This document shows positions 1 to 64,000 of a stretch of DNA of 64,000 bases, one piece after another; position 1 is the first letter of the stretch; the number at the start of each line of letters is the position of its first letter. The DNA is from Sulfurimonas gotlandica GD1 (GTDB lineage: Bacteria > Campylobacterota > Campylobacteria > Campylobacterales > Sulfurimonadaceae): contig NZ_AFRZ01000001.1 in assembly GCF_000242915.1 (NCBI RefSeq), positions 248,001-312,000 of the forward strand. Reading direction: 5' to 3'. A program made the position numbers and the translations under genes. The notes under the pieces are model-generated. The model had not been told where the DNA came from and made no database searches. It saw only the letters and a program-made list of their open reading frames with translations.

Positions 1-2245
1 AAGATAATCAAATGATATTAGAATATATTACTCAACATAATGATTTAAGCATCATTCTCGACAAAATAGTTCATTTAGCAGAACATATGAACCCTAATTC
101 AAAATGTTCTATTTTAATACTCAACGATAGTAAAAAAACCTTTTAAGTGGTTCAGCTCAGTTTACCAGATTTTTATATGAAGCTATAAATGGTGTAGAGA
201 TGGAGAAAAGTTGGATCTTGCGGTAGTGCAACATTTAAACGAGAGAGAGTGATAGTTGAAGATATTGATACCCATGAAAACTGGCAACCTTATTTAGCCT
301 TAACACAAAAAGCAAATCTTCATGCATGTTGGTCTGAACCTATATTCTCTTCAAGTGATGAAATACTTGGAAGCTTCGCAATTTATAATGATCACATAAA
401 AAGGCCAACTGATTTTGAGTTAAAGCTTATTAGTTCCTATGCACACTTAGCTTCTGTAGCAATCGAAAAAGAGAACAATAATAAGTTGTTTAAAGAGAAA
501 GAACATCAAATATTAGAGCAGATAAAAAAATCTAACGATATTTTAGAAGATAGTTTACGTCTGACAAATAATATTATCGACACAGTGCCAGTAAGAATTT
601 TTTGGAAAGATATAAATGGTACTTATCTCGGTGCAAATAAACTTTTTCTAGAAGATGCAAAACTTAGTAGTAAAGATGAAATTATTGGAAAAAATGATTT
701 CCAAATGCCTTGGGGAGAAACCGAAGCGAAACTATATAGAGCTGATGATTTAGAGGTTATGAATAGTGATATCTCGAAAATAAACTTTGAAGAAAGTCAG
801 ACCAATGATAAAGGAGAAACTACTGTACTTTTAACTTCTAAAATAGCTTTGAAAAATGCTAATGAAGATATCATTGGAGTGTTTGGAAGCTATATGGATA
901 TCACAAAGCAGAGGAATACAGAAGATGAACTAAGAGAACAAAAAGTAATTCTAAGTCATCAAGCCCATCACGATGCACTAACAGGACTGCCAAATAGAGT
1001 ACTTTTTAATGACAGATTAGAACAAGCAATAGAGAAAGCTAAACGGAGCAACTCTAAGATAGCACTTCTTTTTATCGACCTAGATCACTTTAAAGAGATT
1101 AATGATTCGCTCGGTCATGATGTTGGTGATGAGATTTTAAAAACAGTAACGACAAGGTTAAACGAGTCTAAAAGAGATGAAGACACCTTAGCACGACTAG
1201 GTGGAGATGAGTTTACTATAATCCTAGAAGATTTACATCAAGTACAAGATAGCTCTTTAATAGCAAATAAAGTACTTGAGAGTTTATCTAAGTCTATGAA
1301 TGTTAATGACAATGTTTTATACGTATCAAGTAGTATAGGAATAAGTATTTATCCTGATGACGGAGTATCTACTAAAGACCTTCTAAAGTTTGCTGATTCT
1401 GCAATGTACAAAGCAAAAGATGAAGGAAGAAATAACTTTCAATACTATAACTCAACATTAACAGAACTCGCATTTGAAAGAGTTGTAATGGAAGCAAGTC
1501 TAAGAGCTGCTTTAAAAAATGAAGAGTTTATAGTTTATATCAAGCACAAGTCAATGGAGATACAGATACTATAATTGGAATGGAGGCACTTGTAAGATGG
1601 CAACATCCTACTATGGGTTTAGTCTCTCCTGCTAAATTCATTCCTCTGGCAGAATCAACAGGGCTAATAGTTGAGTTAGATAGATATGTTATGAAAACAG
1701 CTATGACTCAAATATCTAAGTGGTACGAAGAAGGATTAAATCCTGGAGTATTAGCAATGAATCTTGCTGTAAAACAACTTCAAAAAGAAGACTGTATTGA
1801 AGTATTTCAAGAGCTGGTAAAAGTGACACAATGTAGACCCGAATGGTTAGCACTAGAAGTGACAGAAGGTAAGATTATGACGCATCCTGAAAAAGCTATT
1901 GTCATCCTACAAAAGATTAGTGACTTAGGTATAGAGCTATCAGTGGATGATTTTGGAACAGGATATTCATCTTTAGCATACCTCAAAAGGTTACCAATAG
2001 ATAAACTAAAAATTGATCAAGCATTCATAAGAGACTTGCCAGATGATGAAGAAGATGCAGGCATTACTAAGGCTGTTATAGCACTTGCAAAAAGTTTAAA
2101 CCTCAAAGTTATTGCTGAAGGTGTTGAAACTCAAGTGCAAAGAGATTTTTTAGTTGAAAATGGATGTGAAAATATTCAAGGGTACTTTTACTCCAAGCCT
2201 ATACCTTCTGATGAGTTTGAAAATATACTTAGAAATGGGTTTTAA
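1..2245 (+). pseudogene. Decayed GAF-PAS-GGDEF-EAL cyclic-di-GMP protein
   Basis: This is a broken cyclic-di-GMP signalling gene that enters from the left edge. A GAF domain is recognisable (LPDFY, GSCGSATF, RVIVEDI, ACWSEPI) but is split over at least two frames between bases 130 and 240, with an in-frame TAA near 143. A PAS domain follows (about 540-920), then a GGDEF domain with an intact RLGGDEF motif near 1200. A one-base deletion near 1540 (TATATCAA where TATTATCAA is expected) separates it from the EAL domain, which starts with MEALVRWQHP at 1580 and runs to the natural stop at 2245. An intact version would act in the cytoplasm as a sensor making or degrading c-di-GMP. The number of separate lesions argues for decay, although a sequencing error could explain any one of them. 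Confidence 0.85.
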
Positions 2246-2368
2246 ATATTAAGCACTTCTGAGTGGAAAATCAAACTCTTACATGATTATGTGAGCTTAT
2301 AGAAAAAATAGCACATTATCTACTTAAGTTCAACAATCAGTAGGTTTTGGAGCATTTTTGAAAAATAC

Positions 2369-2545
2369 TTATTTATTTTCCTTTATATCATCCCAATATT
2401 TTCTAAGTTTTTCAGTGTAATAAATAGCAGCATCTTCTCTGGACATTCTTCGAGGTATTTTTATATTAAGTGGTTTTGATATCCAATTACCGTTTACAAG
2501 TTTCATATCATACTTAACAAGATAATAATATTCTCCATAAGTCAT
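2369..2545 (-). CDS. Small hypothetical protein, 58 aa
   Basis: This short frame runs from ATG to TAA without interruption and has a good ribosome binding site (AGAGGG, nine bases before the ATG). The product starts MTYGEYYYLVKYD, is rich in Tyr and Lys, and carries a basic stretch KIPRRMSREDA followed by a predicted helix ending in KYWDDIKENK. I do not recognise the family. It is flanked by two similar 20-odd-base stretches starting TTTTGGAGCAT (near 2345 and 2658), so it may have been carried in as a small unit. Its surroundings are gene debris, so it could itself be a fragment. Confidence 0.45.
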   Translation of the reverse strand: MTYGEYYYLVKYDMKLVNGNWISKPLNIKIPRRMSREDAAIYYTEKLRKYWDDIKENK

Positions 2546-2974
2546 AATATCAAACCCTCTATTTCAGTATTGTTAATTATATCAAAACTAGAATACGAAT
2601 ATTTTGTGATTTTCGATTTAAAGTAAAATTTTACCTTTTATTCTCTTTATGTGTACCTTTTGGAGCATGTTCAAAAATTCAACTCTATATGGAACAACTT
2701 CTCTGTTATTACAAATTGTTCCAAAAATAAGAGATACTGAGATAGAAGAAGTTCCTCATTCTGATACTCTCCAATTTATATAGATTATTTTGTAGTAATT
2801 ATAATATGTCTACTTTATAGGATGCCTCCTTTTGACATATGTAGGGGATATCCTAAAAAGTATACACAATGATAAAAGTGGACTTAATGAAAAATTAGGG
2901 GGTCTAAAAAGTACTTGAAAGTATGGTATATTGGTAGTAAACAAAGGTTTATTTATAAATGGCTGTAAAAAACT

Positions 2975-3085
2975 GTAAGAATATGTCCAAGTTGTCAAAA
3001 TAATAACACTAAAAAGATAGGAATAAGACGAGTTATTCAGAGATATAGATGTAATGACTGCAACAAAAAGTTTCAATTAAAAAGT
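2975..3085 (+). pseudogene. Transposase zinc-ribbon fragment
   Basis: Thirty-odd codons encode a zinc ribbon of the kind found at the N-terminus of IS transposases: CPSCQ, then YRCNDCNKKF about 20 residues later (four Cys in CxxC pairs). There is an in-frame stop just upstream (at 2963) and no catalytic domain downstream, so only a remnant is present. The reading frame continues straight into the universal-stress fragment that follows, which suggests a rearrangement joined the two. Confidence 0.6.
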
Positions 3086-3097
3086 ACAAAACTAAAG

Positions 3098-3274
3098 ATG
3101 GACGAGTTTTTAGATAATATAGAGGATATGGAAATAGAATTAATTCGATGTGATATTTCAATTAATGAGGATCTTTTAAACTATATAGAAAAAGATAATG
3201 CCAATCTACTTGTATTAGGTTCTAAGGGAATAAATAATTTGAACTCATTTATTTTTAGAAGTAAAAAGAGTTAA
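3098..3274 (+). pseudogene. Universal stress protein C-terminal fragment
   Basis: Fifty-eight codons starting MDEFLDNIEDMEIEL match the C-terminal part of a UspA-type domain: a LLNYIEKDNANLLVLGSKG segment equivalent to the ATP-binding loop region, then a short tail to TAA. The rest of a Usp domain is missing and the segment is in frame with the upstream zinc-ribbon remnant. It resembles the end of the intact Usp protein at 6677-7546 (DLIVLGSTGSD), so it may be a relic of a related copy. It sits only 36 bases before the P-type ATPase start. Confidence 0.55.
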
Positions 3275-3310
3275 GGAATAATTCAAACGCTACTAATAAA
3301 AGGAAAAATA

Positions 3311-6022
3311 ATGAGTAATGATACATATGAAAACTGGCATAGTAGAAATGAACTAGATATAGTGAAGGTTCTTGTCTCAAATACAGAAAGTGGACTAGAG
3401 AGAGCTGAAGTAGAAAAAAGACGTGAAAAATATGGTAAAAATACTTTAACTGTAAAAAAGACAATATCTCCACTAGTACGCTTTTTAGTTCAATTTCACC
3501 AAGCACTTGTTTATATATTACTAGTGGCTATAGGGGTAAAGTTATACCTAGGTGCTTATGTAGATGCTAGTGTGATTTTTGGTGTAGTTTTGCTCAATGC
3601 CATTATAGGGTTTGCTCAAGAAAGTAAAGCACTTAATGCGCTAGCGGCTCTTTCACAGGCTTTGTTAACTACAAGCACTGTTCTGCGTTCAGGAGAAAAA
3701 CAACAAATAAATGCAAAAGAACTTGTTGTAGGAGACATCGTACTATTACAGTCTGGTGATAAAGTACCAGCTGATATACGTCTGCTCTCTTCGCGGGAAC
3801 TACAGATAGACGAATCTGCTTTAACGGGTGAATCAACCTCCGTTGCAAAGATGGAAATTCCACTAAAAAAAGAGACTTCACTTGCTGACCGTAGTAATAT
3901 GCTGTACTCATCTACATTAGTAACCTATGGTATGGGAACCGGTATTGTTGTTGAAATCGGAGACAATACTGAAATAGGTCATATTTCAAAACTACTCAAT
4001 AACACACAAGTCCTTACTACGCCTTTAACTCGAAAAATATCTAAATTTAGCCACATCTTATTATTGGTAATTCTTGGGTTGGCCACATTAACATTTTTGA
4101 TAGGTCTTTGGCATGGTAACTCATGGGAGAGTCTCTTTATGGCATCTGTCGCTTTATCCGTTGCTATGATACCAGAGGGATTACCTGCAGTTATGACAAT
4201 TATTTTAGCGATAGGCGTTTCGCGAATGTCTAAACAAAATACTATTATTCGCCATCTTCCAGCGGTGGAAACTTTGGGAAGCACTACAATTATTTGTTCA
4301 GATAAAACAGGAACTTTGACTCGCAATGAAATGACGGTACAAGAGCTTTTCACCGCAAATGAAAATTTTGAAATAAGTGGAATTGGATATATACCAGATG
4401 GAGAAATTAGACAACTAAACAATAAATGCGAGGTAAGCAAAAAGCCCACTCTATTAGAACTACTAAAAGCTGGTCTATTATGTAATGACTCTATGCTAAA
4501 AGGGAGCGAAAAATCATGGACGATAGAGGGAGATCCCACAGAGGGTGCATTACTAGTTTCAGCTAAAAAAGCATATATAGATTTTGATCTTCTTTACACT
4601 CAAATGCCAAGAGTTGACACCATCCCTTTTGAATCACAATACCAGTATATGGCGACTCTACATTTTGACAAAAAAATGAATCAACACATAGTATATTTAA
4701 AGGGTTCAGTAGAGAGTGTTTTAGAGCGTTGTAGCACTTATTTGGATATAAATGGCAATCCAGTTCCTATTATAAATGAAGAAATCCATATTCAAGTCCA
4801 ATCTATGGCAAAAAAAGGGTTGAGAGTATTGGCTTTTGCCAAACTTATCACACAGAGCAATATTCAAAGTCTTAGTCATGACAATGTAGCTCATGGATTA
4901 GAGTTTATTGGACTTCAAGGGATGATTGATCCACCAAGAGAAGAAGCAATTCGTTCAATTGAAGCATGCAAAACTGCGGGGATACAAGTAAAAATGATTA
5001 CAGGAGACCATGTAATAACGGCTACGGCAATTGCTACAAAAATGGGTTTAATTCAATCTGTAATGAAAAACGAAGAAACTGTTGCAATTACAGGCAAAGA
5101 GCTTGAAGTTCTAAACAAAGATGAGTTGATTCAAGCTTCAAAGAGTGCATCCGTTTTTGCTAGAGTTACGCCTGAACAAAAGTTACGGATTGTAGAAGCC
5201 CTTCAAGCGGATGGTGAAATTGTTGCAATGACGGGAGATGGTGTAAATGACGCACCAGCCGTTCGTAAGGCAAATATTGGAATTGCCATGGGAATTACCG
5301 GTACCGAAGTCGCTAAAGAAGCTGCAGACATGGTACTAACAGATGACAATTTTGCTTCAATTGAAGCAGCGGTTGAAGAAGGGCGTGGCGTATTAGATAA
5401 TATTATAAAATTTCTTGGTTTTATACTAGCAACCAACTTTGGCGAAGGGCTTGTTATTATAGTTGCTATTTTAGTTAATGAGACACTGCCTATCCTACCC
5501 GTTCAAGCACTATGGATAAATATGACAGCTTCTATTTTTCTTGGTTTAACTCTAGCATTTGAGCCACGAGAACCAGGACTAATGCAAAAACAGCCACGCT
5601 TACCTTCCTTGCCATTACTTAATGGGGAAATGATTTTCCGTATTTTTTTAGTGGGCTTAATGTTACTTGGAGGCTCTTTTGGTTTATTTGAATTAGCGCT
5701 CAATCGAGGAGCTAGTTTAGAGGAAGCTCGAACAATAGCAGTTAATGTATTTGCGGTTGGAGAGTCTTTTTATTTATTAAACTCTCGCTCCTTACGCTTT
5801 TCTATATTTAAATTAGGGATATTTACCAATATGTGGATTTGGGGTGGTGTTTTGGCTATGATAACTGCTTCCATAGCACTTACATATCTACCTATTATGA
5901 ATCAGATGTTTCATACGGCACCTATTGGACTAAATGATTGGTTACATATTTTTGGGGTTGGACTTATAATTTATAGTGTAGTTTCTATTGAAAAAATCAT
6001 TCGTCAAAGGCTTAAGCACTAG
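3311..6022 (+). CDS. Cation-transporting P-type ATPase (P2 type)
   Basis: This is a 903-residue inner-membrane pump that couples ATP hydrolysis to cation export or uptake. Visible signatures are the N-terminal cation-ATPase domain, the actuator motif TGES near residue 171, the membrane motif PEGLP at 288-292, the phosphorylation site DKTGTLT at Asp331, and the hinge MTGDGVND near residue 640. Hydrophobic segments form the usual four plus six arrangement. PEGLP and the length place it with P2-type (Ca2+/Na+/K+-like) pumps rather than the Cu/Zn P1B group, since no CPC or metal-binding head is present. The precise ion cannot be read from sequence. The start has an AAAGGA site seven bases upstream. 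It is intact although surrounded by pseudogenes. PsiE and UspA genes follow on the opposite strand, suggesting a stress-related neighbourhood. Confidence 0.9.
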   Translation: MSNDTYENWHSRNELDIVKVLVSNTESGLERAEVEKRREKYGKNTLTVKKTISPLVRFLVQFHQALVYILLVAIGVKLYLGAYVDASVIFGVVLLNAIIGFAQESKALNALAALSQALLTTSTVLRSGEKQQINAKELVVGDIVLLQSGDKVPADIRLLSSRELQIDESALTGESTSVAKMEIPLKKETSLADRSNMLYSSTLVTYGMGTGIVVEIGDNTEIGHISKLLNNTQVLTTPLTRKISKFSHILLLVILGLATLTFLIGLWHGNSWESLFMASVALSVAMIPEGLPAVMTIILAIGVSRMSKQNTIIRHLPAVETLGSTTIICSDKTGTLTRNEMTVQELFTANENFEISGIGYIPDGEIRQLNNKCEVSKKPTLLELLKAGLLCNDSMLKGSEKSWTIEGDPTEGALLVSAKKAYIDFDLLYTQMPRVDTIPFESQYQYMATLHFDKKMNQHIVYLKGSVESVLERCSTYLDINGNPVPIINEEIHIQVQSMAKKGLRVLAFAKLITQSNIQSLSHDNVAHGLEFIGLQGMIDPPREEAIRSIEACKTAGIQVKMITGDHVITATAIATKMGLIQSVMKNEETVAITGKELEVLNKDELIQASKSASVFARVTPEQKLRIVEALQADGEIVAMTGDGVNDAPAVRKANIGIAMGITGTEVAKEAADMVLTDDNFASIEAAVEEGRGVLDNIIKFLGFILATNFGEGLVIIVAILVNETLPILPVQALWINMTASIFLGLTLAFEPREPGLMQKQPRLPSLPLLNGEMIFRIFLVGLMLLGGSFGLFELALNRGASLEEARTIAVNVFAVGESFYLLNSRSLRFSIFKLGIFTNMWIWGGVLAMITASIALTYLPIMNQMFHTAPIGLNDWLHIFGVGLIIYSVVSIEKIIRQRLKH

Positions 6023-6164
6023 CCATTAAGTGATTCTTGTTAATACACGGTTAAAGTTCAATTAAAATGATGTTTATCTAAGGACTCTATACTTTTATTA
6101 TGCCAGTTTTTTAATGGTGAGATCGGTATATCCGATTGAATATTCATCTACTTATCCTCTTTAC

Positions 6165-6650
6165 TCAATGTGTATTAGTAGAACCTTTTCTTTCATCTAT
6201 CATATTTTCTTTATGATGTTTCCCTATAAGATAATAAGTAATACCAAGTGCTAAAACTACTGCAGCCGTAGCAAAAATATACATAGGAGTTATAGTATTG
6301 AAATCTATTATAATTACTTTTCTAGCAATTGCCATTAAGGCCGTTGCGACTACCAATTTAATGGGTATTACATCTGTTCTTAGATACATAACAATATTTT
6401 GATAAATTTCTATAGCTATAAGTACAGCAAGAAAAGCTGCAAAGGTTTTAAATATGTCTGATATACTAAGTAACATAAATGGTGGAGCCATTAGATTTTG
6501 ATAAAGTACATATACAACATCACCTACACCCCAAAATATTACAAGCACCATTAATATTGCTAATACTTTTACAGCTATCTTTATTGTTTTATGTAAAAAT
6601 GCGATTAAAGCATCTTCATGCTCTGTCGGGAGTTCGTCATGAATATTCAT
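6165..6650 (-). CDS. PsiE-like membrane protein
   Basis: This 161-residue protein has four hydrophobic segments (about residues 27-50, 58-80, 95-115 and 122-145). The layout and the motif block IEIYQNIVMYLR followed by ATALMAIARKVIIID match the phosphate-starvation-inducible PsiE family, whose biochemical function is unknown. The N-terminus MNIHDELPTEHEDALI is cytosolic and acidic. It lies 26 bases downstream of the universal-stress gene on the same strand, so the two probably form an operon. The assignment to PsiE is by pattern and fairly secure; regulation by phosphate is not shown by the sequence. Confidence 0.75.
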   Translation of the reverse strand: MNIHDELPTEHEDALIAFLHKTIKIAVKVLAILMVLVIFWGVGDVVYVLYQNLMAPPFMLLSISDIFKTFAAFLAVLIAIEIYQNIVMYLRTDVIPIKLVVATALMAIARKVIIIDFNTITPMYIFATAAVVLALGITYYLIGKHHKENMIDERKGSTNTH

Positions 6651-6676
6651 TATATTTCCTTGTTAAATTATTTATC

Positions 6677-7546
6677 TTACTCTTGATTCAGGGGAATGTA
6701 AATTAACACATCTGTGAGAGTGTTTCTAAGTAGATAAGAAGCAGTAGAACTAAGAAATGAACCTGCAATGTCAGATCCAGTAGAACCAAGAACAATAAGG
6801 TCACTTTCTTTATTTTGAATATACTCAAACAAACTCTTATTAATAGATGAAGAACTTTTAATCATATCTATATGCTTAATTCCTACATCTTGTTTAAATA
6901 TATCTGCATGTGACCGACCTAAGAAGTCTGGGTACTCTTCTTCCTTATTTGACTTGAGTGTATAAAATTCCATTGTAAAATCATCTAAACTTTTATAAGC
7001 ATGTATAAGTGTAATAGGAGAAGATCTAAATGCTATTTGTGTGAAGAGAACACTTTTTTTAGAAGAACTCGAGAAGTCTGTTGGTGCTAAAATATTTTTG
7101 TAAGCTCCTTGAAAACTATTTTTAATTACTAAAACAGGACGCCCACTCTCCTCTGCAATTTTTTGTACAGTAGATCCAAGATAGTAGTCCTCAATTTTTG
7201 CTTTTGAATGTGAACCAATAATAATCAAATCAGCATGAATTTTTTCGGCCATATACATAACCTGCTCGGAAGCATCCCCTATAGTGATATTTACAATATA
7301 TTCAACAGATTTATATTCATTTAGTGCATTTAGTTTATGGACTATCTTTTTTTTGATAGCATCTTTGTCAATTTTCTTTCCTAAAAATTCTGAGGTTATT
7401 TCTATATCCATTAGTGGTATATCAATAGTATGTATGAAGTGTAGTTGTGCATTTGTTTCTTTTGCAGTTAACATAGCTCTTTTCATAACTTCATCATCTA
7501 AAATGGACATGTTGATTGCAGCAAGTATAATATGTAGTTTCCTCAT
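6677..7546 (-). CDS. Tandem universal stress protein
   Basis: This 289-residue cytosolic protein holds two UspA domains in tandem. The first (about 1-140) starts MRKLHIILAAINMS and ends with the nucleotide-binding pattern IIIGSHSKAKIEDYYLGSTV. The second (about 147-285) starts YKNILAPTDFSSSSKKSV and ends LIVLGSTGSDIAGSFLSSTA. Both keep the Gly-x2-Gly-x9-Gly-(Ser/Thr) style loop, so ATP or AMP binding is likely. Proteins of this type help survival under starvation or oxidative stress, often next to transporters. It is the first gene of a probable two-gene unit with the PsiE-like gene. Confidence 0.88.
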   Translation of the reverse strand: MRKLHIILAAINMSILDDEVMKRAMLTAKETNAQLHFIHTIDIPLMDIEITSEFLGKKIDKDAIKKKIVHKLNALNEYKSVEYIVNITIGDASEQVMYMAEKIHADLIIIGSHSKAKIEDYYLGSTVQKIAEESGRPVLVIKNSFQGAYKNILAPTDFSSSSKKSVLFTQIAFRSSPITLIHAYKSLDDFTMEFYTLKSNKEEEYPDFLGRSHADIFKQDVGIKHIDMIKSSSSINKSLFEYIQNKESDLIVLGSTGSDIAGSFLSSTASYLLRNTLTDVLIYIPLNQE

Positions 7547-7628
7547 AATTTCTCCTCTAGTTAGTAATAACTTTAACTATTTTAACATATTTTGTATGCT
7601 AATTTGACTATTTAGAATAATTCCATAA

Positions 7629-7691
7629 CTATGGTTTTAAAACTTCTGGAATATCGATAGTTCCATCTTTGTTTTGATTATTTTCCATGAT
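7629..7691 (-). pseudogene. Probable seryl-tRNA synthetase C-terminal fragment
   Basis: Twenty codons read MENNQNKDGTIDIPEVLKP and then TAG. The pattern NxQxxDGxIxIPEVLxP is typical of the extreme C-terminus of seryl-tRNA synthetase, with the stop falling where a Tyr codon is expected. The fragment abuts a lone IS3-type terminal repeat (7692-7728), so it is most likely debris from a transposition or recombination event. The call rests on one short motif. Confidence 0.45.
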
Positions 7692-7728
7692 TGGAATGTC
7701 CTTTACAAACTAGACAGTTACTAAAACT
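7692..7728. repeat. Solo IS3-type terminal repeat
   Basis: About 33 of 39 bases starting TGGAATGTCC at 7692 match the right terminus of the IS3-family element at 29942-31235 read on its complementary strand, including the block AAACTAGACA and GTTACTAAAA. No transposase is attached, so this is an orphan end left by a related element. It separates the serS-like tail from the small membrane protein gene at 7730. Confidence 0.65.
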
Positions 7729-7729
7729 G

Positions 7730-7915
7730 TTATATTTGGCAATCTTTAGCTTTAGGATAGAAATACGCAGCACCACCATAGGTGACTGCAAACACTACAA
7801 GGCTTATTATAGAGTTGCTAGTAAATAATTGTGTAATAGTTACTGCAACTGCTGCTAATAAAAATATGATAACGAACTTGATTATAAATCCATAGGGTGT
7901 GCATTGTCCTAGCAT
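7730..7915 (-). CDS. Small two-helix membrane protein, 61 aa
   Basis: The 61-residue product has two hydrophobic stretches, about residues 10-28 (FIIKFVIIFLLAAVAVTI) and 33-52 (SIISLVVFAVTYGGAAYF), and a short polar tail KAKDCQI. The start ATG has a good AGAGG site five bases upstream. I do not recognise a family. Its stop lies next to the orphan IS end, so the C-terminus may have been altered by that event. It stands alone between IS debris. Confidence 0.5.
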   Translation of the reverse strand: MLGQCTPYGFIIKFVIIFLLAAVAVTITQLFTSNSIISLVVFAVTYGGAAYFYPKAKDCQI

Positions 7916-8001
7916 TTAAACCTCTTATATGTTTTTGAGAAGTATAGCAGTATATTGTTAAGCAAATAGCTGTATTAATGGAAAATGTAAGCTCCATAAA
8001 C

Positions 8002-9058
8002 AGTAGTGTAAATAACTCTGCGTATATCTTCTGGATATTTAAAATACACAGAAAGGTTCTCCCATTTATTACGCCATGATTTAATAACTATAGGATATTT
8101 AGAGCCCCATTTTTCTTCAAGTCTATCTAATTCAACTTCAGCAGCTCCTTTAAAGATAGCCCGATAAACAAGTTTGAGATCCTTCATAAACTCTTTTTGA
8201 TTTTTAGAAGCGACATATCGTATGGAATTTCTGATTTAATGTACAATGCATAGTTGAACTTCTGTTTTTGGAAAAATAGCTTTAATAGCTTCAGGAAAGC
8301 CTTTTAAACCATCAACTGATGCTATGAGTATATCTTGTATTCCTCGATTATTTAAGTCTGTTAAAACTTGTAACCAAAAGTTAGCACCTTCATTTTCAGA
8401 TAGGTATAACCCCAGTATCTCTTTTTTACCACTTAGTCCTACCCAGAGTATGGTATATACTGCTTTAGAGATATACTTCCCACTCTCTTTAATTTTATAG
8501 TGGATGGCATCAAGCCACACAAATGGATATATACTTTCAAGTGGACGTTGTTACCACTCTATAATTTTATACCCTCAAGGGGCACCTCGTCTGTTATAGA
8601 GCTGATTGTCGCTTTAGAAAACTCTACACCGTACATTTCATCAATATGTTCAGATATTTGACTATAGCTATTGCCTAAAGCATATAATGATAATATCTTC
8701 TGCTCTAATTGTTCTGATATATGAGTCTGATGTTTTTTTACTATCTCAGGTTCAAATGAACTATTCCTATCACGTGGTACATCTAAATCAAATGTACCGA
8801 CACTACTTTTCATAGTCTTTGAAGATTTACCGTTTTTACGATTATTAATCTCTGTAGATAAATGAGATTCAATTTCAGCTTCGAGAACTGCTTCAGTAAG
8901 TTGTTTAATCAGTGGAGCAAGCACTCCATCTTTGCCATCAATTCTGGCACCTTTTTTTATGAGTTAAAGTGCCTCGTCCATATTGAACTGTTGTTTCATA
9001 AGTCATTCCTTTAGAATTTAATATTCTATCGGTCTGACACAAAGTTTTGAACACTTCC
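8002..9058 (-). mobile_element. IS256-family insertion sequence remnant
   Basis: On the minus strand the frame from 8999 encodes an IS256-type transposase: MKQQFNMDEAL, IDGKDGVLAPLIKQLTEA, LDVPRDRNSSFEPEIVKK, then WLDAIHYK (first catalytic Asp) and SVDGLKGFPEAI (second). It is dead. There is an in-frame TAA after DEAL, a frameshift near 8565, a TAA in EW*QRPLES, another TAA in LCIVH*IRNS, and the protein is cut after RRVIYTT at 8002, losing the catalytic Glu and the right end. The left terminal repeat is probably GGTCTGACACAAAGTTTTGA and following bases, 9031-9058. The element lies in the 3' part of a serine recombinase gene. Two of the stops fall where the family usually has Gln (CAA to TAA). 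Confidence 0.85.
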
Positions 9059-9075
9059 TAATTAGTGTAGCCAGA

Positions 9076-9585
9076 TCACTCTAATATTTCTAAGTTATAA
9101 GGATCCAAAACTCTCACTTTTGCTTTTGCACCTTTTGGTCTCCCCAGAATTTTTCCAGATGCTTTTGCCGCAGCTAAACCCTGTTTAGTACGTTCACTTA
9201 TAATTTCACGTTCCGTCTGAGCGAAGTACCCATATATCGATAATAACAGCGATGATAAAGCATTATTTTGATTCATGGATAGTTCTGGTTGATTTACAAA
9301 AATCAGTTTAATGCCGGTACTGCTGAATCTCTCAATTAGATTTAAAATCTCAAGCATATTACGACCTAAGCGACTAAGCTCTGTACAGATTAATGTATCA
9401 CCTGCGTTTAACTTTTTAAACAGATCATCAATTAATCTTTTTTTTGTATCATCTTTTGACGAAACTTCAATTTCTGCAAAATCATCAATAATTAGTTTTT
9501 GCTGTTGAGCATATGTTAGTATCTTATGCTTTTAGTTCTCAAGGTTTTGTTTATCTGTAGAGACTCTTATATATCCTAGTATCAT
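9076..9585 (-). pseudogene. Serine recombinase (resolvase/invertase), broken
   Basis: The minus-strand frame from the ATG at 9585 starts MILGYIRVSTDKQNLEN with the catalytic Ser of the resolvase family, then meets an in-frame TAA where Gln is expected. The same frame continues through LICTELSRLGRNMLEI and AQTEREIISERTKQGLAAA to GRPKGAKAKV, the start of the DNA-binding domain. It ends prematurely at 9076, where about 20 residues of the helix-turn-helix should follow. The IS256 remnant begins about 18 bases further on, so the IS insertion probably removed the C-terminus. An intact protein would catalyse site-specific inversion or resolution. Confidence 0.8.
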
Positions 9586-9589
9586 TTAT

Positions 9590-10162
9590 CTAATTTCCAT
9601 AATCTGCAAAATAATCGATGAAGTTCTTTTCTTCTTCTTCTTTTCGTTTTTGTTTTTGTTTTTCCTCTACTTCCCACTTTTCTCTTTTATGTCTAAGCAC
9701 CTCCATTTCTTCCTCTTTTGCCAATTCGAGGGCTGTTTTTGGAGCATACATGTCCATTCTATATTTAAGGTTAATATTGTTTTTTTCAGCGTATTCAAGC
9801 AGTGATTTATCTATTAAATTTATCGTTTTTTTAACTTTCATATTTTCACTGTCCTCGTATTTTTTTTTAAACTTCACATATTCAGTCAGGAACTTGTAAA
9901 TATATGCTGTTTTTATAGCGTTTTCAAAGTATCTTTTGATGTCCGTATTTTTAGCCTCAAGTATTTTATTTTCATCTGTTATATTTGTAAAAAATTCTTT
10001 CTCAAAATGCTCAAGCAATAAAGAATCACCTTCGTTAAAGTCAAAGTCATCCATGCTCTCTTTTAAAATCTTTACATTTGTTTTGTACTTGTTGGAACTT
10101 GATTTAATCTCGATCCACTTCGTACCACTTTTTATTAAACTACATTCTTTAAATAATCTCAT
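9590..10162 (-). CDS. Hypothetical charged cytosolic protein, 190 aa
   Basis: No family is recognised. The 190-residue protein has a mixed N-terminal half (LIKSGTKWIEIKSSSNKYK) and a strongly charged helical C-terminus (about residues 140-180, rich in Lys and Glu, REKWEVEEKQKQKRKEEEEK) predicted to be coiled coil. There is no signal peptide or membrane segment. It lies about 37 bases downstream of the 10200-10955 gene on the same strand, so the two are probably co-transcribed. Both are very AT-rich and carry no known domain, as is common in mobile islands. Confidence 0.55.
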   Translation of the reverse strand: MRLFKECSLIKSGTKWIEIKSSSNKYKTNVKILKESMDDFDFNEGDSLLLEHFEKEFFTNITDENKILEAKNTDIKRYFENAIKTAYIYKFLTEYVKFKKKYEDSENMKVKKTINLIDKSLLEYAEKNNINLKYRMDMYAPKTALELAKEEEMEVLRHKREKWEVEEKQKQKRKEEEEKNFIDYFADYGN

Positions 10163-10199
10163 AATATTCTATCCTCTAAGTAAGTCATCAATCACCTTT

Positions 10200-10955
10200 T
10201 TATGCAGCTCGCATCTGCAGCTTATAGTTCTTATTTTCTTTCGCAGTTGGAGAAGTGATAATGTTTTTAACCATTTTTGTAATATCAAAAAGACCTCGAA
10301 AATAACGCTCACCAGCAATCTTGAACTCATAGCTTATATCCTTGTGCGTGAACCATATATCATTTGTCTCATAGTCTTCAATGTCCATGGCTAGCAAGAA
10401 TTCAGAGTTTATCTCGTTATCAGTAGTAATTAATATTCTATATTTATGGTATTTTCTTTCATCGTTTTCATTTCTTTCAGTAATCTCAAAACTGTATGAT
10501 GCATCTTTTATATCCATAATATTCTTATTAGATAAATAAGTATCTAAGAGTTTTTTGAAGTATGTCTTATCGAATATCCTAAAGTTACAGGCCAAAAAAT
10601 TAGCTTCTGAAAATAGACGAAAAATATTTTCATCGTTATCATATAGTTCAAGGTCATATTCGTTAACACACAAAAAACTTACGATAAGTTCTCGATAATA
10701 CCTTGTCCCTTCATTAGATTTTAAAATTTTCATATTATATTTATGTTCAACATCATGTATCTCTTCTTTAAGAAAATCAAGAGCATTATATATTTCATTT
10801 AGTTTACTCTCTTTAGATTTATACGTAGAACTGTCTTGATCGGTATGCTTGTTAAAAAAATCTCTCAACTCATCTTCTTGAGCTTCTAATAAATTTTCAA
10901 TAGTTTTCAATTGTACAATTTTTTTAACGACTTTATTTAAACTACTCCTCAACAT
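10200..10955 (-). CDS. Hypothetical protein, 251 aa
   Basis: No family is recognised. I place the start at the ATG at 10955 (MLRSSLNKVVKKIVQL) because an AAAGGG site lies seven bases before it, while the longer frame starting at 10973 has none. The N-terminal 80 residues look like a long helix or coiled coil (LLEAQEDELRDFFNK). The rest is mixed, with MDIEDYETNDIWFTHKD near residue 200 and a basic end. No membrane segment is visible. It is upstream of, and probably in an operon with, the gene at 9590-10162. Confidence 0.55.
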   Translation of the reverse strand: MLRSSLNKVVKKIVQLKTIENLLEAQEDELRDFFNKHTDQDSSTYKSKESKLNEIYNALDFLKEEIHDVEHKYNMKILKSNEGTRYYRELIVSFLCVNEYDLELYDNDENIFRLFSEANFLACNFRIFDKTYFKKLLDTYLSNKNIMDIKDASYSFEITERNENDERKYHKYRILITTDNEINSEFLLAMDIEDYETNDIWFTHKDISYEFKIAGERYFRGLFDITKMVKNIITSPTAKENKNYKLQMRAA

Positions 10956-11639
10956 GAAAATACCCTTTAACATAAAATACTATATATCTTAATTTATTAT
11001 ATTAAAATAGAGTAATTAAACCATCAAATTAACTCTTACTTTTTTAATCAATATCATAAGTTTTTGTTTAATACTACATTTATATTATTAAGCAAAAAAA
11101 TTGCAACTATTGTAACAAATCACAATCAACTAAATGACTTTTTAGTTGATTATAATTAACTACAGTAGCTAAATTATTCTCAGAATAAAAGCATTTTTTG
11201 TAGTTCTTGTTATCATTGTAATTCATCTTCCAGAAAGCATCCGGAACTGCTTAATTTAACTCCGCGCTTGACACACTGTCTATATTATTGTGATAACAAA
11301 CTTAATTGCAACTGAAAAAATAGCAAAATTGATACTGTTTTAAAAGTTCCATTTCTATCAGTTTTGTTGTATTTATCAACTAATATCTACTATAAATCCC
11401 TATATTGTGAACTTTAGATCACTTCACGAAGAATAAAATTCTGATATTACTTATTTTAAAAAATTGATTTTTCGTAAAATTGATTTTTTGTTTTGATGTT
11501 ATATTAGTTAATAAATTAACTATTTTTTTGTAAATTCATAAGTTTAAAAAAATCAATTAAGAACAATATATTTAAAAAGTTGATGAGAGTAAAACTATAG
11601 CAATTATTTAAAAAAAAGAAAGATATTAAGAAGTATTAA
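10956..11639. other. Long AT-rich intergenic region
   Basis: About 680 bases with no convincing gene. A minus-strand frame of 39 codons (MNYNDNKNYKKCFYSEN, about 11110-11230) has no clear ribosome binding site. On the plus strand, bases near 11258-11283 (AACTCCGCGCTTGACACA) resemble bases in the SEC-C gene near 14318-14346. The TTGACA there could be a -35 box, but no good -10 follows at the right distance. The remainder is runs of A and T. Confidence 0.4.
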
Positions 11640-11879
11640 TTAACCCTTCTTTGGTATAAAATCAACAACTTCCATTCCAAAATAATCTGCTATTTTGCAA
11701 AGATGAAGTAAATTATATGAAACATCATGCTTCCTAGTTTCAATCTTAGCGACATAGTTTGGAGAAGAGAAGTCTAATACTTGTGCTAGTTTTAATTGAC
11801 TAATGCCTCTCTTTTTACGTTCAATTTTAACATTTTCGACAATTTTATCAAGGAATAAATCAGGGTTAGATTCTAGCAA
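11640..11879 (-). CDS. XRE-family regulator of locus A, 79 aa
   Basis: This 79-residue protein is almost entirely one helix-turn-helix domain of the Cro/CI (XRE) type: ERKKRGISQLKLAQVLDFSS then YVAKIETRKHDVSYNLLHL, ending DFIPKKG. The start is TTG at 11879 with AGGTG seven bases upstream; the same ATAGGTGT leader precedes the XRE gene of locus B. It diverges from the secreted-protein operon beginning at 12007. A degenerate copy of the palindromic operator overlaps its own leader, so it probably represses itself and the divergent operon. Confidence 0.8.
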   Translation of the reverse strand: MLESNPDLFLDKIVENVKIERKKRGISQLKLAQVLDFSSPNYVAKIETRKHDVSYNLLHLCKIADYFGMEVVDFIPKKG

Positions 11880-11883
11880 TTAT

Positions 11884-11901
11884 AAACACCTATAAGTTTT
11901 T
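11884..11901. promoter_or_regulatory. Degenerate operator copy (locus A, O2)
   Basis: AAACACCTATAAGTTTTT matches 16 of 18 positions of the perfect palindrome at 11931-11952. It overlaps the leader and binding site region of the XRE gene, so a bound repressor would block that gene directly. The function is inferred from symmetry and position. Confidence 0.5.
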
Positions 11902-11930
11902 TGTATATTATCTGTATAGATTAATTGAAT

Positions 11931-11952
11931 ACAAACACTTATAAGTGTTTGT
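11931..11952. promoter_or_regulatory. Perfect 22-bp palindrome, probable XRE operator (O1)
   Basis: The two halves, ACAAACACTTA and TAAGTGTTTGT, are exact reverse complements and lie midway between the divergent XRE gene and the beta-barrel gene. XRE dimers usually bind such palindromes. A second, imperfect copy lies 47 bases away. Locus B has an analogous but different palindrome in the same place. Confidence 0.65.
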
Positions 11953-12006
11953 TAAAGTTATATCATGTACTATTCCTTTTGCAATATATAACTAATAAGG
12001 GAAGAA

Positions 12007-12501
12007 ATGAGAAAAATAATTGCGATAGGATTGCTATGCAGCGCAATATGTGTATCTATAATAAATGCAGATAATAATTTATCATTAAATGTTGGTGGAG
12101 CAGGTACAACAATTGAATCAAAGAGTTACGGTGGTGTTTCAGTAGGTCTTGAATGGTCTCTATGGAAGTTCAATAATGAAAAATTAGTAACATATACAGG
12201 ATTAGGTGGAGCTAGTGTAAATAATGGTTATTTTACTTATATTGGTTTAGGTGCAAGATATAACATTATTGATAATCTTTGGATAGGTATAAAAGCTAAT
12301 GGTTCTGGCTTGTCATCTACAGATAATAGTAGTAACACAGATTATATAGGTTTTACATATGGAGTTGATGCAAAATATGATTTTACTAGAAGCCACGCCG
12401 CTATATTGTCATATATAGGTGGAAACCTATCTGCGAGTAAAACAGAAGTGCTCAACGTTGATATTTCATCAGTTAGCTTGAGTTATGTTTATAGCTTTTA
12501 A
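12007..12501 (+). CDS. Secreted beta-barrel-like outer membrane protein
   Basis: The 164-residue product starts with a signal peptide (MRKIIAIGLLCSAICVSIINA, cleavage likely after INA). The mature part is rich in Gly, Ser, Tyr and alternating hydrophobic residues (YTGLGGASVNNGYFTYIGLG, FTYGVDAKYDF) and ends SLSYVYSF, with the terminal Phe typical of outer-membrane beta-barrels. A small eight-strand barrel is likely. The specific role is unknown. It is the first gene of the locus A operon, 55 bases beyond the palindromic operator, with GGGAAGAA as ribosome binding site. Confidence 0.65.
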   Translation: MRKIIAIGLLCSAICVSIINADNNLSLNVGGAGTTIESKSYGGVSVGLEWSLWKFNNEKLVTYTGLGGASVNNGYFTYIGLGARYNIIDNLWIGIKANGSGLSSTDNSSNTDYIGFTYGVDAKYDFTRSHAAILSYIGGNLSASKTEVLNVDISSVSLSYVYSF

Positions 12502-12537
12502 ATCGTAAACAACAATATATTTATAAAAGGGAAGATT

Positions 12538-13236
12538 ATGAAAAAAAAGAAATCTTATATCCTAAGTTTATCAATAGCTCTAGGATTGTCATTTGGACTA
12601 ACTGGTTGTGGAGGTTCTGTACTAGAAGTACTAGATACTACTTATAAAGAACTAAAACAAATTAACAATAGAAATAGTAATGAAACAATATTTACTGGTG
12701 AAACATTATATTCAGTTGATAAAAATAAAAAGTGTATTAAAGCACCTTTTGATACATTAGAGTTAAAAGAGCATAAGCATGAAGTGAATTATGAGAATCA
12801 TGGTAATATTTGGATACTTCACAGAAGAAACAGCTCCGATACTATACTTGCAACAACAGATAAAGAGTTATGTGATAACATTTTAGTTGATACAGATAAA
12901 ATCAATAAAATGAGTGAAGAAGAACAAATTGAATTGATGAATAAAAATGGTATTTTAGTTAAATACATAACTGATCCTAGTGAAAAAGTTCAATTGGCCG
13001 CAGTAAATAATACAAATAATGCATTGAAGAATATTTCTACACCAACTCAAAAGACAACTATGTATGTAGAACAAAAAAACAAACCTAGATATACAAGACC
13101 TTTAGGTTATGGAGATATAGACTATTGTAGACAAGTTGCTCTAAAGGCGCGGGCGTATGGAGCTACAAATGCTATGCAGGCATATCAAAATTGTTTAGAT
13201 AGCATTAAAGCTAGTTTGCTTGTTAAAGGAGAATAA
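12538..13236 (+). CDS. Lipoprotein of locus A, 232 aa
   Basis: The signal sequence ends in the lipobox LTGC with the lipidated Cys at residue 24. After a low-complexity linker, residues 55-120 hold a module with the pattern of a Cys, then NHGNIWILH, then a second Cys (TTDKELCD). This pattern recurs in the small secreted protein of locus B (GNIWTLH ... WITNDRYTC), so a shared disulphide-bonded module is likely. The C-terminal 50 residues (LGYGDIDYCRQVALKARAYG) carry two more Cys. I know no named family. The gene sits 36 bases after the barrel gene and ends two bases before the next start. Confidence 0.6.
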   Translation: MKKKKSYILSLSIALGLSFGLTGCGGSVLEVLDTTYKELKQINNRNSNETIFTGETLYSVDKNKKCIKAPFDTLELKEHKHEVNYENHGNIWILHRRNSSDTILATTDKELCDNILVDTDKINKMSEEEQIELMNKNGILVKYITDPSEKVQLAAVNNTNNALKNISTPTQKTTMYVEQKNKPRYTRPLGYGDIDYCRQVALKARAYGATNAMQAYQNCLDSIKASLLVKGE

Positions 13237-13237
13237 T

Positions 13238-13510
13238 ATGAATTTAATAAAAATTGTAACAATTACATTAATTCTATTAAGTCATTTATACGCTGAGCAG
13301 TGGTATATCTACGACTATAAATCAAAAGTATGTGCAAGTATAGATTCACCGTATGTATATAGGAATATGGGTTATAAAGTAATACAGCAAGATGATATTT
13401 TTATAGTAAGTGGCAATGGTGTTATGGCGTGGATTACTTCAAATATCTCAACATGTCAAAATAAGCTTAAAAAAATGGTTGAGATACACTATCAAAATAA
13501 AAGTAAATAA
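13238..13510 (+). CDS. Small secreted W/C-motif protein, locus A
   Basis: I start the gene at the ATG at 13238, where AAGGAG lies six bases upstream; the upstream TAA ends the previous gene at 13236. The 90-residue product has a signal peptide (MNLIKIVTITLILLSHLYA) and a mature part with EQWYIYDYKSKVC, then VMAWITSNISTC. This is clearly homologous in layout to the locus B protein at 29274 (AEWLWFNPSTQKC ... TWITNDRYTC), with two conserved Cys and Trp residues. A periplasmic or secreted role is likely. Function unknown. Confidence 0.65.
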   Translation: MNLIKIVTITLILLSHLYAEQWYIYDYKSKVCASIDSPYVYRNMGYKVIQQDDIFIVSGNGVMAWITSNISTCQNKLKKMVEIHYQNKSK

Positions 13511-13565
13511 TTATATGTGTATGAACTAATGTTATTTCAGTAAAACTACTACAACAGAAACGAAC

Positions 13566-13594
13566 TTGACTATTTCGCCAATTATTAATATTAT
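13566..13594 (+). promoter_or_regulatory. Internal promoter before the conserved gene pair (A)
   Basis: TTGACT at 13566-13571 and TATTAT at 13589-13594 are separated by exactly 17 bases. The corresponding place in locus B has TTGACT and TAACAT, also 17 bases apart, and the surrounding bases (CTATTTC, CAATTATT, CAGAAA) are conserved between the loci. That conservation outside coding sequence supports a real promoter driving the membrane/cytosolic pair independently of the XRE-controlled cargo. Confidence 0.65.
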
Positions 13595-13631
13595 ATAAGC
13601 AGAAACAGAGCTTGAAGATAAAGGAATTAAG

Positions 13632-13820
13632 TTGGTGAAATTTATGTACATAATACTTTCTCTATCGATGGGCTTATTTGTAAATGAACTTGTAAATTGT
13701 ATGATTGAAGAGTGTAACGCTTTTTATTTTGGTCTTTCAATCATTATGCTTCTTGGTGCTATGCTTGCTGTAGGCAAAGCAGAGTATGAAAAAAAGCTAT
13801 TAAATAATCAGGGCTCTTGA
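13632..13820 (+). CDS. Small membrane protein paired with 13828 (locus A)
   Basis: The 62-residue product MVKFMYIILSLSMGLFVNEL has two hydrophobic segments (about 5-20 and 32-47) separated by the Cys-containing loop NCMIEECNAFYF, and a charged tail KAEYEKKLLNNQGS. It is a clear paralog of the protein encoded at 27800-27988, sharing the loop NC-x-I-xx-CNAFY and the tail. The start is TTG (or GTG three bases on), after AAGGAA. It overlaps nothing but is followed seven bases later by its partner gene, as in locus B. Function unknown. Confidence 0.65.
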   Translation: MVKFMYIILSLSMGLFVNELVNCMIEECNAFYFGLSIIMLLGAMLAVGKAEYEKKLLNNQGS

Positions 13821-13827
13821 TACAAAA

Positions 13828-14262
13828 ATGACAAATCTCATATACTATAATAAAGAAACCGGTAGCTATATACAGTTTGAAATAGAAGGAGAGCATACTT
13901 ATAGTTTTTTTGATAATGAGACAGATATCAAAGATGCTGCAAATAACTTTGTAGAGTATGCAATGTCTAAAATACTGCAATTTGGAGCCACTATTGAGTT
14001 TCCAATAAAGTTACTTCAAGAGTTAGAAGATGAGCAGGAAATAGATCTGTTCTTGCTGGCTCCTTTTAATGAAAAAATCAAAGATGCTTTAATCTCTTGT
14101 ATTTTTGCAATAATCCCAGAAAACAATATCAAGAACTACTTCGATATAAAAACTAACTCACATTACATTTCTGAAGCAGTAGGTGCTGAGTCAATAATTA
14201 TATGCCAAGAGTTATATGACGGAAAATACTATGCAACTGATGTTGTGAATGGCGGCGCTTAA
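13828..14262 (+). CDS. Cytosolic protein of locus A, 144 aa
   Basis: MTNLIYYNKETGSYIQFEIE begins a 144-residue soluble protein without signal or membrane segment. It is about 75% identical by eye over 140 residues to the protein at 27295-27792, including LELEDEQ-like and DLFLLAPFNEK blocks, so purifying selection is acting. No known domain is recognised. The strongly conserved acidic segment FFDNETDIKDAANNF could be a binding surface. The gene always follows the small membrane protein gene in both loci, which suggests the two products work together. The C-terminal tails diverge. Confidence 0.7.
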   Translation: MTNLIYYNKETGSYIQFEIEGEHTYSFFDNETDIKDAANNFVEYAMSKILQFGATIEFPIKLLQELEDEQEIDLFLLAPFNEKIKDALISCIFAIIPENNIKNYFDIKTNSHYISEAVGAESIIICQELYDGKYYATDVVNGGA

Positions 14263-14287
14263 TTAGGCAGTAATTTTCTATTAAAAT

Positions 14288-14485
14288 TTGTCAAATAGGC
14301 TTTTTAAAACAATAAACATGCCTAATTGGACTCCGCGGTTGACACAAATAACCTCTAGTATAAAAGATATGGCCAATTATATTGAGGCTAATAAACCACA
14401 ACCAACTAAAGCTTCAAAAAAAATTGGAAGAAATGAAAAATGCCATTGTGGTTCACAAAATAAGTATAAGAGTTGTTGTCTTTGA
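14288..14485 (+). CDS. SEC-C motif protein, short
   Basis: The product ends in a clear SEC-C zinc motif, GRNEKCHCGSQNKYKSCCL, with the CxC-x8-CC cysteines that in SecA and other proteins bind zinc. The frame opens with TTG at 14288, or ATG at 14318 (MPNWTPRLTQ), neither with a strong ribosome binding site. Only about 55 residues precede the motif, so this may be the C-terminal remnant of a larger protein. A related stretch of bases (CTCCGCG-x-TTGACACA) lies near 11266 in non-coding DNA. Confidence 0.5.
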   Translation: MSNRLFKTINMPNWTPRLTQITSSIKDMANYIEANKPQPTKASKKIGRNEKCHCGSQNKYKSCCL

Positions 14486-14628
14486 TTTAATGAATTAAAA
14501 TATGTCTTGTTTATATAGAACATTTCAATTTAACAACTACTTATGTTTGTAATTTAATTAATTTTAATTAAAAACAATGTATTCTATCTAGAATACATAT
14601 ATCAATGTTTACAAGTGAGTAATTATTA

Positions 14629-17600
14629 ATGAATATAGAACCTCTTTATATAGATATTGAAGCTACATATAGTGGGGATATTCAAGAACTTGGACTGATA
14701 TATAAAGAAGAGGAATTAAAAACTACTTCCATTAAAGAAGCATATGAATATATACAAGATGCTTCTACTAACTACATTGTAGGGCATAATATAATTGCCT
14801 TTGATAAAAAAATTCTAGAGACTAGCTCTATAAACAGTTTGCTTCATGGAAAAGTATTTATTGACACTCTGCCTATATCGATGTTATTATTTAACGAAAA
14901 AACGTTTCATAATCTTCCAAAAAATTATAAAAATGAAGATAATTTTTTAAATGATCCAGTCAAAGATGCGAAACTTTCAAAAGAGCTACTTGTTAAGTCT
15001 ATAAATAAGTTTAGAATACTACCGACATTACAAAGAAATATTTTATTTACTCTATTAAAAAATGAAGAATTATTTGAAGGTTTCTTTGAGCTAATAGAAA
15101 AGGAAAATATTTTTGAAGAACTTAGTGAACCAATACTAAAGGGTTCTATTCTAAATATTTTCAAAACTATAGTTAAGAATCAGGAAGTACTGCAAGAAGC
15201 TTTAGAGCTAAAAAGAATTGAACTCGCATATATACTTGCCATACGTATGCCTGAACTTGAAGTAAATGCGCAACCACCCAAGGTATTATATGATTATCCA
15301 GACATTACATCACTGCAGGAAAGAATGTGCTTTGATTATGACAATTCTGTTGATGAACTAAGTAGTACTGCTGAAGAAATTTTTGGCTTTGGTACGTTTA
15401 GAGACTTTCCTCGCCAAAATGCTACTCTTGAAACTGGGAATATGATATCTCAAAAAGAAATAGTTCAAGCTGGTTTAAAAAATGAGTCATTTCTTGCGAT
15501 TTTGCCAACAGGAGGAGGTAAAACTTTCACTTTTTGGCTTCCTTCTTTAATAAAAGCCAAATCATTAAAGACTCTTACTGTTATAGTCTCTCCGCTCCAG
15601 GCACTAATAAAAGATCATATGGAAAGTTTTCATGAATCAGTAGCTAATTATAAAGCTGTTGCCCTGAGTGGGTATTTATCTCCAACAGAACGTTCAGATG
15701 CAATGGATAAGGTAATTAATGGTGATGCAGATATTCTTTATCTAGCTCCAGAGAGTCTTAGGTCTAACTCAGTATTTAATTTGCTGAAAAACCGTGTTAT
15801 TGAACGATTTGTTATTGATGAGGCCCATTGTCTTTCGACTTGGGGAAATGATTTTAGACATGATTATTTTTACATAGGTACTTTTATAAAAGATTTACTA
15901 AAAGAAAAGCCTTTTCAAGAGCATATACCAATATCTTGCTTCACTGCAACTGCTAAGCCACAAGTTATAGAAGATATAACTGAATATATAGAATCCTCTC
16001 TAAATGTTCAAATGAGTCGTTATATAGCAATACCTGAACGAAAGAATCTAGACTATGAAGGATATGAGTTAGAAGATGATAAAGCTAAGTATACAAGCCT
16101 ATTAGAGTTTATTAATAAAAATGAAGGCTCTACCCTAATTTATATTCCATCTTCTACTAAAAAATGTGATGATGTAGCTGAACAATTATCTATTGATACA
16201 GGTAAGAATGTTAAATCATTTCACTCTAAATTAGAAACCGATATAAAAATGCAAATTTTGAAAGATTATATTGATGACACAATAGATATAGTTGTTGCAA
16301 CAACTGCATTTGGTATGGGAGTTGATAAACCAAATATTAAAAATGTAATTCACTATGAGATATCAGAATCACTAGAAAATTATTCTCAAGAAGCAGGTAG
16401 AGGGGCTAGAGATCAAAAGCTTAGAGCAACGTGCCCATTATTATTTTCTCAAAGTGATTTAGATAAACACTTTACGACACTTACTCGTTCAAAAATCAAT
16501 GCTGATGAAATAAATTCAATATTTAAAGTGCTTAAAAGTGATAAACGTAATCCGGTAGCCCTAACAACAAGAGAGATTGCTGCTAAAGCAGGATGGGATA
16601 CAGAAGACAATTCTAATGATTATGATATGAAGGTTAAGACAGCTCTTTTGGAGTTAGAAAGAGAAGATTACCTAGAAAGATCTAGGAATAAAGTACAATT
16701 TTATGCTGACGCTATAGCACTTGACTCTCTTGCTATATTACAAGAGGCATATAATACTAAAGAGTATAGTAAAGATTCAAAAGACAGGTTGTCCCGTATA
16801 CTTCAGACACTGCTAGGAAGGGGAAAGCCAGAAGCAGTTCAATTAGATGAGATGACTGAACTACTTGGCTATTCTCATGCAGAAGTCACTCAATCAGTTT
16901 TAGAGCTTAAAGAGATGAAGATCATTTCTGATGCAAAAGACTTGAGTCTTAAAATCAGTAAAGATAATAGAGATACATATACAGTTTATCAGCAAGTTGA
17001 AAATATATTATATGAATATTTAGTTCGTGATAATAACCATACAATTAGAATGAGTGAGCTGAATCAATTGTTGTTAGATAATGAAACATTAAATATTAAA
17101 AATGAAAATATGGCTCCAATTATAAAGGTACTACTTAAGAGTTGGATAGGAAATAGACATCAATTTAAATTTAATAGGATAGATAGGCAAAAAGATCTTT
17201 GGTACTTTGAATTCATTGATACAAAAAAAGTGAAAGAAATTATTGGATACAAGCATTATATAACCTCAAAAATTATGAAATTTTTGACAAAAAATATTAC
17301 TGACAAGAAATCATCTTCTAAAGAGTCGGTTGAGTTTTCAATGTTAGAACTTCAAGAAGAGTTAAAGATTGAAAATCTAAAAATAATAGATAAAGCGCTA
17401 CTTCACTTACATGAATTAAAAGTTATTGAGCTTGGAAATGGTCGTTTTATATACTATGCACCAATGAATATTCAAAAGCTTGATAGAATGCTAACACCTA
17501 ATAAAAAATACACTAAACAAGAGTATAAAACTAGGCTAGAGCCATATTATCAGAGGAAAATGGAATCTATCCATATAGTTGGAGAGTACTCTACAAGACT

Positions 17601-19419
17601 GATAAAAGACTCTAAAAATGCACAAATATTCATGAAAAATTATTTCACCCTTTCACGTAAAGAGTTTCTAAAAAAATATGGTGAGTTAGAAGAAAAATTC
17701 AAACGTCCAATGACAGAGTATCGTTACAATAAAATTTTTAATGAATTATCTGATGAACAGAAAAAAGTTATTGACGACAATGAGTCTCAAGGAATGATGA
17801 TTTTAGCTGGACCGGGTAGTGGAAAAACAAAAGTTTTAGTACATAAAATAGCATCTCTAATTTTACAAGAGAATATAAAAGCTGATCAATTTTTGATGTT
17901 GACTTACTCACGCACTGCAATGTTAGAGTTTAAATCTCGTTTATTTGAGTTGATTGGTCAGTTGGCATATGATATAGATATTTTTACTTTTCATGGTTTT
18001 TCTCTTCAACTTGTAGGAAGAGAAGTAAGTAGTGATGACGATCTACTGAAAAATGTCGTAGCTCTTGCTGCAAAGCAAATAAATGATGGGAAAATAGAAG
18101 TACCTTTTAAAACAGTCCTTGTTTTAGATGAGTATCAAGATATAAATGCTGATGGTTTTGAGTTAATAAAGGCATTATCAACGGCACATGAAAACAAAAA
18201 AAGACTTATTGCTGTTGGGGATGATGATCAGTGTATCTTATCTAATGTGAATGGTGCAGATATAAAGTATATTAAGCTATTTGAAGACGAGTTTGGAATT
18301 AATGATGAAGATATTAAATCATATGCTCAGTACGAGCTTTTAACTAACTTTAGAAGTCTACAAAGCATTGTAGAATATTCTAATAACTTTATTAATAATA
18401 TCAATATGAGATATAAAAAACATCCCCTTTTAGCTAATTCAAAACATCAAGGTGAAGTTGTAATACTCAATTGTAATTCACAGTATTTACAACAACCAGC
18501 CATTGAACAAGTTAAAGATTATATTGAAAAAGACAAGAGTTTAGCTGTATTAGCCTTCAGTAATAACGAAGTCGCTGACATATACTCATTATTACATGAA
18601 GAAGGTATTCCTGTAAGCTATTTGCTAAATAATGATGGGTTTAAGCTAAGTAATTTAGTAGAAATCAGATATGTTGATCAACTTTTAAAAGATAAAGAAT
18701 TGAATGAAAATCTTCTATGGGAAGTCTATGAAGAATCTAAAAAACGATATACTGGATCTAAAAATTTATTGATACTGTATGGAGTTATAAAGGGTTTTAT
18801 AGATGATCATGAGCTTTATACGCCTTCTTTATGGAGTATATATTTAGATGAAATATCTTCTGAGCAGCTAGTTAATACTTTTAATAAAGTTTTAGTCTCT
18901 ACAATACATAAATCAAAAGGTAAAGAGTTTGATACAGTTGTCTTAATGGCTCATAAGGCTACCTTAGATGATGAATTCATTAGATTGTTTTATGTTGGGA
19001 TGACTCGTGCGAAAAAGAAGTTGATAATTGTTACTGACAATAGTGTATTTAGTAAGTATGCTACAGAATCAGTGGAAAATAAACATAACACCAATGTTTA
19101 TATTGAACCAAAGAGAAAAACACTTGTTATGGACTTAGAACATTTATATCTTAGTTTTAGAGTTAGCAAAAAGATTGATCTTATAGCCGGCAGTCAAGTG
19201 TTTGTAAAAGAACTTACCAAGGATCAACGATATTATTTAGTTCAAAATGATATATTAATTGCACAGTTTTCAAAAAAAATGCAAAGCGAAATAGAAAAGT
19301 ATGAAAGACAAGGATATAAAGTATTGAATATTAATATTGAAAATGTCGTTGAATGGTTTGATAAACAATCAAATATTAATAGGCAGTTGCCATTATGTAA
19401 ATTAGTAATGGAAAAGTAA
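14629..19419 (+). CDS. Exonuclease-RecQ-UvrD fusion helicase, 1596 aa
   Basis: Three enzyme units are fused. Residues 1-130 look like a DEDD exonuclease: YIDIEATYSGD (Exo I), VGHNIIAFDKK (Exo II), DPVKDAKLSKELL (Exo III). Residues 270-720 are a RecQ-type helicase with Walker A LPTGGGKT (Lys298), DEAHC (397-401), TATA and QEAGRGARD. Residues 1040-1510 are a UvrD/Rep superfamily-1 helicase with AGPGSGKT (Lys1066), LDEYQDI (Asp1167), GDDDQCI, NFRS, STIHKSKGKEFD and VGMTRAKKK. All motifs are intact. Such a protein could resect and unwind DNA in both polarities. It is the first gene of a tight operon with a methyltransferase (four bases on) and an HNH nuclease, an arrangement suggesting DNA defence or repair. 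That role is inferred. Confidence 0.85.
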   Translation: MNIEPLYIDIEATYSGDIQELGLIYKEEELKTTSIKEAYEYIQDASTNYIVGHNIIAFDKKILETSSINSLLHGKVFIDTLPISMLLFNEKTFHNLPKNYKNEDNFLNDPVKDAKLSKELLVKSINKFRILPTLQRNILFTLLKNEELFEGFFELIEKENIFEELSEPILKGSILNIFKTIVKNQEVLQEALELKRIELAYILAIRMPELEVNAQPPKVLYDYPDITSLQERMCFDYDNSVDELSSTAEEIFGFGTFRDFPRQNATLETGNMISQKEIVQAGLKNESFLAILPTGGGKTFTFWLPSLIKAKSLKTLTVIVSPLQALIKDHMESFHESVANYKAVALSGYLSPTERSDAMDKVINGDADILYLAPESLRSNSVFNLLKNRVIERFVIDEAHCLSTWGNDFRHDYFYIGTFIKDLLKEKPFQEHIPISCFTATAKPQVIEDITEYIESSLNVQMSRYIAIPERKNLDYEGYELEDDKAKYTSLLEFINKNEGSTLIYIPSSTKKCDDVAEQLSIDTGKNVKSFHSKLETDIKMQILKDYIDDTIDIVVATTAFGMGVDKPNIKNVIHYEISESLENYSQEAGRGARDQKLRATCPLLFSQSDLDKHFTTLTRSKINADEINSIFKVLKSDKRNPVALTTREIAAKAGWDTEDNSNDYDMKVKTALLELEREDYLERSRNKVQFYADAIALDSLAILQEAYNTKEYSKDSKDRLSRILQTLLGRGKPEAVQLDEMTELLGYSHAEVTQSVLELKEMKIISDAKDLSLKISKDNRDTYTVYQQVENILYEYLVRDNNHTIRMSELNQLLLDNETLNIKNENMAPIIKVLLKSWIGNRHQFKFNRIDRQKDLWYFEFIDTKKVKEIIGYKHYITSKIMKFLTKNITDKKSSSKESVEFSMLELQEELKIENLKIIDKALLHLHELKVIELGNGRFIYYAPMNIQKLDRMLTPNKKYTKQEYKTRLEPYYQRKMESIHIVGEYSTRLIKDSKNAQIFMKNYFTLSRKEFLKKYGELEEKFKRPMTEYRYNKIFNELSDEQKKVIDDNESQGMMILAGPGSGKTKVLVHKIASLILQENIKADQFLMLTYSRTAMLEFKSRLFELIGQLAYDIDIFTFHGFSLQLVGREVSSDDDLLKNVVALAAKQINDGKIEVPFKTVLVLDEYQDINADGFELIKALSTAHENKKRLIAVGDDDQCILSNVNGADIKYIKLFEDEFGINDEDIKSYAQYELLTNFRSLQSIVEYSNNFINNINMRYKKHPLLANSKHQGEVVILNCNSQYLQQPAIEQVKDYIEKDKSLAVLAFSNNEVADIYSLLHEEGIPVSYLLNNDGFKLSNLVEIRYVDQLLKDKELNENLLWEVYEESKKRYTGSKNLLILYGVIKGFIDDHELYTPSLWSIYLDEISSEQLVNTFNKVLVSTIHKSKGKEFDTVVLMAHKATLDDEFIRLFYVGMTRAKKKLIIVTDNSVFSKYATESVENKHNTNVYIEPKRKTLVMDLEHLYLSFRVSKKIDLIAGSQVFVKELTKDQRYYLVQNDILIAQFSKKMQSEIEKYERQGYKVLNINIENVVEWFDKQSNINRQLPLCKLVMEK

Positions 19420-19423
19420 TTAT

Positions 19424-20017
19424 ATGAAAACAACAGAGTTTTATAACACTAAATCAACAGAGCTAATAGATAGATACGATAAAGCTGATATGTCACTACT
19501 ACATAATTTATTTATAAAATATATACCATTGAATAGTAGTGTTATTGATATTGGATTTGGATCAGGCCGTGACTTACAATTCCTATATGATAATGGATAT
19601 GATGTGTGGGGCATAGATCCATCTAGTGAATTTATCAAGAATGCCAAAAATAGGTTTAGTGATAAAAAAGACCATTTTTTTAAAACATCTGTGCCGTTTC
19701 AAAAAGAACTATTAGAGCTAAATGAAAAGTTTGAAGCAGTTATTTCTATAGCTGTTTGGATGCATTTTAAGCAGAGTAAATATGAAGAAGTAGTAGCAAA
19801 TATAGTGCAATTAACAAAGCCAGACTCTAGTATAATAATTAGTTATTCAGATGGAAAAAGGCTGAATGATGAACGTTACTTTGAAGATGTCAATTTAGTT
19901 TATTTAATAGAACTTTTCAACTCTAGAGGTTTCACATTAGTCGAAACTATTAAACATGAAGATAGTTTAAATCGTAAAAATATATCTTGGAAAACGGTGA
20001 TTTTTAAAAATGATTGA
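19424..20017 (+). CDS. Class I SAM-dependent methyltransferase
   Basis: The 197-residue protein has the SAM-binding motif I VIDIGFGSGRDLQFL (about 40-55), the acidic end of strand 2 in VWGIDPSSEF, and a motif IV-like AVWMHF. It belongs to the small Methyltransf_11/12-like group; there is no target recognition domain and no NPPF/DPPY catalytic motif, so it is not a standard DNA adenine methylase. The substrate cannot be told. It starts four bases after the helicase fusion and overlaps the HNH gene by eight bases, so the three products are almost certainly co-translated. Confidence 0.75.
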   Translation: MKTTEFYNTKSTELIDRYDKADMSLLHNLFIKYIPLNSSVIDIGFGSGRDLQFLYDNGYDVWGIDPSSEFIKNAKNRFSDKKDHFFKTSVPFQKELLELNEKFEAVISIAVWMHFKQSKYEEVVANIVQLTKPDSSIIISYSDGKRLNDERYFEDVNLVYLIELFNSRGFTLVETIKHEDSLNRKNISWKTVIFKND

Positions 20018-21137
20018 TGTCGAAGCTCTAAAACAAATAAGTTACATTATAGAAAATGATTCTACCTCAAGTACATACAAATATGTTTTACTTAAAAGTG
20101 TTATTAACGCGTCTCAAAAGTATGAGCATTTAATAGAAGTAAAAGATAATAGAGCCAGTATACCTATAGGACTAATTGTAGAGCAATGGATTTTAGATTA
20201 TATGCCATTTGTATTTAAAAATATTTCTCAACAAAACAGTGGTACAGTATTAGATAAGCCAATAATTGCTAATTACAACAAAATATTTTATTTATTAAAT
20301 CTTGATAGATATGTTGAATGGGAATATGCATATATGCAGTTTATAAAGTCATATAAGAGTTCAAACTTATCATTAGAGTTATCAAATGAATTTTTTAAGC
20401 TTGCAAGGAAAATGGCAAAAAAAATCGTCAGTATGCCGATGCGATATATTGGTAGGTCAGAGTATGAGTTTTTTACTCCAGATAAAGAAAGCTTTGCTGA
20501 TATAAAACTTGAAAATGGGATGATGTATGATTCTAGTTTTCTTGTAAGAGAATTTGGCTCCTTCTCCATCTCAGAACAACACTATAATATCTTCCGTTAT
20601 TTAGGTCAAACCTTATATGGTACTTCGACTATATTGTCAAAATGGAAACAGAAAACTTTAGCGCTGAACGTTGATCAATCATATGCAAAAGACATGATAG
20701 ACAAACTTTCTAGTGATACATTAGAAGTTAGGAATACATCAGCAATTAGAAATATATTAAATGAAGAGAACGAATGTGTTTGGTCTGGTAAAGAGCTGAG
20801 TGGAACGAACTATGATGTTGATCATGTATTGCCTTTTTCTGTATGGTTTAATAATGATTTGTGGAACATGCTACCTACTGATCGTGATTTAAACCAGAGA
20901 AGGAAAAAGAATAAGATTCCATCTCCTACATTAATTGAAAATAGGTCTGATGTTATTAAGCGATACTGGCATGATTATTTTAAAGAATTCCCACTATTAT
21001 TTAAGTCTCAAGTAGAAGTTTCTTTGACAGGAACTAACGTTAGAATAGATGAATTCATGGATGTAGCACTAGACTCATTATGTAGAAAAAGCCATTATCT
21101 AATTAATGATAGAGGGCATACACCTTTTTACGCTTGA
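20010..21137 (+). CDS. HNH endonuclease-domain protein
   Basis: The 375-residue protein has an HNH nuclease core in its C-terminal half: CVWSGKEL, then YDVDHVLPFSVWFNNDLWNM (DVDH at 269-272), then NQRRKKNKIPSPTL. The catalytic His, the following Asn and the last Asn are in place. The N-terminal 240 residues are mostly helical without a known domain and may recognise the target or a partner. The gene overlaps the methyltransferase by eight bases. With the helicase fusion this makes a nuclease-helicase-methyltransferase set. There is no phage-style cos or terminase context. Confidence 0.75.
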   Translation: MIDVEALKQISYIIENDSTSSTYKYVLLKSVINASQKYEHLIEVKDNRASIPIGLIVEQWILDYMPFVFKNISQQNSGTVLDKPIIANYNKIFYLLNLDRYVEWEYAYMQFIKSYKSSNLSLELSNEFFKLARKMAKKIVSMPMRYIGRSEYEFFTPDKESFADIKLENGMMYDSSFLVREFGSFSISEQHYNIFRYLGQTLYGTSTILSKWKQKTLALNVDQSYAKDMIDKLSSDTLEVRNTSAIRNILNEENECVWSGKELSGTNYDVDHVLPFSVWFNNDLWNMLPTDRDLNQRRKKNKIPSPTLIENRSDVIKRYWHDYFKEFPLLFKSQVEVSLTGTNVRIDEFMDVALDSLCRKSHYLINDRGHTPFYA

Positions 21138-21209
21138 TTAATTTAGAATACTGCTATTATAAAAACAACATTATTTGTCTATTTATAAGTGTGAGTAATA
21201 TACTTCCTC

Positions 21210-21755
21210 TTATATCCCCGAAACATATCCTGTCTCTGGTCTAATTGTTAATACTACGCTTGTTTCTCCAGTCATAGAAATTGTGATTAAACAGTCTGCT
21301 ACCATTAAAGAGCCTGCTGTATAAGATTGTGTCCAAGCATTAGTGTCTCCAATCATCGGTCTTCCCATATGGTCAAAACTGATCTCAGCATTAGCTCCAC
21401 CACAACCTGCACCAAAATTAAGTGTTACACCATAGTCATCATTTAAGTTGATGGCAGATAGGTTCTGATCTCTATTTAGTGAGTCTACAGCAAACGTAGC
21501 TCCGTCATCACTTCCTATAGAGTACGTATTACCTGTAAAGTCAATCTGCCATCTATCTTTAAACCATACATTATTACCTGCGTCAAATTTATCATCTACC
21601 ATTGCTAAGTGTTGTGCATATCTAATATGTGATTGTAGTTGTACAGCGGATTCTGCTACTTTGCTACTCTTCATATCAGGAAGCATTACCGCAGCCAATA
21701 TTCCTATGACAACTAGTACAAATACTAGTTCTAACATTGTGAAAGCTTTTTTCAT
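21210..21755 (-). CDS. Type II/IV pseudopilin-like protein
   Basis: The start is the ATG at 21755 (MKKAFTMLELVFVLVVIG), nine bases after AAAAGGA and overlapping the stop of the gene upstream as ATGA. The prepilin signature is textbook: short basic leader, mature N-terminal Met/Phe, Glu at +5 in TMLELVFVLVVIGILAA. The rest has a GspH-like globular part with a Cys pair (GAGCGGAN and VADCLI). It needs a prepilin peptidase encoded elsewhere. Only one small membrane gene accompanies it, so it is an orphan pseudopilin in an island. Confidence 0.75.
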   Translation of the reverse strand: MKKAFTMLELVFVLVVIGILAAVMLPDMKSSKVAESAVQLQSHIRYAQHLAMVDDKFDAGNNVWFKDRWQIDFTGNTYSIGSDDGATFAVDSLNRDQNLSAINLNDDYGVTLNFGAGCGGANAEISFDHMGRPMIGDTNAWTQSYTAGSLMVADCLITISMTGETSVVLTIRPETGYVSGI

Positions 21756-21964
21756 TTTACACATTCCTTTTCTAGAGCTATTTTAATGTCTCTATCGCAG
21801 TTAAAGTACATTCGTATAGCAAATACCCATCCAGCAATAGCTAGAGCAAATATAGCAACGAGTATGTAGTGATAAAATGCTAACCACTCTACCCCAAACA
21901 TATCCACAAAATAAAAAATCACATAGTCACTAAACGGTAAAACTCCAGTTCTTATTAATTCCAT
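21752..21964 (-). CDS. Small membrane protein before the pseudopilin
   Basis: The 70-residue product has one long hydrophobic segment (about 30-50, HYILVAIFALAIAGWVFAIR) and a cytosolic tail with YFNCDRDIKIALEKE. Its stop overlaps the pseudopilin start by two bases (ATGA), so the genes are translationally coupled. It is not a recognised family. A role alongside the pseudopilin is inferred from coupling only. Confidence 0.6.
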   Translation of the reverse strand: MELIRTGVLPFSDYVIFYFVDMFGVEWLAFYHYILVAIFALAIAGWVFAIRMYFNCDRDIKIALEKECVK

Positions 21965-22163
21965 AAATGCTTAACTCCAGACTTGTTTGTTTAATTATAT
22001 TTCATTTTATTATAAGATTATACCTGATTTGGTTTAATAATATATGTTTTCACTTGGTTAGTAGTTGTCTACTTTCTAGGGTAAATTCCATAGTGATATA
22101 ACCCTTTCATCATAATTCAGCTTGTTCTGATTTGCATTAGCATTAGTTGGTTGTTACTGTGTC

Positions 22164-22202
22164 TGATTTGTGGGGAATGGTTCGCCGGTTAATATAACCG
22201 GC
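22164..22202. repeat. Repeat R1 with CGCCGGTT palindrome
   Basis: The stretch TGATTTGTGGGGAATGG then TTCGCCGGTTA is repeated with few changes at 23507-23528. It ends in the inverted repeat GCCGGTT, AATAT, AACCGGC (22184-22202). It lies 18 bases beyond the stop of the TerB membrane gene. In minus orientation no T tract follows, so it is not a standard terminator. Confidence 0.6.
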
Positions 22203-22220
22203 AGAATATTTCTCATAGTT

Positions 22221-23336
22221 TTATAAAAGTTGTTTTTTAACTGCATCTAAAAGTAATTGCTCTTCATTGGTTATAACATCATCAGCGGATATAATTTTTT
22301 CTATTATTTTAACTACATCTTCAATCTGATTTTTAGAAAGTAGTCCTTGTAACTCATTCAGTAAAACATCAAAATCTTCTTCTTTATTAATTTGCTTAAA
22401 TAAGTTTTGAACATCTTCATCATCAAGAAGATACTCATTTTTTATAAAGTTAACGAGGATGTCTAATTCTGCATTACTTACTTCACCATCAATGGAGACT
22501 GCATGATATAGCAACGTGATAACTGATACAATCATATTCTCATCAAGCTCTTCACCTCTAGTAAGTGATTTTAGTTGATTTAATAGACTGCTCTTAACTT
22601 TTGTTTTTTGTTTACTTTTTAGATTTTGCTTGATTGTTAATTTTGATATCTTTTCTTCAATATTTGTCAAATCTTTATTTTCAAATTTTTCACCTAACTT
22701 ATTAAAATACTTCATAGCTAAGTCTAAAAATTTATCTATATTGCCATTATCCCAAGCAGTTAATTGATTAAATGTCTGCACAAAACTTTTCCCATCCTCT
22801 TTTCCAAAAGCTTCAATTGCTATTGCCTCTATTTCAGTGTCTTCATACATCATATTTGATAATTTCATTGATACTAATACAATGAATGCAGTAAGAGCCG
22901 ATTTAATTAGCACTATTAATGATCCAAACATTACACCACCTATTATTGTAGCTGGTCCAGCAAAAGCTCCTATGGCAAATAACATTGTAATTAAAGATAT
23001 ATCCCATACCATAAGTCCTAGGAGTGTGGAAAGCGAAACTATAATTCCTGTGAATAATAATTTTGTCTTAGTATCAGTACTTTTAGAATTTAAAGCCGCG
23101 AAAATGAATTTAATGAAATTTGGTCCTATATAAACTGTTTTTTTAACTATATCTCCCGGTATACTCCTAATATACTTGATAAGTTCTTTATAGTTATTAC
23201 CTTCTCTTTCCATACTTTTTACACCTGCTACTGCAACACTTTCAGCTACTACCGCTGATTTGTCAGCTATGGTGGTAGCTTCTTTTATTTCTTTATACAT
23301 TTTTTTCCTTGAATCAGTATTTGTGACATAGTGCAT
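22221..23336 (-). CDS. Membrane protein with C-terminal TerB-like domain
   Basis: The 371-residue protein has a cytosolic helical N-terminus, three hydrophobic segments between about residues 85 and 165 (LLFTGIIVSLSTLLGLMVW, ITMLFAIGAFAGPATIIGG, IVLIKSALTAFIVLVSM), and a helical C-terminal domain. The last part matches TerB: LYHAVSIDGEVSNAELDIL, with the acidic DGE pattern, repeated weakly as ISADDVITNEEQLLL. TerB domains bind metal and occur in tellurite-resistance and phage-conflict systems. It diverges from another TerB-like gene (23624) across an intergenic region that carries the same repeat as its own 3' end. Joint function is inferred. Confidence 0.65.
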   Translation of the reverse strand: MHYVTNTDSRKKMYKEIKEATTIADKSAVVAESVAVAGVKSMEREGNNYKELIKYIRSIPGDIVKKTVYIGPNFIKFIFAALNSKSTDTKTKLLFTGIIVSLSTLLGLMVWDISLITMLFAIGAFAGPATIIGGVMFGSLIVLIKSALTAFIVLVSMKLSNMMYEDTEIEAIAIEAFGKEDGKSFVQTFNQLTAWDNGNIDKFLDLAMKYFNKLGEKFENKDLTNIEEKISKLTIKQNLKSKQKTKVKSSLLNQLKSLTRGEELDENMIVSVITLLYHAVSIDGEVSNAELDILVNFIKNEYLLDDEDVQNLFKQINKEEDFDVLLNELQGLLSKNQIEDVVKIIEKIISADDVITNEEQLLLDAVKKQLL

Positions 23337-23403
23337 TAATTATAACAAAGAAAAGTATTAATTAATTTTAAAGTAGTTTAAATTATAAATAAAGAGGGGG
23401 TGT

Positions 23404-23569
23404 TGTGATAAATCTGCAACCAAGTAATAAAAAAGTCTGTATAAGACACGAAGCGAGTCGCACATACTTCCATCAATTCCTAGAAACATCGTCAGGCAAT
23501 TAGTTTGTGGGGAATGGCTCGCCGGTTATGGGAACCGGCGAGAGGAATATTTTATTTTAAAATATTCCT
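23404..23569. repeat. Repeat R2 cluster between divergent TerB genes
   Basis: This intergenic block contains GATAAATCTGCAACCAA (related to GACAAATCTGCGACCAA near 26019), then TTGTGGGGAATGGCTCGCC (a second copy of R1), the palindrome TCGCCGGTT, ATGGG, AACCGGCGA (23519-23541), and a further perfect 12-bp hairpin starting AGGAATATTTTA (23543-23569). It must also hold the promoters of both divergent genes. The repeats are G/C islands in AT-rich DNA. Confidence 0.6.
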
Positions 23570-23623
23570 TATAGTTATTTAATAGTACAATAGTTTAATG
23601 AAATTTATTTTAAGGGCAATAAT

Positions 23624-24325
23624 ATGGGGTTTGGTAAGATTTTAGGTTTAGCAGCTTTGGGTGTAGGTGCTGTAGCAGCCGCACCATTTACAGGTGGTGG
23701 TTCGTTGTTCGGAGCAGCTACTTTAGGTGCCTCTTTAGCAGGAGCTGGAGCTATTGCAACTGGCGCAGGTGTAGCTGGTGCTGCTGCAGGAGCTGCTTGG
23801 TCAAGAAAAGATGATGAGAATGAGCAAAAAAAAGATGAGGAAATTTCTAGTTTAAATAAAAAAGCAGAAAAATTTCAACAAGCATTTGAAGATGCCGTCA
23901 ATGAATTTAAAGGAGATAAAGAATATTTCAATTACATTATTGCTTGTAGTGCAGTAGGCATTGCTGCTGCAAATTCAGATGGTGAAATAGTAAAAGAAGA
24001 AATAGATGAAATTAATGAGTTTGTTGGTGGGATCTCAAATGCAAATTATCCTAAGCATGTAGTAGAAGCTATTGCTAAACTAATAGATAATCCTCCTACT
24101 TTGAATGAAGCTATCAGTTATATGAAACATGTTCAGAAGTCTAATCATGAAAGTATTAGAGATTTAATAGAACTAGTTATAGAAGCTGATGGTAAAGTTC
24201 TTGAAGAAGAAAAAGCTTTCTTAGAAGCCTTTAACTATGCTATGAAAATGGTTAAATATACTGCTGAAAGAGAAGATAATGATAATAAATTTGTAAATGA
24301 AATTAAAGAGCGACTTTCAGCCTAA
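23624..24325 (+). CDS. Gly/Ala-rich membrane protein with TerB-like domain
   Basis: The first 60 residues are an Ala/Gly-rich hydrophobic stretch (GLAALGVGAVAAAPFTGGGS, then GASLAGAGAIATGAGVAG) of the glycine-zipper kind that can form a hairpin in membranes. A charged linker (RKDDENEQKKDEE) leads to a helical domain of about 130 residues with IAAANSDGEIVKEEIDEI (Asp119-Gly-Glu) and a second LVIEADGKVLEEEKAFLEAF, the two-repeat pattern of TerB. It starts 54 bases beyond the R2 hairpin and is followed after 26 bases by the HNH-motif gene. Colocalisation with the opposite TerB gene suggests one system. Confidence 0.65.
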   Translation: MGFGKILGLAALGVGAVAAAPFTGGGSLFGAATLGASLAGAGAIATGAGVAGAAAGAAWSRKDDENEQKKDEEISSLNKKAEKFQQAFEDAVNEFKGDKEYFNYIIACSAVGIAAANSDGEIVKEEIDEINEFVGGISNANYPKHVVEAIAKLIDNPPTLNEAISYMKHVQKSNHESIRDLIELVIEADGKVLEEEKAFLEAFNYAMKMVKYTAEREDNDNKFVNEIKERLSA

Positions 24326-24351
24326 AATTTATTTAATAAAAGGAATTTGTT

Positions 24352-25995
24352 TTGAGTAGAGTTGATAGATTTAAAAAAAGAAAGAAAATTAGTGAGAGTA
24401 CTGCTGTATATATGAGTTCAGATAAAAAATTAGTAGAAGAGTTTTTAAATTCTGATATTAACGAAAAAAAAATGAAACAAATTTATAAGGAATCTAATGA
24501 ACACTATGATTTTAAATATGATTTCAATGTTTCACAAGATGAAGCAAAAGACTTTTTAATTAAATTTAAAAAGGACTTTAATGATGAGAGGTTTAATCAG
24601 CTTATAAATGATTGTAAAAAGGAAGTTATAAATTCTATTGTAACACCATTTGGACTTGGTAAGGTAGTGGCCGCATATGATAAAGCTGGAGGCAATGTTA
24701 ATACAATCCATAATGCTCGCAACAAAGATTTTGTAGATTCTGATGGTACAGAATATAAGAATGGTCTATATGCAACAGATGAAGCAAAAGAAAATTATGA
24801 TAGTAGAGGAGATTACAACAGTGATGAATATCATAAAGATAAAAGATTTATAGACATAAATAGAAAGCATTCTGCATCTAAAAAAGATGGAACAGCAACT
24901 GACTATATGACTGGGGAAAAAATCAAACAAAATGATAGCCATGATTTAGACCATGTAGTTTCAGGAAAAGAGATCCATGATGATGCTGGAAGAGTTTTAG
25001 CTGGTATGGATGGGGCAGAATTAGCTAATACGGACATGAATTTAAAGCCTACAGACAGTAGTATAAATAGGTCAAAAAAAGCTGATTCTATGGAAGACTT
25101 TTTAAGTAGAAAAAATGAAAATATTAAAAAGATAAAAGAGTTAAAATCAAAAGATAATTTATCTGAAAAAGAACAAAAAGAATTAACAAAACTTGAAAAG
25201 CTTAAAAAGGTTGATGATAAAAAAGCTATTGAAGCAGATAAGAAAGCAAGAGAAGAGCAAGATAGTAAAATAAATAAAGAATATTATACAAGCGGAAAAT
25301 TTGCTAAAGATACTGCAATAGCAAGTGGAAAAGAAGGTGCTAAAATGGGTATACAACAAGCTTTAGGACTTGTTATTACTGAGTTCTTCACTGCTGTATT
25401 TGATGAAATTTTAGATATATACAAAAATGGCTTTACTTATGGCTTTGACGATGATAGATTTTTTATAGTATTAAAAGATAGATTAAAAAAGATAGCAAGC
25501 AGAGTAACAAGTAAGTGGAAAGATGTTGCTATTGCTTTTAAAGATGGTTTCATCTCTGGATTTATATCAAATTTAGTAACTACTGTTATTAATATGTTTG
25601 TAACAACTGGAAAAAGAGTTGTTAGAATTATAAGGGAAGGACTTTTTTCATTATTTAGAGCTGTTAAGTTACTTACATTTCCACCAGAAGATATGAGTTA
25701 TGAAGATTCAATGCATGAGGCTAAAAAACTAATTGCTAGTGGATTAATTGTTAGTCTAGGAGTAATAGCAGAAGAGTACATTGACAAACTTATTAGAGGT
25801 ACTGCAATACTAGAACCTTTTGCCGATGAACTAACTGCTGTATTTGTTGGTGCTATTACTGGTTTATCAATTACTATGGTTGTTTATTATATTGATAAGA
25901 AGAAAAATGATAAAGAAATGGTTGATTCTTTAATGAGTGATACAAATCAAAAATTTGATAATTTAGATGTATTATTAAATAGATTAAGATATTAG
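24352..25995 (+). CDS. HNH-motif protein with membrane C-terminus, 547 aa
   Basis: The start is TTG with AAGGAA seven bases upstream. Residues 150-245 resemble an HNH-type nuclease: YMTGEKIKQNDSHDLDHVVS (HDLDH at 197-201), then ELANTDMNLKPTDSSINRSK, giving the His and Asn pattern. A charged coiled-coil follows (about 245-305). The C-terminal 240 residues contain amphipathic and hydrophobic helices (IQQALGLVITEFFTAVF, KDGFISGFISNLVTTVI, LIASGLIVSLGVIAEEY, FVGAITGLSITMVVYYI) that look membrane-associated. I know no named family. A nuclease or toxin held at the membrane and linked to TerB partners is an inference. It ends in a repeat region (25996-26075). Confidence 0.6.
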   Translation: MSRVDRFKKRKKISESTAVYMSSDKKLVEEFLNSDINEKKMKQIYKESNEHYDFKYDFNVSQDEAKDFLIKFKKDFNDERFNQLINDCKKEVINSIVTPFGLGKVVAAYDKAGGNVNTIHNARNKDFVDSDGTEYKNGLYATDEAKENYDSRGDYNSDEYHKDKRFIDINRKHSASKKDGTATDYMTGEKIKQNDSHDLDHVVSGKEIHDDAGRVLAGMDGAELANTDMNLKPTDSSINRSKKADSMEDFLSRKNENIKKIKELKSKDNLSEKEQKELTKLEKLKKVDDKKAIEADKKAREEQDSKINKEYYTSGKFAKDTAIASGKEGAKMGIQQALGLVITEFFTAVFDEILDIYKNGFTYGFDDDRFFIVLKDRLKKIASRVTSKWKDVAIAFKDGFISGFISNLVTTVINMFVTTGKRVVRIIREGLFSLFRAVKLLTFPPEDMSYEDSMHEAKKLIASGLIVSLGVIAEEYIDKLIRGTAILEPFADELTAVFVGAITGLSITMVVYYIDKKKNDKEMVDSLMSDTNQKFDNLDVLLNRLRY

Positions 25996-26012
25996 AACTT
26001 TTTGATGCATCA

Positions 26013-26075
26013 CGACAAATCTGCGACCAATTTCATCAAAAACTACAATACACTGATAAAGTAGACCGGCGAGTA
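26013..26075. repeat. Repeat R3 after the TerB/HNH module
   Basis: GACAAATCTGCGACCAA resembles the R2 block near 23410, and ACCGGCGAGTAATAAAA at about 26066 carries the CGCCGG core in the opposite orientation. No symmetrical hairpin is complete here. The repeats thus mark both ends and the middle of the 22.2-26.1 kb module. Confidence 0.45.
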
Positions 26076-26160
26076 ATAAAAAATATTGAGTAAAATGATA
26101 TAAGAATTAGTTATGAAAAATCTCTGTAAGTATCGTAAATAAGGGGATTGTATAAAAAGG

Positions 26161-26222
26161 TGGTGGACCCTCAGAGATTCGAACTCTGGGAGGTATAACC
26201 CTCGCCGGTTTTCAAGACCGGT
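26161..26222 (-). pseudogene. tRNA-Ser(TGA) 3' half, probable attachment scar
   Basis: On the minus strand the segment holds a complete anticodon arm (CCGGT, loop CTTGAAA, ACCGG), a long class II variable arm (GAGG, GTTATA, CCTC), a T arm (CAGAG, TTCGAAT, CTCTG), a 3' acceptor strand and an encoded CCA. Everything 5' of the anticodon stem is absent. Tyrosine integrases typically recombine within tRNA 3' halves and leave exactly this fragment, so it is best read as an att site of a past or present element at tRNA-Ser. The intact tRNA-Ser is not in the window. Confidence 0.75.
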
Positions 26223-26370
26223 GGTGGAAAATTTATTTCTTAAAATTACAATCACTGTCTACACTTCTCAACTCCAATCATCAGGTTTTCTTTTATAAAA
26301 TTATCTTCCTAAAGTTTCCATTTTTCTTCTTTACTGATCTTACATTCTTGATTACTCATGTGTATCTCCA

Positions 26371-26889
26371 TTAAATTGATTTTATATATTTATTTTTATG
26401 CTTACGTTTTGGTTTAAAGATATCAATTATAAATCCTAAAATCAAAAAACTCATAAAAGCATATATAGCTATCAGTCCCATATTAAGAAAAGTGTTATCG
26501 ACAAACCATCTGTCAAAATCTAAAAAGAATTTAATTGTTTCAACTATCATTTTATTGACTTGATGAAGCATAAAGTTATCTATACGCGTATCTAAAAACA
26601 TCACGAAGCCTATCGTAAAGAGGTATATATATACTTTTGTTTTTAGCTTGTCTATATCCATATCAAACATTCTAAGAACTGCTTTATATACAAAAAAGTT
26701 AATAACCATTCCAATAATTATCGATAGTTTATGTATGTCACTATTAGTAGTTAACTCTTTAGACCATTCATAACCGATAACTCCTCCAGGCAATAGTGGA
26801 AACAGTATTATCATTGCCATTAAAAAATAGAAAATTATTACACTGGCTATAATCGAATCTAAAAGACTTCCTTCATTACTATCACTCAT
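26371..26889 (-). CDS. Hypothetical membrane protein, 172 aa
   Basis: The protein has four hydrophobic segments (about 13-34, 52-72, 85-105 and 137-158) and a basic C-terminus KPKRKHKNKYIKSI. No family is recognised. It follows a 66-residue membrane protein (26904) by 14 bases and, further upstream, a 34-residue frame (27123). The three share strand and could be one unit situated between the tRNA-Ser scar and locus B. The ribosome binding site AGGAGA is strong. Confidence 0.6.
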   Translation of the reverse strand: MSDSNEGSLLDSIIASVIIFYFLMAMIILFPLLPGGVIGYEWSKELTTNSDIHKLSIIIGMVINFFVYKAVLRMFDMDIDKLKTKVYIYLFTIGFVMFLDTRIDNFMLHQVNKMIVETIKFFLDFDRWFVDNTFLNMGLIAIYAFMSFLILGFIIDIFKPKRKHKNKYIKSI

Positions 26890-26903
26890 CTTTCTCTCCT
26901 TAT

Positions 26904-27104
26904 TTACAATATACGATCTACAAAATCGTTTAGTTTTGAATATTTATCATTATCAATTGCTATTGCTAAAAACCAACAAAAGCTAGTCATAAATACTCCA
27001 TACACCAATACATCAATTAGTGTTGGCACCTTCTCAAATAAAAATTTATTTGACTCTACGAATTCAGAATATTTAATAGATATAATCAAATCTTGAAGCG
27101 ACAT
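26904..27104 (-). CDS. Small membrane protein, 66 aa
   Basis: MSLQDLIISIKYSEFVESNK precedes one hydrophobic segment (about 31-50, LVYGVFMTSFCWFLAIAID) and the tail NDKYSKLNDFVDRIL. AAAGGA lies seven bases upstream of the ATG. No family recognised. It is probably co-transcribed with the membrane gene at 26371. Confidence 0.5.
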   Translation of the reverse strand: MSLQDLIISIKYSEFVESNKFLFEKVPTLIDVLVYGVFMTSFCWFLAIAIDNDKYSKLNDFVDRIL

Positions 27105-27122
27105 TCTTAATCCTTTATATCG

Positions 27123-27227
27123 CTATATTAATGAGCTAGCATGCTCAAATATTTTAAATCCATAATCAATAATTTCCATACTGCCAACCGTCACAAAAAA
27201 CACCTCTTTATTCATAATTAACTTCAT
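27123..27227 (-). CDS. Possible 34-residue peptide
   Basis: A short frame MKLIMNKEVFFVTVGSMEII runs 34 codons to TAG and has a near-perfect AAGGAGA ribosome binding site five bases before the ATG. It lies between locus B and the small membrane gene at 26904 on the same strand. Its size makes it uncertain; it could instead be a leader of the downstream genes. Confidence 0.35.
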   Translation of the reverse strand: MKLIMNKEVFFVTVGSMEIIDYGFKIFEHASSLI

Positions 27228-27277
27228 CTTCTCTCCTTGTTTCTGCAATATGATATTTAAAAATCAACAAACTTCCA

Positions 27278-27293
27278 AGCGTTTTTTCGCTTA
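27278..27293 (-). terminator. Hairpin after locus B operon
   Basis: On the minus strand AAGCG, AAAAAA, CGCTT forms a five-pair stem immediately after the stop of the 27295 gene. The following bases (GGAAGTTTGTTG) are only moderately T-rich, so termination is likely but weak. Confidence 0.4.
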
Positions 27294-27294
27294 A

Positions 27295-27792
27295 TTAAAT
27301 AGTTATAAATTTAGTCTCTAATTCAATAAACGAAATGTTACTCGCAGAGTACTTTCCATCATTTAGTTCTCTGCAAATTATTATAGAATCTTTGCCTATT
27401 GCCTCGGAAATGTAACGTGTATTAGTTTTTATATCAAAGTAGTTTCTGATATCATTTTCTGGGATTATTGCAAAGATGCAAGATGCTAAAGTCTCTTTAG
27501 ATTTCTCATTAAATGGAGCTAGTAAAAAAAGATCTATCTCTTGTTCATCTTCAAGCTCTTTAAGTAGTTTTATCGGAAACTCAACATCAGCTCCAAACTG
27601 AAGTATCTTAGACATAACATAATCAACAAACTTATTTGCAGCGTCTTTGATATCAGCTTCATTGTCGAAAAAACTATAACTATGCTTGCCCTCTATTTCA
27701 AACTGTACATAGGTACCAGTCTCTTTATTATAGTATATGAGGTTTGTCATTTGTATCTGAAGATCTGTCGTTTGTACATTAATAATTGTCAT
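27295..27792 (-). CDS. Cytosolic protein of locus B, paralog of 13828
   Basis: The product shares its core with the locus A protein at 13828: MTNLIYYNKETGTYVQFEIE, SKILQFGADVEFPIKLL, DLFLLAPFNEK and CIFAIIPEND are nearly identical. The frame starts at 27792, adding 14 residues (MTIINVQTTDLQIQ) before the shared MTNLIYY at 27750. The extra bases contain three near-copies of CAAATGACA, which suggests a local duplication, so the true start is uncertain. The C-terminus diverges (SFIELETKFITI). No known domain. The gene follows its membrane partner by seven bases, as in locus A. Confidence 0.7.
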   Translation of the reverse strand: MTIINVQTTDLQIQMTNLIYYNKETGTYVQFEIEGKHSYSFFDNEADIKDAANKFVDYVMSKILQFGADVEFPIKLLKELEDEQEIDLFLLAPFNEKSKETLASCIFAIIPENDIRNYFDIKTNTRYISEAIGKDSIIICRELNDGKYSASNISFIELETKFITI

Positions 27793-27799
27793 TTGAATC

Positions 27800-27988
27800 T
27801 TACGATTCTTGTTTATTTAATAGCTTTTCTTCACGCTCAGCTTTGCCTGTAGCAAGTAAAGCACCAATTAACAGAGTAATTGAAAGAACCATATAAAAAG
27901 CATTACAATTACCAATCACACAATTGACAACTTCACTTACAAATAGGCCCGTAGATATGAAGAGTAATGCGTACATAAATTTCACCAA
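27800..27988 (-). CDS. Small membrane protein of locus B, paralog of 13632
   Basis: The 62-residue protein MVKFMYALLFISTGLFVSEV aligns without gaps to the locus A protein: two membrane segments, a loop with two Cys (NCVIGNCNAFYM), and the tail KAEREEKLLNKQES. The start is TTG or GTG after AAAAGGAATTAA, the same arrangement as at 13632. Conservation of loop cysteines suggests a disulphide or metal site facing the periplasm. Confidence 0.65.
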   Translation of the reverse strand: MVKFMYALLFISTGLFVSEVVNCVIGNCNAFYMVLSITLLIGALLATGKAEREEKLLNKQES

Positions 27989-28025
27989 ATTAATTCCTTT
28001 TTCTTCCAGTTGTATTTCTGTTTAG

Positions 28026-28054
28026 ATGTTATGAATAATTAGTGAAATAGTCAA
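28026..28054 (-). promoter_or_regulatory. Internal promoter before the conserved gene pair (B)
   Basis: On the minus strand TTGACT (28054-28049) and TAACAT (28031-28026) are 17 bases apart, matching the promoter at 13566-13594 of locus A in sequence and spacing. Confidence 0.6.
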
Positions 28055-28061
28055 GTAAATT

Positions 28062-28631
28062 TTAAAACTTTTTAGGATTCAGTTCGCTGAGCAGTTTAGA
28101 ATTTAATACATCATCTGCATTAAAAGTTATATTGTCTGCTCTATCTTCGTTGTGCATCTGTACTTCTATGATAATTTTAGAGTGTTTCATCGTACCAGAA
28201 CCAATAACAGGATCACTCCACTTAAAAGTTGCTTCTTCACACTTTGTCTTCTCTGAGAAATCTCGTGCTAGTATAGGTGCAACAAAGAAGCTTCCTTCTC
28301 CTGTATCACAAGCGCTATAAGCATCTTCTAGAGTTACAACTTTTCTCTCTTTATATTGCTCGATTAAAGAGCTAGGAGCACTAATGCTAAAATACTTATA
28401 TCCTGCTCTTTTAGTTGCTGTAGCTGCTGAAGCAAAAGCATACTTATAGTTTAGTCTTGTGACTCTGCCAATATCGTATGTAGTCATAGGAATTGCATCT
28501 TGATCTACAGTTATTTTAAGAACTGAGGCTTCAGACTTTGATGGAGTTACTAGTGTGCTATATGATGTACCGCACCCTGAAAATAATATTCCTGCAACAA
28601 GTGCAGAAACTAATAATTTTACAGTACTCAT
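28062..28631 (-). CDS. Lipoprotein of locus B, 189 aa
   Basis: I place the start at the ATG at 28631 (MSTVKLLVSALVAGI), which overlaps the TAA of the preceding frame. The signal sequence ends in FSGC with the lipidated Cys at residue 20. The mature part includes YKYAFASAATATKRAGYKYF and LEDAYSACDTGEGSF, which are repeated in the adjacent frameshifted gene, and ends NITFNADDVLNSKL. The pair is a tandem duplication. Three further Cys could form disulphides. No named family. It is part of the operon running from 29555 towards 27295. Confidence 0.65.
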   Translation of the reverse strand: MSTVKLLVSALVAGILFSGCGTSYSTLVTPSKSEASVLKITVDQDAIPMTTYDIGRVTRLNYKYAFASAATATKRAGYKYFSISAPSSLIEQYKERKVVTLEDAYSACDTGEGSFFVAPILARDFSEKTKCEEATFKWSDPVIGSGTMKHSKIIIEVQMHNEDRADNITFNADDVLNSKLLSELNPKKF

Positions 28632-29225
28632 TACCATGACTCTCTTTCACCTGCTACGAAGTTCTTAGGGTCTAAGCCTTCAACAATCTCCGAGTTCAGC
28701 ACATCTTCTGCATTAAAGGTTAAGTGGTCTTTTCTATCATCATTATGATACATAACTACAAATTCCGCATGAGCATGCACAACTGAGCCACCAAATAGAG
28801 TGGCATTTTGTGTTCCTAGAACTATAGATTGAATTGTTTTGCTTTTCCATCCAAGGTCTATTAGACCAAGCTGTATTAAAACTTCCATCACCACCGTCAC
28901 ACGCATCGTATGCATCTTGCACAGTCTCTACTTTTCTATCTTTATACTGTGCAATAAGTGGGTCAGGAGTAACAATACTGAAATATTTATACCCTGCATT
29001 TTTAGTAGCTGTTGCAGCAATAGCGAAAGCGTATCTGTAGTTCTTTCTTAGAACATTGCCAGAGTTTAATGGCCCCATTGACGTTGAGTCTTGGTTAGCT
29101 ATTATGCTAACAGCATTGCCTTTTAGAGGCGTAGCAAATGTGTAGTAGTTTGTTCCACATCCTGAGAAGAGTAATCCTACACTGAGCGCTAGTAGTGTTG
29201 CCTGTATTGTTGTTTTGATATTCAT
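28631..29225 (-). pseudogene. Frameshifted lipoprotein, tandem copy of 28062
   Basis: The first part (29225 to about 28880) encodes MNIKTTIQATLLALSVGLLF with lipobox FSGC (Cys23), then RYAFAIAATATKNAGYKYFS and DAYDACDGGDGSF. The frame then shifts by one base; the rest (IQLGLIDLGWKSKTIQ ... HLTFNAEDVLNSEIVEGLD) is in another frame down to the TAA at 28631. Joined, it would be a lipoprotein of about 198 residues paralogous to its neighbour. Either it is a recent pseudogene or the A/T-rich AGTTTTAAT near 28885 has a sequencing error or programmed slippage. Confidence 0.75.
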
Positions 29226-29273
29226 ATTTTTTCATCCTTTTGTTTTAAAGAAATATATAGAGAGTAGAATAAC

Positions 29274-29555
29274 TTATCTTCTCCCTGCTAAATTATTAAC
29301 ATTTGTTTTTTTCATTAAAACAACCGCACAGGTGTAACGATCGTTTGTAATCCAAGTACTTCTTCCGCCTTTAATATGCAAAGTCCAAATATTTCCTTGG
29401 TTAGTTACATTTACTATGTTTGTGTCTTTTGCCCATTCTTGAGGAGATAAGCTATTTGTGCACTTTTGGGTTGATGGATTAAACCACAGCCATTCTGCCA
29501 AAAGAGGAGTTGATGATAATCCAATAATTACCAGATATAACATTACTTTTTTCAT
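29274..29555 (-). CDS. Small secreted W/C-motif protein, locus B
   Basis: The 93-residue product has a signal peptide (MKKVMLYLVIIGLSSTPLLA, cut after LLA), then EWLWFNPSTQKC, QGNIWTLHIKGG and STWITNDRYTC. The Cys and Trp spacing matches the locus A proteins at 13238 (WYIYDYKSKVC ... WITSNISTC) and 12538 (GNIWILH). It is the first gene after the locus B operator, with AAAGGAATG as ribosome binding site. A periplasmic or secreted role is likely; function unknown. Confidence 0.65.
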   Translation of the reverse strand: MKKVMLYLVIIGLSSTPLLAEWLWFNPSTQKCTNSLSPQEWAKDTNIVNVTNQGNIWTLHIKGGRSTWITNDRYTCAVVLMKKTNVNNLAGRR

Positions 29556-29589
29556 TTTTCATTCCTTTTTTAAGTCTATATTTTAATTA

Positions 29590-29607
29590 AACTAACTATA
29601 GTTAGTT
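29590..29607. promoter_or_regulatory. Perfect 18-bp palindrome, probable operator (locus B)
   Basis: AACTAACTATAGTTAGTT is its own reverse complement and lies 35 bases upstream of the secreted-protein start and 57 bases upstream of the XRE start. A second half-site, TAGTTAGTTTAA at 29637-29648, sits close to the XRE start. The arrangement copies locus A, but the sequence differs, so each regulator probably has its own specificity. Confidence 0.6.
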
Positions 29608-29663
29608 GTCACAGAATACTGTCATATATATACTTATAGTTAGTTTAACCATAGGTGTATATA

Positions 29664-29924
29664 ATGAATGACTGTAAAATTACTGATGATGATATGAAAC
29701 AGATTTATAAGCAGATAGGCTTAAATGTTAAAAACATTAGAAAATCAAAAAAGGTATCCCAGCTTGCACTGTCGTTAGCAATTGGACATAAGGCTGTAGG
29801 AACAATATCTATGGCAGAATTATGTATTAACAACAAACATTTTAATATTGAGCACTTGGTGAAAATTGCTAATGTACTTAATGTTGATGTTGAAGATTTT
29901 TTCAAAGATATACAAAAAGAATAA
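29664..29924 (+). CDS. XRE-family regulator of locus B
   Basis: I start at the ATG at 29664 (MNDCKITDDDMKQIYKQIGL), which has AGGTG eight bases upstream; a GTG at 29655 is possible. The 86-residue protein is a single HTH domain: VKNIRKSKKVSQLALSLAIG, then ISMAELCINNKHFNIEHLVK and a C-terminal helix. It is divergent from the secreted-protein operon across the palindromic operator. Locus A has the mirror arrangement with a different XRE protein. The IS3 element begins 17 bases after its stop. Confidence 0.75.
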   Translation: MNDCKITDDDMKQIYKQIGLNVKNIRKSKKVSQLALSLAIGHKAVGTISMAELCINNKHFNIEHLVKIANVLNVDVEDFFKDIQKE

Positions 29925-30031
29925 TCACTGACAATATAGCCTGGAATGTCCCCAATAAACTAGACAAACTTTAATTCAGTGATTTAGATAAAATAATGTC
30001 AAAGCATTATGAGATTTAATAGGATTAAAAA

Positions 30032-30316
30032 ATGGCAAGAGTAGTTTATAGTGAAGAGTTCAGAATAGAAGCGGTGAAACAAGTTACAAAAAATGGTTAT
30101 AGCATAACTGATACAGCAGATAGACTGGGAGTTCATCCTGACTCACTGAGAAACTGGATAAAAAGATTAGAATCTCCTCAAGCAATACAAAAACATAAAA
30201 TATTAGATGAATCTCAGGTTGAGATAAAGAAACTCCAAAAAGAGCTCAAAAGAGTTACAGAAGAGAGGGACATACTAAAAAAGGCCGCGGTGTACTTTGC
30301 AAGCCACACAAACTAA
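30032..30316 (+). CDS. IS3-family transposase OrfA
   Basis: The 94-residue protein is a helix-turn-helix DNA-binding subunit (YSEEFRIEAVKQVTKNGYSI, then ADRLGVHPDSLRNWIKRLE) followed by a leucine-zipper-like helix (IKKLQKELKRVTEERDILKK). The slippery heptamer A AAA AAG at 30277-30283 lets ribosomes slip by -1 into the orfB frame, as is usual in this family. It is intact. Confidence 0.9.
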   Translation: MARVVYSEEFRIEAVKQVTKNGYSITDTADRLGVHPDSLRNWIKRLESPQAIQKHKILDESQVEIKKLQKELKRVTEERDILKKAAVYFASHTN

Positions 30317-31190
30317 AATATGCTTTTATAAAAGTATATAGTGAAGTTTATGCGGTTCATAGACTTTGCAAAGTTATGCAAGTACACCGTAGCGGATATT
30401 ATCAGTGGCTAAATCAGCCTATCTCAGATAGAGAACTTGAAAATAAAGAATTGTTAATACAGATTAAAGATGCATTCAAAGCATCAAATAGTGTTTATGG
30501 TCACAGGAATATTCATAAAGACCTTAAAGAGTTAGGTATTCATGTAAATAAAAAGCGAGTAGCTAGACTCATGAGTGAAGCTAAACTCTATGGTGTAGGC
30601 ACTTATAAACGCAAGCCATATAGCAAACCTGGTCCAGCTCATAAAGCTTACCCTAACTCTATCTCCACCAGTGTTTTATATCAGCTAAGCCTAATGACAC
30701 ATGGGTAAGTGATATTACATACATCAGAACAAAAGAAGGATGGATGTTTTTAGCTACTGTGATAGATTTATATAGTAGAAAGATTATAGGCTGGGCAACA
30801 GGTCATCGTCAAACCACACCATTAATAATAAAGGCTCTTAAAATGGCAATTACTCGACTTGGTAAGTCAGATAAAGTGATTCTTCACTCAGATCAAGGAA
30901 GTCAATATAGCTCTTATGATTATAAAAAAGTTGCTAAAGAGCATAATATTACTCTTAGTATGAGTCGAAGAGGTAATTGTTATGATAATGCTGTTGCAGA
31001 GAGCTTCTTCAAAACGCTTAAAAAAGAGCTTGTCAGAAAACAGATATTTATAACTAGAGAAATCGCAGCATCAAAAATATTTGAATATATAGAAATGTTC
31101 TACAACTCAAAAAGAAGACATAGTTATTTAGATTATATTTCACCAAATGAATTTGAAAAAAGGTATAATTTAGAGTCTTTAAAAAAGTAG
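30284..31190 (+). pseudogene. IS3-family transposase OrfB, frameshifted
   Basis: The orfB frame (-1 to orfA) reads through GVLCKPHKLKYAFIKVYSEV and the ATG at 30376 (MQVHRSGYYQWL) to about 30655, where a one-base deletion near CCTAACTCTATC puts it out of frame. The rest, from TWVSDITYIRTKEGW, keeps all three catalytic residues: Asp in WVSDI, Asp in ILHSDQGSQY and Glu in AESFFKTLKKEL. It ends at 31190. Confidence 0.85.
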
Positions 31191-31235
31191 GTTTTTACTG
31201 GTTTAGTAATTGTCTAGTTTATAGGGGACATTCCA

Positions 31236-31653
31236 GATTGTATCTCATATACTTATATTAAAAAACTCTTTATCTATTAAGTGTTTTTTTGAAATAAACT
31301 TTGTTAAATTCTTCCTCTAATCCATATAACATTCATCCAATTATTTTTTTTCATTTTCGACAAAAGCACAATCTGTTTTGTCAAAAAAAGCATCCTTAAA
31401 AATAAAAAATATCAGACTATAAATACAGAAATACCGCCAACAAGCCCATAATATATGGCTTTATCGCAGATATACACTGTTGAATCATCAACAACCTAAT
31501 ATAAAAATATATACTTTTTTAAAGGTTAAATTAATATTTAAAACTTCATACTAGAGCTAGTTGAAAACTTAATATGTCATTTTTCTAGTTTTTATTGAGA
31601 AAAGACAGAATAAATATATATTAAAATTACAACATAAAATTTGAGGAGAAAAG
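31236..31653. other. Intergenic region between IS3 and island end genes
   Basis: About 420 AT-rich bases. I see no good gene. A minus-strand stretch near 31400-31500 would encode STVYICDKAIYYGLVGG but has no start with a binding site. The right part must contain the promoter of the 31654 gene; no box is clear enough to name. Confidence 0.4.
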
Positions 31654-32346
31654 TTGAAAAGCATCGAAGAAAGTTATCGCGGATATGAGTATGAAAAAGA
31701 GTTAGATATAGGTGGTTTGTTGAGTACAAAAATTAAGATGTTTTACTTCTTTACTTTTCTACTAGAAGAGTTAAAAGAAGTAGATGAAGACATGATGGAT
31801 GGTAAAATCAACATGCTACCTTGTGTGTTCTACGATGGAAAGAAAGTTGATAATATCGTATTTGATTATAATTTTCTTGTTCAAACTACAGGTAGATACA
31901 TCAAACAAAACAACCTAGGGAATGCTGAGAATTTCATAGATTCATTCAGAGCAGAACTAGTAGCTAAAGACAATATAACTAGAGCTAAGAAGTCACTTTT
32001 TACGCATACAATCTTTGAGCAAATGTGGAATTGTGCATATATAAATGGTGGAAATCAGAGAAAAAAAGACTTGTCATATTCTTCACAGACAGTTTATAGA
32101 AATGACAAAACTGCTGTTCAATTTGCTGCTGTTCCTTTATCAATAAGAGAGTTAACAGTGATTGTCGGAGACCCAGATTTGATAGATGGGCTAGTAAAAT
32201 TGTCTAAAGTTAGTAATGCAATTCAAGTTGCTTTTGGAAATTCCAAAACAAGTAAAGATCCGATTGGCTGTACTAATTATTGGAAGAAGAATGATGACGG
32301 ATTCAAGAAGAAATTCTTTTTAAATAGTGCCGATTTGACTTTATAA
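31654..32346 (+). CDS. Hypothetical protein upstream of the integrase, 230 aa
   Basis: No known family is recognised. The product MKSIEESYRGYEYEKELDIG is soluble, acidic at the start and mixed after (MDGKINMLPCVFYDGKKVDN, SLFTHTIFEQMWNCAYINGG, AVPLSIRELTVIVGDPDLID). There is no signal or membrane segment. The start is TTG with GAGGAG five bases upstream. It stands before a probable excisionase and the integrase on the same strand, a position often used for cargo or control genes of integrative elements. Confidence 0.6.
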   Translation: MKSIEESYRGYEYEKELDIGGLLSTKIKMFYFFTFLLEELKEVDEDMMDGKINMLPCVFYDGKKVDNIVFDYNFLVQTTGRYIKQNNLGNAENFIDSFRAELVAKDNITRAKKSLFTHTIFEQMWNCAYINGGNQRKKDLSYSSQTVYRNDKTAVQFAAVPLSIRELTVIVGDPDLIDGLVKLSKVSNAIQVAFGNSKTSKDPIGCTNYWKKNDDGFKKKFFLNSADLTL

Positions 32347-32375
32347 GTTATGAATTCCTAACAAAGGTCATATTA

Positions 32376-32600
32376 GTGCAAGTATATAAATCAACATCAT
32401 CACTATGTGAAATATATGAAGTTGGAAGAGACTTTTTTCAAAGAAGAATTCAAAGTGAAGAGTTCATTTTAAATGAGCATTATATAAAACAAGCAAACAC
32501 TATTAGATGGGATTTTGAAGCTATTGAAAAGTGGTGGAGAGGCTCAAGCTTATCATCAGATGAACTGAATGATATCTTTAATAAAATCCTACCAGATTGA
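32376..32600 (+). CDS. Excisionase-like small DNA-binding protein
   Basis: The 74-residue product (GTG start) has an AlpA/Xis-style pattern: LCEIYEVGRDFFQRRIQSEE, FILNEHYIKQANTIRWDFEA, IEKWWRGSSLS. Short winged-helix proteins with this layout next to an integrase act as recombination directionality factors. The end overlaps the longest possible integrase frame by a few bases. The call is by pattern and position. Confidence 0.55.
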   Translation: MQVYKSTSSLCEIYEVGRDFFQRRIQSEEFILNEHYIKQANTIRWDFEAIEKWWRGSSLSSDELNDIFNKILPD

Positions 32601-32659
32601 AATATTACCTAAAAGGATGTACCATATCAAAGTTATCTGCGGTTGCCAAAAGGAAAACT

Positions 32660-33742
32660 ATGGCAACTATACGTTCTAGAAATAGTGTCTTATATCTTGA
32701 TTATTATTATGAATCGAAAAGGATTCAAAGAAGTACTGGATTTAAAGATACTAAGGCAAATCGTAAGATGCTGGAAAAAGAAATAATTCCAGAACTTATG
32801 AAAAAAATATATCTTGGTGATTTGAAAAAACCTGATTCTAAAAAGTTTGCTCATTACCATAAGAAGTTTTTAAAACTTCACGAAAGCGATAAAAGCTTTC
32901 ACAACAGGATAGGTGTTTACAATAGAGTAAACGAGTTCTTTGGAAATATGTTTGTATCAGATATAAAGGTTCTCACTGTAAAAGAGTACCTCTCATCACT
33001 AAACCTTAGAAATAGTAGTAAAAAAGATTATCTTGGATGTGTTAGAGGTACTCTTGATATTGCACTTGACGATGAAGAGATAGATAGAAATGTAGCTTTT
33101 GGTATTAGGTTTAAAAGAGAAGCTAAAGCTCCTATACAACCTTTTTCTATTGATGAAGTCACATTAATGCTTGAAAAGTCAGAAGGTATGTTTAGAAACT
33201 ACATAGGTATATCATTAAATAGTGGTTTGAGAAGTGGTGAAGTATTAGGACTCATGCATAGTGATATCTTAGAAGATAGAATATGTGTAAGGCGTTCTGT
33301 ATCTCAAGGTCGTGTCACATCACCAAAGACACTTGGAAGTGTCAGAGATATTCCAATGCTTGAAGCTCTTAGACCATACCTAGAGAGCCAAAAGAAGTTA
33401 AGTGAATCACTTTACCTATTTGACTTTGATAAGACGTTTATAAAGGACGCTTCATTCTTTAAAAGAAGATGGCATCAACTAGTAAAAGATTGTAATATGG
33501 AGTATAGAAAACTTTATACGACAAGACATACTTTTATAACTGCGATGTTAAATAGTGGAAAGTTTAAAATAATGGAAATTGCAGCCATTGTCGGACACAC
33601 TTCACCAGAGATGATTGTTAAAAACTATGCAGGTTTTATAAAAGATAATCACTTGAAAATCGATACAAATGTAGAGCTCTTTAAAAATAGCTGTTGCAAT
33701 ACCGTGACAGTTAAAAAAATGAGTGATTTGAAAAACGCTTGA
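32660..33742 (+). CDS. Tyrosine-family integrase
   Basis: I start at the ATG at 32660 (MATIRSRNSVLYLDYYYESK), with AAGGA five bases upstream; a TTG at 32597 would add 21 residues without a site. The protein has an N-terminal arm-binding domain, a core-binding SAM-like domain, and the catalytic set: Arg191 in GLRSGEVLGL, Arg289 in YTTRHTFI, His313 in VGHTSPEMI and the nucleophile Tyr323 in KNYAGF. The His normally two or three before the second Arg is replaced (LYTTRHT). It ends 17 bases from the 3' end of the CAT tRNA, so it probably inserted the island there. Confidence 0.9.
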   Translation: MATIRSRNSVLYLDYYYESKRIQRSTGFKDTKANRKMLEKEIIPELMKKIYLGDLKKPDSKKFAHYHKKFLKLHESDKSFHNRIGVYNRVNEFFGNMFVSDIKVLTVKEYLSSLNLRNSSKKDYLGCVRGTLDIALDDEEIDRNVAFGIRFKREAKAPIQPFSIDEVTLMLEKSEGMFRNYIGISLNSGLRSGEVLGLMHSDILEDRICVRRSVSQGRVTSPKTLGSVRDIPMLEALRPYLESQKKLSESLYLFDFDKTFIKDASFFKRRWHQLVKDCNMEYRKLYTTRHTFITAMLNSGKFKIMEIAAIVGHTSPEMIVKNYAGFIKDNHLKIDTNVELFKNSCCNTVTVKKMSDLKNA

Positions 33743-33758
33743 AAGTTCGGTGTGTAAG

Positions 33759-33835
33759 TGGTGGGTCCTGCGTGATTCGAACACGCGACCACTCCGTTAT
33801 GAGCGGAGGGCTCTAACCAACTGAGCTAAAGACCC
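33759..33835 (-). tRNA. tRNA with anticodon CAT (Met or Ile2), att site
   Basis: A full cloverleaf is present: acceptor GGGTCTT with AGGACCC, D arm, anticodon arm CTCCG, CTCATAA, CGGAG, T arm with GTTCGAATC, and an encoded CCA (33759-33761). The anticodon CAT means elongator Met or Ile2 (lysidine-modified); I cannot decide between these. Its 3' end faces the integrase gene, so the tRNA 3' half is the likely attachment site of the island to its left. No second copy of the 3' end was seen in the window. Confidence 0.9.
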
Positions 33836-33883
33836 ACTGTTTGTAGGGCGCAATTATAGTCAAAATATTCTTATATATTTCTT

Positions 33884-36800
33884 TTATTGCACCCTATCTT
33901 TGATTTTAAATACAACTGCATAAAGTAAAGGTACGTAAATCAAGTTAAGTACTGTTGCCCAAGCGATTCCAAAGCCTAAAGAAATTGCCATTGGTTGAAG
34001 TATCATAGCCTGTCCAGATGCAAAGAAGATAAGCGTAGAAAGCCCAAGAACTGTCGTTAAAGACGTAAGGAGAATAGGTCTTAGCCTTGTCCCTGCCCTC
34101 TTCATCAACTCCTCTGTATCATCTGCATGTTTGATGAAGTTCACCACAATAAGCCCATCATTTACAACAACCCCTGCAAGTCCAACTATTCCTATCATTC
34201 CAGGCATCGTAAGATTTATACCCATTACCCAGTGTCCAAAATATACACCAAGCAAGACAAGAGGAATAGTGCTGATAACTATAAGCGATTTTTTTATGGA
34301 GTCAAACAGCCAAACCAGAGTGATAAAAATCAAAAAGATAGCAATTATTGCAGACTGCATCATCTCTCTTTTGTTTTTAGCGTTCTCTTTTTCTTCACCT
34401 TTTATGTCTATCTTGTATCCATCTTTTCTAAGCTTAAGAAATGCAGGTTCTAGTTCTTTCATAGCTTCAGAAGAAGTTATTACTTTTTTATTTAGAGTTG
34501 CCAGAACTGTTCTTATTCTAGTTCCGTCTTCTTTTTTAAGTGCTACAAAGCCTTGAATCATTATAAACTCACAAACATCACTTAGAGCTACATAGTTATC
34601 AGTTCCTGGAACTTGAACCTCTATGTTATCTATAGAGCTTATTTTTTTGTTTATACCACTCTCTATCTTTATACGAACAAGCCCTTCATCGTTAAACATC
34701 TTTCCATACTCACCTTTTAGGTAGTACGATCTAAGTTCATTGGATATAACCTCTTCATTAAAGCCAAGTTGCTGTCCATACTCATTTACACGGAGCTTTA
34801 GTTCTTTCTCTCCAGGATTTGCGTCATCTGAGACATTACTTACACCTTCTATCTTTTCAAGTGTACTTCCAAGATACTTAACACCTTTTAAAATATCTTT
34901 TTCACTCTTTCCGCTTAGACTTAGTTCTATATCAGATGCAACAACACCAGCTCCAGGAACTTTAACAACAAGTTCTTCATAAACTAAATTTTCACCATCT
35001 TTGAGTTTTTTAAATGGCTCTATGATCTTTTTTAGAACTTTAGCTATATCTTCCGCATTTTTCTGTCTGGTAAGGGCCTCTGCATTGTACTCTATAGAAA
35101 GATAAGGACTTATGTAAGTATCAAAAACATTAGTAGGCGCACGCTCTTTTAAATCAATGAATATATGGAAAAAATTATCTCCTGTCTCAACCATATTCTT
35201 AGCATCCATCTTAAATCCAATAACAGAAGTAATAGAAGAGAAATCTGATTTATTTGTATTTTCTAAAAGCTTTTTTTCTAATTCTGTTACTATCTTCTCT
35301 GTATCTTCAAGCTCGCTATTTACGTTAACTGTGCCATATACATATATTTGAGTGTTATCAAAGTCTGGAAATAGCTGAAACTTTGAGTTTTTAATAAACA
35401 CAAATGTCAAAGCGAGAATCGATACAACTATAACGATAAGTGAAATCCACTTTGCTCTAAAAACAAAGTGAAGTGCTTTACTATGCCAAGAACCAAATCT
35501 CTTCCAAAGCCTTTTTGTAAAGCTTTCATCATGTGAGACTTTTAAAAAATCATGTGCATGAAGAGGTAAAAAATAAAATGCCTCAAAAAGTGAAGAGAGA
35601 AGTAGCACGGTTATCATGATAGGGATTATTTTTATAAACATTCCCATCTCACCAGTAAGTAGTAGCATAGGTAAAAATGCAAAAACAGTAGTCAGAGTTG
35701 CAGTTAATACAGCTGGAAACATCTCAGTAGCACCAACTATACAGGCTTCCCTTCTTTCCATGCCCTCTTCTAGATGACGATAAATGTTTTCAGCAACAAC
35801 TATAGCCTCATCCACAAGCATTCCTAGAGCTATAAGAGCACCAAGAAGTGAGAGCATATTCAGAGAATCTCCCATCAGTTCTGTAGTTATCAGACCTATC
35901 ATAAAACTAACAGGAATTCCAATAGCAACAACAATAGCAATACCGCGGTTAATAAAGATAAGCATCGCTAAAAATACAAGCATCAGTCCAAAAACTATGT
36001 TTGCAAAAACAGTATTTAGACGATTCTTAATCCAGATAGAAGTATCTGTATATATTTCATACTGTACTTCTTCACTCTTATTTGTTTTGTTTTTTAGTAT
36101 CTCGCGTATCTGCTTAACTAAAGAAATTGCATTTCCATCTTTTGACTTTGTAACGTTTATAGATACATTTCTAGCGCCATTGTAGTGAGAGAGTTCAGAC
36201 TCATCACTCAGTTTAAACTCTATATCTGCTATATCACCGATACGGACTCTGGCAGCTCCAACACTGATAATAGTATTTTCAATACTCTCTTTATTTTTTT
36301 CTCCATTAAAAGTAGATATATATAGATGCTTACCTCTCTCTTTTATAGTTCCTATTGGAAAGATTGAGCTTATATTTCTTAGAGATGCTACTGCGAGAGA
36401 AGGGTTTAGTCCAAAGGCTAAAAGCTTCTGCTCGTTTAGAGTTATAACTAACTCATCATCAGCATCTCCACGAATAGTGATATCACTAAGATCCTTTAAC
36501 TGACTCAACTCACTCTTTAAATCTTCTGCAAGATTAAGCAGTTCTTTTTTACTTTTATCTCCAGCTAAAGCAATTAGGACAAGAGGAAAGTTATGCAGTT
36601 GAATTTTTGCGATTGGCTCTGCCATATCAGCCGGAAGATCTTTTTTTACACTGCTGACTATGTCTTTTACATCACTCAGGACTGTTATATTGTCAGAACC
36701 AGTTTTTATATCACTGGTGATTGAGAAAGAACCATTTTTAATAGTAGTTTTTATGTTGTCAAGTTCATCTATATTTTGAATATCATCTTCTATGCTCTTT

Positions 36801-36997
36801 ACAACCATCTTATCAAGAACATCAGCAGATGTCCCGGAGTAACCACCGCTAATGATGATTTTATCCATATTCATAGGTGGAAATATCTCTTTGGGAATAT
36901 TTATATATGCAAAAATAGAGAGCAAAACTATAAAAGTTAAAAGTATATGGTTTAAGAGTGGTTTATCTATTGCAAACTCTAAAAAGCGACGGATCAT
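33884..36997 (-). CDS. RND-type efflux transporter (AcrB/HAE1 family)
   Basis: The 1037-residue inner-membrane protein has the RND layout: one N-terminal membrane helix (LLNHILLTFIVLLSIFAYIN), a large periplasmic loop, six helices, a second loop and five more helices. Motifs GALIALGMLVDEAIVVAENI (helix 4, proton relay region) and VGLAGVVVNDGLIVVNFIKH (helix 10) are intact. No membrane fusion or outer-membrane partner is adjacent here; it stands at the downstream end of the rsmH operon. It is transcribed with the FtsL-like gene 18 bases upstream. Substrate unknown. Confidence 0.85.
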   Translation of the reverse strand: MIRRFLEFAIDKPLLNHILLTFIVLLSIFAYINIPKEIFPPMNMDKIIISGGYSGTSADVLDKMVVKSIEDDIQNIDELDNIKTTIKNGSFSITSDIKTGSDNITVLSDVKDIVSSVKKDLPADMAEPIAKIQLHNFPLVLIALAGDKSKKELLNLAEDLKSELSQLKDLSDITIRGDADDELVITLNEQKLLAFGLNPSLAVASLRNISSIFPIGTIKERGKHLYISTFNGEKNKESIENTIISVGAARVRIGDIADIEFKLSDESELSHYNGARNVSINVTKSKDGNAISLVKQIREILKNKTNKSEEVQYEIYTDTSIWIKNRLNTVFANIVFGLMLVFLAMLIFINRGIAIVVAIGIPVSFMIGLITTELMGDSLNMLSLLGALIALGMLVDEAIVVAENIYRHLEEGMERREACIVGATEMFPAVLTATLTTVFAFLPMLLLTGEMGMFIKIIPIMITVLLLSSLFEAFYFLPLHAHDFLKVSHDESFTKRLWKRFGSWHSKALHFVFRAKWISLIVIVVSILALTFVFIKNSKFQLFPDFDNTQIYVYGTVNVNSELEDTEKIVTELEKKLLENTNKSDFSSITSVIGFKMDAKNMVETGDNFFHIFIDLKERAPTNVFDTYISPYLSIEYNAEALTRQKNAEDIAKVLKKIIEPFKKLKDGENLVYEELVVKVPGAGVVASDIELSLSGKSEKDILKGVKYLGSTLEKIEGVSNVSDDANPGEKELKLRVNEYGQQLGFNEEVISNELRSYYLKGEYGKMFNDEGLVRIKIESGINKKISSIDNIEVQVPGTDNYVALSDVCEFIMIQGFVALKKEDGTRIRTVLATLNKKVITSSEAMKELEPAFLKLRKDGYKIDIKGEEKENAKNKREMMQSAIIAIFLIFITLVWLFDSIKKSLIVISTIPLVLLGVYFGHWVMGINLTMPGMIGIVGLAGVVVNDGLIVVNFIKHADDTEELMKRAGTRLRPILLTSLTTVLGLSTLIFFASGQAMILQPMAISLGFGIAWATVLNLIYVPLLYAVVFKIKDRVQ

Positions 36998-37015
36998 TGT
37001 TGTCCTTAGTTTATA

Positions 37016-37294
37016 TTAGAAAAGTGTATCAAGAATTTGATTTTTAAATCGGATAGATTCAACAGATTCGTTTATTAGTATATTTTCTTCTACAAGAGTA
37101 TCATATTCACCTTTTAATTTTGAGATATCTCTACTTTTAAAATATATTTGCTGTTGTATATATATTTTTGGAAATAGAGCTAAACTTACAAAACTCATAA
37201 GAAGTAGTATAAAAACAAGATAGCTAAAGTCAAGTCTTTTCTTTTTATTTAAAACCTGATCTACTTCATCAAGGAGTTCGTGCTTATCGCTCAT
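37016..37294 (-). CDS. FtsL-like short bitopic protein
   Basis: The 92-residue protein has a cytosolic N-terminus with charged residues, one membrane helix (about 23-42, FSYLVFILLLMSFVSLALFP) and a periplasmic coiled-coil-like tail (FKSRDISKLKGEYDTLVEEN). It starts 11 bases inside the rsmH gene. In most bacteria ftsL directly follows rsmH (mraW), and size and topology agree, so a cell-division role in the FtsQLB complex is likely. Sequence similarity alone would not prove it. Confidence 0.6.
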   Translation of the reverse strand: MSDKHELLDEVDQVLNKKKRLDFSYLVFILLLMSFVSLALFPKIYIQQQIYFKSRDISKLKGEYDTLVEENILINESVESIRFKNQILDTLF

Positions 37295-38207
37295 AGTGGA
37301 ACACTCTCATTTTTGCACTTCTACTTCTTGGGTTTTCTTTTAACTCATCATCTTGCGCAGTTATTGGCTTTTTACTCAAAATACGACCCAAAGAATTATC
37401 TCTAGAACATGTGCACCTCATGGCTTCATCTGGGCAGATACAGTTTTTAGTCCACTTAGTGTAAGTCTGTTTTACTATTCTGTCTTCTAGCGAATGAAAA
37501 GAAATGACAGCAACCGTTGCATCTGTGAACTGTGAATCTTCAATACTTTGAAGAAGTGACTTTAACTCTCCAAGCTCATCATTTACTTCTATGCGAATAG
37601 CCTGCATCAAAAGTGTTGCAGGATGAATCTTTTTTCCGTGAGGCATCAGATGCTTAGTTCTTTCACTTAACTCTTTTGCAGATGTAAATGGCCGAGAGTT
37701 TACTATGGCAGATGCTATCTTTTTGTAGTTTCTAAGCTCGCCGTACTCCAGTAAAATATTTTCAAGCTCAGAGTTAGAGTACTCATTTACAACATTCTTT
37801 GCACTAAGTGGTGCGTCTTTATCCATTCTCATATCCAGATTCTCACTCTCGTATGAGAAACCTCTATCTTTTTGGTCAAGCTGAAGTGAGGATACACCTA
37901 TATCTGCCAAAACACCTCTTATTTTATCAACTCCATATTCAGCAATTATATCTTTTATGACAGATGAGAAACGACCTTTTCTGATGCTTACCCTATCTCC
38001 AAACTCTTCTAAGCGTTTTGTAGAAAAGTCTATTGCAGTTTGGTCTTGATCAATTGCAATTAGTTCAATATTTGGATTTGATTCTAGTATCATAGAAGAG
38101 TGACCTCCATATCCCATTGTACAGTCAATAATAATTCCGTTTTTTATATCTTTAAAAGTATCTACTACTTCGCGGTATAGAACAGGAATATGTGGGATAT
38201 TTTGCAA
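37284..38207 (-). CDS. rsmH: 16S rRNA m4C1402 methyltransferase RsmH
   Basis: The 307-residue protein has the RsmH pattern throughout: HIPVLYREVVDTF at the N-terminus, the SAM motif DCTMGYGGHSSMILE, LADIGVSSLQLDQKDRGFSY, and RIEVNDELGELKSLL and SFHSLEDRIVKQ near the end. It methylates N4 of C1402 in 16S rRNA using S-adenosylmethionine. It is the first gene of the unit with the FtsL-like and RND genes. Confidence 0.95.
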   Translation of the reverse strand: MQNIPHIPVLYREVVDTFKDIKNGIIIDCTMGYGGHSSMILESNPNIELIAIDQDQTAIDFSTKRLEEFGDRVSIRKGRFSSVIKDIIAEYGVDKIRGVLADIGVSSLQLDQKDRGFSYESENLDMRMDKDAPLSAKNVVNEYSNSELENILLEYGELRNYKKIASAIVNSRPFTSAKELSERTKHLMPHGKKIHPATLLMQAIRIEVNDELGELKSLLQSIEDSQFTDATVAVISFHSLEDRIVKQTYTKWTKNCICPDEAMRCTCSRDNSLGRILSKKPITAQDDELKENPRSRSAKMRVFHYER

Positions 38208-38301
38208 AAGAAGCCTTTTTTTATATTAAACAGATTATACATTAACTTTGTAAATTTTAATTTTTAATAGTGTATTATAAACAAAAAAAAGGCCCCTAGG
38301 C

Positions 38302-39960
38302 ATGAAAATAATCTTTTTACTATCTTTAATATACACTTTTATTTTAGCAAACCAGACTCAGATTGTTTTAGGTACTTTTACAACTGAATCAATTGCTAAT
38401 GAAACACAAAACGACGTAAATAAGATTATAAACAAAGATACAAAATTTCAAAATTTCATAGATATGAACTCACTTAAAACTGTTTCTAAAAAACATGGAA
38501 AATATTTTATAGTAACTATAGAGCCATTTAACGATATCGTAACTACTCATTCTGTATTAAATAGAATCAAAAAAACTAAATACAAAGATGCTTATATACT
38601 AAAAATTTTTTCTCAAAAAACTCTTAAAAAAGAGAAAACAGAAACTATAATTATTCCTGAACCAGAGATAATTGATGATCCACTTTTAATGCCAGAACCT
38701 GACATAAAAAGCATAAAAGTAGCATCATTGACACAAAAAAGTGATATAAATGCTGAAAAAGAGAAAAAAAAAGATATAGTAATAAAAGAAAAGGTTAGTA
38801 AAAGACCAACTAAGGAACTCAATGTGTTAGAAACTTACTTTAATGAAATAATTGCAGCTATTGCGATATTAATTTTAATAGTAGTCTATTTTATGATTAA
38901 AAAGTCTCAACAGAAACAAAAAGATGACTTTGAAGACTCAACACCTGTACTCAACAAAAAAGAAGTTAAAAAAGAAGTTGTAAAGGAAGTGTCTGTTGTT
39001 GAGGCTGCACAAGAGCCAGAACCTATTGTAATGCAAGAAATAGTAGAAGCAATAAACTTCAAGGCTCTAAGTGGAGAAGAAGAAGGAAGCTTTGGAGTTG
39101 AAGAGTCTATAACACAAGTACAAGAGATAAAAATCACTCCTAAACCTAAAAGAACAAAGAGAGATGTACCGCCTCATTCAAAAATAACTAAAGAAAATTT
39201 CAAAGAGTTTGCAGGCCAAAAAATACTTGTTGCTGAAGACAATATCATAAACCAAAAAGTAATTTCTGGTCTTTTAGCAGACTCTGGGATAGAAGTAACT
39301 ATAGCAGATGATGGACAGTTTTTACTAGAAATTTTAGAAAAAGATTCTGACTTTAACTTTATCCTTATGGATGCTCATATGCCTAGAGTTGATGGGTTTG
39401 AGGCAACTAGAAGAATAAGAAAAAATCCAAATTATGATCATATAATCATAATAGCGCTAAGCGGTGATACAGCGCCTGACGATGTTAGAAAGATGAGTGA
39501 AGCAGGTATGGAAGAGCATCTTGAAAAACCACTTAAAATAGAAGCTATGTATAATATTTTATACGCATACAATGACTCTACGCAAATAATTCCTGATGAG
39601 TTTGTTGAGATTGTTATAACCAAAGAATTAGACACAGACAAAGGTCTAAACATCTGTGGTGATGACGTAGAGTTTTATCATGAAATTCTAAATGAATTTG
39701 TAAGTACATACTCAGAATCTCCTGCAAAACTCCAAGAATTTATCAACCACAATGAAATGCAAAAAGCAGACCGTTACTTACTTGACCTTAGCGGTATAAC
39801 TGCGAATATTGGAGCTAACAATATTAGTAAAATAGCTTCAGGTCTAAAAGAAGCTATTGTGAACCATGAAGATAAAAAATATATTGAACTTATTAAAGAG
39901 TATACGAAATCTCTTTACGATCTTCTAGAGGATATTAAAAAATATAAAAACAGAGAATAG
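38302..39960 (+). CDS. Membrane-anchored response regulator with Hpt-like domain
   Basis: The 552-residue protein has a signal-like N-terminus (MKIIFLLSLIYTFILA), a periplasmic part of about 150 residues, a membrane helix near 186-202 (IIAAIAILILIVVYFMI), a charged linker, then a receiver domain (KILVAEDNIINQKVISGLL ... FILMDAHMPRVDGFEA; phosphoacceptor Asp in LMDAHMP) and an Hpt-like domain (about 440-545). In the Hpt domain the usual HTLKG is LDLSG, so the phosphorylatable His is missing. No histidine kinase domain is present. It may receive phosphate from another kinase and relay little further. A rho-independent terminator follows. Confidence 0.8.
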   Translation: MKIIFLLSLIYTFILANQTQIVLGTFTTESIANETQNDVNKIINKDTKFQNFIDMNSLKTVSKKHGKYFIVTIEPFNDIVTTHSVLNRIKKTKYKDAYILKIFSQKTLKKEKTETIIIPEPEIIDDPLLMPEPDIKSIKVASLTQKSDINAEKEKKKDIVIKEKVSKRPTKELNVLETYFNEIIAAIAILILIVVYFMIKKSQQKQKDDFEDSTPVLNKKEVKKEVVKEVSVVEAAQEPEPIVMQEIVEAINFKALSGEEEGSFGVEESITQVQEIKITPKPKRTKRDVPPHSKITKENFKEFAGQKILVAEDNIINQKVISGLLADSGIEVTIADDGQFLLEILEKDSDFNFILMDAHMPRVDGFEATRRIRKNPNYDHIIIIALSGDTAPDDVRKMSEAGMEEHLEKPLKIEAMYNILYAYNDSTQIIPDEFVEIVITKELDTDKGLNICGDDVEFYHEILNEFVSTYSESPAKLQEFINHNEMQKADRYLLDLSGITANIGANNISKIASGLKEAIVNHEDKKYIELIKEYTKSLYDLLEDIKKYKNRE

Positions 39961-39963
39961 TTC

Positions 39964-40269
39964 CTAAGCTCCGCCAAGAGCTTTTTTTACATTATCATCT
40001 GCCATCGTTATATTCCACGCTGGCTCCCAAACTAACTCTACTTCAACATTTTTTATATTTGCCATTTTCTCTACTGATTCTTTTACCCACTGAAGTATCA
40101 TCTGATGCATAGGACATGCTTTTGTTGACAGTGTCATAGTTACATGAGCATTGCCTTCATCATCACACTTAGCGTCATATATAAGCCCCATCTCTACAAG
40201 GTTAAACCCAACTTCTGGATCTATTACTGTTGAGATTGCTAAAAATAGTTCTTCTTTTGAATACATCAT
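39964..40269 (-). CDS. MIP18-type metal-sulfur cluster assembly factor
   Basis: The 101-residue protein belongs to the DUF59/MIP18 family: VIDPEVGFNLVEMGLIYDAK, then MTLSTKACPMHQMILQWVKE with the conserved Cys, then VEVELVWEPAWNITMADD. Relatives (SufT, PaaD) help place Fe-S clusters in proteins. It is the last gene of a small minus-strand unit with the membrane gene at 40290 and the 41535 gene. Its 3' end carries the terminator of the convergent gene. Confidence 0.85.
   Translation of the reverse strand: MMYSKEELFLAISTVIDPEVGFNLVEMGLIYDAKCDDEGNAHVTMTLSTKACPMHQMILQWVKESVEKMANIKNVEVELVWEPAWNITMADDNVKKALGGA
39966..39988 (+). terminator. Rho-independent terminator of 38302 gene
   Basis: AAGCTC, loop CGCCAA, GAGCTT followed directly by five more T form a standard terminator seven bases after the stop. 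It lies inside the last codons of the convergent gene at 39964. Confidence 0.7.
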
Positions 40270-40289
40270 TATTTTTTTCCTTAATTTTA

Positions 40290-41525
40290 TTACTTGAAAT
40301 TTATCATATAAAACACATTTCTTACAAGTGCTGATGCACCAACAACTAAAAACGAGGCACCAGCTTTCATAAGAGTATCATCTTGTAAAAGAATAGCTAC
40401 GGCTATTATACTCACCCCTACAGCACAAAACACAAACTGAGCATGAGAACTCTTTTTAGGAAGCATATCTGCTAGCATCGGTACTTTTTCTTTCCCTACA
40501 AGTGGTGAGAAACGCTCAAACCACACAAGAAATGGAACTATTTTATATATGTGCCCAGTTATTGCAAAGCCAAAAAAACCAAAGAAGATAAGCCAACCGC
40601 TAGCCAGTAGTAACGGCTCATAAGAAGAAGCAAGATATGCAACACCTAAGCCTAAAGCTACTAGCATAGAAAAATATGCATAGATGAGTGAGATGGCATA
40701 TATATCTAACTCTTTTCTAGCTCTTGTTTTAAAAATAGTATATACAAGATAAAAGTAAAATACCATAGATGCTAATGCCAAAGTATAAGCTGTATACTCT
40801 ATAAGAGCATATTTTACAAATGAAGATATCACGACTAGCACTACAGAGGTGCTCATAAGTGTTATAGAAACTTCTAAAGGCCTCATGGAAAAACCATGTG
40901 ATAAGCCGAACATAGGCAATAGTACAACAGACAATCCCATAAGAGTTATAGCGATATAACCACCTATTACTAAATATACATGTGAACGAAGAAGTGACAT
41001 AATATCTACTTCAATTGTACCTGCATATCCAAGAGCCATTACAAGGCCAAAGATAATCCCAAAAAACAAAAATGTATTTGAAATGAGTACACTGCCCATA
41101 ACAATATTTAGCTTCTTTACCTTTTTTATAGTTGAGAATATCTCCATAACAAATATCATCATGGATATCAAAACCACAGTGCCACCGTATGGAAGCAGAG
41201 CAGGAAAACCTAAAAATCCTACTACCATTAGAATTGTTCCAATGCCAAGAAGCGGCCAGATAACATAAAAAAGCTCAACTGCAGAATGTCCTACTTCCAG
41301 AACAACTGGGATTAACTGTGCCATAGCACCAAAAATTACCATCATTACAAAACCGAGTAAGAATAAATGCACAAAGCTCAATACTTTTGGATCTTGCAAT
41401 AATAGATTATCAGAAGTAAAAAAGAATATAAATACAGATGCTAGTAGGTAAAACAGACTCCCCAAAATGAAAAATGGAGAGATAAGTTTAAATGGAGGCG
41501 CAAAATCTTGCGAGATAGAAAACAT
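40290..41525 (-). CDS. Polytopic membrane protein, NnrS/heme-oxidase-like
   Basis: The 411-residue protein has about twelve membrane helices and conserved His residues in SFVHLFLLGFVMMVIFGAM, LLRSHVYLVIGGYIAI and ITGHIYKIVPFLVWFERF. The pattern resembles NnrS and heme-copper oxidase subunit I-like proteins, which suggests heme binding or a redox role at the membrane. No catalytic oxidase set can be confirmed. It shares a unit with the Fe-S factor gene 20 bases downstream and the 113-residue gene ten bases upstream, hinting at a respiratory or redox-related operon. Confidence 0.6.
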   Translation of the reverse strand: MFSISQDFAPPFKLISPFFILGSLFYLLASVFIFFFTSDNLLLQDPKVLSFVHLFLLGFVMMVIFGAMAQLIPVVLEVGHSAVELFYVIWPLLGIGTILMVVGFLGFPALLPYGGTVVLISMMIFVMEIFSTIKKVKKLNIVMGSVLISNTFLFFGIIFGLVMALGYAGTIEVDIMSLLRSHVYLVIGGYIAITLMGLSVVLLPMFGLSHGFSMRPLEVSITLMSTSVVLVVISSFVKYALIEYTAYTLALASMVFYFYLVYTIFKTRARKELDIYAISLIYAYFSMLVALGLGVAYLASSYEPLLLASGWLIFFGFFGFAITGHIYKIVPFLVWFERFSPLVGKEKVPMLADMLPKKSSHAQFVFCAVGVSIIAVAILLQDDTLMKAGASFLVVGASALVRNVFYMINFK

Positions 41526-41534
41526 TTTACTCTT

Positions 41535-41876
41535 TTAGTGACAAGCTGTTTGAGTTAAATCAGAATCAACACCTGAATTTACATTTGTAAATGTGATTTT
41601 AACTAAACCGCCATCCATATTTTCAACAGTGTGAGCTATATCAGCTTCAAGTTTAGCAAATAGTCCTCCAGGTGATTTAAAATTAATCATTACAAGAGTA
41701 TTGTTCGTATTTTTGATAAGTCTTAAGCCACTCATGGCATTTACCATTGGATCTGGTGGTCCACATTTTGATGAATCAAAGTAATAAGTGCTTACTCCAT
41801 CTTTCGCTAATTCAAAAAAATCTACAGTTGCACCAGCTACTTCTATTTTATTCGCTTCTATTGGTATCAATGACAT
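41535..41876 (-). CDS. Hypothetical protein with C-terminal Cys-His, 113 aa
   Basis: MSLIPIEANKIEVAGATVDF starts a soluble 113-residue protein with mixed beta pattern, a YYFDSSKCGPPDP loop and a C-terminus TQTACH. Two Cys and the terminal His might bind metal or heme. No known family. It is the first gene of the three-gene unit with the NnrS-like protein and the MIP18 factor. Confidence 0.6.
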   Translation of the reverse strand: MSLIPIEANKIEVAGATVDFFELAKDGVSTYYFDSSKCGPPDPMVNAMSGLRLIKNTNNTLVMINFKSPGGLFAKLEADIAHTVENMDGGLVKITFTNVNSGVDSDLTQTACH

Positions 41877-41991
41877 ATAAAACCCTTTTATTTTTAATTA
41901 TATGTCTATTGTAATCTAGATTTATCCATTCAGCATTGATATGTATCAACAATCACTATATATTATTTATTTAGTCAAATATTGTCACTTT

Positions 41992-43224
41992 TTATCTGAT
42001 TTGACCACTTCCATAAATTTTAAATTTATATGTAGTAAGTCCTTCTATTCCCATTGGTCCACGTGCATGAAGTTTATTTGTACTGATCCCAACTTCTGCA
42101 CCAAAACCAAAAGCTCCGCCATCAGTAAAGCGTGTTGAAGCATTTACATAAACACACGCTGAATCTATGGCATTTAAAAACTTCTCTGCTGTTGTAATAT
42201 CCTCAGTTATGATAGATTCAGAGTGCCCTGAACCAAATCTTATAATATGCTCGATTGCACCTTCTACACCATCAACAACTTTTATATTTAAAATATTTGC
42301 CAAATATTCTGTGTCATAGTCTTTATCATTTGCATGCTTTACTTCAATGATAGCTTGAGTCTCTAAACAGCCCTTTAGTTCTGTATGAGCCTTGTCAAAC
42401 TCTTTTTTCAACTGAGGTAGAGCAAGAGATGAAATAGCACGGTCTACTAAAAGTGTCTCCATAGCATTACAAACACCTGGTCTTTGAACTTTTGCATTTA
42501 TAGCTATTGCAATTGCGTTGTCAAGTTTTGCATCTTTGTCTATATATGTATGACACTGACCTTTATCATGCTTAACCACACTTACAGTTGCATTTTCACT
42601 CACATACTTTATAAGACCTGCTCCACCACGAGGTATAATAAGGTCAACATATTTATCCATCTTGATAAGTTTAGCAACACCCTCTCTTGAAGAATCTTCT
42701 AAAAGTGATACTAAAGATGTAGGCAAATCATTTTTAGCTAATACACCTTGAAGAACTTTTGCAATTGCTCTATTTGAATTTTCTGCTTCTTTTCCACCTT
42801 TGAGCACACATACATTAGAGCTTTTAAAACATAATGCTGCTGTATCACTTGTTACATTTGGACGAGACTCATATATAATGCCAATTACTCCAATAGGAAT
42901 ACTGACCTTCTCTATTTTAAGTCCATCTTCCGTAACCCAACCATCAAGTACACGACCAACAGGCTCTTTTAGTGCGGCTATCTCTTCTATTGCTACAGCC
43001 ATTGCATCTATTCTGCTCTCATCTAATAATAGTCTATCTTTTAAAGCCGATGTCAACTTGTTTTTATGAGCATCACTCATATCTACTGCATTAGCTTCCA
43101 ATAGCTCAGAAGACTTGCTTCTAAGAGCCCCAGCCATCTCTTTTAAGATTCTATTTTTGTCGCTCCCACTGATAGCAGATAAAATTCTACTTCCACTCTT
43201 TGCTTCTTCTAAAAATTTTTCCAT
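41992..43224 (-). CDS. proA: Gamma-glutamyl phosphate reductase
   Basis: The 410-residue enzyme reduces gamma-glutamyl phosphate to glutamate semialdehyde with NADPH in proline synthesis. Signature elements are visible: IYESRPNVTSDTAALCFKSS, KGGKEAENSNRAI, the catalytic Cys in QRPGVCNAMETLLVD and MGIEGLTTYKFKIYG at the end. It diverges from proC, which performs the last step of the pathway, with a REP-like palindrome in between. Confidence 0.97.
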   Translation of the reverse strand: MEKFLEEAKSGSRILSAISGSDKNRILKEMAGALRSKSSELLEANAVDMSDAHKNKLTSALKDRLLLDESRIDAMAVAIEEIAALKEPVGRVLDGWVTEDGLKIEKVSIPIGVIGIIYESRPNVTSDTAALCFKSSNVCVLKGGKEAENSNRAIAKVLQGVLAKNDLPTSLVSLLEDSSREGVAKLIKMDKYVDLIIPRGGAGLIKYVSENATVSVVKHDKGQCHTYIDKDAKLDNAIAIAINAKVQRPGVCNAMETLLVDRAISSLALPQLKKEFDKAHTELKGCLETQAIIEVKHANDKDYDTEYLANILNIKVVDGVEGAIEHIIRFGSGHSESIITEDITTAEKFLNAIDSACVYVNASTRFTDGGAFGFGAEVGISTNKLHARGPMGIEGLTTYKFKIYGSGQIR

Positions 43225-43232
43225 TTAACACT

Positions 43233-43264
43233 CCGTCATTCTCGGGCCGGACCCGGGGAATCTA
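43233..43264. repeat. REP-like palindrome between proA and proC
   Basis: CCGTCATTCTCGGGCCGG followed by ACCCGGGGAATCT forms an imperfect palindrome with a GC-rich core. Repeats of the form GTCATTCTCGGGCTTGACCC are scattered in many proteobacterial genomes, and this single copy looks like one. It stands out in AT-rich DNA. Confidence 0.5.
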
Positions 43265-43372
43265 ATAATAATGCTATACTATCATAAAAATATTAACTTT
43301 AGTCGTCTTAGCGACGCAAGCAAAGATAAAGGGACTTGTTCCTTTTTCGAAATAATACAATTAAGGAATATT

Positions 43373-44131
43373 ATGAAAACTATCACTTTTATCGGAAATG
43401 GGAACATGGCACTCAGCATTGCTAAAGGTTTAAAAGAGAACTATAAAATAGAAGTAGTTGGTAGAAGTCTTGAAAAACTTGAAAAATTCGAAGAGAGTCT
43501 TGGCATAAAAATAGATAAATATATACTTGAAGACTTTGATTTAAGTGATAAAACAATCTTACTTTGTGTAAAGCCTGCGAATGTTGAGGAAGTATCTTCT
43601 AAAATAAAAGGTAGAGCTAGAGTTATATATTCGGTATTAGCCGGTACAAGCGTCTCAAAACTAAGACAAAACCTAAATCCACATGCAGTTGTGAGAACGA
43701 TGCCAAATTTGGCTGCAAGTGTTAATAAGTCTATGACTACTCTAACTGGCGACATAGAGTTCAAAGCAGAGGCCCAAGAGCTTTTAGGAGCTATTGGAGT
43801 TACAAGATGGCTAGCAAACGAAAAAGAGATAGATATAGCTACAGGGCTTGCTGGAAGTGGCCCAGCATACCTAGCACTAATAGCTGAAGCACTAACAGAT
43901 GGTGCGGTAAAGCAAGGTCTAAAAAGAGATGATGCTATGGCTATCATGAGAGGTCTTTTTAGCGGTTTTGGAGAGTTGATTCAAGAAATACATCCAGCAC
44001 TTTTAAAAGACGGTGTAATGAGCCCAGGGGGAACAACAGCTGCCGGTTACGGAGCTTTAGAAGATGGGAATGTCAGAAGTGCTTGTATGGATGCGATTGA
44101 AAAAGCTTATAAAAGAGCACTAGAGTTATAA
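43373..44131 (+). CDS. proC: Pyrroline-5-carboxylate reductase
   Basis: The start is the ATG at 43373 (MKTITFIGNGNMALSIAKGL) with AAGGA seven bases upstream; a longer frame from 43271 has no site. The 252-residue enzyme has the Rossmann motif GNGNMA, LCVKPANVEE, RTMPNLAASVNKSMT, and the P5CR signature ALTDGAVKQGLKRDDAM and MSPGGTTAAG. It makes proline from pyrroline-5-carboxylate. Its 3' end overlaps thrC on the other strand by six bases. Confidence 0.95.
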   Translation: MKTITFIGNGNMALSIAKGLKENYKIEVVGRSLEKLEKFEESLGIKIDKYILEDFDLSDKTILLCVKPANVEEVSSKIKGRARVIYSVLAGTSVSKLRQNLNPHAVVRTMPNLAASVNKSMTTLTGDIEFKAEAQELLGAIGVTRWLANEKEIDIATGLAGSGPAYLALIAEALTDGAVKQGLKRDDAMAIMRGLFSGFGELIQEIHPALLKDGVMSPGGTTAAGYGALEDGNVRSACMDAIEKAYKRALEL

Positions 44132-45595
44132 AAACTTTAGTATCTCTTTTTCTATATCTTCTTTTTCTATAACAGAATCATGAACTATTTTTTTGTTAAA
44201 TAACTCATTTATCATAGATGGTATTTCTACATTTGCTGTTTTAGAGATAGACTCTAAAGCTACTATATCTTGTGTATCTTCTTCACCAGTCAGAGCATTT
44301 GCGATTACAGGAGAAAATTTTGTCCACTCTGCAGTTGAGTAAATGATTGTTGGTATATCTTTAGTTGCACATGACTCATAAGCTTTAAAACATGTTGCAG
44401 TGTGAGGATCCATCAAGTAACCGTTATTAAAAGTATCTTTTATATACATTTTACCTTCATCATCACTACAAAAATCAGCTACAAATATCTCTTGCAGTTG
44501 AATAAGTTCTTGAGAAGTCAATGTGTATATTTTTTTTGTATCAAGGTCATGCATTAGTTCTCTTGTTCTATCAGCTCCATATAGTCCATAAAGAACACGT
44601 TCAACATTGGAAGACTTTAAAATATCCATAGCAGGAGAAGTTGTTAAAACAAGTTCTTGGTCACGCATATCATACACACCAGTTTGTATAAGACGAGTTA
44701 GGATATTGTTCTCATTTGAAGCAATTATCAACTTTTCAACTGGAAGTCCCATAAGCATTGCATAATAACCACCTAGTACATTTCCAAAGTTTCCACTTGG
44801 CACGTTCAGATAAACTTTTTCTCCAATTTTAACCGCATCTTGTCTTACTAACTCTAAGTAGTTATGAATATGATAAATAATTTGGAAAATAATTCTTCCA
44901 AAGTTTACTGAGTTAGCAGCTGAAAGTGAAATATTTTTTTCATTTAGAGCTTCTTCAAAACTTGGAGATGAGAGAAGGTTTTTAAGAGCGCTCTGAGCAT
45001 CATCAAAGTTACCCTTAATTCCTATAATTTTTAAGTTAGCAGCATCTTCCGTAACCATTTGAAGTCTCTGAACATCAGAAGTTCCATTTGCCGGATACAT
45101 ACAAACTACTTGAATATTTTTTTGATTTTTAAAAGTCTCTAATGCAGCCGGGCCTGTATCTCCGCTTGTTGCTGCTAAAATTAAATAGTTTTCGTCTCTT
45201 TTTTGAGCTACAGATGAAAGAATTTTACCAAACGGCTGAAGTGCCATATCTTTAAACGCACGAGTTGGTCCATGATATAGTTCACTTACATACAGCTTAT
45301 CTTTTATTTTCACAACAGGCACAGGATTTGAAGCGTCATCAAACTTATCATATAAATTTAAAGCTTCATCAATAACACTCTGATCAATATCTATTTCAAA
45401 ACGACTCAGTAGATCTGATGCTAACTCTTTGTATGAAGAGTTTAGATGTTTATTTAAAAACACTTCCCCTAATTCTGGTAACGTTTCTGGCACATAAAGA
45501 CCACCAAAAGAAGCAATTGGGCTTAGTATTGCTTGGGAAAAAGTAACACTTGCCGGTTTGTTCTCATCACATCCACGAGTTTGAATAAAGTTCAT
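44126..45595 (-). CDS. thrC: Threonine synthase
   Basis: The 489-residue PLP enzyme converts O-phosphohomoserine to threonine. Motifs seen: FIQTRGCDENKPASVTFSQA, the PLP lysine in HGPTRAFKDMALQPFG, AATSGDTGPAALE, and NVPSGNFGNVLGGYYA for phosphate binding. The length fits the longer bacterial ThrC form. It converges with proC. Confidence 0.95.
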   Translation of the reverse strand: MNFIQTRGCDENKPASVTFSQAILSPIASFGGLYVPETLPELGEVFLNKHLNSSYKELASDLLSRFEIDIDQSVIDEALNLYDKFDDASNPVPVVKIKDKLYVSELYHGPTRAFKDMALQPFGKILSSVAQKRDENYLILAATSGDTGPAALETFKNQKNIQVVCMYPANGTSDVQRLQMVTEDAANLKIIGIKGNFDDAQSALKNLLSSPSFEEALNEKNISLSAANSVNFGRIIFQIIYHIHNYLELVRQDAVKIGEKVYLNVPSGNFGNVLGGYYAMLMGLPVEKLIIASNENNILTRLIQTGVYDMRDQELVLTTSPAMDILKSSNVERVLYGLYGADRTRELMHDLDTKKIYTLTSQELIQLQEIFVADFCSDDEGKMYIKDTFNNGYLMDPHTATCFKAYESCATKDIPTIIYSTAEWTKFSPVIANALTGEEDTQDIVALESISKTANVEIPSMINELFNKKIVHDSVIEKEDIEKEILKFL

Positions 45596-45641
45596 ATTTT
45601 TCTCTACTTAATTTTTTTGAAATTATATCTAAAAAATATCT

Positions 45642-46013
45642 CTAATCAGAATCTCCGTCATGCTTGAGAAACATTACAAATATACTAATGAGTAATAAGG
45701 TCGCTGTTATTTCATACCCTATAGCCCATACTATAAAGAATGCTGATACATCTAGTAATTTAAAATTAGCAAAATCAGCCCCGGCTATTGTGAAAAATAA
45801 AAAAATTGTGCCAACAAGGTATGGAATACCAACGATATAAAAAGTATATATTAGTGGCTCTAGGCCTTCAGGAACATAAAGATAATCTTTAAAATTTACT
45901 TCTTGTTTAGTAAAACTAGTAGGTTTTTTCTTTTTTGGAGATTTTTTCTTTTGCTCTGCACGGAGTATCTGATTATAGTAAATCATATTGTGCTGGTCGT
46001 TTTCAAACTCCAT
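45642..46013 (-). CDS. Small membrane protein, 123 aa
   Basis: After a basic N-terminal half (EQKKKSPKKKKPTSFTKQEV) there are two hydrophobic segments (about 55-78 and 88-112, the second FFIVWAIGYEITATLLLISI). The protein is probably in the inner membrane. No family is recognised. It lies 46 bases upstream of thrC on the same strand. Confidence 0.6.
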   Translation of the reverse strand: MEFENDQHNMIYYNQILRAEQKKKSPKKKKPTSFTKQEVNFKDYLYVPEGLEPLIYTFYIVGIPYLVGTIFLFFTIAGADFANFKLLDVSAFFIVWAIGYEITATLLLISIFVMFLKHDGDSD

Positions 46014-46126
46014 AACAGGCTCTCTTTCAATAAAATTATTAATTATTAATTTTTATTTTTTATTATATTACACTATCATAACTAAAAAATTATTAATCTT
46101 TTTTTAACTTATTATATCACTTTTTC

Positions 46127-47350
46127 TTATTGAAAGAGTCTTATTGGATTAATGTGGTAAGATTTTTGAGTTACCTCAAATATTAGCTCATTACTTACCC
46201 TGCCAATCGTATAACCTTTTTTAATTTTCATACCCTTTTTAATATTTGGTGATATTTGAGAAAGATTTGCATAAATTGTATGAAGACCATTCGTATGTTC
46301 TACAATTACTATATTATCAAGAACTGCAGTTTTATCAGCATATATAACTTTACCGTTAAATACAGTCTTAACTTTTGTATTTTCACTATCTGGCTTTAAT
46401 GAAATAGATTCATTGAATACTTTTATTCCATAAATAGGATCAGTATACGTTCCATATCTTTTAGTTATTGTATAAGGATCAAATGGCGCAATTGTCTTAT
46501 CTCCAACGTACTCTTTTGTTTTTACGTCTTGATAACTACTGCCATGTCTTTTAACTTTTGGAAGACTACTGTCTGAGACTATTTTTTGGGAATCAAATGC
46601 TTTTCTTCTCTCTTCTTGCTCTTTAGCTTTGTTAAGTTCATCCACTTTTATTATGTTCAATTTAGCTAGTGTCTTTTTAAGAGCATCTTGTTTTTCAAGA
46701 AGTTTTTTTAACTCTATTTTATATGAATTTTTTGCTATTTCAAGCTTTTTTAAAGCCAAAATATTCTTTTTTTGAGTGTTTAGTAAGTCTTTTCTTTTAG
46801 TATCTATATTTGCAATTTCAACTTCTAAAAAACTTGCATGAGTATTTAAAACATCAATATTTTTAGAGTTATCATAAAATTTTCTATTTAACTCATCAAC
46901 CTTTTTCTTTGAATTGTCCAACATAACTTTGAGGACTTCAAACTCTACTAGTGATTCTTCACTTGCAGCTATTTCTTCTTCTAAAATAATTGATAAAGAT
47001 ACACTCTGCGCTATTGTAAATACAAGTTCTTCTTCCAATTTTTCTTGTGTAGATTTTAAGTCATTTTGAACTTTTTTAAGATCTTTTAGCTGAATAGTAT
47101 TTTCGTTATGGCTACTCTCTTTTTCACTAAGTTCTTTTTTAAGAGAATCTAAGTGCTTTTGTTGAATATCTATTTCTCTTTTTTGTTTTAAAATTGCGTT
47201 TGCTGTCTCTTCCATCTTCTTATTTATGTTTAAATAACTCTGCGAAAAAGAGTTGAGTTTAGTGCTAGTCTGCTTTATATTTGCATCTACACTACTGTTT
47301 GCCAGTAAATATCCAAATGCTAAATTAAAAATTAAAAATAGACGAATCAT
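46127..47350 (-). CDS. EnvC-like murein hydrolase activator
   Basis: The 407-residue protein has a signal peptide (MIRLFLIFNLAFGYLLA), a long coiled coil (about 25-230) and a LytM/M23-like C-terminal domain (NGKVIYADKTAVLDNIVIVE, HTNGLHTIYANLSQ). The zinc-binding His/Asp set of active M23 peptidases is not kept (ELIFEVTQ where HLHFE is expected), as in EnvC, which activates amidases without cutting murein itself. It follows ftsX with a four-base overlap, the expected partner of FtsEX. Confidence 0.85.
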   Translation of the reverse strand: MIRLFLIFNLAFGYLLANSSVDANIKQTSTKLNSFSQSYLNINKKMEETANAILKQKREIDIQQKHLDSLKKELSEKESSHNENTIQLKDLKKVQNDLKSTQEKLEEELVFTIAQSVSLSIILEEEIAASEESLVEFEVLKVMLDNSKKKVDELNRKFYDNSKNIDVLNTHASFLEVEIANIDTKRKDLLNTQKKNILALKKLEIAKNSYKIELKKLLEKQDALKKTLAKLNIIKVDELNKAKEQEERRKAFDSQKIVSDSSLPKVKRHGSSYQDVKTKEYVGDKTIAPFDPYTITKRYGTYTDPIYGIKVFNESISLKPDSENTKVKTVFNGKVIYADKTAVLDNIVIVEHTNGLHTIYANLSQISPNIKKGMKIKKGYTIGRVSNELIFEVTQKSYHINPIRLFQ

Positions 47351-48159
47351 ACCTCTTCTTTGTGTCCTAAGACTATTAGAGACGCAAGTAAAATCGATAA
47401 TACTATTGCCGCGCCAAAAAGAAGTGCTGAGTCATTTATAATATCGTATATGACTACATCAATACCTATATTAGTAAATTGTTCTTTAACCCATATAGAT
47501 GATGATATATACACAAATAAACCAAATGCTAAAAAGCTTGCAATTATTGCATCAACAATTGCAAGTCTAAAAAGTACAGCTGAACGCAGCCAAACAGGCG
47601 CACCAAATAATCCCATAATACTCATGCGCTCACTATGCTTAAACTGCCAAATACGCAACTCTTTAAAGATAAGAAGTGTTGTGACTACAAATACTACTAT
47701 TGCAAACAGCGAGACTACATTTTTAAATAGCAGTAATAGCTTATAGGTTGTGTCATGATTATGAGAAAAATCTTCAACTTTTGTGATTGATTTATTATTT
47801 AATAAATCTTTTCTCAAGTTTTTAATCTGCTTTGGACTTGGATAATGCGTAAGGTTTAACTTATAAAATTTTGGAAGAGTTAATTTTAAAAGTTCTACAT
47901 TTTTTGCATTGATGTCACTGTTTAATCTCTTTATAACACTATCTACAGATAATTCACTTGAACTTGAAATAATATTATTAATTCCCAAGATTATTTCGTT
48001 ATCTAATTTTTTTTGACTAACAACAATCACAGAATAATTGTTAGATAAGTTCTCTTTGTAGGCTTCTATAGATCTATCAACTATAATAAATATCTGTATT
48101 GAAAAAAGTATACTTAAAAGTGCTACAACTAAAGAGAGGTGATTTTTAAACGACTTCAT
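47347..48159 (-). CDS. ftsX: Cell division protein FtsX
   Basis: I start at ATG 48159 ([20 protein letters not shown]), with GGAG five bases upstream; it overlaps the end of ftsE by 14 bases. The protein has the FtsX pattern of one N-terminal helix, a periplasmic loop and three C-terminal helices (LLLFKNVVSLFAIVVFVVTT, LFRLAIVDAIIASFLAFGLF, LLFGAAIVLSILLASLIVLG). With FtsE it forms a transporter-like complex that signals to EnvC during division. Confidence 0.85.
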   Translation of the reverse strand: MKSFKNHLSLVVALLSILFSIQIFIIVDRSIEAYKENLSNNYSVIVVSQKKLDNEIILGINNIISSSSELSVDSVIKRLNSDINAKNVELLKLTLPKFYKLNLTHYPSPKQIKNLRKDLLNNKSITKVEDFSHNHDTTYKLLLLFKNVVSLFAIVVFVVTTLLIFKELRIWQFKHSERMSIMGLFGAPVWLRSAVLFRLAIVDAIIASFLAFGLFVYISSSIWVKEQFTNIGIDVVIYDIINDSALLFGAAIVLSILLASLIVLGHKEEV

Positions 48160-48817
48160 GCACACTCCCATACTCAATGTTAAAGTGCTTATATGCCACA
48201 TTCATATTACGAGGAATATTGTGAGTTACAACAATTACAGTAGTTTTAAGTTGCTCATTTGCACCTTCAAGAAGGTTCCAAATAAGTTGTGAAGAGTAGT
48301 CATCCAAGTTACCTGTAGGCTCATCAGCTAGAATCAGTATGGGGTTGTGTGCCAAAGCTCTAGCCATTGCAACCCTTTGCTGTTCACCACCACTAAGCTC
48401 TAGTGGATATTTTCCAGCTTGATGTTTTAGTCTAACATGCTTTAAAAGAGAGTCAACCTGATTTTGAGTTACACCCTTCTCATAGCCATTTATAATAAGA
48501 GGAAGCATAATATTTTTTTCAATAGTCCACTCTTTTACAAGCTTATAGTCTTGAAAAACTATACCTACATGTCTTCTTAAAAAGTTTAATTTAGCACTTG
48601 TTACACCCCTAAGTTCCACACCGCCTACAATTAGACTACCTTGTTTAGGTTTTAAGGCACCATAAAGAGATTTCAAAAGAGTTGATTTTCCACTACCGCT
48701 GGCACCAGTTATAAATATAAAACTGCCAGAATCAATAGAAAAATTCGCTTTATTGATGATTGTCTCACTATTAGAATATGATAGTGATAAATCTTGTGCC
48801 ATTATTACCTTATCCAT
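48146..48817 (-). CDS. ftsE: Cell division ATP-binding protein FtsE
   Basis: The 223-residue ABC ATPase has Walker [10 protein letters not shown], the signature [15 protein letters not shown] and Walker [17 protein letters not shown]. The adjacent ftsX and envC-like genes make the FtsE assignment firm rather than a LolD-type exporter. It overlaps trmB by eight bases. Confidence 0.92.
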
Positions 48818-49982
48818 TAAATACCTCGTCTAAGTATTTATGTGCCAAGAGATTACTTATTGATTTTAATGGAAGAGTTGGATAGTAAGAGGCTTTTTTG
48901 TCTTTTACTAAAACATATAGATGCTCAGGTCTGTCAAAACTTCCTAATGATATACGAAGCATCACTCCATCATCTAGCTTATAAACTCTTTCAAAGTGGA
49001 TAAATCCACCATCAAATCTTTGTGTAACACAATGAAGTTCTATAAGTTTTTCATCTGATAAACCAACTTTTGAAAACTCAAAAGTACCTTCTATACTAAG
49101 TTTATCAGACTCTTCTTCATTTATCATAGTTACATCATATATATTTTTCTCCATCTTTTTCCATCTATCTTCATACTTGGAACTTACGGCAATATCTTTG
49201 TTCTTGTTTATATTAAGAATAGTTTTATGAAAGTTTATAAAAGTCTCATAAGAATAAGCATAGTAGTTTTCACTATCTGTACGAAGTTCTAGTCGTCCAT
49301 CAACTTTTAAAACTCTTCTTGACTCTTCTATAAATGAAGTAGAAATAACTCTGCGATGTGGCTTTTTATCCCATGGTACTGGAAAATGCACATAAATTTT
49401 CCCTACTATATTTGAAGGAACCAACTCCATAAATAGTCTAGCATCATAATCCAAAACCAGTAAATTCTCTATGTTTTGAATACTTACTTGTTTTAAGACT
49501 TGCTCAATAGAAGGTCTATGAATCTCAATACCTATAAATAAAATATCAGGATTTTGCGTAGCTTGATGTATTAGATGACGACCTGAACCAAAACCTACTT
49601 CGATTCTTATCTCAGATGCTTGTGGAAAACTATCTGCGAAATAACTAATATGCTTAAGAGCTGTTGCTTCTTCTAGGTGAATATTCTTTTGTTTTTGGGG
49701 AACATTTGAAGAGATGACGTTTAAGTCAGCCAAATCTGCATAAGCTAAAAGTGCTCTATGAACATTATGTATAGATGCTGGTCTTGTTAACTTATCAGTC
49801 TTTAAAAGGTTTTTATTTTCTTCTGCTTTTACTAGTAGAAAAAAATCATCCTCTTCTACACTAACGGAGATAAGCGTCTCATCACTATGTTTTGCATTTC
49901 TTGCAATAAAGTTAAATGAAACTTCATTGTTTTTTTGAGGAAAGTTTATCTCTTTAAACTCTTCAATATGTAAGTGTGGCAT
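48810..49982 (-). CDS. trmB: tRNA (guanine-N7)-methyltransferase TrmB, long form
   Basis: The 390-residue protein has the class I methyltransferase core in the middle: [54 protein letters not shown], then [17 protein letters not shown]. It modifies G46 of tRNA to m7G. The N- and C-terminal extensions of about 100 residues are typical of the Campylobacterota version, which is longer than the 240-residue E. coli enzyme. It is the first of trmB-ftsE-ftsX-envC. Confidence 0.92.
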
Positions 49983-49992
49983 TTATCCCCGT

Positions 49993-51345
49993 TTAATTAA
50001 AATCTTGAGTAGGCACTATTACCTCTACTTCTTTACTTTGAGTTTTCTTAGAAAGCTCTTTAGGTTCTTCTTTTTTTACATTATTTGCAACCGTATTAGG
50101 AGTTTTAATCTCTACTTCTATACTTGGCTCTGATTTTATACCAAACTCATCAATAGCAAATACTTGGTAGTAATATGTAATATTTGGTCCAATCTCAGGA
50201 TCTAAGAATTTTTTGCCAGTAATATCTACAAACTCTTCATCTTTTGCATCAAACCAACCAGTTTTAGCTTTTTTAATCACTGTATATTTTTTAACTCTTG
50301 TATCTTTATTGTTCCATTTTATTTCAATTTTATTATCAACAACTTTAGCTTCCACTAGCGATGGAATTTCAGGCTTGATTAATGTTATACCTTGAATTGA
50401 AATTTTATCGTGAATACTCTCTAAGCCATTTTTCTCAACTGCACTAACTCTGTAAAAATACTCTTTACCGTCTTCCTCAATTACATCTGTAAATGTAGGA
50501 TTATAAAGTTTTGCAATTAACTCATAAGTTCCATCTGAAGTCTCTGATTTATATAAATGATAAAAAGAGAAATCTTCAGTAGTTGATTTTTCCCAATTTA
50601 TCTCTATTTTTCTAGGTAAATTTGTTGTTGCTACTATATGTTTTATACTTATTGGCAGAGCTTTTGTAACAACTTGAACAATCTCACTAGGAGTAGAAGT
50701 TATACCATCGTAAGTCAACACAAGAACACGATATTTATATACATATTCATCTTTAAGATCAACATCTATAAACTCAGCATTAAGTCTGCCATCAACAGTA
50801 GCGATTTTACTCCACTTCTCTTCTTCTAATGTTCTTCTTTCAATAATATATGATTTAACTTTTTGATTTGTATGCGGTCTCCAAATAATTTTTGCAGTTC
50901 TTGGCATATTTTGAATACTTTGAATCCAAACTACTGACTGTAAAACAGGAAGAGAGTTTATAACTTTCGCTTCACTCATTTGAGATTCTGCTTCTTTGGA
51001 AAAAGTCTTAAAACTGTAAGTATAAGCTGTGTCTGGCTTTATCTCATTGTCCAGATAGTGAGTTGTAAAACGATTATCTATTGTTTTGTAGTGAGAAAGT
51101 TCGCTAGCTTCCTGAGTCATATTTTGCTTGTAAATATAAATGCCGTTTACTCTCTCATCTTCTATAGCTCTCCACTCAAATGCGACAGCATTCATGTCTA
51201 CAAAAGTTCCTGTTTCTGTCAATCTCACAACAGGTAGTGTTTTATCAATTTTTATCTCATCTGCTGGTTTTGGAGAATTACCTCCACAACCACTAAGAAT
51301 CAGTAGAGAAGCTGCGCAGAATGTTGCTAGTGTCCATAACTTCAT
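49993..51345 (-). CDS. Fibronectin type III-repeat lipoprotein
   Basis: The start is probably ATG 51345 (MKLWTLATFCAASLLILSGC), with lipobox LSGC. Four fibronectin III-like repeats of about 90 residues follow, each with the pattern W-x-x-x-x-x-(V/I)-x-x-(Y/F)-x-(I/L)-(Y/E)-(R/K) such as KIIWRPHTNQKVKSYIIERR and KIEINWEKSTTEDFSFYHLY. The C-terminal 40 residues are low complexity. It is an extracellular or periplasmic adhesion-type protein attached to a membrane. It overlaps the end of rluD by about 50 bases. Confidence 0.8.
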   Translation of the reverse strand: MKLWTLATFCAASLLILSGCGGNSPKPADEIKIDKTLPVVRLTETGTFVDMNAVAFEWRAIEDERVNGIYIYKQNMTQEASELSHYKTIDNRFTTHYLDNEIKPDTAYTYSFKTFSKEAESQMSEAKVINSLPVLQSVVWIQSIQNMPRTAKIIWRPHTNQKVKSYIIERRTLEEEKWSKIATVDGRLNAEFIDVDLKDEYVYKYRVLVLTYDGITSTPSEIVQVVTKALPISIKHIVATTNLPRKIEINWEKSTTEDFSFYHLYKSETSDGTYELIAKLYNPTFTDVIEEDGKEYFYRVSAVEKNGLESIHDKISIQGITLIKPEIPSLVEAKVVDNKIEIKWNNKDTRVKKYTVIKKAKTGWFDAKDEEFVDITGKKFLDPEIGPNITYYYQVFAIDEFGIKSEPSIEVEIKTPNTVANNVKKEEPKELSKKTQSKEVEVIVPTQDFN

Positions 51346-52270
51346 TAATTTGCTCCGTATCAAATTTTTTGTCTAAATAATCTTTCATTGTCTCATCTAG
51401 AGGTGCAACAAAAGTTAGTTTTTCTTTGCTCGTTGGATGAACAAAATATATCATATAAGCATGTAGCAAAATTCGTTCCGATTTCTCTGCTTTTGGGCTT
51501 AGGGCATATATGTGATCACCTATAATATGACGGTTTATACTCTCCAAGTGAACACGGATCTGGTGAGTACGTCCAGTGAAAAGTTTACAAGCTACAAATT
51601 GCTGTTTTTCATCATTTGAAAGTGATAGAACTTTGAACATAGTTTTTGCATATTTAGATTTACCTGCGTCAGTACATGTCATTTTTAGTCTGTTATGAGC
51701 ACTTCTCCCAATATTTTGTTCTATTGTAGTAATCTCATCTTTTAAAGGTGGGTTTAAAACTGCAAGGTAATATCTTCCCATGCTTTTATCTTGAAGTTGT
51801 TCAGATAAAAATTCATGAGCTTCATTGTTTTTTGCAACAACCATTGTCCCGCTTGTACCTTTATCTAGTCTATGAACTATTCCGTGTCGCTCTTCACCGC
51901 TTATATTTGATAGTCTGATTCCTTTGTGTTTGAGCCAATCAACAAGAGTTGCCTCTTTTACACTTGGTGCGGGATGAACAGTTACACCGCTTGGTTTATT
52001 AATAACCAAAACATCATCATCTTCATAAAGTATTTCAACATTAAAGTCAATATCAAGAGCCGGTGATTCCTTAGCTTCTGGAAACTCTACTTTTATATTC
52101 TGTCCAGATTTTAGCTTTACGCCTGGTCTAGTAACTAGTTTTTCATCTACAAAAACACACTTGTGTTTTATTAAAGATGCTATTTGTGAGCGTGTTTGCC
52201 CAATCTCTGATGCTAAAAATATGTCTAATCTTTCCGGATTATCGCAAACATAGCTTTTTATATCGCTCAT
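51293..52270 (-). CDS. RluD-family pseudouridine synthase
   Basis: I start at ATG 52270 (MSDIKSYVCDNPERLDIFLA), with AAGGG five bases upstream. An S4 RNA-binding domain (about 12-75, IASLIKHKCVFVDEKLVTRP) precedes the catalytic domain with the motif HRLDKGTSGTMVVAKN (catalytic Asp) and LFTGRTHQIRVHLESI. The family modifies uridines in 23S rRNA (RluD: 1911, 1915, 1917; RluC: 955 and others); I cannot tell which. The end overlaps the start of the fibronectin lipoprotein gene. Confidence 0.9.
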   Translation of the reverse strand: MSDIKSYVCDNPERLDIFLASEIGQTRSQIASLIKHKCVFVDEKLVTRPGVKLKSGQNIKVEFPEAKESPALDIDFNVEILYEDDDVLVINKPSGVTVHPAPSVKEATLVDWLKHKGIRLSNISGEERHGIVHRLDKGTSGTMVVAKNNEAHEFLSEQLQDKSMGRYYLAVLNPPLKDEITTIEQNIGRSAHNRLKMTCTDAGKSKYAKTMFKVLSLSNDEKQQFVACKLFTGRTHQIRVHLESINRHIIGDHIYALSPKAEKSERILLHAYMIYFVHPTSKEKLTFVAPLDETMKDYLDKKFDTEQINEVMDTSNILRSFSTDS

Positions 52271-52319
52271 TATGTCCCTTTTGTGATACAATTTCTAAAA
52301 ATTTTTTGGAGTTACAAAT

Positions 52320-53432
52320 TTGTGGAGATTTGATAAACGTATTTTAGCACAATTTGACTTCTTTTCTATTATCTTAATAATCCCACTGATTATAACTTCA
52401 CACTGGCTTATTTCAGAAGTTGTGCCAGCTCTTGCACAAAAACAAACTACCTATGTAGGGGTAGCTTTTCTTGCATTTCTATTTGTCTTTTTGCTGCCTA
52501 TTAGAAGAATGAGTTGGTTAATACCACTTATATATTGGGCAAATATTGGTCTATTACTTGCAGTTGAGTTTTTTGGTCACGCTAGACTTGGAGCACAAAG
52601 ATGGATAGATATTCCATTTATTAATGCTACCATCCAGCCGTCTGAATTTGTAAAACCTGCACTAATACTGATGCTAGCCTATCTTATACACAAGAACCCA
52701 CCACCTTTGCAAGGATACAGAATTGCTGATTTTTTAAAGATAAGCTTCTATATACTCCTTCCTTTTATACTTATAGTAAAAGAACCTGATCTTGGAACAG
52801 CCCTTGTTCTTTTACTTATTGGCTATGGAGTTTTATTTTATATAGGTGTCCATTGGAAGATATGGGCAACTATTCTAGCTGCTATTTTACTTCTGTCACC
52901 TCTTGTTTATAAGTTCGCATTACATGATTATCAAAAAGTAAGAATTAATGATTTCCTTAGTGAAAAACCTTCTTATCATGTGCAACAATCTATCATTGCC
53001 ATAGGTTCTGGAGGCTTGACTGGAAAGTCAAAAGAAGATGCAACACAGACTCAGATGAGATTTTTACCTATTGCTACAAGTGATTTTATCTTTGCCTTTT
53101 TAGTTGAAAGAAGTGGATTTTTAGGTGCACTTGCAATTATATTGGTATATGTTATGCTTATATTGCATCTGATGAGCCTTAGCATCTATAATAACGACTA
53201 CTATATAAAAGTAGTCACTATATCTATATCTTTTATGATATTCATATATATGGGTGTGAATATATCTATGACGATAGGCTACGCTCCTGTTGTTGGTGTC
53301 CCTCTGCCCATGTTTAGTTATGGAGGGAGTAGTTTTATTAACTTTATTATTTTATTTGCGATTATGCAAAATCTAGTCACTTTTAGATATAAAGATATGT
53401 ATGATATCAGGGGTACAAAAAGCTTTTTATAA
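52320..53432 (+). CDS. rodA: Rod-shape SEDS glycosyltransferase RodA
   Basis: The 370-residue membrane protein is of the FtsW/RodA/SpoVE family: GHARLGAQRWIDIPFINATI, QPSEFVKPALILMLAYLI, VKEPDLGTALVL, and the signature PLPMFSYGGSSFINFIILF. About ten helices are visible. It polymerises lipid II for elongation. The start is TTG with GGAG eight bases upstream. It diverges from rluD. Confidence 0.9.
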   Translation: MWRFDKRILAQFDFFSIILIIPLIITSHWLISEVVPALAQKQTTYVGVAFLAFLFVFLLPIRRMSWLIPLIYWANIGLLLAVEFFGHARLGAQRWIDIPFINATIQPSEFVKPALILMLAYLIHKNPPPLQGYRIADFLKISFYILLPFILIVKEPDLGTALVLLLIGYGVLFYIGVHWKIWATILAAILLLSPLVYKFALHDYQKVRINDFLSEKPSYHVQQSIIAIGSGGLTGKSKEDATQTQMRFLPIATSDFIFAFLVERSGFLGALAIILVYVMLILHLMSLSIYNNDYYIKVVTISISFMIFIYMGVNISMTIGYAPVVGVPLPMFSYGGSSFINFIILFAIMQNLVTFRYKDMYDIRGTKSFL

Positions 53433-53521
53433 AATTATTTTTAAAGCTAAAAGTAAATCGTCCGATATACTCGTGATATTTAGTTAAAATTATCTGATGT
53501 TTTTAAATTCAAGGAAAAATT

Positions 53522-54148
53522 ATTAAATTATTTATACCTTTATTATTATCAATGACTCTCTATGGTTCTGTATATCCTACTTTTACAAGCAATGAGATTC
53601 TTCATATAAAGAAGAAATCTGGAAAAAAAGCTTGCGATAGAATCCACGAGTATGATAAAAAAATAGAATCTCTGAAAAATGATACTGAGTTTATACAGCT
53701 TACGAAAGTAAATATATATCTAAATCATAAATTGAAGTATCAATCAGATAAGGTACTTAACAATAAGAGTGATTACTGGGCTACACCTAAAGAGTTCTTA
53801 ACAATGGGTTCTGGTGATTGTGAAGACTATGCCATTATAAAATACTTTACACTTTTAAAACTTGGATTTGAAAAAGATAAACTATTTATAACTCTTGCTT
53901 ACGATAAATATTCTAAGAGAGACCATATGGTTCTTAGTTATTTCGCAGATGTAAACAAACCACCACTTATATTAGACTCACTAAGCTACGAAGTTTTAGA
54001 TCTAAACAAAAGAGCAGACTTAAAAGTAAGTGCTTTTATAAACACTAATGGAGTCTATAGACTAAGTAAGACAAGTAAGCTTAAAAAGACAAAACAGACT
54101 TCAAATAAATTTAAAGAGTTGTTAAAAAGAGTAGAGAAAGAGAGTTAA
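53522..54148 (+). CDS. Transglutaminase-like cysteine peptidase (BTLCP)
   Basis: The clear protein from the ATG at 53552 lacks a signal peptide, but the same frame extends upstream as KLFIPLLLSMTLYGS, a good signal sequence, beginning with an ATT at 53522 that has AAGGA seven bases before it. I therefore start here, an unusual ATT start. The mature domain has the catalytic Cys in TMGSGDCEDYAIIKYF, His in KRDHMVLSYF and Asp in PLILDSLSYEV. Relatives such as LapG cut cell-surface adhesins in the periplasm. An assembly error in the start codon is the alternative. Confidence 0.75.
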   Translation: MKLFIPLLLSMTLYGSVYPTFTSNEILHIKKKSGKKACDRIHEYDKKIESLKNDTEFIQLTKVNIYLNHKLKYQSDKVLNNKSDYWATPKEFLTMGSGDCEDYAIIKYFTLLKLGFEKDKLFITLAYDKYSKRDHMVLSYFADVNKPPLILDSLSYEVLDLNKRADLKVSAFINTNGVYRLSKTSKLKKTKQTSNKFKELLKRVEKES

Positions 54149-54278
54149 AGCTAAAAGTTTATTTTTGAGTTAGCTAATTCTATATCAAACTAGTTTGATG
54201 AGCTTTACGCTGAGTAAAATATAGTGTTAACGTAGTAAAATTGATTTTATTGATTTTGCGTATATATTGTAAAAGAAG

Positions 54279-54355
54279 TGGCGCGGTGGACGAGACTCGA
54301 ACTCGCGACCCCCTGCGTGACAGGCAGGTATTCTAACCAACTGAACTACCACCGC
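54279..54355 (-). tRNA. tRNA-Asp (GTC), copy 1
   Basis: Cloverleaf complete: acceptor GCGGTGG with CCACCGC, discriminator G, anticodon arm CCTGC, CTGTCAC, GCAGG (GTC), encoded CCA. It is the last tRNA of a six-gene minus-strand cluster. An almost identical copy lies at 54688-54764. Confidence 0.93.
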
Positions 54356-54382
54356 GCATAATTGTAAAAAGTGTTACTAAAA

Positions 54383-54458
54383 TGGTGGGCACTACTGGAC
54401 TCGAACCAGTGACATCTACCTTGTAAGGGTAGCGCTCTACCAACTGAGCTAAGCGCCC
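54383..54458 (-). tRNA. tRNA-Thr (TGT), copy 1
   Basis: Acceptor GGGCGCT, anticodon arm CTACC, CTTGTAA, GGTAG (anticodon TGT), T arm with GTTCGAGTCC, encoded CCA. An identical copy lies at 54592-54667. Confidence 0.92.
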
Positions 54459-54488
54459 ATTTTGTAACTTTGTATAACACCAAATAAG

Positions 54489-54564
54489 TGGCGACCCCTA
54501 AAGGATTTGAACCTCTGTCCCTACCATGAAGTGATAGTGTCCTTGGCCACTAGACGAAAGGGTC
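54489..54564 (-). tRNA. tRNA-Glu (TTC)
   Basis: Acceptor GACCCTT with AGGGGTC, D arm TCGTCTAGTGGCC, anticodon stem CTATC with GGTAG and loop ACTTCAT (anticodon TTC), encoded CCA. The base before the anticodon is C rather than the near-universal U33, which is unusual. It is flanked on both sides by tRNA-Thr. Confidence 0.85.
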
Positions 54565-54591
54565 ACTTTCATAAACAAAAGGTTTATATAA

Positions 54592-54667
54592 TGGTGGGCA
54601 CTACTGGACTCGAACCAGTGACATCTACCTTGTAAGGGTAGCGCTCTACCAACTGAGCTAAGCGCCC
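54592..54667 (-). tRNA. tRNA-Thr (TGT), copy 2
   Basis: Same sequence as the copy at 54383-54458 over the whole cloverleaf. It lies on the other side of tRNA-Glu, so the cluster reads Asp-Thr-Glu-Thr-Asp. Confidence 0.92.
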
Positions 54668-54687
54668 ATTAATTTACTAAAAAACAG

Positions 54688-54764
54688 TGGCGCGGTGGAC
54701 GAGACTCGAACTCGCGACCCCCTGCGTGACAGGCAGGTATTCTAACCAACTGAACTACCACCGC
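54688..54764 (-). tRNA. tRNA-Asp (GTC), copy 2
   Basis: Matches the copy at 54279-54355 over the whole cloverleaf, with anticodon GTC and an encoded CCA. Confidence 0.93.
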
Positions 54765-54788
54765 ATATATTGTTTTTTAGTATAAAAA

Positions 54789-54864
54789 TGGTGTCCTGTG
54801 ATGGATTCGAACCATCGGCCACATCATTAAAAGTGACGTGCTCTACCAGCTGAGCTAACAAGAC
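54789..54864 (-). tRNA. tRNA-Lys (TTT)
   Basis: Acceptor GTCTTGT with ACAGGAC, anticodon arm CGTCA, CTTTTAA, TGATG (anticodon TTT), T arm GTTCGAATC, encoded CCA. It is the first tRNA of the minus-strand cluster, just downstream of cinA. Confidence 0.92.
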
Positions 54865-54938
54865 ATTTTCCTCTTATTCTTAAGAGGTCGAAATTATAGA
54901 CAAATAGATTTTAGATGTCAAGATATTTTCGTACAAAT

Positions 54939-56027
54939 TTAGAAAAACGTCTCTTTATCTATTAAAATAAGCATTTTTATGGCGAAAAGCACACTTTGGT
55001 GTTGCACATAGTTCCTATCTCCATCTAATCTTAGATGCATCTCAGAGTGATGAGTCTTAGAACTTGCCCCAATATATACAGTTCCAACTGGTTTAAATTC
55101 AGTTCCACCAGTGTCACCAGCTATGCCGCTAATAGAAAGTGCATAATCTGCACTACTGACATTCAGTGCACCTTCACACATCTCCTTTACTATTTCAGAA
55201 CTTACAGCCCCAAACTCTTCTAATGTATCATGCTCAACTGCAAGCCAATTTTCTTTTATACTATTTGAGTAAGTAATTAGTGATCCATCTAAGATTTTAG
55301 AAGCACCATTTTCTTTTGTAAAATAGTAAGTAAGAAGACCTCCACTACAACTCTCAGCAAAAGTAATCGTTTTTTGATTTCTTGAAAGTGTTTCGATAAT
55401 ATACTGAATGATATTAGATGCTGCTATTAGATTTCTTGGCAGTAGTTGTTTAGCTGAGTTTATAAACTTGGATATGTTTCCGTATTTTTTACTAACTATG
55501 TCTACTCTTAGCCAGCCATCTATTAGAGTGACAACATCTATCTTCACCTCAAATGTCTGAGCTATTGGATTTAACATAGCATATACACCGTCTTTGCTTT
55601 GGTCAAATATATGGACTACTGCTTTATTTTCTTCAAAGTGAAGTAAAATCTCCGGCATCTCTTGCATTTCATCTATATACAATACGTTTGTTATGGAATC
55701 CTTATATTCAAGCAGATAACTTCTATCTTCAAAAACTGAACTATTTGAGGGAATAAGCATATTATCTTTTAAGACTTGATTATCACTGGTAACTGTACAT
55801 ATTACTTTACCTATAGTTGAAAAATTATGTTTTGTAGTTACAATTATCAGCTTATCAGATGTATTTAGCTCTTTTTCTAGATATAAGAATAGTGAATTAT
55901 CACTCTCTTTAAAATATGTTATTGAATCAATAAAATCAGATTTTTGTCTTATTTTTCGTATGACATACTCTTGTAAAGATGTGTTATAAAAAAATTTGCT
56001 ACCAATAAATAAAAGATGCACCCTCAT
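54939..56027 (-). CDS. CinA-family protein
   Basis: I start at ATG 56027 (MRVHLLFIGSKFFYN), with AGAAGG ten bases upstream. The C-terminal 150 residues are a CinA domain with TITFAESCSGGLLTYYFT, GSLITYSNSIKENWL, YALSISGIAGDTGGT and KPVGTVYIG; such domains deamidate NMN. The N-terminal part (about 1-200) resembles the position of the MoaB-like domain of CinA but its motifs are weak (LLFIGSKFFYN for the usual IIxxGxELL), so it may be inactive. It diverges from ileS. Confidence 0.8.
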   Translation of the reverse strand: MRVHLLFIGSKFFYNTSLQEYVIRKIRQKSDFIDSITYFKESDNSLFLYLEKELNTSDKLIIVTTKHNFSTIGKVICTVTSDNQVLKDNMLIPSNSSVFEDRSYLLEYKDSITNVLYIDEMQEMPEILLHFEENKAVVHIFDQSKDGVYAMLNPIAQTFEVKIDVVTLIDGWLRVDIVSKKYGNISKFINSAKQLLPRNLIAASNIIQYIIETLSRNQKTITFAESCSGGLLTYYFTKENGASKILDGSLITYSNSIKENWLAVEHDTLEEFGAVSSEIVKEMCEGALNVSSADYALSISGIAGDTGGTEFKPVGTVYIGASSKTHHSEMHLRLDGDRNYVQHQSVLFAIKMLILIDKETFF

Positions 56028-56150
56028 GTCTAAACAGCCTTCTAAATCAAATTTGTGTTGGCTTATTATAGCACCATTATAAGAGTTTAAAGAAGGTTTT
56101 AAACACACAATAGATATAATCCAAAAATTTTAAACACTTTTGAGGTACAG

Positions 56151-58910
56151 ATGGACTACAAAGAGACACTACTTTTACCTACTACAAATTTTGCCATGAG
56201 AGGCAATCTGATAAACAATGAACCTGAGCGTTATGCTTCATGGGATAAGAACAAAATCTACGAAAAAATGAAAGCAAACCGTAAGGGTGCGCCAAGTTTT
56301 ACTCTTCATGATGGCCCTCCTTATGCAAATGGAAATATCCATATCGGTCACGCACTTAATAAGGTTTTAAAAGATATTATAATTAAACGTAACTACTTCG
56401 ATGGCAAGTCTGTTCGTTTTACTCCGGGTTGGGATTGTCATGGTCTTCCAATCGAGCAACAAGTTGAGAAAAAACTTGGTGGAAAGCAGAAGAAAGAGCT
56501 TTTAGAAGTTTCAAAAGTAAGAGAGCTTTGTCGTGCACATGCAGCGAAGTTTGTTGATATACAAAAGAGTGAGTTTAAACAGTTAGGTATTTTAGCAGAC
56601 TGGGAAAATCCTTATGTAACTATGGACTATAAATTTGAAGCAAACATCTACCGTACACTTTGTGGTGTTGCAAAAAAAGGTCTTCTGATTGAACGTAGTA
56701 AACCTGTTTACTGGTCATGGGCAGAGAGAACTGCACTGGCTGAAGCTGAAGTTGAGTATGAAGACAAAGAGTCTCACTCTATCTACGTAGCGTTTGAATT
56801 AAGTGATGAAGCAAAAGCCAAAGCTGATTTAGTCGGAAAAGCTTCTTTAGTGATCTGGACTACTACTCCTTGGACACTTCCATCAAACACAGGTATCTCT
56901 CTTCACCCAGAAGAAAAGTATGTTCTTACTACAGATGGCTACATAGTAGCCAAGGCTCTTTTTGAGTCTTTACTAGCACTTGGTGTTGTAAAAGGCGAGA
57001 TAGCTAAAGAAGTAGATTCTAAATCTCTTGAAGGCCAAGTTGCAACTAACCCATTAAACGGCAGAACTTCTAAAATTGTTTTAGGCGACCACGTACTTAT
57101 GGATAGTGGTACCGGTGGTGTACATACAGCTCCTGGTCACGGTGAAGACGATTACCGTGTTGGATTAAAGTATGACTTGGAAGTTATTATGCCAGTTGAT
57201 GAGACTGGATGTTTTGATGAGACAGTAGTTCGTGAAAAACTACTTCCTAATCCAGAAGAATTTGTAGGTCAACTTATCTTTAAAACAAACGATAGAATTT
57301 TAGAACTTTTAGGTGATTCTCTTCTTTATCAGTCAAAATTTACTCACTCTTATCCACACTGCTGGAGAAGTCACACTCCACTAATCTTCCGTGCTACTAG
57401 ACAATGGTTTATCTCTGTAGATGAGAAGCCAGAAGGTGAAGACAAGACTCTAAGAAACATAGCTTTAAGCGAAGTAGAAAAGACTCTTTTCTTCCCTAAA
57501 TCAGGTAAAAACCGTCTAAACTCTATGGTAGCAAATCGTCCTGATTGGTGTATATCTCGTCAACGTGATTGGGGTGTTCCTATTGCTTTCTTTAGAGTAA
57601 AAGAGACAGGGGAAGTTCTTTTTGATGAAAAAGTTCTAAACTTTACAGCTATGATATTTGAGATGCAAGGAAGTGATGCTTGGTATTCAATGCCAATAGA
57701 GCAACTTCTTTACCCAGGTTCTGGCTATAAAGCAGATGAGTTGGAAAAAGTTACTGACATTTTAGATGTTTGGTTTGACAGTGGTTCAACTTGGAACTCA
57801 GTTTTAAAGTCTCGCAACTATGATGCTGGAGAATATCAAGCCGACCTATATGTAGAGGGTTCAGACCAGCATCGTGGTTGGTTCCAATCATCTCTATTTT
57901 TATCATGTGCTGTTGAGCACAAAGCTCCATATAAAGCAGTTCTTACTCACGGTTTCACAGTAGATGAAAAAGGTGAGAAGATGTCAAAGTCTAAAGGCAA
58001 TGTTATTGCTCCTGAGAAAGTTTTAAAAGAGTACGGAAGTGAAATCCTTCGTCTTTGGGTAGCTTCAAGTGACTATCAAGGTGACTTAAAAATCTCTGAT
58101 GGTATTTTAAAACAGACATCTGAGAACTACCGTAAACTAAGAAACACTTTTAGAATCATGCTTGCAAATATTAACGATCTTGAGACAATTAGCGCTTATG
58201 AAAATATGGGCGAATTAGACAAGTGGATTTTAAATGTTGCTAAAAATGTATTTAAAGAAGTTCATAAATCATTTACTGAGTACAACTACGTCAACGGTAT
58301 GAGTCTACTTAATAACTTCATCGTTAATGAGTTAAGCGGTATGTACATAGATATGACAAAAGACTCTCTTTACTGTAATGCAAAAACTGACCCAAGAAGA
58401 ATGGCATCTCAGAGTGCTATGGCTATCATCACTAAAAGCTTACTTCTTCTAATGGCTCCGATATTAACTTACACAGCAGATGAGATTGTAGAAAATGCTC
58501 CTGCTATCATCAAAGGTGATGCAGAATCTATTTTTGACATGACTTATGCAGAAATTCAAGCTGGTGAATCAACTTTTGATGCACTCTACATGACTAAAGC
58601 TCGTGAAGGTTTTGGAACAATCGTAGATGCACTTAAAAAAGAGAAAATCATCAAAAGTACTTTAGAGGTAGTTATCTCAACTGACTCTAATATAGCACTT
58701 GCTATTGATAGTACAGATGCTGAAGACTGGTTTGTTGTCTCTTGTGTATCAGACGAAGCATCTGGTGATGTTCTTGGAACTTTCAAAGTTGAAGATGACA
58801 TATTCACTATTTCAAAAGCAACTGCTCACAAATGTCCTAGATGTTGGAAATACCAAGCAGCTAGTGAAGATACAACTTGTAAAAGATGTGAAGAAGTTGT
58901 AAGTGCCTAA
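56151..58910 (+). CDS. ileS: Isoleucyl-tRNA synthetase
   Basis: The 919-residue class I synthetase has PPYANGNIHIGHALNKVLKD (HIGH motif), GWDCHGLPIEQQVEKK, WTTTPWTLPSNTGISL of the editing domain, KMSKSKGNVIAP and a C-terminal zinc site (CPRCWKYQ and CKRCEEVV). It charges tRNA-Ile and edits valine. Its end overlaps the start of the small membrane gene at 58903. Confidence 0.97.
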   Translation: MDYKETLLLPTTNFAMRGNLINNEPERYASWDKNKIYEKMKANRKGAPSFTLHDGPPYANGNIHIGHALNKVLKDIIIKRNYFDGKSVRFTPGWDCHGLPIEQQVEKKLGGKQKKELLEVSKVRELCRAHAAKFVDIQKSEFKQLGILADWENPYVTMDYKFEANIYRTLCGVAKKGLLIERSKPVYWSWAERTALAEAEVEYEDKESHSIYVAFELSDEAKAKADLVGKASLVIWTTTPWTLPSNTGISLHPEEKYVLTTDGYIVAKALFESLLALGVVKGEIAKEVDSKSLEGQVATNPLNGRTSKIVLGDHVLMDSGTGGVHTAPGHGEDDYRVGLKYDLEVIMPVDETGCFDETVVREKLLPNPEEFVGQLIFKTNDRILELLGDSLLYQSKFTHSYPHCWRSHTPLIFRATRQWFISVDEKPEGEDKTLRNIALSEVEKTLFFPKSGKNRLNSMVANRPDWCISRQRDWGVPIAFFRVKETGEVLFDEKVLNFTAMIFEMQGSDAWYSMPIEQLLYPGSGYKADELEKVTDILDVWFDSGSTWNSVLKSRNYDAGEYQADLYVEGSDQHRGWFQSSLFLSCAVEHKAPYKAVLTHGFTVDEKGEKMSKSKGNVIAPEKVLKEYGSEILRLWVASSDYQGDLKISDGILKQTSENYRKLRNTFRIMLANINDLETISAYENMGELDKWILNVAKNVFKEVHKSFTEYNYVNGMSLLNNFIVNELSGMYIDMTKDSLYCNAKTDPRRMASQSAMAIITKSLLLLMAPILTYTADEIVENAPAIIKGDAESIFDMTYAEIQAGESTFDALYMTKAREGFGTIVDALKKEKIIKSTLEVVISTDSNIALAIDSTDAEDWFVVSCVSDEASGDVLGTFKVEDDIFTISKATAHKCPRCWKYQAASEDTTCKRCEEVVSA

Positions 58911-59025
58911 TTTCTCAGAGCCTGTTTCAACTACATTTATAACTATTAGCATAGTTCTAATATTTGTAGTTGTCGCTCTCGGAATTGTAGCCGTACAAAA
59001 AGTAAAAAAAGCAAAGGAAATTTAG
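58903..59025 (+). CDS. Small membrane protein between ileS and gatA, 40 aa
   Basis: A GTG at 58903 opens the frame [20 protein letters not shown] with one strong membrane helix (about 12-31) and a basic tail [10 protein letters not shown]. The start overlaps the ileS stop and the TAG shares its last base with the GTG of gatA (TAGTG), so all three are translationally coupled. The upstream AGAAG is a modest binding site. No family recognised, but the tight overlaps at both ends support a real gene. Confidence 0.6.
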
Positions 59026-60368
59026 TGATTACATTAAAAGAAGCCCTTAAATTAAATAAAGATGAACTAAACAAATTTAAAGAAGAACTAAAAGCTAAAA
59101 TAGAAGCAAGACCTGAACTAAACGCTTACATTGATGTAAATAATATTGGAGAAGGTGTTCCTATTGCTATCAAAGACAACATCCAAGTAAATGGTTGGTC
59201 TGTGACTTCAGGCTCAAATATTCTTCAAGGTTACATCGCTCCATATAATGCAACTGTAATAGAGAAAATGGTCGATGCAGGTCTTAGTCCATTTGGTAGA
59301 ACAAACATGGATGAGTTTGCTATGGGTTCAACTACTGAATCAAGTTTTTACGGTAAGACTCAAAACCCTCACAACTCGGAGTATGTTCCAGGTGGTAGTT
59401 CTGGTGGTTCTGCTGCTGCTGTTGGTGCTGGTTTAGCTATCGCTGCACTTGGCTCAGATACTGGTGGATCTATCCGTCAACCTGCTGCTTTTTGTGGTAT
59501 TGTAGGAATGAAGCCTACTTACGGAAGAGTAAGTCGTTACGGTTTAGGTGCATATGCATCTTCACTTGACCAAATAGGACCGATGACTCAAAACGTTGAA
59601 GATGCTGCAATTCTGTATGACATCATCAGCGGTCACGATGCTAAAGACTCAACAAGCGCAGATATGAATGACAAAGTTTCAGACAAACTAGATGCAAACA
59701 GAAAAATGACTATCGCTGTTCTTCCAAAGCATATTGAAAATGCAAGTGAAGATGTGAAAAAAGCTTACCAAGTTGCTATAGATGTACTTAAAGCTGCAGG
59801 TCATACAATAGTAGAGCGTGAGCTAATGGATGCTAAGTTTGATATCTCTGCTTACTACATCACTGCAACTGCTGAAGCTGCTACAAACCTTGCACGTTAT
59901 GACGGTATTCGTTATGGTAACCGCGTAACTGGAACTAACCTTGAAGATACGTTCATCAAGACTAGAAGCAACGGTTTTGGAGATGAAGTAAAACGTCGTA
60001 TTCTACTTGGTAACTTTGTACTTTCAAGTGGTTACTATGAAGCTTACTATGTGAAAGCACAAAAAACTAGACACATGATCAAAGACCAATATAATAAAAT
60101 CTTTGAAGATGTTGATCTTATCCTTTCACCTATTGCACCGGGTATTGCACCAAAATTTGGTGAGCTTAAAAACCCGATGGACATGTACCTAAGTGACCTT
60201 TACTCTATCAGTGTAAATCTAGCTGGACTACCTGCCCTAGCACTCCCTATCTCAAAGTCAGATGCAGGAATGCCAGTAGGACTTCAACTTATCGCTAAAC
60301 CTTACGATGAGCAAACTCTTTTTGACGGTTCTCTTTCTTTAGAGAAACAAATCAACTACAACTCTTAA
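59025..60368 (+). CDS. gatA: Glutamyl-tRNA(Gln) amidotransferase subunit A
   Basis: The 447-residue amidase starts with GTG at 59025, seven bases after AAGGAAA. The Ser-cisSer-Lys triad is visible: Lys in [11 protein letters not shown], cis-Ser in [12 protein letters not shown] and nucleophile Ser in [14 protein letters not shown]. GatCAB converts Glu-tRNA(Gln) to Gln-tRNA(Gln) in organisms without a proper GlnRS, as in Campylobacterota. Confidence 0.96.
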
Positions 60369-60384
60369 TCATTTTTTTTTTACT

Positions 60385-60405
60385 TTCCCACTTTTAAAGT
60401 GGGAA
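60385..60405. terminator. Hairpin between gatA and the EAL gene
   Basis: TTCCCACTTT and AAAGTGGGAA form a near-perfect stem between the two convergent genes. The T run lies before it on the plus strand, so it is not a textbook rho-independent terminator for either gene, but it may act as a shared weak one. Confidence 0.4.
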
Positions 60406-60413
60406 TAAACTAT

Positions 60414-62921
60414 TTACAATAAAAGCTTTTCAAACTCCGAAGTTTTAAGAGGCTTGCTTTTATAATATCCTTGATAGTATTGGCAACCATGCTCTTCTAA
60501 GAAATCAATCTGTTCAATATGCTCAGTACCTTCAGCCAATATCTTATAACCAAGCGCACTTCCCATTGCGATGATTGCTTTAACAATTGCCATATCATCA
60601 TTTTCAAACGGTACTTCATCTATAAATGATTTATCAATCTTTAAAATATCAATAGGGAAACGTTTCAGATAACTGTAAGATGAATATCCAGTACCAAAAT
60701 CATCAATAGCTAACCTGATACCCTTTGCACGAATAGCGTGAAGCATAGCTACTGCTTCTTCCTCCCGTTGCATTACTGCACTCTCTGTCAACTCTATAAC
60801 TAACTTATCAGCTGTAAAACCTGTCTCTTTTAAAGTACTGTCAATCAACCTAGTAATATTTTGGTGTCTTAGTTGATTTGCCGAGACATTTACAGATATG
60901 CTTAGATTGTAACCTTTATCTATCCACAACTTTCCTTGGCGACAGGCATCTCTAATAACCCACTCTCCAATAGCTCCAATAAGACCTGTTTCTTCAGCCA
61001 AAGGAATAAAATCATTTGGAGAAATCAAACCATGGATAGGATCATTCCATCTGATAAGTGCTTCCGCACCAACAATTCTTTTACTCTTGATATGAACCTG
61101 TGGTTGATAATATAATTCAAACTCACTGTGTTCTATTGCTCGTCTTAATCTGGTTGCCAACTCTATATGTTTTTTAGCCAACTCTGTTAATTCATCGGAG
61201 TAGTAACTTATACCACCACGTTTATCTTTTTTCCCTTTGTAGAGTGCAGTATCTGCAAACTGTATAAGTTCTTCAGCTGTCTCAGCATTTTCAGGGGCTA
61301 TTACTATACCTGCTGTTGAACAAATATGAACTTCGGAAGTGTTGGATAGATAAAATGGTTTTTCTACTTCTTCCATTATCTCCTTAGCAAACATAGCAGC
61401 ATCGTCACTATTATTAATATCTTCTAAAATTATTGCAAACTTATCACCGTCAAGTCTTGCAATAAAGTCTCCACCACGTATACGAGTAGATAATCGTTTA
61501 GCAATAAGAGCAAGCAGTTCATCTCCAATATCATGTCCATAACTGTCATTTATATCTTTGAAGTGGTCCATATCTAAAACCAATAAAGCTGCTATTTTAT
61601 TATTTCGCTTGCATCTATGTACTACTTTTTGAAGATATGAGAACAAAAATGTACGATTTGCAAAGCCCGTTAAAGTGTCAAAATTAGCAAGTCTTTCAAG
61701 TTTGTTTTCATACTGCTTACGCTCAGTAATATCTTGAACTGTACCTATGCCTGAGACAATTGTTCCATCTTCATCAATCACAAATTTCGCTTTTTCACGA
61801 ACCCATTTAGTTTCACTTCCAACAATAACGCGATGTTCAATTTCAAATTTAGCACCTTTTAGTGCTTCATCCCATGCTAATAATGCATTTTCTTTATCAT
61901 CTTTGTGAATCATTTCAACAAATAGTTCGTAGTTCATCTGCGTACCATGTTCAATACCAAAGATGTTATAACACTCATTTGACCATGAAAGAGTATTTGT
62001 CTTTAAATCAATACTCCAACTACCCACACGAGCAATTGACTGAGCTTCATTCATAGCAGTCTCTTTCTTTTGAAGCTCTTCTTCACGCTTTCTTGATTCA
62101 TCTAAATCTTCATTTTTTTCTCGTATCGTTTTAAGCAGTGTCTCAAAGTATGCCCCATGAATTGTTTTGAGTACTTCATGACGATTAATGATTCCTATAA
62201 TCTTTTCCTGAGAGTCTGCAACTACCAGTTGATGGATTCCATGCTCTTCCATCATTTGTGCTGCTTTTTGCAGAGGAATTGATTTTACAACGAAGTGTAA
62301 ATCTTTTTGTATGATCTTTTTTACAGTTGAATCTAAAGAGAAATCTTTATGAGCATAATAACGTGTTACATCTCTTTCACGAACAACCCCATGAGCTTTA
62401 AGGTTTTTCATAACGATTGCCGTATCAGCATGACGTTCACTCATCATCTTTGCCACATCAACAATAAGAGCATTTGAGTCTATCATCAATGGTGCTTCAT
62501 TCATGATATCTTCAACTGCTTTTAATGCACCGACATCTATGTATCCGATATGTCTTAAAAAATCACCTTCACTTACAACACCTACAAACTCATCATTTTC
62601 ATTTGTAACAATGATATGCCTATAGCCCTTATTTTGCATCATGATATAAGCATCATGCATATATATATCTTCTTTAATCATAAATAAATTACCAGCAATC
62701 ACTTCTGATAAAAGAGTAGATTTTTGTAAAGAGTTTGCAATTGCTTTTAATGCGTCATGCTCAGTAAAAATACCTATAGGTTGATTATTAGCATCTACAA
62801 TAACAATTGAGCTAACTGCATTGCTTTGCATATGATTTAGTGCGTCTTCAATAGTTTTATCTGGGCTTATACTTGCTATAGATTGAGATACGATAATGGA
62901 GCCAATTTTTGTATGTTTCAT
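60414..62921 (-). CDS. CBS-PAS-GGDEF-EAL cyclic-di-GMP phosphodiesterase-like
   Basis: I start at ATG 62921 (MKHTKIGSIIVSQSIASISP), with GAGG five bases upstream. Four CBS repeats (about 1-255) come first, then a coiled linker, a PAS domain (about 290-405), a GGDEF domain and an EAL domain (about 590-835). The GGDEF site is degenerate (RLDGDKF), so it is probably inactive or a GTP sensor. The EAL domain is intact: GAEALIRWNDPIHG, ELTESAV, AIDDFGTGYSSYSYL and KIDKSFI. The likely activity is c-di-GMP breakdown controlled by nucleotide binding to the CBS pair. It belongs to the core block, unlike the broken gene at 1-2245. Confidence 0.88.
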   Translation of the reverse strand: MKHTKIGSIIVSQSIASISPDKTIEDALNHMQSNAVSSIVIVDANNQPIGIFTEHDALKAIANSLQKSTLLSEVIAGNLFMIKEDIYMHDAYIMMQNKGYRHIIVTNENDEFVGVVSEGDFLRHIGYIDVGALKAVEDIMNEAPLMIDSNALIVDVAKMMSERHADTAIVMKNLKAHGVVRERDVTRYYAHKDFSLDSTVKKIIQKDLHFVVKSIPLQKAAQMMEEHGIHQLVVADSQEKIIGIINRHEVLKTIHGAYFETLLKTIREKNEDLDESRKREEELQKKETAMNEAQSIARVGSWSIDLKTNTLSWSNECYNIFGIEHGTQMNYELFVEMIHKDDKENALLAWDEALKGAKFEIEHRVIVGSETKWVREKAKFVIDEDGTIVSGIGTVQDITERKQYENKLERLANFDTLTGFANRTFLFSYLQKVVHRCKRNNKIAALLVLDMDHFKDINDSYGHDIGDELLALIAKRLSTRIRGGDFIARLDGDKFAIILEDINNSDDAAMFAKEIMEEVEKPFYLSNTSEVHICSTAGIVIAPENAETAEELIQFADTALYKGKKDKRGGISYYSDELTELAKKHIELATRLRRAIEHSEFELYYQPQVHIKSKRIVGAEALIRWNDPIHGLISPNDFIPLAEETGLIGAIGEWVIRDACRQGKLWIDKGYNLSISVNVSANQLRHQNITRLIDSTLKETGFTADKLVIELTESAVMQREEEAVAMLHAIRAKGIRLAIDDFGTGYSSYSYLKRFPIDILKIDKSFIDEVPFENDDMAIVKAIIAMGSALGYKILAEGTEHIEQIDFLEEHGCQYYQGYYKSKPLKTSEFEKLLL

Positions 62922-63089
62922 GCGGTCCTCTTTTAATGATAATAAAATCAAAAATAGTATATCACGTGTCCTTATAAAGTCTACTTTTATACTTCAAGCT
63001 TTTAAAATATAAAAATAACACAGCCTACTCTCAGACTATAAAGATAATATCAAACAAATAAAATATCTTACAAAATATAAGGCTCAAAA

Positions 63090-63944
63090 ATGAACAAACA
63101 AATATCCAACTCTATAATGGCTTCACTAGTGGCAGATGCTTATGCACTTGGTGCTCATTGGATTTATGAAGAAGCACACCTTAAAAGTCTACCAATAGAC
63201 TGGGAAACACTCAACAAAGCTCAGTCAATGTGGCATAAAGGCAAAGCAAAAGGTGACTTCACTCACTATGGAGATCAGACACTTTATCTTTTAGAGTATA
63301 TGTCTCAAAACAAAGAGTTTGATAAAAATGACTATTATCCATTTTGGAGTGAGAAGATGTCTAATTATGCCGGTTACGTAGATGGTGCTACACGCAGCGC
63401 TTTAGTTAAGATCGGTTCAGAGTCAAATGAACTTAGCATCTGTGGACATATCGCTCCTCTGCTTATAGATGCAGATACAAAAGAAATATTTCTATCTCGC
63501 TGTAAAGAATTTGCCGAGATAACACACAACTCTAAACTAGCCGTAAGCTCCACTCTATTTTTTGCAGAGCTTTTGTGGGACTCAAAAGAGAATAAAGATA
63601 TTAAAAAAAACATAGAGCTGCTAAAAAGTAAGTATCCAAAATTACTTACTTGGATAGATGCAGGAGTAAAAAGTAAAGATGCTGATACATTCAGTACTAT
63701 TAGAGAGTTTGGTCCTGCGTGTGGAATTGACGGCGGTTTTGCTGGAGTTATTCATCTTTTATCATTAGAAGATGATTTTAAAACTGTTATGCAAAAAAAT
63801 GCAAAAGCAGGTGGAGACTCTTCTGCAAGAGGTATGGTTGTCGCTATGATTTTAGCAACACAAGATGACTTTGAACTTCCAGATGAATGGATGAACGCTA
63901 TCAACACAATAGAAGATATAAAAAATTATCTATCCTTGGTATAA
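63090..63944 (+). CDS. ADP-ribosylglycohydrolase family protein
   Basis: The 284-residue protein matches the DraG/J1-crystallin family: SIMASLVADAYALGAHWIYE at the start, FTHYGDQTLYLLEYM, GYVDGATRSALVK, and the C-terminal metal-binding GGDSSARGMVVAMILAT. Family members remove ADP-ribose from proteins or nucleic acids with help of two Mg2+ ions. The substrate is not evident. It stands alone, upstream of a truncated gene. Confidence 0.85.
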   Translation: MNKQISNSIMASLVADAYALGAHWIYEEAHLKSLPIDWETLNKAQSMWHKGKAKGDFTHYGDQTLYLLEYMSQNKEFDKNDYYPFWSEKMSNYAGYVDGATRSALVKIGSESNELSICGHIAPLLIDADTKEIFLSRCKEFAEITHNSKLAVSSTLFFAELLWDSKENKDIKKNIELLKSKYPKLLTWIDAGVKSKDADTFSTIREFGPACGIDGGFAGVIHLLSLEDDFKTVMQKNAKAGGDSSARGMVVAMILATQDDFELPDEWMNAINTIEDIKNYLSLV

Positions 63945-63972
63945 TACTCTAATAATTTTTCAAGGAATACTA

Positions 63973-64000
63973 ATGTTTAAAAAAATAATTATGGGCTTAT
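63973..64000 (+). CDS. Start of a further gene, cut by the window edge
   Basis: ATG at 63973, with AAGGA seven bases upstream, opens MFKKIIMGL before the window ends. The beginning looks like a signal peptide. Nothing more can be said. Confidence 0.5.

Follow-up and report, generated by a model that had tools for sequence, protein, structure and literature searches.

A mobile exonuclease–RecQ–UvrD fusion linked to a methyltransferase and an HNH protein in Sulfurimonas gotlandica: a possible new helicase–nuclease type system

What could be the purpose of a gene that joins an exonuclease, a RecQ-type helicase and a UvrD-type helicase in one chain and is followed at once by genes for a methyltransferase and an HNH protein? 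The question is raised by an operon in the complete 2.95-Mb genome of Sulfurimonas gotlandica GD1 (G000), which lies in the 64,000-nucleotide stretch analysed here (the window, G000:C1:248001-312000) and for which an earlier note had proposed a three-gene defence or DNA-processing system. Positions given without a contig or locus name are those of the window.

The operon and its three proteins

The operon occupies G000:C1:262629-269137 on the forward strand and comprises HEL (14629-19419, 1596 aa), a DEDD exonuclease–RecQ–UvrD fusion recognised by Pfam, NCBIfam, motif alignments and profiles, MT (19424-20017, 197 aa), a class I SAM methyltransferase that resembles TehB and Methyltransf_23-25 by Pfam and motifs, and HNH (20010-21137, 375 aa), which consists of a conserved N-terminal region and a Cas9-type HNH_4 domain. 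HEL and MT are separated by 4 bases and the reading frames of MT and HNH overlap by 8 bases; the coordinates and spacings of the earlier note were exact to the base. Since all three open reading frames far exceed the length expected by chance and HEL is conserved across genomes at 33-81%, the feature is real. Promoter and terminator scans scored no better than those of shuffled sequences.

The N-terminal domain of HEL (residues about 1-215, 14629-15273, forward strand) is predicted to be a DEDD 3'-5' exonuclease and has no convincing Pfam family. An AlphaFold2 model of residues 1-1036 has a pLDDT of 79, mostly 80-90 in the exonuclease part with a weak stretch at residues 94-105, and aligns from about residue 235 with RecQ, BLM and WRN structures (Z up to 33, about 28-33 for RecQ and BLM); as the structure searches are filled by the RecQ part, the identity of the exonuclease rests on its motifs and on a profile of the domain, which finds exonucleases of solved structure at low significance (E 0.0011 at best). 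Among 34 aligned homologues the motifs D9-x-E11, G52-H-N54...D59 and N108-x-P-x-x-D113 vary little or not at all, and they are also kept in alignments A2 and A7, and all four acidic residues of the DEDD set (D9, E11, D59 and D113) are conserved across the family. The third motif, however, carries Asn108 in nearly all homologues in place of the His or Tyr that defines DEDDh and DEDDy enzymes. The DEDD assignment of the earlier note is therefore retained for the acidic residues and the profile match, while the domain falls outside both classical subclasses.

The RecQ-type SF2 core (residues about 245-620, 15361-16488) and the UvrD/PcrA-type SF1 helicase (residues about 1036-1490, 17734-19098), both on the forward strand, are matched by Pfam as DEAD and Helicase_C (275-594) and as UvrD-helicase and UvrD_C (1040-1469), respectively, the former also by TIGR00614 and by RecQ and BLM structures and the latter by profile matches to PcrA, UvrD and GajB structures. 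The motifs PTGGGKT, DEAH and QEAGRGARD of the RecQ part and AGPGSGKT, DEYQD, GDDDQ and TRA of the UvrD part are conserved, and conservation across the aligned homologues supports the previous reading of intact motifs in all three enzymatic parts. HEL exceeds the cut-off of TIGR00614, the model for the RecQ family ATP-dependent DNA helicase (234.9 against 219.8 bits), and stays below that of TIGR01389, the housekeeping RecQ equivalog (248.6 against 640.2), where it covers profile positions 17-348 of 591. As the RecQ profile match ends near residue 620-626, no canonical RQC/HRDC part is recognised. Between exonuclease and RecQ core (residues about 230-245) many distant homologues carry a CxxxCxYC pattern (alignment A4) that the HEL of the window lacks.

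MT matches Methyltransf_23, 25, 12 and 11 of Pfam; where amino-methyltransferases have (D/N/S)PP(Y/F/W) in motif IV, the corresponding region of MT has the sequence AVISIAVWMHF and lacks this pattern. The HNH_4 core (residues 256-304, 20775-20921, forward strand) scores 33.4 bits in Pfam against a cut-off of 22, is also found by profile, and its catalytic residues D271, H272 and N295 are invariant within the HNH family, so that the identities first given to MT and HNH from reading the translations are confirmed. Among solved structures the HNH profile matches the HNH domains of Cas9 (HNH_4) best; unlike Cas9, the protein comes without RuvC or CRISPR parts and has an N-terminal conserved region of its own. 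An AlphaFold2 model of HNH alone, built without relatives, has a mean pLDDT of 32, too low for any use.

Island location and spread of HEL

The operon is carried by an island at a tRNA-Met gene (33759-33835). The gene is abutted by a tyrosine integrase with Phage_integrase and Arm-DNA-bind matches (32597-33742, forward strand), and a 54-bp attachment repeat at 33750-33803 (forward strand), which contains the 3' part of the tRNA, marks the right end; its left counterpart, also 54 bp and a 98% match, lies outside the window at G000:C1:197190-197243. The genome contains exactly two copies of a 24-base pattern from the 3' end of this tRNA, at 197199 and 281759 in the same direction, and the similarity to G350, the closest relative found, stops at 33750 beside the tRNA-Met, beyond which the DNA differs. 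Because the two repeats flank 262629-269137, HEL, MT and HNH lie within a repeat-bounded stretch of about 84.5 kb, which may be one element or several that accreted between the repeats. An island of about 33 kb confined to the window had been considered as well and was dropped, since the left repeat lies outside it. The stretch encodes the prokaryotic viperin pVip (G000:C1:200112-200957, L224:4613-5458; PADLOC E 1.6e-89), whose gene is situated left of the window.

A survey with the inter-helicase region as query found the HEL family in 32 of 399 Campylobacterales genomes, a patchy distribution. Since G000 has a RecQ-like gene (open frame of 604 aa) and a UvrD-type gene (open frame of 685 aa) besides, HEL is not a core housekeeping gene, an outcome that the earlier note had named as speaking against its proposal. 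The family occurs on plasmids of Campylobacterota, Bacteroidota, Cyanobacteriota, Pseudomonadota and Deinococcota, with full-length or nearly full-length relatives 26-48% identical to HEL in Aliarcobacter, Bacteroides, Phocaeicola, Nostoc, Scytonema, Rhizobium, Sulfitobacter, Thiothrix and others, and on the inspected plasmids it stands without MT or HNH beside it. A full-length HEL (>80% of length) was found in none of 50,697 phage records, and IMG/VR contigs hold about 14 HELs, some of them partial; some copies may therefore be carried by prophage-like elements and act on their behalf. The HEL tree, built from 43 proteins, contains two Campylobacterales clades and implies at least 14 host-family changes for 9 families, compared to 8 if each family grouped together, and broken or truncated copies are present in G361, G025, G041 and G031. 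Judged by this distribution and tree, HEL is an accessory gene that moves horizontally. In Nostoc sp. C052, HEL and an HNH-family gene are located on different plasmids (NZ_CP040273.1 and NZ_CP040279.1).

Such a distribution raises the question of whether HEL acts for the integrative element itself, in counter-defence, maintenance or transfer, for instance by loading at replication forks or by excluding rival elements, rather than in host immunity. Its locations on repeat-bounded islands and plasmids, the integrases that it adjoins in G361 and G118, and the copies in IMG/VR contigs are in line with this role. Against it, HEL also has chromosomal locations with a restriction system as neighbour (at L026 type I genes, at L003 a type IV enzyme) and is spread across more than one element class, and we consider a role confined to the element improbable.

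Partners of HEL, possibly exchangeable

Relatives of HNH are rarer than those of HEL: they were found in 5 of 397 genomes of the phylum (E<=1e-8), one of them as a partial match in a longer frame, and in 8 of 299 genomes of the order (E<=0.001), three of them as weak partial matches; neither IMG/VR nor the phage records contained any. MT and HNH are adjacent in the window and in G142, G069 and G048, and they are fused in one protein in a second copy in G000, in G031 and on plasmids of Roseomonas, Azospirillum, Sphingobium and Pseudoalteromonas, while HNH stands without MT beside it in G138, Hymenobacter, Tolypothrix and Deinococcus.

One explanation of this pairing is that MT and HNH form a two-gene modification/restriction-like unit in which MT would mark self DNA and HEL would complete degradation after cleavage by HNH. 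The overlapping reading frames in the window and the adjacency or fusion of both genes wherever both are found, with the exception of G009, agree with this explanation. However, MT belongs to the TehB/Methyltransf_23-25 group and lacks (D/N/S)PP(Y/F/W), the DNA-methyltransferase motif looked for as a mark of restriction-modification, which disfavours a classical restriction-modification reading, and on several plasmids as well as in G138 the HNH relative occurs without a neighbouring MT. A self-marking unit of this kind is accordingly judged quite unlikely.

HEL is joined with MT and HNH at four loci that involve both HEL clades. Besides the window these are the second locus in G000 (G000:C1:2050757-2057755, L026:7728-14755), where an MT–HNH fusion is followed 341 bases later by a full-length HEL 36-39% identical to that of the window, with type I restriction genes beyond; G009, where MT, two genes, HNH and HEL follow each other on one strand and HNH and HEL overlap by 4 bases; and G031, where an MT–HNH fusion faces a truncated HEL. 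All four belong to the genus of the window and are partly related by descent. The two genes between MT and HNH in G009 (L029:12831-14755) encode proteins of 409 and 232 aa with no Pfam match.

In order to avoid bias, the linkage was counted only at loci that came from HNH searches, which excludes G009, found via HEL. HEL is adjacent at 3 of 7 clear MT/HNH loci (the window, the second copy in G000 and G031, not G142, G138, G069 and G048), as against a chance adjacency of about 3 in 10,000 per locus, calculated for 34 HEL matches spread over about 399 genomes, each taken as about 2 Mb. Three of seven would arise by chance with a probability near 1e-9, and of about 1e-4 even if such genes were in 50-fold excess on islands. 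Shared descent within one genus lowers the number of independent linkage events to perhaps two or three; as both HEL clades are involved, the link still exceeds chance. Most HEL genes have no adjacent MT or HNH and most MT–HNH units have no HEL, so HEL cannot need MT–HNH. The three-gene system of the earlier note thus holds insofar as MT–HNH recurs with HEL in rearranged forms and homologues are not always isolated from MT and HNH, the other outcome that it had named as adverse; it does not hold as a fixed set, since elsewhere the parts are mostly apart and in the Sulfurimonas-like genomes where they recur together their order differs. This recurrence in differing gene orders suggests a modular, unnamed system that attacks or processes foreign DNA.

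MT–HNH is not the only partner of HEL. In G218, G297 and G399 (L064, L068 and L072) the first 4-11 bases of HEL are shared with a DUF2779 gene. The DNA of G218 and G297 is 85% identical from the start codon of DUF2779 to about 340 bases into HEL and about 66-70% identical thereafter, and their HEL proteins are 49% identical and belong to different parts of the tree, which indicates that DUF2779 and the exonuclease end of its HEL were transferred as one piece. The recombination breakpoint between L064 and L068 lies about 340 bases into HEL. DUF2779 has been placed among presumed 3'-5' exonucleases, and a DUF83 (PD-(D/E)XK-like) domain has been described in the DUF2779 family (PMC3985635). Other tight or near neighbours of HEL are a type IV-like restriction enzyme (L003), AbiEii (L083), an HD/dGTPase-like gene (L073) and type I restriction genes, the latter near HEL at L026 and also beside it on an Allochromatium plasmid. 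Matches to defence models are enriched near HEL: 107 PADLOC models were matched (E<=1e-20) among 126 HEL neighbours compared to 11 in a control set of 115 proteins, which were taken from the same genomes or from related ones, a contrast that must be taken as suggestive rather than exact and as a modest enrichment, since the models are redundant and the 107 correspond to far fewer proteins.

Comparison with described systems and possible function

The earlier statement that the operon matches no named system agrees with the scans of the operon and its neighbours, in which no PADLOC 2.0 system (PADLOC-DB of 2023) and no NCBIfam equivalog reached its cut-off. Partial resemblances exist. The UvrD part of HEL matches models and structures of GajB, the UvrD-like helicase of Gabija, but the scanned proteins of operon and neighbourhood contain only such GajB-like matches and no GajA (OLD-TOPRIM nuclease). 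Druantia, DISARM and Dpd likewise combine an SF2 helicase with a nuclease and a methyltransferase, yet HEL is of the RecQ family, not YprA, and although DpdF models match its RecQ part, it stays below the cut-off of the DpdF equivalog NF041063 (201 against 550 bits). Zorya II pairs the HNH nuclease ZorE with a separate ZorAB motor, akin to the HNH protein and proposed engine found here, whereas the PADLOC scan of the operon and scanned neighbours revealed no ZorA or ZorB genes for a proton-driven motor. The likeness to MADS is limited to a weak match of MT to mad2 (2.1e-12), as the scanned neighbours contain no further gene of the mad set. In RefSeq plasmid records the homologues of HEL bear the name 'RecQ family ATP-dependent DNA helicase' (TIGR00614). 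The literature searched on RecQ–UvrD fusions, on HNH with a methyltransferase and RecQ, and on DUF2779 with RecQ or another helicase, mostly papers outside subscription, contains no account of the system. A survey from 2014 reported the association of a 3'-5' exonuclease with RecQ helicases as cluster F.14; its text does not mention UvrD and gives no function for this cluster (PMC3985635).

The closest likeness in domain order is that to the Werner helicase (WRN), in which an N-terminal 3'-5' exonuclease is followed by a RecQ core. HEL differs in being bacterial, accessory and horizontally moved rather than housekeeping, in the additional UvrD-type SF1 helicase of the same chain and in the Asn of the third exonuclease motif. 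WRN combines an exonuclease with RecQ, and MrfAB an SF2 helicase with a 3'-5' exonuclease. In the main rival explanation HEL might be an element-borne helper in DNA repair or recombination, similar to WRN or MrfAB, that serves its plasmid or island, with MT–HNH as an independent neighbour. Such a role is suggested by the WRN-like domain pairing, by helicase and exonuclease domains that would suit repair or recombination equally well, by the position of HEL beside parA/parB on an Aliarcobacter plasmid and by the mostly solitary occurrence of both HEL and MT–HNH. It does not account easily for the linkage to MT–HNH in both HEL clades and in several gene orders, with spacings or overlaps of 4 and 8 bases, nor for the exchange of a different nuclease gene, DUF2779. 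We regard a repair helper as less likely than not.

As the best explanation, held tentatively and at slightly below an even chance, we propose that HEL is a helicase–exonuclease engine borne by mobile elements that works with exchangeable nuclease partners, here MT–HNH, in processing or destroying foreign DNA such as that of a phage or rival plasmid. The Cas9-type HNH protein would nick or break DNA, and HEL would load at the resulting end or gap, where its two motors, RecQ and UvrD, which each belong to a 3'-5' family, might unwind the duplex while the DEDD domain would digest the exposed 3' end. Elsewhere HEL could act without HNH, either together with a different nuclease or directly at free DNA ends. 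The most likely role of MT is to regulate the nuclease or to modify something other than a base (RNA, a nucleotide or a protein). That this activity would serve defence we infer from the genomic context of the operon.

With less assurance, the exonuclease–RecQ–UvrD protein may be seen as the common engine of an undescribed modular DNA-targeting family, whose partners (MT–HNH, DUF2779 and possibly others) would be swapped by recombination inside the engine gene; a new modular family behind a helicase–nuclease type system is possible. The searched libraries describe no system for a WRN-like exonuclease–RecQ protein fused to UvrD, despite its spread on mobile DNA of several phyla. Were HEL a defence engine with swappable nucleases, it would represent a new helicase type for prokaryotic immunity and would explain many genes annotated merely as 'RecQ family helicase', and its swappable partners would allow the nuclease that determines the target to be clearly identified by test.

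The surroundings of the operon show some further features. Two inverted copies about 80% identical (13564-14234 and 27344-28056) flank the HEL operon region on both sides and contain small genes at 13632-14262 and 27295-27988. Downstream of the operon, 22221-25995 encodes TerB-like proteins and a 547-aa protein matching the PADLOC candidate PDC-M40B (5e-74), and transposase-like fragments were recognised by reading translations at 8236-8924 (IS256-like) and 30032-31190 (IS3-like). The 84.5-kb stretch also encodes a protein of 1214 aa that matches DUF4062, NTPase and TPR models (L224:13548-17192) and whose N-terminus is, by eye, similar to that of a 1492-aa protein with WD40 repeats (L225:619-5097); both are possible STAND-type sensors.
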